From: a virus
Virus record (IMG/VR): IMGVR_UViG_3300030104_004466
Span: 1 to 23,188 of that record
Strand: one strand, 5' to 3'
DNA: 23,188 nt
Below the pieces are notes generated by a model that saw only the letters and a list, made by a program, of their open reading frames with translations, ran no database searches and had not been told where the DNA came from. A program made the position numbers and the translations under genes. Of this stretch, positions 1 through 23,188 are shown piece by piece. Numbering within the stretch: the first letter of the stretch is position 1; every line of letters starts with the position of its first letter.

Positions 1-1
1 C

Positions 2-28
2 GCTAAAGTATGGAAACAACCTAGTTGA
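2..28 (+). CDS. Possible 3' end of the gene upstream of the tape measure gene
   Basis: The first bases are open in this frame (AKVWKQPS, then TGA at 26-28) and the stop lies 9 bases before the TTG start of the tape measure gene, a usual spacing in phage tail operons. In lambda-like tails the gene just upstream of the tape measure gene encodes a tail assembly chaperone, often with a programmed frameshift product. Eight residues cannot identify a family. A second frame is open to a TAA at 72-74 and would overlap the tape measure start by 37 bases, so the true end of the upstream gene is undecided. Confidence 0.3.
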   Translation, partial: AKVWKQPS

Positions 29-37
29 GTTAGACCG

Positions 38-3000
38 TTGGCAATTTACGCAGCCGATATACAGATCAATGTAAAAAATAAAGGCGACTTAAAAAAGTTA
101 GAGAATCGTTTTAAGCAGATCAATATTGCCGCGGTTAGTTTAAATAAAACACTTAAAGGTCTCGGTCGTCGTAACGCTATAAAAGTAGATACCCGCGCTG
201 CGATGTCAGCGATCAGCGCACTCGAAGCACGTATCCGTGGATTAAATAGAACAGTAAGAGTAGATGCGCGAACGTCTGGAGGTGGTGGAGATAGTGGTGG
301 TATGTCCGGCGCGGCTATCCCATTAGCTGCGGGTGTTTTTGGAGGAGGAAGAAGACAACAGAAGCAAAGTGTAAAAACCAGAGACTTACTTGATATTGGA
401 CAGGGTGCTATGAGTGCCCACATTCAGAAGTTGAATCAAGATATAAAGCTGCAACAAAGTATTGTCGAAAATTATGGTGAGACGGCAAAGAGATCTCAAG
501 ATAAATATGCACAAGCAATAGAGAACGTAAACAAGCATCAAGCTACATCTAAAAAACAACTAAAAGATCTTGATAAAGTCATAAAAAATCAACCTTGGGC
601 AAAGTTTTCAAAAGGCTTTTTACCAAAAACAGCAGGTGATAATTTTTTGAAATTTGCTACAGCGTATTTAAGAACTAACAGCAAAATAAACGACGAGATA
701 ACTAACACAAATAAAGAACTTGTTGATCAAGCAACACACCAAAAGAAAATAAACGAGGTAGCTCAATCAAATTTAAAAGGCCAAGAGAAAGAACTAAATT
801 TTCGTAAACAGATTTTAAAAGCAACAGAGAAAGAACAAGATCAGACAATACAACGTGCCTTGATGTCGGATAGAGAAATCGACCTCCACAAACAAATTAA
901 TCAAGAAAAGGTCAAAGGCTTTAACGCTTTTTCACAACAACTTAAACATCAAGAGAAAATTAATGGAGAGTTACTAGCTGGAAGACAACCGGCAGAGGCT
1001 TTAACTAGGCAATTTGAAGCAGCAAAGAGAGCTACTAAAGATGCTTTCGGAAATGTAGTGAGACTAAGAGAAGAACTATCCAAACCTGCGCGAACAGGTG
1101 GGTTATTAGGAAGCTTTAAAGATTTAGGTAAAAAGGGAGCTATGGGAGCAGCAGGTAGAGGCGCGCTAGCTTCTTCCGCTTTAATTCCCGGAGTTGCGCC
1201 TTTAGCTGTTGGTGGATTTGCTGGCGCAGCCGGCGGCGGTGGTTTAGCAGGTGGAGCGATAGGTGTAGCCATTGCCGGAGCAGTAACAGGAGCAACCGCT
1301 TTCCTTGAATTTGCGAAGAGTGCAACAGTTGTTGCATCTGAAATGGATCGTATGAGAACGGCCTTATCTGGAGTTGTTCCTGATCAAGAAAGTTATAATA
1401 CTTCGATTGAAAAAGTAACAAAATTATCTAATAAATATGGCATCTCTCAGAGAACATTATTAAAAGGATTTACGCAACTTCAAGCATCAGCAGATGCCGC
1501 AGGTTTTGATGTAAAAGAAACCGGTGATTTGATGGAAGGATTATTAGCTAGAACGCTGGCAAGTGGTAAAGGATTAGAAGAATTTAAGGGCGTTATGTTA
1601 GCCGCTAGCCAAATCCTGTCGAAGGGAAAATTACAAGCAGAAGAGGCGAGAGGCCAGATAGGAGAAAGGATTCCGGGCTTTATGGCTGATCTAGCAGCGT
1701 CGATGAATATATCAATGAAGGAATTAGATAAGGCGATGGAACAAGGTGAAGTTACACTCGAAGACTTCTTCAAATTAGGGGAAGATTTACTTAAAAATAA
1801 TGAAAAGATAGCGACAAAACTTGCACAAAGTTATGCAAATGCGGGTCAAAGATTAACAACTGCGATGGAGAATTTACAGGCTGCGATGGGACCGGGTTTA
1901 AGTATCGCTGGCGCACAATTCCAGAGTTTTTCAGCAGATGTGATAAATGGTTTAACTGAGATGGCGAAGTCGGCTAATTCGAAGGAACTTCAGAGATTAG
2001 AAAGAATTATCGAAATAATGAACAAAGGTGGGCTACGAGGAAAGCTTATGGAGTGGACTCACGGTTCAAAAGACAAAATAGAAGAGCAGAGAAGCGTTAT
2101 TAGTGGAGAGAAAATAATTGATGAGAGAGCTAGAAGAGAGAAAGCAGCTAAAGAAAAAGCCGATGCAGCCAGTTGGAATAAAATAGAAAAACAATTAAAT
2201 TCACAGCTTCAGTACCAGAAAGACCTAAATGAGAAGGGTCAGGAGTATGCAGATACTCAAAAGATGATTAACGATCTTTTAAAGGATTTCCCTGATAAGA
2301 GTGAAGAAATTAATAAGCTAGTAAAAGCTCTTAAAGATGTTGAAAAGCAGGGTAAATCAACTAAAGCCGTATTAAACGATTGGCTAGATGAATTAGAGGA
2401 GCGATTAAAAGAATTGAAGAATCCGATGGAGCAATTCAAGACTTTAGTTGAAGCTGCGGGTGATTCATTCCAGTCTGACTTTAAGGAAATGATCAGAGGC
2501 ACAATGTCTGTTGGCGATGCTTTTGTAAATATGTTCAACAGAATTGCTGATGCTTATCTAGACATGGTGGCCGAGATGATCGCCAACCAAGCAAAACAAA
2601 GATTAATTGGCTTTGTAGGCAATATCATTGGTGGTGGTATTGGTGGTGGTTCGGGTGGTATGTCGTGGAGTAGTTCAGTTAATGCTCCAAGTATGGGATA
2701 CGGTTATGGGGATCTTAGTAGCTCTGTTTCTCAGTTTAAGCTCGCCAGCGGAGGCTATGTTGACCGTCCTACCAACGCTCTTATCGGAGAAGCGGGTCCA
2801 GAATATGTCTTAAGAGATGATCAAATGCAGGGAGCTTTAGCTCGTTATGCGTCGGGACAACGTGGTCAAAGCGTGATCCCCGGAAGTTCATATTCTGATC
2901 AACCTAGCGGCGGTGGAGGTGGTGTAACTGTTTCTTATACCGGACCTACACTTAACTTTAACGGTGATGAGTACGTACCTAAGTCAAGTGTTCCTCAGAT

Positions 3001-3100
3001 CATTAATGCCGCTGCAAAACAAGGTGCTAGTGCAGGTCAAGCAAAAGCATTAAGTTCACTAAAGAACTCTAGAAGTGCAAGATCGAGGGTTGGTATATGA
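38..3100 (+). CDS. Tail tape measure protein
   Basis: This protein (1020 residues) sets tail length and lies inside the tail tube. Residues about 140-345 are charged and coiled-coil-like. A Gly/Ala-rich hydrophobic stretch at about 368-428 resembles the membrane-active segment of tape measure proteins. Residues about 435-630 match the tape-measure N-terminal domain pattern (KGKLQAEEARGQIGERIPGF, then a helical run with QRLTTAMENLQAAMGPGL). Residues about 808-868 resemble the lambda tape measure C-terminal domain. GEAGPEYVL at about 917-925 is a motif often seen near the ends of these proteins. The start is TTG: an in-frame TGA at 26-28 rules out an earlier one, and the next internal ATG would delete 55 residues. 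No clear Shine-Dalgarno is seen. The 3' end overlaps the next gene as ATGA. At roughly 3 bases per angstrom-scale residue step, a tape of this length would fit a tail of about 150 nm, an inference from the family rule of about 1.5 angstrom per residue. Confidence 0.95.
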   Translation: MAIYAADIQINVKNKGDLKKLENRFKQINIAAVSLNKTLKGLGRRNAIKVDTRAAMSAISALEARIRGLNRTVRVDARTSGGGGDSGGMSGAAIPLAAGVFGGGRRQQKQSVKTRDLLDIGQGAMSAHIQKLNQDIKLQQSIVENYGETAKRSQDKYAQAIENVNKHQATSKKQLKDLDKVIKNQPWAKFSKGFLPKTAGDNFLKFATAYLRTNSKINDEITNTNKELVDQATHQKKINEVAQSNLKGQEKELNFRKQILKATEKEQDQTIQRALMSDREIDLHKQINQEKVKGFNAFSQQLKHQEKINGELLAGRQPAEALTRQFEAAKRATKDAFGNVVRLREELSKPARTGGLLGSFKDLGKKGAMGAAGRGALASSALIPGVAPLAVGGFAGAAGGGGLAGGAIGVAIAGAVTGATAFLEFAKSATVVASEMDRMRTALSGVVPDQESYNTSIEKVTKLSNKYGISQRTLLKGFTQLQASADAAGFDVKETGDLMEGLLARTLASGKGLEEFKGVMLAASQILSKGKLQAEEARGQIGERIPGFMADLAASMNISMKELDKAMEQGEVTLEDFFKLGEDLLKNNEKIATKLAQSYANAGQRLTTAMENLQAAMGPGLSIAGAQFQSFSADVINGLTEMAKSANSKELQRLERIIEIMNKGGLRGKLMEWTHGSKDKIEEQRSVISGEKIIDERARREKAAKEKADAASWNKIEKQLNSQLQYQKDLNEKGQEYADTQKMINDLLKDFPDKSEEINKLVKALKDVEKQGKSTKAVLNDWLDELEERLKELKNPMEQFKTLVEAAGDSFQSDFKEMIRGTMSVGDAFVNMFNRIADAYLDMVAEMIANQAKQRLIGFVGNIIGGGIGGGSGGMSWSSSVNAPSMGYGYGDLSSSVSQFKLASGGYVDRPTNALIGEAGPEYVLRDDQMQGALARYASGQRGQSVIPGSSYSDQPSGGGGGVTVSYTGPTLNFNGDEYVPKSSVPQIINAAAKQGASAGQAKALSSLKNSRSARSRVGI

Positions 3101-3648
3101 CCGTCACAGCGTTAACGACTTTCATCAAAGTTATGGATGCCCAAGGTAACGTTCAAGACCGTTATCAAAATGCGAAGCGTGACAATATAGGGTCTCTCAC
3201 AAATTCAGATAGTAGTAAGGACGCTACTTATGTAAAGCGTTCAGGCAACTCGATTTCGTTTAAGAGTGCTTCAGATACCAGTAATTCAGATTACTATTAC
3301 TTACCTTTTATTTATCAAGGCGCAACAAAGAACCGTAGTGGTGACAACTTAGAAGCAGCTTTGGTTTTAGCGAACAATGCAGTAGCAATGAACAGAGCTA
3401 GAGAAGCGGTAACGAATAAATGGTCTATTGAAGTTAGTGTTTGTTTAGTTGATCCTTCTACACTCGCTCACCAAAGAACACTGACTACAGATAACTGGTT
3501 AGCCAGTGGCATGAGTTATGACACACAAAATATAGAGGTCATTCTTTCGTCAGCAATTGACGCGGTAGGTGCGGTATCTCCGAATCGAGTTTTGACTACA
3601 GATATGGTGGGTCACTTACCTACATCAGCGTCTATTAGAAATATTTGA
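3097..3648 (+). CDS. Minor tail protein, lambda gpL-like, without the cysteine-rich C-terminus
   Basis: This 183-residue protein lies directly after the tape measure gene and overlaps it as ATGA. Residues about 95-175 follow the core of lambda gpL/DUF1833-type tail-tip proteins: a segment resembling 'valDpsT..' ending in IEVILSSAIDAVGAVSPNRV, which parallels the 'LSSP.D..ga.fPgR' motif of gpL. In lambda, gpL helps build the distal tail hub and carries four C-terminal cysteines that hold an iron-sulfur cluster. Here the protein stops right after the core (SASIRNI) and has a single cysteine (SVCLVD), so that cluster cannot be present. Its role is inferred to be distal-tail assembly between the tape measure and the tip protein. 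The family match is by pattern and position, so it could instead be annotated only as a DUF1833-type protein. Confidence 0.7.
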   Translation: MTVTALTTFIKVMDAQGNVQDRYQNAKRDNIGSLTNSDSSKDATYVKRSGNSISFKSASDTSNSDYYYLPFIYQGATKNRSGDNLEAALVLANNAVAMNRAREAVTNKWSIEVSVCLVDPSTLAHQRTLTTDNWLASGMSYDTQNIEVILSSAIDAVGAVSPNRVLTTDMVGHLPTSASIRNI

Positions 3649-4052
3649 AGCCACACCAGTTAGTTGGAATGCCATATCGCTTGGGTGCTGATCCTGAGAA
3701 ACATGGCAGTGCAGATTGTCTTTCCTTAGCTAGGTGCGTCTTACGTTATTACGGAGTTAAGTCACCTGCTCCAACTAGAGAGTGGTATCGCAGATTGAAG
3801 AGTAAGGATTATGCAATCTTCAAAGAACAGTTAGAGTTATGGGGAGTTAGGGTAAAGCACCCTAAGATAAGAACCGTTGGACTATGTAGATCTGATGACG
3901 GTTTTGGACTATCTATTTACTGGGAGGGAGGATGGCTAAATTTTCAGAAGATATTCGGAGAGTCGGAGGTGGTATGGAGCCCCGCCGAGGCATTAGAACT
4001 CGAAGGTCTTTATTACCCCAAGAAGCAGAACTATGTAATTTCATCGGTCTAA
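3645..4052 (+). CDS. NlpC/P60-like tail protein (gpK-like), probable catalytic His missing
   Basis: This 135-residue protein starts with TTG, overlapping the previous stop as TTGA; an in-frame TAG at 3636-3638 blocks any earlier start. Residues 7-37 fit the NlpC/P60 catalytic-Cys region: G-x-P-Y-R-L-G followed by A-D-C-L-S-L-A and a helix ending in Gly, with Cys25 as the expected nucleophile. Phage members sit at the tail tip and cut peptidoglycan as DNA enters. The second motif normally reads 'H-x-G-I-x-x-G'; here the matching strand (residues 84-100, DGFGLSIYWEGGWLNF) has no histidine. The only histidines are at 4, 20 and 72. The protein may be enzymatically inactive and purely structural, or may use another residue. 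Its last 40 codons overlap the tip protein gene in another frame. Confidence 0.75.
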   Translation: MKPHQLVGMPYRLGADPEKHGSADCLSLARCVLRYYGVKSPAPTREWYRRLKSKDYAIFKEQLELWGVRVKHPKIRTVGLCRSDDGFGLSIYWEGGWLNFQKIFGESEVVWSPAEALELEGLYYPKKQNYVISSV

Positions 4053-7000
4053 GCGAAGACGAATATTTCCACTTTCTTGACTTAACTGAGTCGCATAACA
4101 ATAAGCGAGCTAAGGCATACGATTTAGTACCCGATATTGTTAATGCTGATGTCGCTCTTCAATTAGCAATCGCAATTGTTGTCGGCATTATCCAAAACAT
4201 GCTGGCTCCCAAGCCAAAAGCACCGAAGACACCGCCATCATTAACAACAGACGCAGCTAGTGGACCTGCTAGATACGCACCACAACAGGGTTTTGACTCA
4301 GTACAAGATTTAGCCAAGATTGGTGAAACAGTACCTTTAGTCTTTGCTAATAGAAGTAATTCGGAGACGAATAGTTACGGGGGAGTACGTGTAAACACAA
4401 GACTGCTCTGGTCTCAAATGAGAAGTCTTAGCACTGGACAGCAATTAAAAGCGATATTCATGCTATCGGGAGGAAGACTTGGAGTAGAGCCAGAATTTTC
4501 TGGTTATGCCCTCGGTGATACAACCTTAGAAAATTACACCAATGCGAAACTAGCTCTCTATGCAAATAAAAATGGAGGCCGTTTAACCGAGAGTGATCGT
4601 TATGATGAAGGAACTTTAGAGCAAGAAAAAGACCGTAATAATAGTGAAACGACTGATCCATTTTCAGTTGATTGGGATCCTTCTAACGGTTTTAGTAGTC
4701 AAGTATTTTCGGGAGCAAGATCACCCAGTACACAAACTCAATTTGGAGCTTTTTCTCCAATGAGTAATGCAATGGCATATCGCGTTACTTATGAATTGGT
4801 TTTAAAAGGTAAGGATCTGAGTGATGAGAATAAAGAAGATATTGATACTAAAAGAGCAAAGCTAGAGAAGATGTTTCCTCGTTATGCCTGTATTACCAAG
4901 GCCGTAGATAAAAATGGGACTTCAAAGACAAATAATTTTGAAACAGATGATGTAATTACATACAAGATTACAAATCTAGATCCTAGAGAAGAATATGAAG
5001 GTGATTATGAGCCTTGGGGCGTTGAGGACGTAAAAAGCGGAGTGGATTCAGACAGAACTAATGCTGATACAAGCTTGGCAGTCGGTGACTTGTATCTATT
5101 AGGGGAAGCTTTAGCAGTAGCAACTAAAATTACGTACACATCTAATGAAGAAAACGGTTTATGGCTACCTAAACCTAAGACTGAAGTTGAAGTGGAGTTT
5201 AAGGTTGTTGAAGGAGGTGAGATTGATATAAAACCTAATGGTCTTTTAGATGTTAATTACCCTTTTGAAGTACTAATACCACAGAGAGCTGCAATCGGAA
5301 CTGTCACTAATACCCGTACATGTGACGCAACAGAGATAGGAATTAAGTCAGAAGTATGGAAGCAAATCTCGGGGTTTCCTAATGTTAATAGTCATCCGGG
5401 TCATATAAAGTATGACGAGGTCGGTGTTGTAAAAGACTACGAAGATGACAACGGAAATATACAGCTAGGGCAAATTTCTAAATATATAAACCGGTTAAGT
5501 TTCTTTCGCTTATTTGGTCGTGCCGCTGGTGATACTTCCGATAACTCTTGGGTACTACTAGATGGTGGTGTTCCTTTTTGTGTTAAAGGAAATACACCAC
5601 AACCCCAATACAATTTTATTCGCATTAATCATAAGTTTTTAAGTGATCACCAATATGAATTTAGGCTTGTTCCTTACCCCGGTAATTTAGTTAAGAAAAG
5701 GTTTATCGGAGAGTATATACGGCTTTTACATAAAGATAAGTTGGCGAAAGTTGATCCGGTAGCACAGATAAAAGGTGATTCTCTTGAAGTTTATTATTCA
5801 GGCGACTTATATAGATTAGAGGGAAATAGGGCTACAAATCCAGAATGGTATTTAGGTAATCTGCCCGATGACTTAGACGGTACTTCTACATCTGGAATAA
5901 CCACAGGTTTCGAGGCTACGGGGTTTTTATCGATACCTTCTGTAAATGGGTATATAGAAGACGGTAGAGAGTACGAAGATGATGGTGATTATGATATTTA
6001 TGAATGCGTTTTGTTTTGGTCGCCTAGTAACGATCTATATAGGATTACTTATCAATGGCACAATAGTTATGTAGGAACTGTCAGCGGAAGCTTAAACGAT
6101 TCTGATACCCCTAATCCAAACAGTTTTGCTAATACGACTCAGCATAGTGTATTTAAAAAGGGATATAGGTATAGTCCCGGTAATCTTGTAGACAGTAGTG
6201 GCAACTATTACCGCTATGAAATAGTAAGGGGTATTCCGGCTGTGACAGACGGAGGAACAATGGCAGTTCAAACTGTTTCTCTAAACGCAACAGAGGGTAA
6301 TACCGGTACAGGATTAACGATTGATGTAACGGTTTATCTAACCTCTCAAAGCGGAGCTTTCCCCGCCACTTGGAAAATCAATACACCCGGAACGGGTTAT
6401 ACAGATAATGCTTATGTCTCATTTACGTATAACGTACCCGGCGGTGGCACTCAAACTTATGTAGGAAGAATGTACACAGAAGATTCTTCTCTTGTTTCAG
6501 ATAGACCGTGGCCCGCAGGAAATAACCTAAATCCGTTTGATGCTATATCTGATTTTTACTTATATGACGCAGAAAGAAGTAGCCACTTAAATGGTCCTGA
6601 GCATGAGATAGTAGCGGTCAATGAATTAGTGCAGACAGGTGGAACCATTACATATAAAGAAGGTGATTTTGGTATAGCTCTTGCTGGTTTAAGAATTAAT
6701 AGCTCGAAAGAATGGTCTAATTTTTCACAACTTTCTGCATATATTAAGCGCGGTATTCTTGTAGAGGATCTTTATAACAACCCCGGAGACACACCCACTT
6801 TAAATAAGAGATCTTCAAATCTATTTCCTGAAATAGCATATTACTTACTAACTTCTACAGAAAACGGCGCGGGTAATTTAGTAGGTGCGACAAGTGTAGA
6901 GAGATCAGATATGGCGAAGGCAGCAAAGTTTTGTGCAGCTAATGGGTTTTATTGGGATGGAGTTATCACAGAGAAGCAGAATTTAAGAGAGTTTATTTTT

Positions 7001-7798
7001 GAGCAAGCCTCTTATTGCTTTTTGGATTTTGTAATACTTGGAGGAAAGTTTAGTTTAAGGCCAACTGTACCTATAACCGGTACACATCAAATTGACTTCA
7101 ACGCTACACCGACAATTAGCGCACTTTTCACAGACGGAAATATGCGTGATTTAAAAGTGGCGTGGTTAACCCCCGAGGAACGTCAGTTATTTACAGCAAA
7201 TGTCATTTATAGAGAGGAGAAAGATAACGGCTTCCCTGAGACAAAGCTGTATTCAACACGTCTTAGATCTGGTAGTGCTAGTGATCCTATTGAGACTTTT
7301 GATTTCTCTAATTTCTGTACTCGGGTAGATCACGCCGTATGGTTTGCTAAGTACGCTCTTAAGGTCAGAGAGTTAGTGGACCATGGCATAACTTTCCAAA
7401 CCACACCTACAGCAGCGGCGGGTTTACAGCCCGGTCAGTACATCAGAGTTGTAAGCGAGGCGACCCATACCAGTCGTTTTTCTAACGGAAGTATTTCCAA
7501 TGATGGAAGTATTCAAAGTTCTAGACCTGTAACGAATGGCATGTCTATTTATTCATGGAAACCCGGAGACGATGATGTTACCTCAACAGAATTGTATATA
7601 GCCAACGGTAAAGCAACCAATTCAAGTCTGTTTGGCTGTGTGTTTACCCAAAATCAAACCGAGACAACTTCTCGTTGTTACAAAGTTGAGGAGATAACTT
7701 TTGATGATGAAGGGTTTATTGAAGTAGCGGGTTCTTATGTACCGTTAACGTCCACAGGAACATTAGAGGTCTTAGAATGGAGTAACCAGTTTATTTAA
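3932..7798 (+). CDS. Tail tip attachment / host specificity protein (gpJ-like)
   Basis: At 1288 residues this is in the size range of lambda gpJ and follows the gpK-like gene, as J-type genes do. The N-terminus has the pattern of phage tip proteins: a segment with GLSEDEYFHFLDLTE at about 39-53, a hydrophobic helix at about 74-92, then a Lys/Pro-rich linker (APKPKAPKTPP), which together resemble the gpI/J membrane-like N-terminus. Further on are conserved tip-like stretches (FRLFGRAAGDTSDNSWVLLD; DLKVAWLTPEERQLFTANVI; PGQYIRVVSEA). In the family this protein forms the tail tip and contacts the host receptor. The chosen ATG follows GGGAGGGAGG closely. A second in-frame ATG at 3974 also has GGAGG 5 bases upstream; it would shorten the protein by 14 residues and cut the overlap with the preceding gene from 121 to 79 bases. 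Confidence 0.85.
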   Translation: MAKFSEDIRRVGGGMEPRRGIRTRRSLLPQEAELCNFIGLSEDEYFHFLDLTESHNNKRAKAYDLVPDIVNADVALQLAIAIVVGIIQNMLAPKPKAPKTPPSLTTDAASGPARYAPQQGFDSVQDLAKIGETVPLVFANRSNSETNSYGGVRVNTRLLWSQMRSLSTGQQLKAIFMLSGGRLGVEPEFSGYALGDTTLENYTNAKLALYANKNGGRLTESDRYDEGTLEQEKDRNNSETTDPFSVDWDPSNGFSSQVFSGARSPSTQTQFGAFSPMSNAMAYRVTYELVLKGKDLSDENKEDIDTKRAKLEKMFPRYACITKAVDKNGTSKTNNFETDDVITYKITNLDPREEYEGDYEPWGVEDVKSGVDSDRTNADTSLAVGDLYLLGEALAVATKITYTSNEENGLWLPKPKTEVEVEFKVVEGGEIDIKPNGLLDVNYPFEVLIPQRAAIGTVTNTRTCDATEIGIKSEVWKQISGFPNVNSHPGHIKYDEVGVVKDYEDDNGNIQLGQISKYINRLSFFRLFGRAAGDTSDNSWVLLDGGVPFCVKGNTPQPQYNFIRINHKFLSDHQYEFRLVPYPGNLVKKRFIGEYIRLLHKDKLAKVDPVAQIKGDSLEVYYSGDLYRLEGNRATNPEWYLGNLPDDLDGTSTSGITTGFEATGFLSIPSVNGYIEDGREYEDDGDYDIYECVLFWSPSNDLYRITYQWHNSYVGTVSGSLNDSDTPNPNSFANTTQHSVFKKGYRYSPGNLVDSSGNYYRYEIVRGIPAVTDGGTMAVQTVSLNATEGNTGTGLTIDVTVYLTSQSGAFPATWKINTPGTGYTDNAYVSFTYNVPGGGTQTYVGRMYTEDSSLVSDRPWPAGNNLNPFDAISDFYLYDAERSSHLNGPEHEIVAVNELVQTGGTITYKEGDFGIALAGLRINSSKEWSNFSQLSAYIKRGILVEDLYNNPGDTPTLNKRSSNLFPEIAYYLLTSTENGAGNLVGATSVERSDMAKAAKFCAANGFYWDGVITEKQNLREFIFEQASYCFLDFVILGGKFSLRPTVPITGTHQIDFNATPTISALFTDGNMRDLKVAWLTPEERQLFTANVIYREEKDNGFPETKLYSTRLRSGSASDPIETFDFSNFCTRVDHAVWFAKYALKVRELVDHGITFQTTPTAAAGLQPGQYIRVVSEATHTSRFSNGSISNDGSIQSSRPVTNGMSIYSWKPGDDDVTSTELYIANGKATNSSLFGCVFTQNQTETTSRCYKVEEITFDDEGFIEVAGSYVPLTSTGTLEVLEWSNQFI

Positions 7799-7799
7799 G

Positions 7800-8219
7800 A
7801 TGGGCATTATAACTTTTCCACTGCACAAAGCACCTTCTAGTAGATCGTTTGATATTGGTAGCTATCCAGAGGAAGTATTTGAAGCACAAAATGGCGCAAA
7901 GACCATTTTAAGGTACGGCAACAAGAGGATTAATGCGAAGCTTGATATTAGCTTTAAGGGTTTAACAGACAGTGAGACGGTTTCTATTCTCGAAAACTAC
8001 ACACAGATCAATAGTACGGATACCGAATATTTATCTTTTGAAACTGATAATCTCTGGGCTGATACAGACTATGGTCCTTTTATAAGTTATACAGATATGT
8101 ATTCACCTAAGATGGATGGGATGAAGTGGAGATATAAGGAACCTCCTAAAGTTACGACCACATATAAAAATTTCCATAATGTTCGCTGTTCTTTTGTAGG
8201 TTGTCAATATGGGAGTTAG
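7800..8219 (+). CDS. Tail protein, probable gpM-like minor tail protein
   Basis: This 139-residue protein begins one base after the tip gene stop, so translation is likely coupled. The N-terminus (FPLHKAPSSRSFDIGSYP) and the segment AQNGAKTILRYGNKR, followed by a beta-rich stretch and an 'E-x-L-S-F' strand, have the layout of lambda gpM/DUF2460-type proteins: a short N-terminal arm, a G-x-x-x-R-x-x-Y-G turn, a hinge helix at about 58-68, and a final strand pair ending in VRCSFVGC. In lambda, gpM acts in distal tail assembly and is encoded next to the tape measure gene; here it lies after the tip gene. I judge the call from pattern and context only, and related marine phage proteins are commonly left as 'tail protein'. 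Confidence 0.5.
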   Translation: MGIITFPLHKAPSSRSFDIGSYPEEVFEAQNGAKTILRYGNKRINAKLDISFKGLTDSETVSILENYTQINSTDTEYLSFETDNLWADTDYGPFISYTDMYSPKMDGMKWRYKEPPKVTTTYKNFHNVRCSFVGCQYGS

Positions 8220-8251
8220 TATGTAAGCAGCAAATCTAACTAAGTTAAGTT

Positions 8252-8698
8252 GTGGCATTTTTCTCTGGTAAGGACGGCGTACTAAAAATTGCTGGCACAA
8301 CAGCGGCAAAAGTACAAAACTGGACTTACACATCTAATCAAGAACTTCTAGATGTCACGGCATTGGGAGATACAGATAGAAGACAAGATTACGGTTTAAG
8401 AAATGGAACGGGGTCGTGCCGCATTTTCTATTACAGAACTAGTGCTAGTAGTAAAGGTGACGCATCTACATTGCTTAATAAGGTTATAAAAGGTCGCTCG
8501 GCTAATAATGCTGTAACTGCTGACCCTGCCGAGACAGTTAAATTAACGCTTGGTTTTATGGATGGTACGACTGAATGCTCGCTTAGTTTTGATGCGATGA
8601 TCTCAAGCGCAGCTATTACCAGTGCTCAGGGTGATGTGATGTCAGCCGATATTAGTTTCCAGACTACAGGTCCGGTACACGAAAATATGGGCTTATAA
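8252..8698 (+). CDS. Tail-tube-like protein
   Basis: This 148-residue protein resembles compact phage tail-tube (major tail) proteins: GKDGVLKIAGTTAAKVQNWT at about 6-25, then TSNQELLDVTALGDTDRR at about 27-44, a GLRNGTGS turn, and a late strand pair ending in MSADISFQTTG. Tube proteins stack as hexameric rings round the tape measure. The usual place for that gene is upstream of the tape measure, so this copy, after the tip gene, may be a paralogue forming a terminal or accessory ring; alternatively it is the main tube gene in an unusual order. The start is GTG: TAA at 8246-8248 lies in frame just upstream, no ATG occurs for about 100 codons, and there is no visible Shine-Dalgarno. The same domain layout recurs in the next gene. 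Confidence 0.6.
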   Translation: MAFFSGKDGVLKIAGTTAAKVQNWTYTSNQELLDVTALGDTDRRQDYGLRNGTGSCRIFYYRTSASSKGDASTLLNKVIKGRSANNAVTADPAETVKLTLGFMDGTTECSLSFDAMISSAAITSAQGDVMSADISFQTTGPVHENMGL

Positions 8699-8701
8699 AT
8701 T

Positions 8702-9592
8702 GTGCCTGTTTATCTGGGAGAAGGTGGTTTTGTAGAGTTAAAACGCTCGTCAATGGATAAGGCGTTGAGTGCGACCTTAGTACCTTCGGATGTCAATGTA
8801 AGTAGAAAAAGATTTTCAGTTGAACAAGATTTAGGAAGTTTAATAACTGGTGATCGTCTTGCTATTGCAACTAAGGACGGTTCAGATCTGCGGTTGGTTT
8901 CTGGACATAATTATCCTGATGGAGCTTGGTATATCAATATTGATCCAGTCGGCGGCATTCGTTTGTTTGATAATTTTGGTGCTGCAATTGATGGTAAAAA
9001 GTCAGAAGCTTTAACACTCATTGATCCAACTGATGCGGCTTTGGAATCTAATCAGGAAATAACAATGCAAGTTAAAAATACGCAGTACCGACCTTTAGCA
9101 AGAGTCAGAGAGTTTGAATTCACTACCAGTAGAGAACAAGTAAGAGTTGACTCACTCGGAGAGCAATTTAAAAGAAGCTATGAAGCTGGATTGATTGCAG
9201 GACAAGGATCTATGACTTGCCTTTGGGAAAGTCGTTATGCAATAGATGATTATGAAACCCGCTTACCAATTAAGCCTGAGTTTTCCTTTTATCTTGCCTC
9301 TCTGATTCTTAGGCTTCAACAGGGTTCAGACTTTCTAGGGCGTTTCTTTCTTAACTTAGATAGTTACACCTCTATACGAAATGTCTGGTATGAGTGTGAA
9401 GCTCAGATTACAAATTGTTCTATGCGTGTAGAGCCCTCTCAGGCTATAGAAACACGAATAGAGTTTGTTGCCTCTGGTGATTTTAGTTTGAAATTAGGCT
9501 CCCTGCCTTCCTACTTATTACAAGAGGGAAGTGACTATCTTCTAATTGATCCTGACGGTAGCAAACTATATCTAGAAGACGAAGCAGACTAA
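8702..9592 (+). CDS. Tail protein with a C-terminal tube-like domain
   Basis: This 296-residue protein starts with GTG three bases after the preceding stop; that stop is in its own frame, so no earlier start exists. Residues 1-125 form an N-terminal beta-rich region of unknown role (VPVYLGEGGFVELKRSS, then SGHNYPDGAWYINIDPVGG). Residues about 135-270 repeat the layout of the tube-like protein just upstream: TSREQVRVDSLGEQFKR, then GLIAGQGSMTC, then a final strand pair with IETRIEFVASG. The last 25 residues carry a Leu/Asp-rich tail (LLQEGSDYLLIDPDGSKLYL), an ending I associate with phage tail and baseplate proteins. It may adapt the tube to the fibre complex encoded next. I know similar proteins only as unnamed tail proteins of cyanobacterial siphoviruses. 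Confidence 0.55.
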   Translation: MPVYLGEGGFVELKRSSMDKALSATLVPSDVNVSRKRFSVEQDLGSLITGDRLAIATKDGSDLRLVSGHNYPDGAWYINIDPVGGIRLFDNFGAAIDGKKSEALTLIDPTDAALESNQEITMQVKNTQYRPLARVREFEFTTSREQVRVDSLGEQFKRSYEAGLIAGQGSMTCLWESRYAIDDYETRLPIKPEFSFYLASLILRLQQGSDFLGRFFLNLDSYTSIRNVWYECEAQITNCSMRVEPSQAIETRIEFVASGDFSLKLGSLPSYLLQEGSDYLLIDPDGSKLYLEDEAD

Positions 9593-9599
9593 AAGCGAT

Positions 9600-9614
9600 A
9601 ACTTAACTTATATT
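9600..9614 (+). promoter_or_regulatory. Possible promoter in the gap before the long fibre gene
   Basis: The 48-base gap holds AACTTAACTT followed by TATATT (9609-9614), a five-of-six match to a bacterial -10 box. The 10-mer occurs inverted (AAGTTAAGTT, 8242-8251) before the tube-like gene, and its core TTAACTT recurs twice at 19553-19599. No convincing -35 box is visible, and the gap is AT-rich, so chance matches are easy. Confidence 0.25.
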
Positions 9615-9640
9615 AGTTACAAGGTAATTAGGGTAAAGTC

Positions 9641-12600
9641 TTGGCCGATCTAAAAATTAGTCAACTGCCATCGCTTGCAGAAAGTGATATAGCGGCAGGT
9701 GATGAACTAGCTGTAGTTGATACCAGTGCTAGTCAAACATCGAAAGCGACTGTAAAAGCCATCTTAGAAAAAGGCTTTACTCTCGTAGATACGGGTTCGA
9801 TACCTTCTACTGCTTTAGCTGGTATTCCTAGCAGTAGCGTCACCTCAAGCTCGGTAGTTAACGGAGCAATTACATACGACAAGCTAAATTCCACTCAGAT
9901 TGCACGTGGTTTAAATGTAGATACATCAGCGGGGAATATCGGGATTTCAAATAGCGTTAATGCCGGAAGTAAAGCAGGAATAGTATTTAACCAATATGGA
10001 CTAATAACAGGAACACAAAATATTCCTAGTGCTGACCTGCCTCTTAGTACACCTTCTTCTGTTGGCGGTGTTTCTGTTTCAACTGGTTTAGCTATTAATG
10101 GTGCAGGTGCTTTATCTATATCTCCCGGTGGTGTCACTTATGACATGCTTGACTCTGCTGATGTAGGCAGAGGTCTTTCTATTGATAGCAGTGCAGGGAA
10201 TATTGGGATTTCAAATAGTGTTAGTGCTGGAAGCAAAGCAGGAATTTCGTTCAACGCACAAGGCTTAATAACCGGTGTAAGTGCATTAATTCCCTCGGCT
10301 GACTTGCCTAAAGCTGGAACAAGTACATCAGCAATTGGTGGAGTATTCGTTGCGAGTTCTGGTAGTGGACTGACTTTAAACTCAACTACTGGTGAACTTA
10401 AAGTCGATCCATCTGGACTAACCGCAGCTCAAATTGGGACAGGAGCTGTAGGGACAGCGAATTTGGCAAGTGGGGCTGTTACTGATATCAAAGTCACAGA
10501 CGTATCAGGTGCAAAACTCTTAGCAGGTACAGTTTCATACGACAAGATCGATGCGAATGACATAGGTAGAGGGTTATCTGTTAGTACATCTGCGGGAAAT
10601 ATAGGACTCTCGAATAGTATTAGTGCCGGAAGTAAGGCAGGAATAACCTACGACCAATACGGTCAAATTACCAGTGTCAGTGCTTTAGTGCCATCTAGCG
10701 ATCTACCGATAGCTAGTTCAACTGCTTTAGGTGCGGTAAAAGTTGGATCAGACCTCCGTATAGACCCGGCTACTGGAGTTCTTTCTATAGATACAGATGG
10801 AATAGATCAGAGTAACTTACAGGATAATTGCGTAGGAACTACGGAACTGGCAGCGGGAGCTGTAACTAACGACAAAATTAGCGGGGTCTCGGGAGCAAAA
10901 GTAACAGCAGGGACACTCTCACCTAATGCTTTAAATAGTGCAAACGTCACTAACGGTTTAACTATCTCAAGTGGAAATCTACAGATAGATAATTCCGTGT
11001 CGGGAGGCTCCTCAAGTTTTGCAGGAATAAGCTATTCGGCGGCGGGTTTAATTACCAGTGTCAGTGCTTTAGTCCCATCTAGTGATCTACCGATAGCTAG
11101 TTCAACTGCTTTAGGTGCGGTAAAAGTTGGATCACAATTTATTATCGACGGATCTACTGGAATTATTTCTATAGCTACAAATCAAATATCTCAAAACTAT
11201 TTATCTGATGATAGTGTGGGCTCCAATGAATTAATAGCGGGAGCTGTTGATAATACCGCTTTAGGTACAAATTTAAGCGGTGCAAAAATATCAGATAATA
11301 GCTTGCCTGCGACGGCAATAGTAACAGCAGATTTAAATAGAAGTATCAATATATCAGCCAATAAATTAGGCATTAATAATGCTGTGACAGCAGCCACCCA
11401 CTCAGGAATTAGCTTCAATAGTGAGGGCTTAATCACCGGTACATCTTCAATATTAGGTACAGAGTTACCTATAGCTGGTACATCACTTGGCGTTGTTTCT
11501 GTTGCGAGCAACTCGGGTTTAGCTGTCACCACCGGAGGTGCTTTAAGTCTTGCGACAACAACTAGCGGTCAAACAATTAATGGTTTTGTTTATAACGACT
11601 TTGGACAAATAACAAGTGCCTCAAGTTTATCTAGTACAGATTTACCGAAAGCCTCAACAACTGCGATTGGTGCGGTCAAGATTCCTACAAGTAGTTCACC
11701 ATTGGCTGTTGACGCATCAGGAACACTTTCTATTGCAGCCAGTAATGTTGTAGCCGGATCAAATTACACAAAGTTTGACGTTAACGCTCAGGGTCTTGTA
11801 ACTAACGCATCAAGTCTCACGGGTTCTGACATTCCCGCCCATAGCGCGAGTTTGCTTACCAGCGGAACATTACCTATAGCTCGTATAGGTGCTAATGCGA
11901 TTACTGCCTCAAAAATTGCAGACGAATGTACGACTCTGTTCGGTGGGCCCGGATCTACAAGTAATATCGTCACATTTCCGCAGGCATCCTTTAAAGGGCA
12001 GCGATTCTGGGATGATTTTAATAATGATGAATATATCTGGACAGGATCAAGTTGGGCTGCTGTCACCATCACATCAGGCGATTTAATTTATGGTGGAACA
12101 TACGATGCTTCGAGTGGGCAGAACGTAGTTAAGTCAGTTACTACCGCAGGTGCAGCCGCAGGATTACAAACAGGAACCGGTCTTCCTGTAGCTAGTTCGA
12201 CAAATATACGAGTTTATGTTGTCGTTTCTGATGCTGGAACAGGTTCAGGGAATGCTCCGTCTGTAGCTTTAGCTCCACCTGACATGTTGGTTAGTAATGG
12301 TGCTAGTGCGTGGGATCTTGTCGATGTCTCGAATGCCATTGCTGGTCAGTCAGCTTCTAATATTTCTGTCACTCCTTATCAAAACCTTAATTCAACAAAT
12401 GTTCAGGCAGCTTTGCAAGAGTTAGAAGATGAGAAAGTCAGTAAAGCTGGTACAAGTACAGTTACGGGCACTTTAGAAATAGGAACAACAGGGGTCTTTA
12501 GATTTGAAGGCTCAACTGAGAATGACTATGAAATACGACTCAATTCTGCTGATCCTCTATCGGCTGATCGTGTTCTGACACTACCTGATGAGGATGGAAA

Positions 12601-14329
12601 TCTAGTTTCAACTGGATCGTCTGGAGTTGTGACCAGTGCGATGGTCTCGAATGATTTGAGTAATTCCAACATTGCTTCCGGGGCAGCTATTTCTTTCACA
12701 AAGCTAGCCACACTTGCAGATGGAAATATTTTAGTTGGTAATTCCTCGGGTCAGGCTGCAAGCGTCGCGATGACCGGCGATGTTGCTATTTCGAATAGCG
12801 GAGCAACAACAATACAACCTTCATCTGTTGTTGATTCAATGATTAGCGGTACTATTTCTGCATCGAAGTTACAGGCTGGAACTACATCAAACGCGGGGGT
12901 CTTACAGCTAGTCGATGCTACTGATAGTTCTAGTACAACCCTTGCAGCGACAGGAGCTAGTGTTAAATCTGCCTATGATCTTGCGTTCCAAGCTGACACG
13001 ACAGCATCAGCCGCCGCTGCCAAGAGTGGAGATACTTTTACAGGCAATGTCATTATTTCTGACGCGAAAGAGTTGAGATTTGGCGAAGTAACAGCAACCG
13101 GTTCTAACTACATATCCTTTAAAGCTCCAGATTCTATAGCTAGTGATATTTCATTAGTGTGGCCTGATACTTCTCCATCTCCCGGTCAAATATTAAAATC
13201 TAATGCGTCTAACGCTAATCAACTTGAATGGAGTAGTGATGCAATCGACGTAGCGGCGGCAAATCTTACCGGTACAACGATGGCTTCCAATGTTGTTACC
13301 AGTTCACTAACGACAGTCGGAACTCTCGGATCATTAACTGTTAGCGGAACAATTTCAGGGGATGTAACAGGTGCTCTTACGGGAAATGCAGATACAGCTA
13401 CGACACTAGCTACGGCTAGAGCAATTAACGGAGTTTCTTTCGATGGTTCTGCTGATATTACTGTTACCGCAGTGGCTTCAACACTTACCGGTACTTCATT
13501 AAACTCTTCAATTACGGGGTCTTCCTTAACTTCAGTCGGTACTCTCGTCAATCTAACAGTTACAAATACCATTTCAGGTTCTATTGATGGAACAGCAGCA
13601 TTAGCAACTGAATTTACGGTTACAGCTAATAACTCAACAGATGAAACTGTTTATCCTTTGTTTTCTGATGGAGCAACAGGTTCTCAAGGGGCTGAGACTG
13701 ATACAGGTCTTACATATAATCCTTCAACGGGATTACTTACTAGTACAGGTTTTGCAGGAGCATTAACAGGAAACGTAACAGGTAATGTTTCTGGGTCTTC
13801 CGGTTCATGTACAGGAAATGCTGCAACAGCAACAAAACTTGCTGCAACTGTAGATATTAACGGTGTTGCTTTTGATGGATCGGCGGCAATAACAGTAACA
13901 GCAGCAGGCTCAACTTTAAGCGGTTCAACTCTTGCTAGTGGAATTACAGGATCAAGTCTTACTTCTTTAGGAACTCTTTCTTCCCTAACAGTTAGTGGGA
14001 ATATTTCCATGACAGGCACCGGAGTACTTGATATACCCGCAGGTACAACAGCACAAAGACCGGGATCTGCTGATACAGGAATGTTTAGGTATAACACAAC
14101 CCTTGATCAGTTTGAAGGTTACTCAGCTACTGGATGGGGAGCTATTGGTGGTGCGGGTGGTTCTGCTACAGGTGGAGGTACTGATGAGATATTTATTGAA
14201 AACCAACAAACAGCTACAGCGTCTTATACCTTGAGTACAAATGAAAATGCGGTAACAGTAGGAGACTTAACTGTAAATAATGGTGTAACGATTACAATAC
14301 CTAATAATGCGATTTGGGTGGTGCTTTAA
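9641..14329 (+). CDS. Long repetitive tail fibre protein
   Basis: At 1562 residues this is the second-largest product of the window. It opens with ADLKISQLPSLAE, an N-terminus I associate with cyanophage fibre proteins that is thought to dock on the tail. Residues about 87-760 are a tandem array of a degenerate unit: GL-x-I..AGNIG-I-NSV..GS-x-AGI, then an LITG-x-S..DLP strand, then a LGAVKV..GxLSI strand. The middle (about 975-990, RVLTLPDEDGNLV) and a second, different repeat (about 1207-1453, built on SLTSVGTLxxLTV and NGVxFDGSA) look like beta-helical fibre shaft. The C-terminus carries AQRPGSADTGMFRYN and FEGYSATGWGAIGG. It should form a trimeric fibre for host recognition. The start is TTG, with AGGG 7 bases upstream; an in-frame TAG at 9629-9631 excludes earlier starts and no internal Met occurs for about 165 residues. 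Confidence 0.9.
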   Translation: MADLKISQLPSLAESDIAAGDELAVVDTSASQTSKATVKAILEKGFTLVDTGSIPSTALAGIPSSSVTSSSVVNGAITYDKLNSTQIARGLNVDTSAGNIGISNSVNAGSKAGIVFNQYGLITGTQNIPSADLPLSTPSSVGGVSVSTGLAINGAGALSISPGGVTYDMLDSADVGRGLSIDSSAGNIGISNSVSAGSKAGISFNAQGLITGVSALIPSADLPKAGTSTSAIGGVFVASSGSGLTLNSTTGELKVDPSGLTAAQIGTGAVGTANLASGAVTDIKVTDVSGAKLLAGTVSYDKIDANDIGRGLSVSTSAGNIGLSNSISAGSKAGITYDQYGQITSVSALVPSSDLPIASSTALGAVKVGSDLRIDPATGVLSIDTDGIDQSNLQDNCVGTTELAAGAVTNDKISGVSGAKVTAGTLSPNALNSANVTNGLTISSGNLQIDNSVSGGSSSFAGISYSAAGLITSVSALVPSSDLPIASSTALGAVKVGSQFIIDGSTGIISIATNQISQNYLSDDSVGSNELIAGAVDNTALGTNLSGAKISDNSLPATAIVTADLNRSINISANKLGINNAVTAATHSGISFNSEGLITGTSSILGTELPIAGTSLGVVSVASNSGLAVTTGGALSLATTTSGQTINGFVYNDFGQITSASSLSSTDLPKASTTAIGAVKIPTSSSPLAVDASGTLSIAASNVVAGSNYTKFDVNAQGLVTNASSLTGSDIPAHSASLLTSGTLPIARIGANAITASKIADECTTLFGGPGSTSNIVTFPQASFKGQRFWDDFNNDEYIWTGSSWAAVTITSGDLIYGGTYDASSGQNVVKSVTTAGAAAGLQTGTGLPVASSTNIRVYVVVSDAGTGSGNAPSVALAPPDMLVSNGASAWDLVDVSNAIAGQSASNISVTPYQNLNSTNVQAALQELEDEKVSKAGTSTVTGTLEIGTTGVFRFEGSTENDYEIRLNSADPLSADRVLTLPDEDGNLVSTGSSGVVTSAMVSNDLSNSNIASGAAISFTKLATLADGNILVGNSSGQAASVAMTGDVAISNSGATTIQPSSVVDSMISGTISASKLQAGTTSNAGVLQLVDATDSSSTTLAATGASVKSAYDLAFQADTTASAAAAKSGDTFTGNVIISDAKELRFGEVTATGSNYISFKAPDSIASDISLVWPDTSPSPGQILKSNASNANQLEWSSDAIDVAAANLTGTTMASNVVTSSLTTVGTLGSLTVSGTISGDVTGALTGNADTATTLATARAINGVSFDGSADITVTAVASTLTGTSLNSSITGSSLTSVGTLVNLTVTNTISGSIDGTAALATEFTVTANNSTDETVYPLFSDGATGSQGAETDTGLTYNPSTGLLTSTGFAGALTGNVTGNVSGSSGSCTGNAATATKLAATVDINGVAFDGSAAITVTAAGSTLSGSTLASGITGSSLTSLGTLSSLTVSGNISMTGTGVLDIPAGTTAQRPGSADTGMFRYNTTLDQFEGYSATGWGAIGGAGGSATGGGTDEIFIENQQTATASYTLSTNENAVTVGDLTVNNGVTITIPNNAIWVVL
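10667..10750 (+). repeat. 84-base near-identical direct repeat, copy 1
   Basis: This segment matches 11051-11134 at 82 of 84 positions by eye; the two differences fall in ...TTTAGTGCCATCTAGCG... against ...TTTAGTCCCATCTAGTG.... Both copies encode SVSALVPSSDLPIASSTALG in frame. Confidence 0.9.
11051..11134 (+). repeat. 84-base near-identical direct repeat, copy 2
   Basis: This is the second copy of the repeat at 10667-10750. The offset is 384 bases, exactly 128 codons, so deletion or duplication between the copies would keep the fibre gene in frame. Flanking sequence in the two units is clearly diverged, which suggests recent duplication or gene conversion of this short part. Confidence 0.9.
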
Positions 14330-15022
14330 ATGCCAACTTACGGAAAGGTAAAAGTCAATACAATTACGTATGACTCATCTGGAACAGCAGTCGATTTAAA
14401 TGTTTCGGATCTTGTTGCGGCTGCATCACCAACTTTCACAGGGACAATTACAGGAGCGAATTTAGTACTGAGTGGCGATCTGACTGTAAATGGAACGACA
14501 ACGACGATTGATACAACAAATTTAGATGTAGAAGATAAAAATATAACGCTAGGGAAAGTTTCAAGTCCTAGCGATACGACTGCCGATGGAGGGGGCATAA
14601 CTTTAAAGGGCAGCTCCGACAAGACATTTAACTGGGTTGATTCAACAGACTCTTGGACAAGTTCAGAAAATATTGAAGTTGCGGCTGGAAAAGTAATTAA
14701 AGACGACAAAGGAAATTTAAGGTCTATACCTCAAAATGCTCAAAGTTCTGCTTATACGATTGTTGCTTCTGATGCAGGAAAGCATATTTATATTTCTACA
14801 GGCGGTGTAACTTTTGCCTCTGGTATCTGCTCAACTGGTGATGCAATTACGATTGTAAATAACAGTGCTTCTGATCAAACAATTACATGTAGTGCAGTAA
14901 CGATGTATCTAGCGGGAGATACAACAGCTAAGACTTCTTTAACCTTGTCAGGTAGAGGCATGGCTACATTTTTATGTACTGCTAGTGATGTTTATTACGG
15001 ATCTGGAGGTGGTTTAGCGTAA
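14330..15022 (+). CDS. Short fibre-type structural protein
   Basis: This 230-residue protein begins directly after the stop of the long fibre gene (TAA then ATG). The N-terminus MPTYGKVKVNTITYDSSG recurs in altered form at the N-terminus of the protein at 15947-16594. Residues about 45-75 carry LTVNGTTTTIDTTNLDVEDK and ITLGK, strands I know as typical of cyanophage virion and fibre proteins. Residues about 130-225 form a beta-rich C-terminal domain (YTIVASDAGKHIYISTGG; GDAITIVNNSASDQTITC). It probably forms a short fibre or a module carried by the tail fibre complex. No enzyme motif is visible. The 3' end overlaps the next gene as TAATG. Confidence 0.75.
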   Translation: MPTYGKVKVNTITYDSSGTAVDLNVSDLVAAASPTFTGTITGANLVLSGDLTVNGTTTTIDTTNLDVEDKNITLGKVSSPSDTTADGGGITLKGSSDKTFNWVDSTDSWTSSENIEVAAGKVIKDDKGNLRSIPQNAQSSAYTIVASDAGKHIYISTGGVTFASGICSTGDAITIVNNSASDQTITCSAVTMYLAGDTTAKTSLTLSGRGMATFLCTASDVYYGSGGGLA

Positions 15023-15897
15023 TGCCTATTCAACAAATGATGCTAGGTGGTGGTGCAGGTGGCGATAATATTGCTATTCAATTCAAAGTTTATGGTGCGG
15101 GAGGTGGTTTAGGTTCGGCATACTCAGGAACTTCAGATAGTCATAGCGGGGGAGATGGTGGATATACTCAAGGAACATTTACAGTAGTACCAGCAGGTAC
15201 GGTATTTTATATCGTAGTGGGACAAGGCGGGATTTCTCAGACTCCCGGTTCAAGAACATATAGATATAACGGCGGTGCTGTAGGAAGTAAGGGTGGTTTC
15301 TACGGCGGTTCTGGTGGAGGTGCCACACATGTCGCACTTGTTACTGGAGAACTATCGAGTTTAAGTAGTCAAACAAACCAAGTTATTCTTGTAGCTGGTG
15401 GTGGCGGTGGTGGTGGTAATAATTCAATAGGTGGTGATGGTGGTGGTACAAGTGGTCAGTCTGTTTCTGGTTCTTCACAGGGACAGTTTATGGATAGAAC
15501 TGGTGGTGCTGGTGGTACGCAAATCGGTGGTGGAGTTTCGGTTGGATCTGGTGCAGTGAATGGAAGTTTTGGGAAAGGGGGATATACAGTAGAAAACTTA
15601 AATGGTGGTGGCGGTGGTGGTTGGTATGGGGGTGGTGGCTATCAAAACTCTACGGGAGGCGGTGGTGGTTCTGGCTATGTCAGTACACAAAGTTTTTCTT
15701 GGGGTTCTCTTACGAATACACTCAATCAACAAGGTAATGGTAAAAGCGGGGGTATAGATAATGGTGGACCACCCGGAGGAGGAAGTGGACCGTCGAATGG
15801 TACTCCCGCAGAGAATGGTCAAGTTCTTGTTTACCGCAACGGAGTTTTAGATACAACTTTTAACTACACTGGCTCAGTCCAAACATTTACTGTATAA
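15022..15897 (+). CDS. Glycine-rich adhesin-type tail protein
   Basis: This 291-residue protein is dominated by glycine from about residue 30 to 270: runs such as GGGGGGGNN, GGDGGGTSGQS, NGGGGGGWYGGGGYQNS and GNGKSGGIDNGGPPGGGSG, broken by short beta strands (GYTQGTFTVVPAGTVFYIVV; NQVILVAGGGG). The arrangement resembles the glycine-rich domain of phage receptor-binding adhesins, in which glycine segments pack as polyglycine-II helices (as in gp38-type tip adhesins) and loops between them bind the receptor. It ends with VLVYRNGVLDTTFNYTG, a strand-rich cap. It starts one base inside the preceding stop, with GGAGGT 12 bases upstream. Its role is inferred as a receptor-binding tip. Confidence 0.7.
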   Translation: MPIQQMMLGGGAGGDNIAIQFKVYGAGGGLGSAYSGTSDSHSGGDGGYTQGTFTVVPAGTVFYIVVGQGGISQTPGSRTYRYNGGAVGSKGGFYGGSGGGATHVALVTGELSSLSSQTNQVILVAGGGGGGGNNSIGGDGGGTSGQSVSGSSQGQFMDRTGGAGGTQIGGGVSVGSGAVNGSFGKGGYTVENLNGGGGGGWYGGGGYQNSTGGGGGSGYVSTQSFSWGSLTNTLNQQGNGKSGGIDNGGPPGGGSGPSNGTPAENGQVLVYRNGVLDTTFNYTGSVQTFTV

Positions 15898-15946
15898 AGC
15901 TTTATCATTATTGAAAGGCTAAACTACTAACAACCAAGATTGAATT

Positions 15947-16594
15947 ATGTCTTACGGAGATTTAAAAGTAAATAACCTGATATACGACGCAGGCTCAGGA
16001 GAGGTTACAAAAGCTATTAGCGATATACCTCAACTTACTTCTCCGATATTTACGGGAGATATAACCATTAATGCTCAAGGTGATGTTCGTTTTGCTGATG
16101 CTGACTCAAGTAATTACATAGCTTTCCAAGCACCTGCAACAGTAGCTTCAAACGTAACTCTTACTTGGCCCAGTGTTAGCCCTACCGCTAATCAGGTTTT
16201 AAAAGCGGATGCTTCGAGTCCTACAACATTAACTTGGTCTTCTGATACAGGTGTAGCTGCCAGTGGTGGAACCTTTACGGGCAGTGTCACCTTTGAAGAT
16301 GCAATTAATGAAACTGTTTTTGCTATAACTGATGCAGCCAGTGTTGCGTTAGATCCTGATAATGGCTTAGTTCAAACGTGGACATTAGGAGCCAGTCGAA
16401 CAGCAACAGACTCATTAACTACAGGACAATCTATGCAGCTAGTTGCCGTGGCTGGGTCTTACGCTATAACATGGCCCACGATGCAGTGGATTGGTGGTTC
16501 AGCTCCTACTTTAAGTTCTTCTAGTACAACAGTAATTGAGTTATGGAAAGTCGGATCTGTACTCTATGGAGCTAGCATTGGAGATCCGTCGTAA
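15947..16594 (+). CDS. Short fibre-type structural protein sharing modules with the long fibre
   Basis: This 215-residue protein starts MSYGDLKVNNLIYDAGSG, parallel to the N-terminus of the gene at 14330, and continues with SPIFTGDIT against SPTFTGTIT, so the two probably attach in the same way. Residues about 45-100 (DVRFADADSSNYIAFQAPAT, then LTWPSVSPTANQVLKA and TLTWSSD) match a stretch of the long fibre protein at 13064-13240 almost strand for strand. The C-terminal part (about 125-212, TWTLGASRTATDSLTTGQSM and AGSYAITWPTMQWIGG) is a beta domain of the kind that ends many phage fibre proteins. A 49-base gap precedes the gene; GAAAGG in it lies too far from the ATG to be a good Shine-Dalgarno. 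Confidence 0.75.
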   Translation: MSYGDLKVNNLIYDAGSGEVTKAISDIPQLTSPIFTGDITINAQGDVRFADADSSNYIAFQAPATVASNVTLTWPSVSPTANQVLKADASSPTTLTWSSDTGVAASGGTFTGSVTFEDAINETVFAITDAASVALDPDNGLVQTWTLGASRTATDSLTTGQSMQLVAVAGSYAITWPTMQWIGGSAPTLSSSSTTVIELWKVGSVLYGASIGDPS

Positions 16595-16596
16595 CC

Positions 16597-17673
16597 ATGA
16601 GAAATCATTATGTAAGAGCAGCAGCAGGTGGCGAGGGGAACAATGTAGAAGATTTTTTTGGAGCTGTTACATACACTGGTGATGATGGAACTGATAGAGC
16701 TATTACAGTAGGTTCAGGGATTAATTTTGCAACTCACGGTGGAATGGTATGGATAAAAAACCGTGATGTAAGTGCGGGTCATGTACTTCAAGACACTGTA
16801 AGAGGAGATGGCCCCCTTAAAAGGCTTGATTTAAGTACTGCTAATAAACAAGATTTTGCAAGCACAGGGGGTCACATAAATTCTTTTACAAGTTCAGGTT
16901 TTAAAGTAGATGTGGGTACTAGTAGTGATCAACAGACAAATGAAGAGACAAATAAAAATGGTCGTGATTATGTAGCTTATGGTTTTAGGAAGAAGGCAGG
17001 TTTTTTCGACATCCAAACTTGGACTGGAAACAGCACTAGTAATAGACAAATTTCACATGACCTAGATAGCGTTCCAGGTGCTATTTTTGTGAAAAATATC
17101 ACTTCTAATTCAAATAATTGGTGGGGGTATCACAGGAAAATAAATGCTAATGGTGGCAACCCCGCAGAAGACTATTATTTAACTCTGAATGCGATGAATA
17201 GCAAAACAAACACTGTAAACGCATGGATTGACACTGCTCCAACTTCAACTCATTTTACTATTGGAGCGCAATCTGAGAACAACCTAAATGGTCAAACATA
17301 TATTGCTTATATCTTTGCCCATGATGATGCTCGCTTTGGTACGTCGCAAGATAAAGAAATAATCAAATGCGATTTTTATTGGGGAGCCACTGCTGGACAA
17401 ACTGTCAATCTTGGATGGAAACCACAGTTTTTATGGATCACAAGACCAGATGGCACTCGAAACCGCTGTGTTTTTGACTTAGCAAGAGGTATTCCAGCAG
17501 GTACCTATAACACCCCACGTATTCAAGCAAATAGAGCTAATGCTGAAGATACTGATAATTATCTAAATGTGACATCTACAGGGTTTACATTACCTCCTTA
17601 CTCAACAAACACACAAGATGTAAATCAAAATAACGGAGTCTTTATTTATATAGCTATTAGGGAGACGACATAA
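16597..17673 (+). CDS. Receptor-binding type fibre protein (DUF7483-like repeats)
   Basis: This 358-residue protein begins two bases after the preceding stop with MRNHYVRAAAGG, the same first ten residues as the adhesin at 18149. The body contains a repeat seen in many marine phage fibres: a 'GGMVWIKNRDVSAGHVLQD' unit, then GRDYVAYGFRKKAGFFDIQT with ISHDLDSVPGAIFVKN, then GQTYIAYIFAHDDARFG with GWKPQFLWITRPDG and FDLARGIP. Each unit runs as Y-[VI]-A-Y, a strand with a W or F pair, a G/H-x-L..P strand, then a K/R strand. I connect this with DUF7483-type domains, from memory. It is probably a host-surface ligand carried on the tail. The gene that follows encodes a chaperone-like protein, which may help fold this one. 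Confidence 0.75.
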   Translation: MRNHYVRAAAGGEGNNVEDFFGAVTYTGDDGTDRAITVGSGINFATHGGMVWIKNRDVSAGHVLQDTVRGDGPLKRLDLSTANKQDFASTGGHINSFTSSGFKVDVGTSSDQQTNEETNKNGRDYVAYGFRKKAGFFDIQTWTGNSTSNRQISHDLDSVPGAIFVKNITSNSNNWWGYHRKINANGGNPAEDYYLTLNAMNSKTNTVNAWIDTAPTSTHFTIGAQSENNLNGQTYIAYIFAHDDARFGTSQDKEIIKCDFYWGATAGQTVNLGWKPQFLWITRPDGTRNRCVFDLARGIPAGTYNTPRIQANRANAEDTDNYLNVTSTGFTLPPYSTNTQDVNQNNGVFIYIAIRETT

Positions 17674-17708
17674 TTGTTGTCTATACTAAAACCAGTATTT
17701 AATTAATC

Positions 17709-18152
17709 ATGGCTGAATATAGAAGACGCTCTGATGGATTACTTGTAGATAGTGTTCATGCGTTAAAGACCGCTAGTCCTAATGTAAGTTTTCCTGATGA
17801 TCTAAAAGAAGCCACCTTGAATGGTGTGGGGTGGGACGTTGTGCAAGAGGAATCAAAACCAACAACAACTGTTTACCAACAAGCAGTGAGAAATGGTGCA
17901 GTACAAGATGACATTGGTAGATGGAAACAATCATATGAACTAAAAACACTTGATAAAACAACTGTTGATAATGAAAAAGCTGTAGAGATTAGAAATGAAA
18001 GAGATCTATTACTAAAAGAAACTGACTGGACTCAAAGTAGAGATGTCACCTTATCTAATGACGCTGACTATAAAACCTATAGAGAAAACTTAAGGAATTT
18101 ACCGACTCAAAGTGGCTTCCCTCATAACGTTGTATGGCCCACTAAACCATGA
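17709..18152 (+). CDS. Tail fibre assembly chaperone-like protein (Phage_tail_APC type), copy 1
   Basis: This 147-residue protein ends in the pattern of the phage tail assembly chaperone family (Pfam Phage_tail_APC): RNERDLLLKETDWTQSRDV, then YKTYRENLRNLPTQSGFP and VVWPTKP at the very end. The N-terminal part (YRRRSDGLLVDSVHALKT, then NVSFP) is the variable portion. Such proteins are usually encoded right after the fibre or adhesin they assist. Here the gene lies 35 bases after one adhesin gene and overlaps the next as ATGA. A second family member is at 19031-19552. Whether it is a chaperone or a minor virion part has not been settled for many members, so the role is inference from family and position. 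Confidence 0.8.
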   Translation: MAEYRRRSDGLLVDSVHALKTASPNVSFPDDLKEATLNGVGWDVVQEESKPTTTVYQQAVRNGAVQDDIGRWKQSYELKTLDKTTVDNEKAVEIRNERDLLLKETDWTQSRDVTLSNDADYKTYRENLRNLPTQSGFPHNVVWPTKP

Positions 18153-19009
18153 GGAACCATTACGTTAGAGCAGCAGCAGCAGCATCGGCAGGAGGTAACT
18201 ATGTAACTGATAATTTAGTCTTTCATCTAGACGCTGCAAACACTAGTTGCTATTCAGGTAGTGGAACAACGGTTAATAGTTTAGTTAATAACCATACGAA
18301 TGATCACTTTGGAGATATGCAATGGGACAGTGATAGTGGTGGAAATACAGGCGGCTATTTCTATACAGATGGTACGCAAACTTCAACCTTGCAATTTCCA
18401 TATTCAACAGATTTTGAGATGATGCAATATTCTTCAGGAGGGTCAACCGCTGAAGTTACAGATTATTCGTGGGAGTGGTGGTGGTATGGAGACAGCAGCC
18501 CAGGTAGTGCTGGTAATGTTTGCCCACATTTTGCTTTGAATTGGAGGGATGGTAATTCTGTCGAGGGGGTTTTAGATACAGGGGGGCAGAACACTCAATA
18601 TAAAGGTTGTTATATGTTATATAGAAATCAGGATAAGGATAGGTCACATTTTAGGGACGGGAGTAATGCCACTGGTGGAAATGCTCTAGGTAATAGCTAT
18701 GCTGCTTTACTAGAGGAACACACATGGACTGGCTCAAAATGGCAGCACTATGTTTTAACAAAGACAGCCAATACTGGCTCTGCTAATAATTGGAGTTGGT
18801 ATAGAGACAATAGAACCGCTATTAATTATAATCAAACATTTTCTACTCTTTATCACAATACTTCCAAAAAATTATTAATCTTTTCTGAGTGGGGAAGTGG
18901 TAACCGTTTTGATGGAAGACTAGGTGTTATGCGTTTTTATCAAGGTAAAGCTTTAACAGCAGCAGAAGTTGAACAAAACTATGATGCAGAGAAGTCAAGA
19001 TATACTTAG
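18149..19009 (+). CDS. LamG/concanavalin A-like adhesin
   Basis: This 286-residue protein opens with MRNHYVRAAAAASAGG, repeating the tag of the adhesin at 16597 although the DNA differs at most synonymous sites. The body fits a LamG-type jelly-roll: NLVFHLDAANTSCYSGSGTT at about 22-41, SWEWWWYGD at about 104-112, WTGSKWQHYVLTKTANTG at about 193-210, and the C-terminal signature FDGRLGVMRFYQGKALTAAE with VEQNYDAEK. This fold binds sugars and glycans, so a role in binding host surface polysaccharide is likely; no hydrolase residues are evident. The start overlaps the preceding stop (ATGA). Codon choice in the first nine codons differs from the 16597 copy, so the shared tag is old or kept by selection. 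Confidence 0.8.
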   Translation: MRNHYVRAAAAASAGGNYVTDNLVFHLDAANTSCYSGSGTTVNSLVNNHTNDHFGDMQWDSDSGGNTGGYFYTDGTQTSTLQFPYSTDFEMMQYSSGGSTAEVTDYSWEWWWYGDSSPGSAGNVCPHFALNWRDGNSVEGVLDTGGQNTQYKGCYMLYRNQDKDRSHFRDGSNATGGNALGNSYAALLEEHTWTGSKWQHYVLTKTANTGSANNWSWYRDNRTAINYNQTFSTLYHNTSKKLLIFSEWGSGNRFDGRLGVMRFYQGKALTAAEVEQNYDAEKSRYT

Positions 19010-19030
19010 CATAAGAACAAAGTCTTTATC

Positions 19031-19552
19031 ATGTACGTCAAATTAAAAGACAACGCTGTTGAAAAATTTCCTTATTCAATAGGCGATTTAAAGAAAGACA
19101 ATCCAAACGTCTCGTTTCCTAAAGTATTTTCATCTGAAATAATGGCAACCTTTGGGATTGCTGCTGTCACAGTTGAAGAGAAGCCTTCTTTTAATTCAGT
19201 AACACAAAAAGTTTCACAAAAAACAACACCTGAATTAAGTGATGGCAAGTGGGTATTGAAATGGGATACAAATAGCAAAGCTCAGTCTGTTATTGATACA
19301 GAAAAAAGTGATCAACAAAATAGTATTAGAAGAGAAAGAAACACTTTATTATCTCAATCTGACTGGAGTATTAACAGTGATAGCCAGTTAACTGAGGATG
19401 AAGTAACGAAATGGAAGACATATAGACAAGCGTTGAGAGACTCAACATTGCAGACTAGTTTTGCAGGTTCTTCTACTGCCTTACCTTTTGTTAGCTGGCC
19501 TACAAAACCAGCAACTACAACCCCACAACCTGATCCAGAAGACGTAATATAA
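19031..19552 (+). CDS. Tail fibre assembly chaperone-like protein (Phage_tail_APC type), copy 2
   Basis: This 173-residue protein is the second member of the family at 17709-18152. It shares NPNVSFP near residue 30 with ASPNVSFP of copy 1, and the C-terminal signature RRERNTLLSQSDWSINSDS, WKTYRQALRDSTLQ and VSWPTKP. It then extends past the family's usual end with a Pro/Thr-rich tail (ATTTPQPDPEDVI). N-terminally MYVKLKDNAVEKFPYSIGDL is of a type common in cyanophage fibre-assembly proteins. It follows the LamG adhesin at 21 bases, repeating the adhesin-then-chaperone order. No Shine-Dalgarno is visible before its ATG. Confidence 0.8.
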   Translation: MYVKLKDNAVEKFPYSIGDLKKDNPNVSFPKVFSSEIMATFGIAAVTVEEKPSFNSVTQKVSQKTTPELSDGKWVLKWDTNSKAQSVIDTEKSDQQNSIRRERNTLLSQSDWSINSDSQLTEDEVTKWKTYRQALRDSTLQTSFAGSSTALPFVSWPTKPATTTPQPDPEDVI

Positions 19553-19599
19553 TTAACTTGGTTGGGTTGTATTTACTCAATTACGTATATAATTAACTT
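19542..19599 (+). promoter_or_regulatory. Two direct repeats built on TATAAT before the membrane-protein cassette
   Basis: ACGTAATATAATTAACTT (19542-19559) and ACGTATATAATTAACTT (19583-19599) are near copies about 40 bases apart. Each contains a perfect TATAAT at 19548-19553 and 19588-19593, which also resembles T4-type late promoter sequence (TATAAATA) in its AT run. The first copy spans the stop codon of the preceding gene. No clear -35 box is seen, so a phage-specific factor or a repressor/activator site is as plausible as a host promoter. It lies at the change from fibre genes to the small membrane-protein genes. Confidence 0.5.
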
Positions 19600-19614
19600 A
19601 CCTATATACTTCCA

Positions 19615-19797
19615 ATGGCAGATTTAAACCAGCTTGTTCAACAAAGAGCAAATTTAGCAAAGCAATACAACGAAGCTCTTGAGAGATACCAGAAAGCAGC
19701 CGACGTAGAATTGCAGGCCATTCAAAAGGACAGAGTGGATAACCAAAAGCAAATTGACGAGATTTTAAATAACAACGCTGGTCTTCCAGATGCTTAA
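19615..19797 (+). CDS. Small coiled-coil protein, function unknown
   Basis: This 60-residue protein (MADLNQLVQQRANLAKQYNE...) is almost wholly helical and charged, with heptad-like spacing of Leu, Ala and Ile from residue 4 to 50 and no membrane segment. I do not recognise a family. It begins the four-gene cassette: its last 8 bases overlap the next gene, and the ATG has no Shine-Dalgarno but lies 16 bases after the second TATAAT repeat. Its neighbours are membrane proteins, so it might be a soluble partner or regulator of them. That it is real is supported by the coupling to the next gene. Confidence 0.7.
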   Translation: MADLNQLVQQRANLAKQYNEALERYQKAADVELQAIQKDRVDNQKQIDEILNNNAGLPDA

Positions 19798-19987
19798 GAT
19801 CCTTACCTTCATCAACACTGCCGCGCTTGTCGCGGCTGTTGGTGGTGGGGCTTTTGTTTACATGAAGAGAGCCGACTATGTAAACGACATGATTCTTACT
19901 GTCCAAGATCAGGTCATTAGGAACATGCAAAGCACAATTAAAACACCCAAGCTTCCTAGTAATACCGGTTCTGTTTTACCTTTCTAA
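19790..19987 (+). CDS. Small single-span membrane protein
   Basis: This 65-residue protein has one hydrophobic segment at about residues 6-25 (TFINTAALVAAVGGGAFVYM) followed by a basic turn (KR) and an amphipathic tail with IRNMQSTIKTPKLP. A one-span protein of this size beside tail genes could be a holin-like or accessory lysis protein, but there is no lysozyme or peptidase gene nearby to support that and the positive charge after the span suggests the tail is cytoplasmic. Comparable short 'ALIGGG' membrane proteins occur in cyanophage genomes as far as I recall, without known function. Both junctions are overlapping (8 bases before, TAATG after). Confidence 0.75.
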   Translation: MLKILTFINTAALVAAVGGGAFVYMKRADYVNDMILTVQDQVIRNMQSTIKTPKLPSNTGSVLPF

Positions 19988-20547
19988 TGATCCAGTTTAA
20001 GTCATTTAATGGTCTTACTTCTTTAGTGCTAGGCGGTGGTTTGATAGCGACTAACTTTATGAGCTTAAATATGCTTGCTCGTAAAGACTCCGGCATCCCT
20101 GATATAGCAAAGCTTTCTAGTACTCCTTACAGCAGTCTTCAAATTAGGAGCGAAAAGGGTGCTGATGGTGCAGAGGAGTGGACTTTAAATTCTCGTCAAC
20201 ATGACCCTAAAACTATGTTGAGCTATACCGATGAGACTTCGCCAACTTTCTCAGGAAAAACCAAAACAAAATATACACATAAAGAGTCAGTTGCCCAATT
20301 TGCGATTTTTCCGCGTGGAGAGAACGGAAAACTGACCCAAAAACAGATTGAATGTATTGAGAAATCTTCGATGGCGAAGGGTAATGCTCAGATGATTTCA
20401 GATACCGGTAATACAATGTATGTCACTCCGGCTCTTGCCAGTTTGCCTGTGGTCGGTCCCGTTATTTCTGCGCTATGGTTCGGCCAAAGTCGTAAGGTTG
20501 CGGCTGACTTAGGTAAAGATATAGCTGACCGATGGAATGATTGCTAG
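19987..20547 (+). CDS. Protein with two hydrophobic segments, function unknown
   Basis: This 186-residue protein has an N-terminal hydrophobic stretch (about 9-30, GLTSLVLGGGLIATNFMSL) followed by a basic turn, a polar middle of about 110 residues with no motif I know, and a second hydrophobic stretch at about 145-166 (YVTPALASLPVVGPVISALW). The ending is polar and closes with Cys. The N-terminal segment could be a signal anchor. It has two cysteines (ECIEK and the final residue). It overlaps the upstream gene by one base and abuts the next gene, so its dose should track theirs. I do not recognise a family and infer a membrane role only. Confidence 0.65.
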   Translation: MIQFKSFNGLTSLVLGGGLIATNFMSLNMLARKDSGIPDIAKLSSTPYSSLQIRSEKGADGAEEWTLNSRQHDPKTMLSYTDETSPTFSGKTKTKYTHKESVAQFAIFPRGENGKLTQKQIECIEKSSMAKGNAQMISDTGNTMYVTPALASLPVVGPVISALWFGQSRKVAADLGKDIADRWNDC

Positions 20548-21423
20548 GTGGAAATAAAAGCCCCTTACATACCAGAACCAAGAGTTAAGAATTTATCTGA
20601 AATAGTACTAATACCACCGGCTGAAATAATTCCTCCCACTACTTTAGGTGAACTGCCTTTTGGCTTCGTTCCCATTATTGATTTGCCTTGTGTTGTAGCG
20701 AGGGATAAGAAGACTGGAATAGGTGATGAGATGTTTAATGTTGACCCTAGAAATAACTTAACTCTGTGTGATCATGCTCCGGTAGTTGTTGTCGCAGCTA
20801 GTAGCGGCTCAATTGTTGAAGATATATCAGAAACAACTCCCAAACCAGAACCCCCAGTCGAATTACTAAATCAACTACAAGAGACACTAAATAAGGAAGA
20901 GTTAAACAATGAAAGAGAGGTAGTGAAAAAGAAGGATGGAAAGAAAGACAACAAAAAAGATACCAATGTAAGTCAAAATCTTGACCTCAACTCAGTTAAT
21001 GAATCCAATAATACCGGTTTTATTACAGAAGTCTTGCCTTGTCCACCCTTAGATACACTTGCTAAAACTCCTATTGGGTCTTTAGGCAAAGGAGGTTTGG
21101 CAAGAATAAAAGGGTGGCAGCGAAGCGAGGTTACAGGTAAATGTGAAACAGTTTGGGAAGGACTAAACCCGTTAGAAATTGCAGGTAATTACGCGCCACA
21201 GCCAACGGTTCTTGTTAATACCAGTGCTATAGCTGTCGGATCAGTTGTTGCTGTTACTGCAATCGGTCAACCCATAGCAAAGTTCGTTCAGAAACAATTA
21301 AAAGGTCAAATAAAATCGTTTTCTAAAAAGATAACCAAGAAGTTATTAGCTATTCGGGGGAAGAAGGAGAAGATATTGTCCCTTTCTGAAAGGAGAAAGG
21401 CGCAGAAGGATCTACGAAAATAG
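20548..21423 (+). CDS. Pro-rich protein with a C-terminal membrane anchor and basic tail
   Basis: This 291-residue protein starts with GTG directly after the preceding TAG. Its N-terminus is Pro-rich (APYIPEPRVKNLSEIVLIPP, then ELPFGFVPIIDLPC), followed by an acidic then a very basic low-complexity linker at about 98-140. Next comes VLPCPPLDTLAKTPIGSLGK, then a GY/W-x-x..GKCETVWEGL segment, then one hydrophobic span (about 225-243) and a Lys-rich tail (FVQKQLKGQIKSFSKKITKK). This layout agrees with a family of cyanophage membrane proteins I remember without a known role. The Lys-rich tail after the span suggests a cytoplasmic C-terminus, with about 220 residues on the outer side. Cysteines are at 48, 74, 165 and 199. 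The last 74 bases overlap the opposite-strand gene. Confidence 0.7.
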   Translation: MEIKAPYIPEPRVKNLSEIVLIPPAEIIPPTTLGELPFGFVPIIDLPCVVARDKKTGIGDEMFNVDPRNNLTLCDHAPVVVVAASSGSIVEDISETTPKPEPPVELLNQLQETLNKEELNNEREVVKKKDGKKDNKKDTNVSQNLDLNSVNESNNTGFITEVLPCPPLDTLAKTPIGSLGKGGLARIKGWQRSEVTGKCETVWEGLNPLEIAGNYAPQPTVLVNTSAIAVGSVVAVTAIGQPIAKFVQKQLKGQIKSFSKKITKKLLAIRGKKEKILSLSERRKAQKDLRK

Positions 21424-22078
21424 AGTGCTTGTGATCTATGAGGGTTCCGGGCTTAGAAACTAATTCGATGTCGTGGCATAAAATTTCGTACTTAGTCCCT
21501 TTTTTAAATCTAACTCCACTCTTAAATAATTCGGAGCAGTGCTTTGCTCGTCCAAGCTCAAACGACATTCTGGCGTCTGCGTGTTTAGCGGAGAGCAAGT
21601 TAACGATATGCTTTTGACCCTCTCTGCACTTTCTTACGCTCTTCCGATCTAAATTCACATTCCAACTCAGGCTAACTCCGGGGCTAATTGCATAGTTCTT
21701 TTTCTCAAAACGTCTTGCAGTTCTGTAGCCACGAATCAAAGTTGGATCATCTACTTCACCATCACCTATCTCATTACCATTATCGTCAAAAGCTCCCTTT
21801 ACATCTTTAGTTGAATATACCGGTTCGGGGTAGCTGTCGATCATAGGATTTGCCCCAGAAAAGCTGCTAGTTAAAAATGGCTGTATTACTAGCGTGTCTC
21901 CCTGACATTGGATTTGGTTTAAGGACAACGTATTTGTAAATTGTTTACTTGGCATATTCATTACACCTAGATTTGTGACAGATCCGGACGAGTTGCTAAC
22001 GGGATTGTTAGTCATTGTGGTATCTGCAATTACAGGGCTATTTATTAACAACAGGCTTAATATTAGACCGCGTTTCAT
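21350..22078 (-). CDS. Exported protein, four cysteines, function unknown
   Basis: This 242-residue protein has a Sec-type signal peptide (MKRGLILSLLLINSPVIA, cleavage after Ala18). The mature part starts Ser/Asn/Thr-rich (TNNPVSNSSGSVTNLGVMNM), then carries QIQCQGDTLVIQPF and a Ca-loop-like acidic stretch (DDNGNEIGDGEVDD). Its C-terminal half contains SWNVNLDRKSVRKC, SFELGRAKHCSEL and GTKYEILCHDI, then LIDHKHSIFVDP. The pattern LDRK..C, the [RS]-[FL]-x-x-x-R-x-K-x-C-x-E-L helix and a final H-x-H-S-I agree with a family of secreted proteins I recall from cyanophages, function unknown. Four cysteines could form two disulfides in the periplasm or outside the cell. It is last in the opposite-strand operon, 9 bases after the previous stop, and its final 74 bases overlap the convergent gene. 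Confidence 0.75.
   Translation of the reverse strand: MKRGLILSLLLINSPVIADTTMTNNPVSNSSGSVTNLGVMNMPSKQFTNTLSLNQIQCQGDTLVIQPFLTSSFSGANPMIDSYPEPVYSTKDVKGAFDDNGNEIGDGEVDDPTLIRGYRTARRFEKKNYAISPGVSLSWNVNLDRKSVRKCREGQKHIVNLLSAKHADARMSFELGRAKHCSELFKSGVRFKKGTKYEILCHDIELVSKPGTLIDHKHSIFVDPSAPFSFQKGTISSPSSPE
21381..21400. other. Inverted repeat in the convergent overlap
   Basis: CCTTTCT (21381-21387) and AGAAAGG (21394-21400) form a 7-base perfect inverted repeat with a 6-base loop, inside the 74-base overlap of the two convergent genes. Its position suggests a shared transcription stop, but neither strand carries a T run after it, so it is not called a terminator. Confidence 0.3.
21636..21650. other. 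15-base match to Illumina adapter sequence
   Basis: ACGCTCTTCCGATCT equals the last 15 bases of the standard Illumina read-1 adapter; the reverse complement begins AGATCGGAAGAGCGT. The reading frame passes through it without break and codes for residues about 143-148 (L-D-R-K-S-V), inside a motif that looks native, so it is probably a coincidence and not an assembly join. Confidence 0.85.
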
Positions 22079-22087
22079 ATTATATAG

Positions 22088-22510
22088 TCAGTTACTAAAT
22101 GTAGACATTGTGTCTGTCACTGACTCCGTTATGATTGATCTATTCACTCTTACAAACGATTTTAGCCCCGGTCCTTGATAGCTTTCCAAAAGTTGAGTCG
22201 CTGCTCCTTGGGTGTGCATATTGACTGTAGGTTTAGTGTTAAGGTCAATCCCATAATGAGTAGTAGTAACTCCATCAACTGTGTGACTCCCTGTTGTAAC
22301 AGTTTCAGGCAACATATCACCTGTTATTGATAAGTTTGTACCGTTAACTGTATATTCATAACCTGTCGAATATGTCCAAGATTCTATTAACTCTGTTGTA
22401 TTTTGTTTGCTCTCAGTTCTTGCTGATGTAGACCCACTGTTAAATGATGGAATAACTGGGACCGCTTGTGCTGGTAGGGATATAAAGGCTATTAATAATA
22501 AATAGCGCAT
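22088..22510 (-). CDS. Exported beta-rich protein, no cysteine
   Basis: This 140-residue protein has a signal peptide (MRYLLLIAFISLPAQA, cleavage after the A-Q-A). The mature protein is Ser/Thr-rich and beta-prone: VIPSFNSGSTSARTESKQNT, then ESWTYSTGYEYTVNGTNLSI, then a second half with TKPTVNMHTQGAATQLLESY and GPGLKSFVRVNRSIITESV. The layout 'NFxSGS..., [ST]-G-x-E-Y-x-V-x-G-x-N-[LI], ...Y-x-G-P-G-L...T-x-x-x-F-[S]' is one I remember from cyanophage and picocyanobacterial proteins of unknown function. Its start and the preceding gene's stop share one base (TAATG on the minus strand), so the two are co-translated. No enzymatic or lipobox motif is visible. Confidence 0.75.
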   Translation of the reverse strand: MRYLLLIAFISLPAQAVPVIPSFNSGSTSARTESKQNTTELIESWTYSTGYEYTVNGTNLSITGDMLPETVTTGSHTVDGVTTTHYGIDLNTKPTVNMHTQGAATQLLESYQGPGLKSFVRVNRSIITESVTDTMSTFSN

Positions 22511-23016
22511 TAATTTCCAATCTCTAAAGAACTAGAAATACTACCGGTTACGCTAGATCCGCTTGCTCCGGGTGCGAGTGTAATTGTGCCTCCTGAGACT
22601 GATGTGATCGCAATTGACATTCCGTTATTTGAACCACCCGCGTATGAAATAACGTCACCACCTGTCGGCAATGTAGTTAAGCCACTATGCGTCAGCGATG
22701 CAGCCGAGGGTGTTGCTGATCCTTGAGAATACGATTCACTAAAACTCGTTGCCGCGCCAGAAAGTGTCTGACTATACGAACCGCTGCCAAGAGTAGCCGC
22801 AACTCCCGTAAGAGTTCCATCTGACGAGGCTGGCACATCCAAGTGCCCAAGGGCTGCGGATGTAATTCCCGTGCTCGACATTGAATAGACTGACGGAGTT
22901 GCCTTTACGTGAGAGTAAGCACCGTCAACAGTTCCTTGTGCGGTAGCTGTAATTTTGTGAACCATACCGGCTTGGGTAGGTACAGCTAGAAAGAAGAGAA
23001 GTAGTAAGCGTTTCAT
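22510..23016 (-). CDS. Exported beta-rich, Ser/Gly/Thr-rich protein
   Basis: This 168-residue protein has a signal peptide (MKRLLLLFFLAVPTQA, cleavage after A-Q-A). The mature part starts GMVHKITATAQGTVDGAYSH and is low in charge and high in Ser, Gly, Thr and Ala, with loosely repeated strands (YSQTLSGAATSFSESYSQGS; GGTITLAPGASGSSVTGSIS). This composition suits an extracellular or periplasmic beta structure, possibly fibrous; an amyloid-like fibre is only a guess from composition. I recall similar proteins (HKI..., then FSFSESYTQG-like strand) in cyanophages, function unknown. Its start overlaps the stop of the upstream gene as ATGA on the minus strand. Confidence 0.75.
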   Translation of the reverse strand: MKRLLLLFFLAVPTQAGMVHKITATAQGTVDGAYSHVKATPSVYSMSSTGITSAALGHLDVPASSDGTLTGVAATLGSGSYSQTLSGAATSFSESYSQGSATPSAASLTHSGLTTLPTGGDVISYAGGSNNGMSIAITSVSGGTITLAPGASGSSVTGSISSSLEIGN

Positions 23017-23186
23017 GTGAGGCGACCTGTTTGAGGATCAACTATTTTATTAGTAATTGGGTCAATTTTCGGTTCAACTGGTACTAATTTTATTGGGGTT
23101 TCTACTCTGATTGTTTGATAATTACCTGATTGATTAGCTAATAAGGCTTGTATCTCTTTTTTGTTCATAGGCTTTTCATCTGGGTT
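23013..23186 (-). CDS. 3' part of a fourth minus-strand gene, running off the window
   Basis: On the minus strand a frame is open from the window edge to TGA at 23013-23015 and reads NPDEKPMNKKEIQALLANQS, then TIRVETPIKLVPVEPKIDP and ITNKIVDPQTGRLT. The stop overlaps the ATG of the next gene (ATGA), which is strong support for a real coding frame. An internal ATG at 23166-23168 could be the start of a short 51-residue protein, or the gene may continue beyond the window. The segment is Pro/Lys/Ile-rich and hydrophilic, with no signal peptide in the visible part. I do not recognise the family. Confidence 0.6.
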   Translation of the reverse strand, partial: NPDEKPMNKKEIQALLANQSGNYQTIRVETPIKLVPVEPKIDPITNKIVDPQTGRLT

Positions 23187-23188
23187 AA

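Follow-up and report, generated by a model that had tools for sequence, protein, structure and literature searches.

Towards the end of the window, by which we mean the whole 23,188-nucleotide stretch of DNA that was analysed, seven linked genes converge from both strands in the order P414-E-D> <C-B-A-Z218. The genes and their features are as follows.

19790-19987, plus strand: P414, a 65-residue single-helix protein of the T4-GC414 family (phrog_568, E=1.3e-4; profile, E=4e-14)
19987-20547, plus strand: E, T4-GC219 family (phrog_605, E=6.7e-12)
20548-21423, plus strand: D, T4-GC234 family (phrog_570, E=2.4e-18; synteny; hydropathy and cysteine counts)
21350-21423, no strand: tail-to-tail overlap of C and D, 74 bp
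21350-22078, minus strand: C, a secreted four-cysteine protein of 242 residues (phrog_848, E=4.7e-49; T4-GC235, phrog_848/1755)
22025-22078, minus strand: signal peptide of C, MKRGLILSLLLINSPVIA (sequence; rule-based test)
22088-22510, minus strand: B, a secreted β-rich protein of 140 residues (DUF6322 (PF19847), T4-GC236, phrog_650)
22463-22510, minus strand: signal peptide of B, MRYLLLIAFISLPAQA (sequence; rule-based test)
22510-23016, minus strand: A, a secreted Ser/Gly/Thr-rich protein of 168 residues (phrog_564, E=1.7e-18; T4-GC237 family)
22969-23016, minus strand: signal peptide of A, MKRLLLLFFLAVPTQA (sequence; rule-based test)
23013-23186, minus strand: C-terminal part of Z218, a T4-GC218/DUF6450-type two-transmembrane protein by tblastn; the rest lies past the window edge

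On the minus strand, the frame upstream of A joins it through ATGA, A joins B through TAATG, and nine bases separate B from C. The same unit includes the plus-strand genes P414, E and D (19790-21423), which meet C tail-to-tail; an overlap like that between the 3′ ends of C and D is found in 84 of 89 convergent pairs. The initial annotation had described A, B and C as linked genes for Sec-exported proteins, with a fourth frame leaving the window. Its coordinates, junctions and export signals hold, and the fourth frame is Z218 (23013-23186), but the unit comprises seven genes instead of three, with Z218, D, E and P414 included. These four are small proteins carrying membrane helices, and none of the seven proteins was recognised as an enzyme.

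PHROG and profile matches, together with the T4-GC numbers annotated in Syn33 and S-SM1, identify the locus as the T4-GC 218-219-234-235-236-237-414 cassette, with adjacent homologues in the same convergent order. In T4-like cyanophages, Sullivan et al. 2010 (PMC3037559) described five hypothetical proteins that form a mobile cluster (T4-GC 218/219/234/235/237, plus 236 and 414), proposed that it is functionally clustered and mobile, and ascribed the mobility to a ‘plasmid stability’ protein. The excerpted text of that paper (PMC3037559) has the same gene families in the same convergent arrangement as the window, but covers T4-like myoviruses only and gives no export signals, timing or function. 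New beyond 2010 are the T7-like, long-tailed and S-TIM5 carriers, the export signals, the late promoters, the core genes and the paralogy of A and B.

Signal peptides were judged by a home-made rule (n-, h- and c-region plus a small-x-small cleavage site) and not by SignalP. By this rule A, B and C are Sec-exported proteins, with predicted cleavage of A before G, of B before V and of C before D. The rule was passed by 84/84 relatives of A, 134/163 of B and 69/172 of C, compared to 8.5% of 1557 other frames from the same loci; the signals are family-wide and exceed chance. The lower rate for C arises because in T4- and T7-like phages C has its start codon within gene B, and the n-region is therefore long. 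Frameshifting or non-AUG starts for these C genes were rejected, since nearly all of these phages have an in-frame ATG, GTG or TTG at a constant spacing (−75 to −85, or −50/−36).

As originally noted, A and B have no cysteines and C has four, which are invariant in 74 sequences. The profiles of A and B match each other with a probability of 96% (E=1.7e-9); they are paralogues. B belongs to DUF6322 (PF19847; 80.8 bits, cut-off 30.6), whereas the match of A to the type IV pilin family PF00114 (16.2 bits) stays below the cut-off of 22. AF2 models of B and C have paired strands of 16-25 residues. In B (pLDDT 79.5) strands lie at 25-48 and 115-139, and the low-confidence model of C (pLDDT 66, pTM 0.33) has a β-hairpin and a 43-residue helix. 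Neither protein had a credible match when its sequence profile was searched against the PDB, and Foldseek and VIA comparisons of the models with the PDB gave none that was significant (best Foldseek E 0.02-0.03, VIA Z ≤4.3). These non-significant matches are mostly to oligomeric β-barrel pores, a hint of a pore theme. The likeness to β-pore-forming proteins (lysenin, aerolysin, anthrax PA and CDTb pores) and to oligomeric β-barrel rings (flagellar L-ring) consists in the long β-hairpins predicted in B and C; although such proteins dominate the weak PDB lists (Z ≤4.3, E ≥0.02, not significant), they have no sequence homology to B or C.

For the gene beyond the window edge, the initial annotation had envisaged a CsgG-like secretion pore; it probably encodes a small two-helix DUF6450 protein instead. 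In tblastn searches the fragment at 23013-23186 matched DUF6450 proteins at two loci (60% identity, E=4e-13, in L014; 69%, E=2.5e-12, in L011), which likewise end just before A. The fragment holds the C-terminal tail only and matches the tail of DUF6450 (PF20048) without the two-helix core; the family assignment was made on full-length relatives of Z218. These are 80-160 residues long and have two hydrophobic segments, of which the second is often close to the threshold; they fit the outline of a class II holin (small, two transmembrane helices, charged ends, late expression); Z218 has no match to known holin families. At two loci (L013, L023) a small one-helix coiled-coil protein lies between Z218 and A; PHROG support for it as hemolysin XhlA reached only E=0.048, and the assignment was rejected.

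D has a proline-rich N-terminal part with four cysteines; near its C-terminus it has a single transmembrane helix, at about residues 221-239, together with a basic tail. As D lacks a signal peptide, its topology can only be guessed. E has hydrophobic segments at both termini and two cysteines in 27/27 relatives. We reject the ‘plasmid stability’ function with which the P414 family is labelled, because P414 is a membrane protein with a single helix and fewer than 90 residues (one transmembrane helix in 73/76 members). Its match to an Rz-like PHROG had an E-value of only 0.34, and no PF03245 match indicative of an Rz/Rz1 spanin was found in six cyanophage records.

A DNA-level search of the region in phages gave no match; the region is too divergent at this level, so that protein searches were needed. 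They found the unit conserved over about 170 loci and several genome architectures, in T4-like phages, T7-like podoviruses, several long-tailed groups and S-TIM5. The seven genes are a module of cyanophages, restricted to these and following host group, not tail type. The relatives in contractile-tailed cyanophages mentioned in the initial annotation exist, and its suggestions of a conserved gene order and of independence from tail type were borne out. The 71 T7-like contigs carry a core, D-Z218-B-C, without A. No cassette was found in Syn5, S-SZBM1 and S-CREM2, the latter two of which lack C in their genomes, and S-PM2 is without it according to the literature; these phages must manage otherwise.

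The restriction to cyanophages, and the photosynthesis genes adjoining some T4-like copies, would suit periplasmic or thylakoid-lumen auxiliaries that sustain the host's envelope or photosynthetic membranes in the late phase of infection. We consider this improbable: the usual T4-like neighbours are regA and hsp20 rather than photosynthesis genes, and one scan of a genome collection for bacterial or host copies returned only phage-like contigs.

In T4-like loci the T4-type late promoter NTAAATA precedes A in 20/27 and Z218 in 23/27 cases, compared to a background of 5.5%; it precedes E in 0/17, P414 in 4/27 and D in 2/30. From these motifs the cassette is predicted to be expressed late in T4-like phages. 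Late promoters disfavour superinfection exclusion, a role offered in the initial annotation, whose interpretation as a whole is partly supported. They also bear on a wider proposal of surface remodelling, in which C would form a pore in the outer membrane and A and B, rich in Ser, Thr and Gly, would pass through it to be displayed outside the cell as a coat or fibre; this layer would block superinfection, shield the progeny after release or alter grazing or aggregation. Secreted, cysteine-free S/G/T-rich β-proteins, the weak pore-like fold matches of C and a distribution that follows the host group all speak for it; yet the promoters are late for exclusion, the T7-like core lacks A, and no CsgG or usher family was found, so that we regard it as rather unlikely. 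With curli/CsgG secretion the cassette shares secreted S/G/T-rich β-proteins and a possible pore partner; it differs in that the neighbouring gene probably encodes DUF6450 and that the cassette proteins scanned contain no CsgG match.

Alternatively, the products could be virion-associated, as accessories of the tail or fibres that undergo maturation in the periplasm or are added to virions upon release. Late expression in T4-like phages would suit this, as would the location of D, E and P414, which close the tail operon at its 3′ end in the window and its long-tailed relatives. Sec signal peptides are, however, ill-suited to cytoplasmic tail assembly, and the S-TIM5 record, which labels many proteins as virion structural (the basis of the label is not given there), has the cassette proteins as ‘hypothetical’. 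A virion association is therefore very unlikely in our view. GenBank labels of S-SM1 were discarded as a guide to virion proteins, because T4-GC969, detected by mass spectrometry, is likewise ‘hypothetical’ there.

In P-SSP7, D-Z218-B-C lies between the tail-fibre and terminase genes, the slot that in T7 holds the lysis genes 17.5/18.5/18.7. Pfam scans of 32 P-SSP7 and 43 MED4-117 proteins found no holin, endolysin or spanin family. With models for T4 holin, Rz, phage lysozyme, amidase-2, SLT and M15, five cassette-bearing genomes (Syn9, S-SM1, P-SSP7, MED4-117, ACG-2014i) yielded no dedicated family of these kinds; the only matches lay within two long frames, one of 925 codons in S-SM1 (lysozyme/M15) and one of 1052 codons in Syn9 (SLT, below threshold). 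A ‘lambda lysozyme’ is present in S-SZBM1, a genome without C; this fits a swap of the cassette against classical lysis genes, an idea we dropped as the sample is too small.

We tentatively propose, at somewhat less than even chances, that the cassette is a late envelope-breaching (lysis or egress) machine of marine picocyanophages. Z218 would be a holin-like inner-membrane protein, and D, with E and P414 where present, an inner-membrane anchor with its proline-rich part projecting into the periplasm. Once exported, B and its paralogue A may join with C, held by disulphide bonds, in oligomeric β-structures and breach the outer membrane from its inner side, replacing classical spanins. This reading is supported by the conservation of the unit over its many loci, the late promoters at A and Z218, the P-SSP7 position, the lack of dedicated lysis families in the cassette-bearing genomes searched, the invariant cysteines of C, and the paired strands and weak pore matches of B and C. 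Counted against it are the non-significance of those matches, the low-confidence model of C, the place of Z218 outside known holin families, the guessed topology of D, the cyanophages without the cassette, and the separate enzyme that lysis would need, as the cassette has no peptidoglycan hydrolase.

Like the holin/endolysin/spanin cassettes of T7 (17.5-18.5/18.7, in the same genome slot as in P-SSP7) and lambda (S-R-Rz/Rz1), this one is late and combines a small membrane protein with exported envelope proteins. It differs in that a lytic enzyme is missing, that two to three exported β-proteins take the place of one or two spanins, and that models of holin T, Rz and endolysins find no match in its sequences. 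The bolder claim of a new Gram-negative lysis system, shared by phages that are unrelated and span all three tail types, in which holin-like DUF6450, the Pro-rich anchor D and Sec-exported, β-barrel-forming B, C and often A perforate the outer membrane from inside and do not fuse membranes as spanins do, we hold to be doubtful. A large flow of ocean carbon passes through phage lysis of Prochlorococcus and Synechococcus, and to our knowledge hardly any of the genes by which these phages lyse their hosts have been identified; a late module of secreted and membrane proteins that recurs in unrelated cyanophages offers a concrete candidate for cell exit that can be tested. The lysis reading would also correct that of ‘plasmid stability’ and a ‘mobile cassette’ repeated in annotations.

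Recent free movement of the cassette was rejected, as the tree of C groups mostly by phage type; transfers between tail types therefore look rare and mostly old. In this tree, S-TIM5 falls within the T4-like clade.

The initial annotation had placed three minus-strand genes with Sec signal peptides at 21350-23186, and the sequence confirms them exactly, signal peptides and junctions included. The cassette in the window, however, exceeds three genes, since PHROG, Pfam and DUF6450 matches give the order P414-E-D> <C-B-A-Z218:

19790-19987, plus strand: P414, 65 aa, directly upstream of E (phrog_568, labelled 'plasmid stability')
19987-20547, plus strand: E, cyanophage family phrog_605
20548-21423, plus strand: D, 3' end against C, cyanophage family phrog_570
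21350-22078, minus strand: C, phrog_848/1755 (PHROG search)
22088-22510, minus strand: B, phrog_650 / DUF6322 (PHROG and Pfam searches)
22510-23016, minus strand: A, phrog_564 (PHROG search)
23013-23186, minus strand: open frame at the window edge, probably the C-terminal part of Z218

At 60-69% identity (E about 1e-12), the window-edge frame matches the C-terminal end of the DUF6450 proteins found directly upstream of A in relatives. In the window, C and D share 74 bp at their 3' ends, and 84 of 89 convergent C/D pairs overlap. A and B are paralogous (profile match 96%, E=1.7e-9).

In Sullivan et al. 2010 (PMC3037559), the cassette of T4-like cyanophages is described as a set of five hypothetical proteins, which a plasmid stability protein often accompanies; S-PM2 is the sole T4-like cyanophage there without the cluster, for which functional clustering and mobility were proposed. 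The papers searched reported no cassette function, export, timing or occurrence beyond T4-like phages. We found the cassette genes in convergent arrangement in Syn33, Syn9, ACG-2014i, S-T4 and S-SM1, in three of which regA and hsp20 adjoin them, and genes A-D in S-TIM5. MED4-184 and MED4-117 have the order Z218-A-B-C> <D-P414, while T7-like cyanophages (e.g. P-SSP7, P-SSP2, S-RIP1) carry a compact operon D-Z218-B-C, present in 71 contigs; the remaining contigs are mostly of the Z218-A-B-C> <D(-P414) type, and D, Z218, B and C make up the minimal common core. At a loose threshold, C had matches in 443 of 50,697 phage records, and the names of nearly all these 443 are those of marine cyanophages; the seven contigs matched in a genome-collection scan are apparently pieces of phage that were binned into metagenome or single-cell assemblies. 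The C tree sorts largely by phage type and nests S-TIM5 in the T4-like clade: unrelated phages have the cassette in common, but its moves between tail types look rare. Because a tape-measure gene is present, we take the window phage to be long-tailed, and no sheath gene was seen within the window's 23 kb; we infer its hosts from those of its relatives.

Signal peptides were assessed with a home-made rule of thumb, not SignalP, which 8.5% of 1557 unrelated frames from the same loci pass. All 84 testable A relatives and 134/163 B relatives pass, but just 69/172 C relatives, because the C start codon in T4-like and T7-like relatives sits inside gene B. It lies there at a fixed upstream distance (ATG at -75 to -85 residues or ATG/GTG/TTG at -50 or -36), giving a long n-region, after which the hydrophobic core and the A-x-A site are normal; C in the window's own clade has an ordinary clean start (MKRG). 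The start within B, well before the signal core, and the unusually long n-region occur in the T4-like and T7-like loci L001-L005 and L068-L173, and existing C annotations often include the upstream extension or else have a truncated start. A virion role of the cassette proteins is disfavoured by these signal peptides and by the S-TIM5 record, where the label virion structural is given to other genes than those of the cassette, although the record leaves the basis of its labels unstated; we consider this role very improbable.

Hydrophobic segments number two in the small Z218 and one in P414; E has two hydrophobic regions, and D has one segment near the C-terminus, preceded by a Pro-rich part and followed by a basic tail. 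Cysteines are four, two or none in the Pro-rich part of nearly all D members, exactly two in E (27/27 relatives) and invariantly four in C (74 sequences), even counts that would fit disulphides outside the cytoplasm. The AF2 model of B (pLDDT 79.5) has two 24-25-residue strands flanking a small beta domain, that of C (pLDDT 66, pTM 0.33) two 16-17-residue strands and then a 43-residue helix. Neither model had a significant PDB match; their weak lists contain mostly oligomeric beta-barrel pores (e.g. lysenin, aerolysin, anthrax PA, CDTb), and flagellar ring proteins as well as phage tail-knob barrels also appear in them. The pore theme in these model comparisons is suggestive only.

The late promoter motif NTAAATA, reported for S-PM2 and Syn9 (PMC2984593), precedes A at a short distance in 20 and Z218 in 23 of 27 T4-like loci (expected 5.5%); the figures for E, P414 and D are 0/17, 4/27 and 2/30. 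On this evidence, which holds for T4-like phages only, A-B-C and Z218-P414-E-D would form a convergent pair of late operons. We regard it as quite likely that the cell envelope is where the cassette proteins work, at a late stage of infection. That they remodel the surface or form a secreted coat, the main rival for what they do there, seems rather doubtful to us, and superinfection exclusion above all is hard to square with late timing.

In P-SSP7, the core is flanked by the tail-fibre genes on one side and the small terminase gene on the other, the slot that the holin and spanin genes occupy in T7. Pfam scans of 32 P-SSP7 and 43 MED4-117 proteins yielded no holin, endolysin or spanin families, and models of T4 holin, Rz and amidase-2 had no match in six cyanophage records (five cassette-bearing), although a missing match does not prove that the function is absent. 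In the six records, lysozyme and M15 matches were confined to one 925-codon S-SM1 frame and SLT gave only a sub-threshold match inside a 1052-codon Syn9 frame; frames this long would be typical of virion hydrolases. Late timing, export, membrane proteins and the T7 lysis position together favour a late envelope-breaching machine, as do the sharing of the cassette by same-host phages of differing tail types and the lack of recognised lysis genes. We tentatively propose a part in lysis or egress, in which Z218 would be holin-like and B and C would form outer-membrane pores.

Some relatives carry extra genes. In some T4-like loci, a further secreted protein (signal peptide MKKLLA...ALA) separates Z218 from P414:

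L084 5515-6177, minus strand: phrog_591 secreted protein
L082 13647-14306, minus strand: phrog_591 secreted protein

Between Z218 and A we found a coiled-coil protein of 69 aa, with a helix at its C-terminus (L023 8871-9077, L013 70-276), the L023 copy faintly resembling phage hemolysin XhlA (phrog_937, E=0.048), and a 186-aa one-helix protein without Pfam or PHROG match (L012 6529-7086, L014 846-1403). Some T7-like copies (L106, L118, L124, L129, L148, L150, L157, L171) have an extra 160-195 aa gene between Z218 and B, in some cases resembling 2OG-Fe(II) oxygenases by eye.

The window's tail operon probably contains two fibre-plus-chaperone pairs, each chaperone sitting behind a fibre-like gene (16597-17673; 18149-19009):

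17709-18152, plus strand: Phage_tail_APC (PF16778) fibre-assembly chaperone
19031-19552, plus strand: Phage_tail_APC (PF16778) fibre-assembly chaperone

Also on the plus strand, a 135-aa frame (3645-4052) overlaps the 1288-aa tail protein frame (3932-7798) by about 120 nt, where an alternative start codon may be in use.
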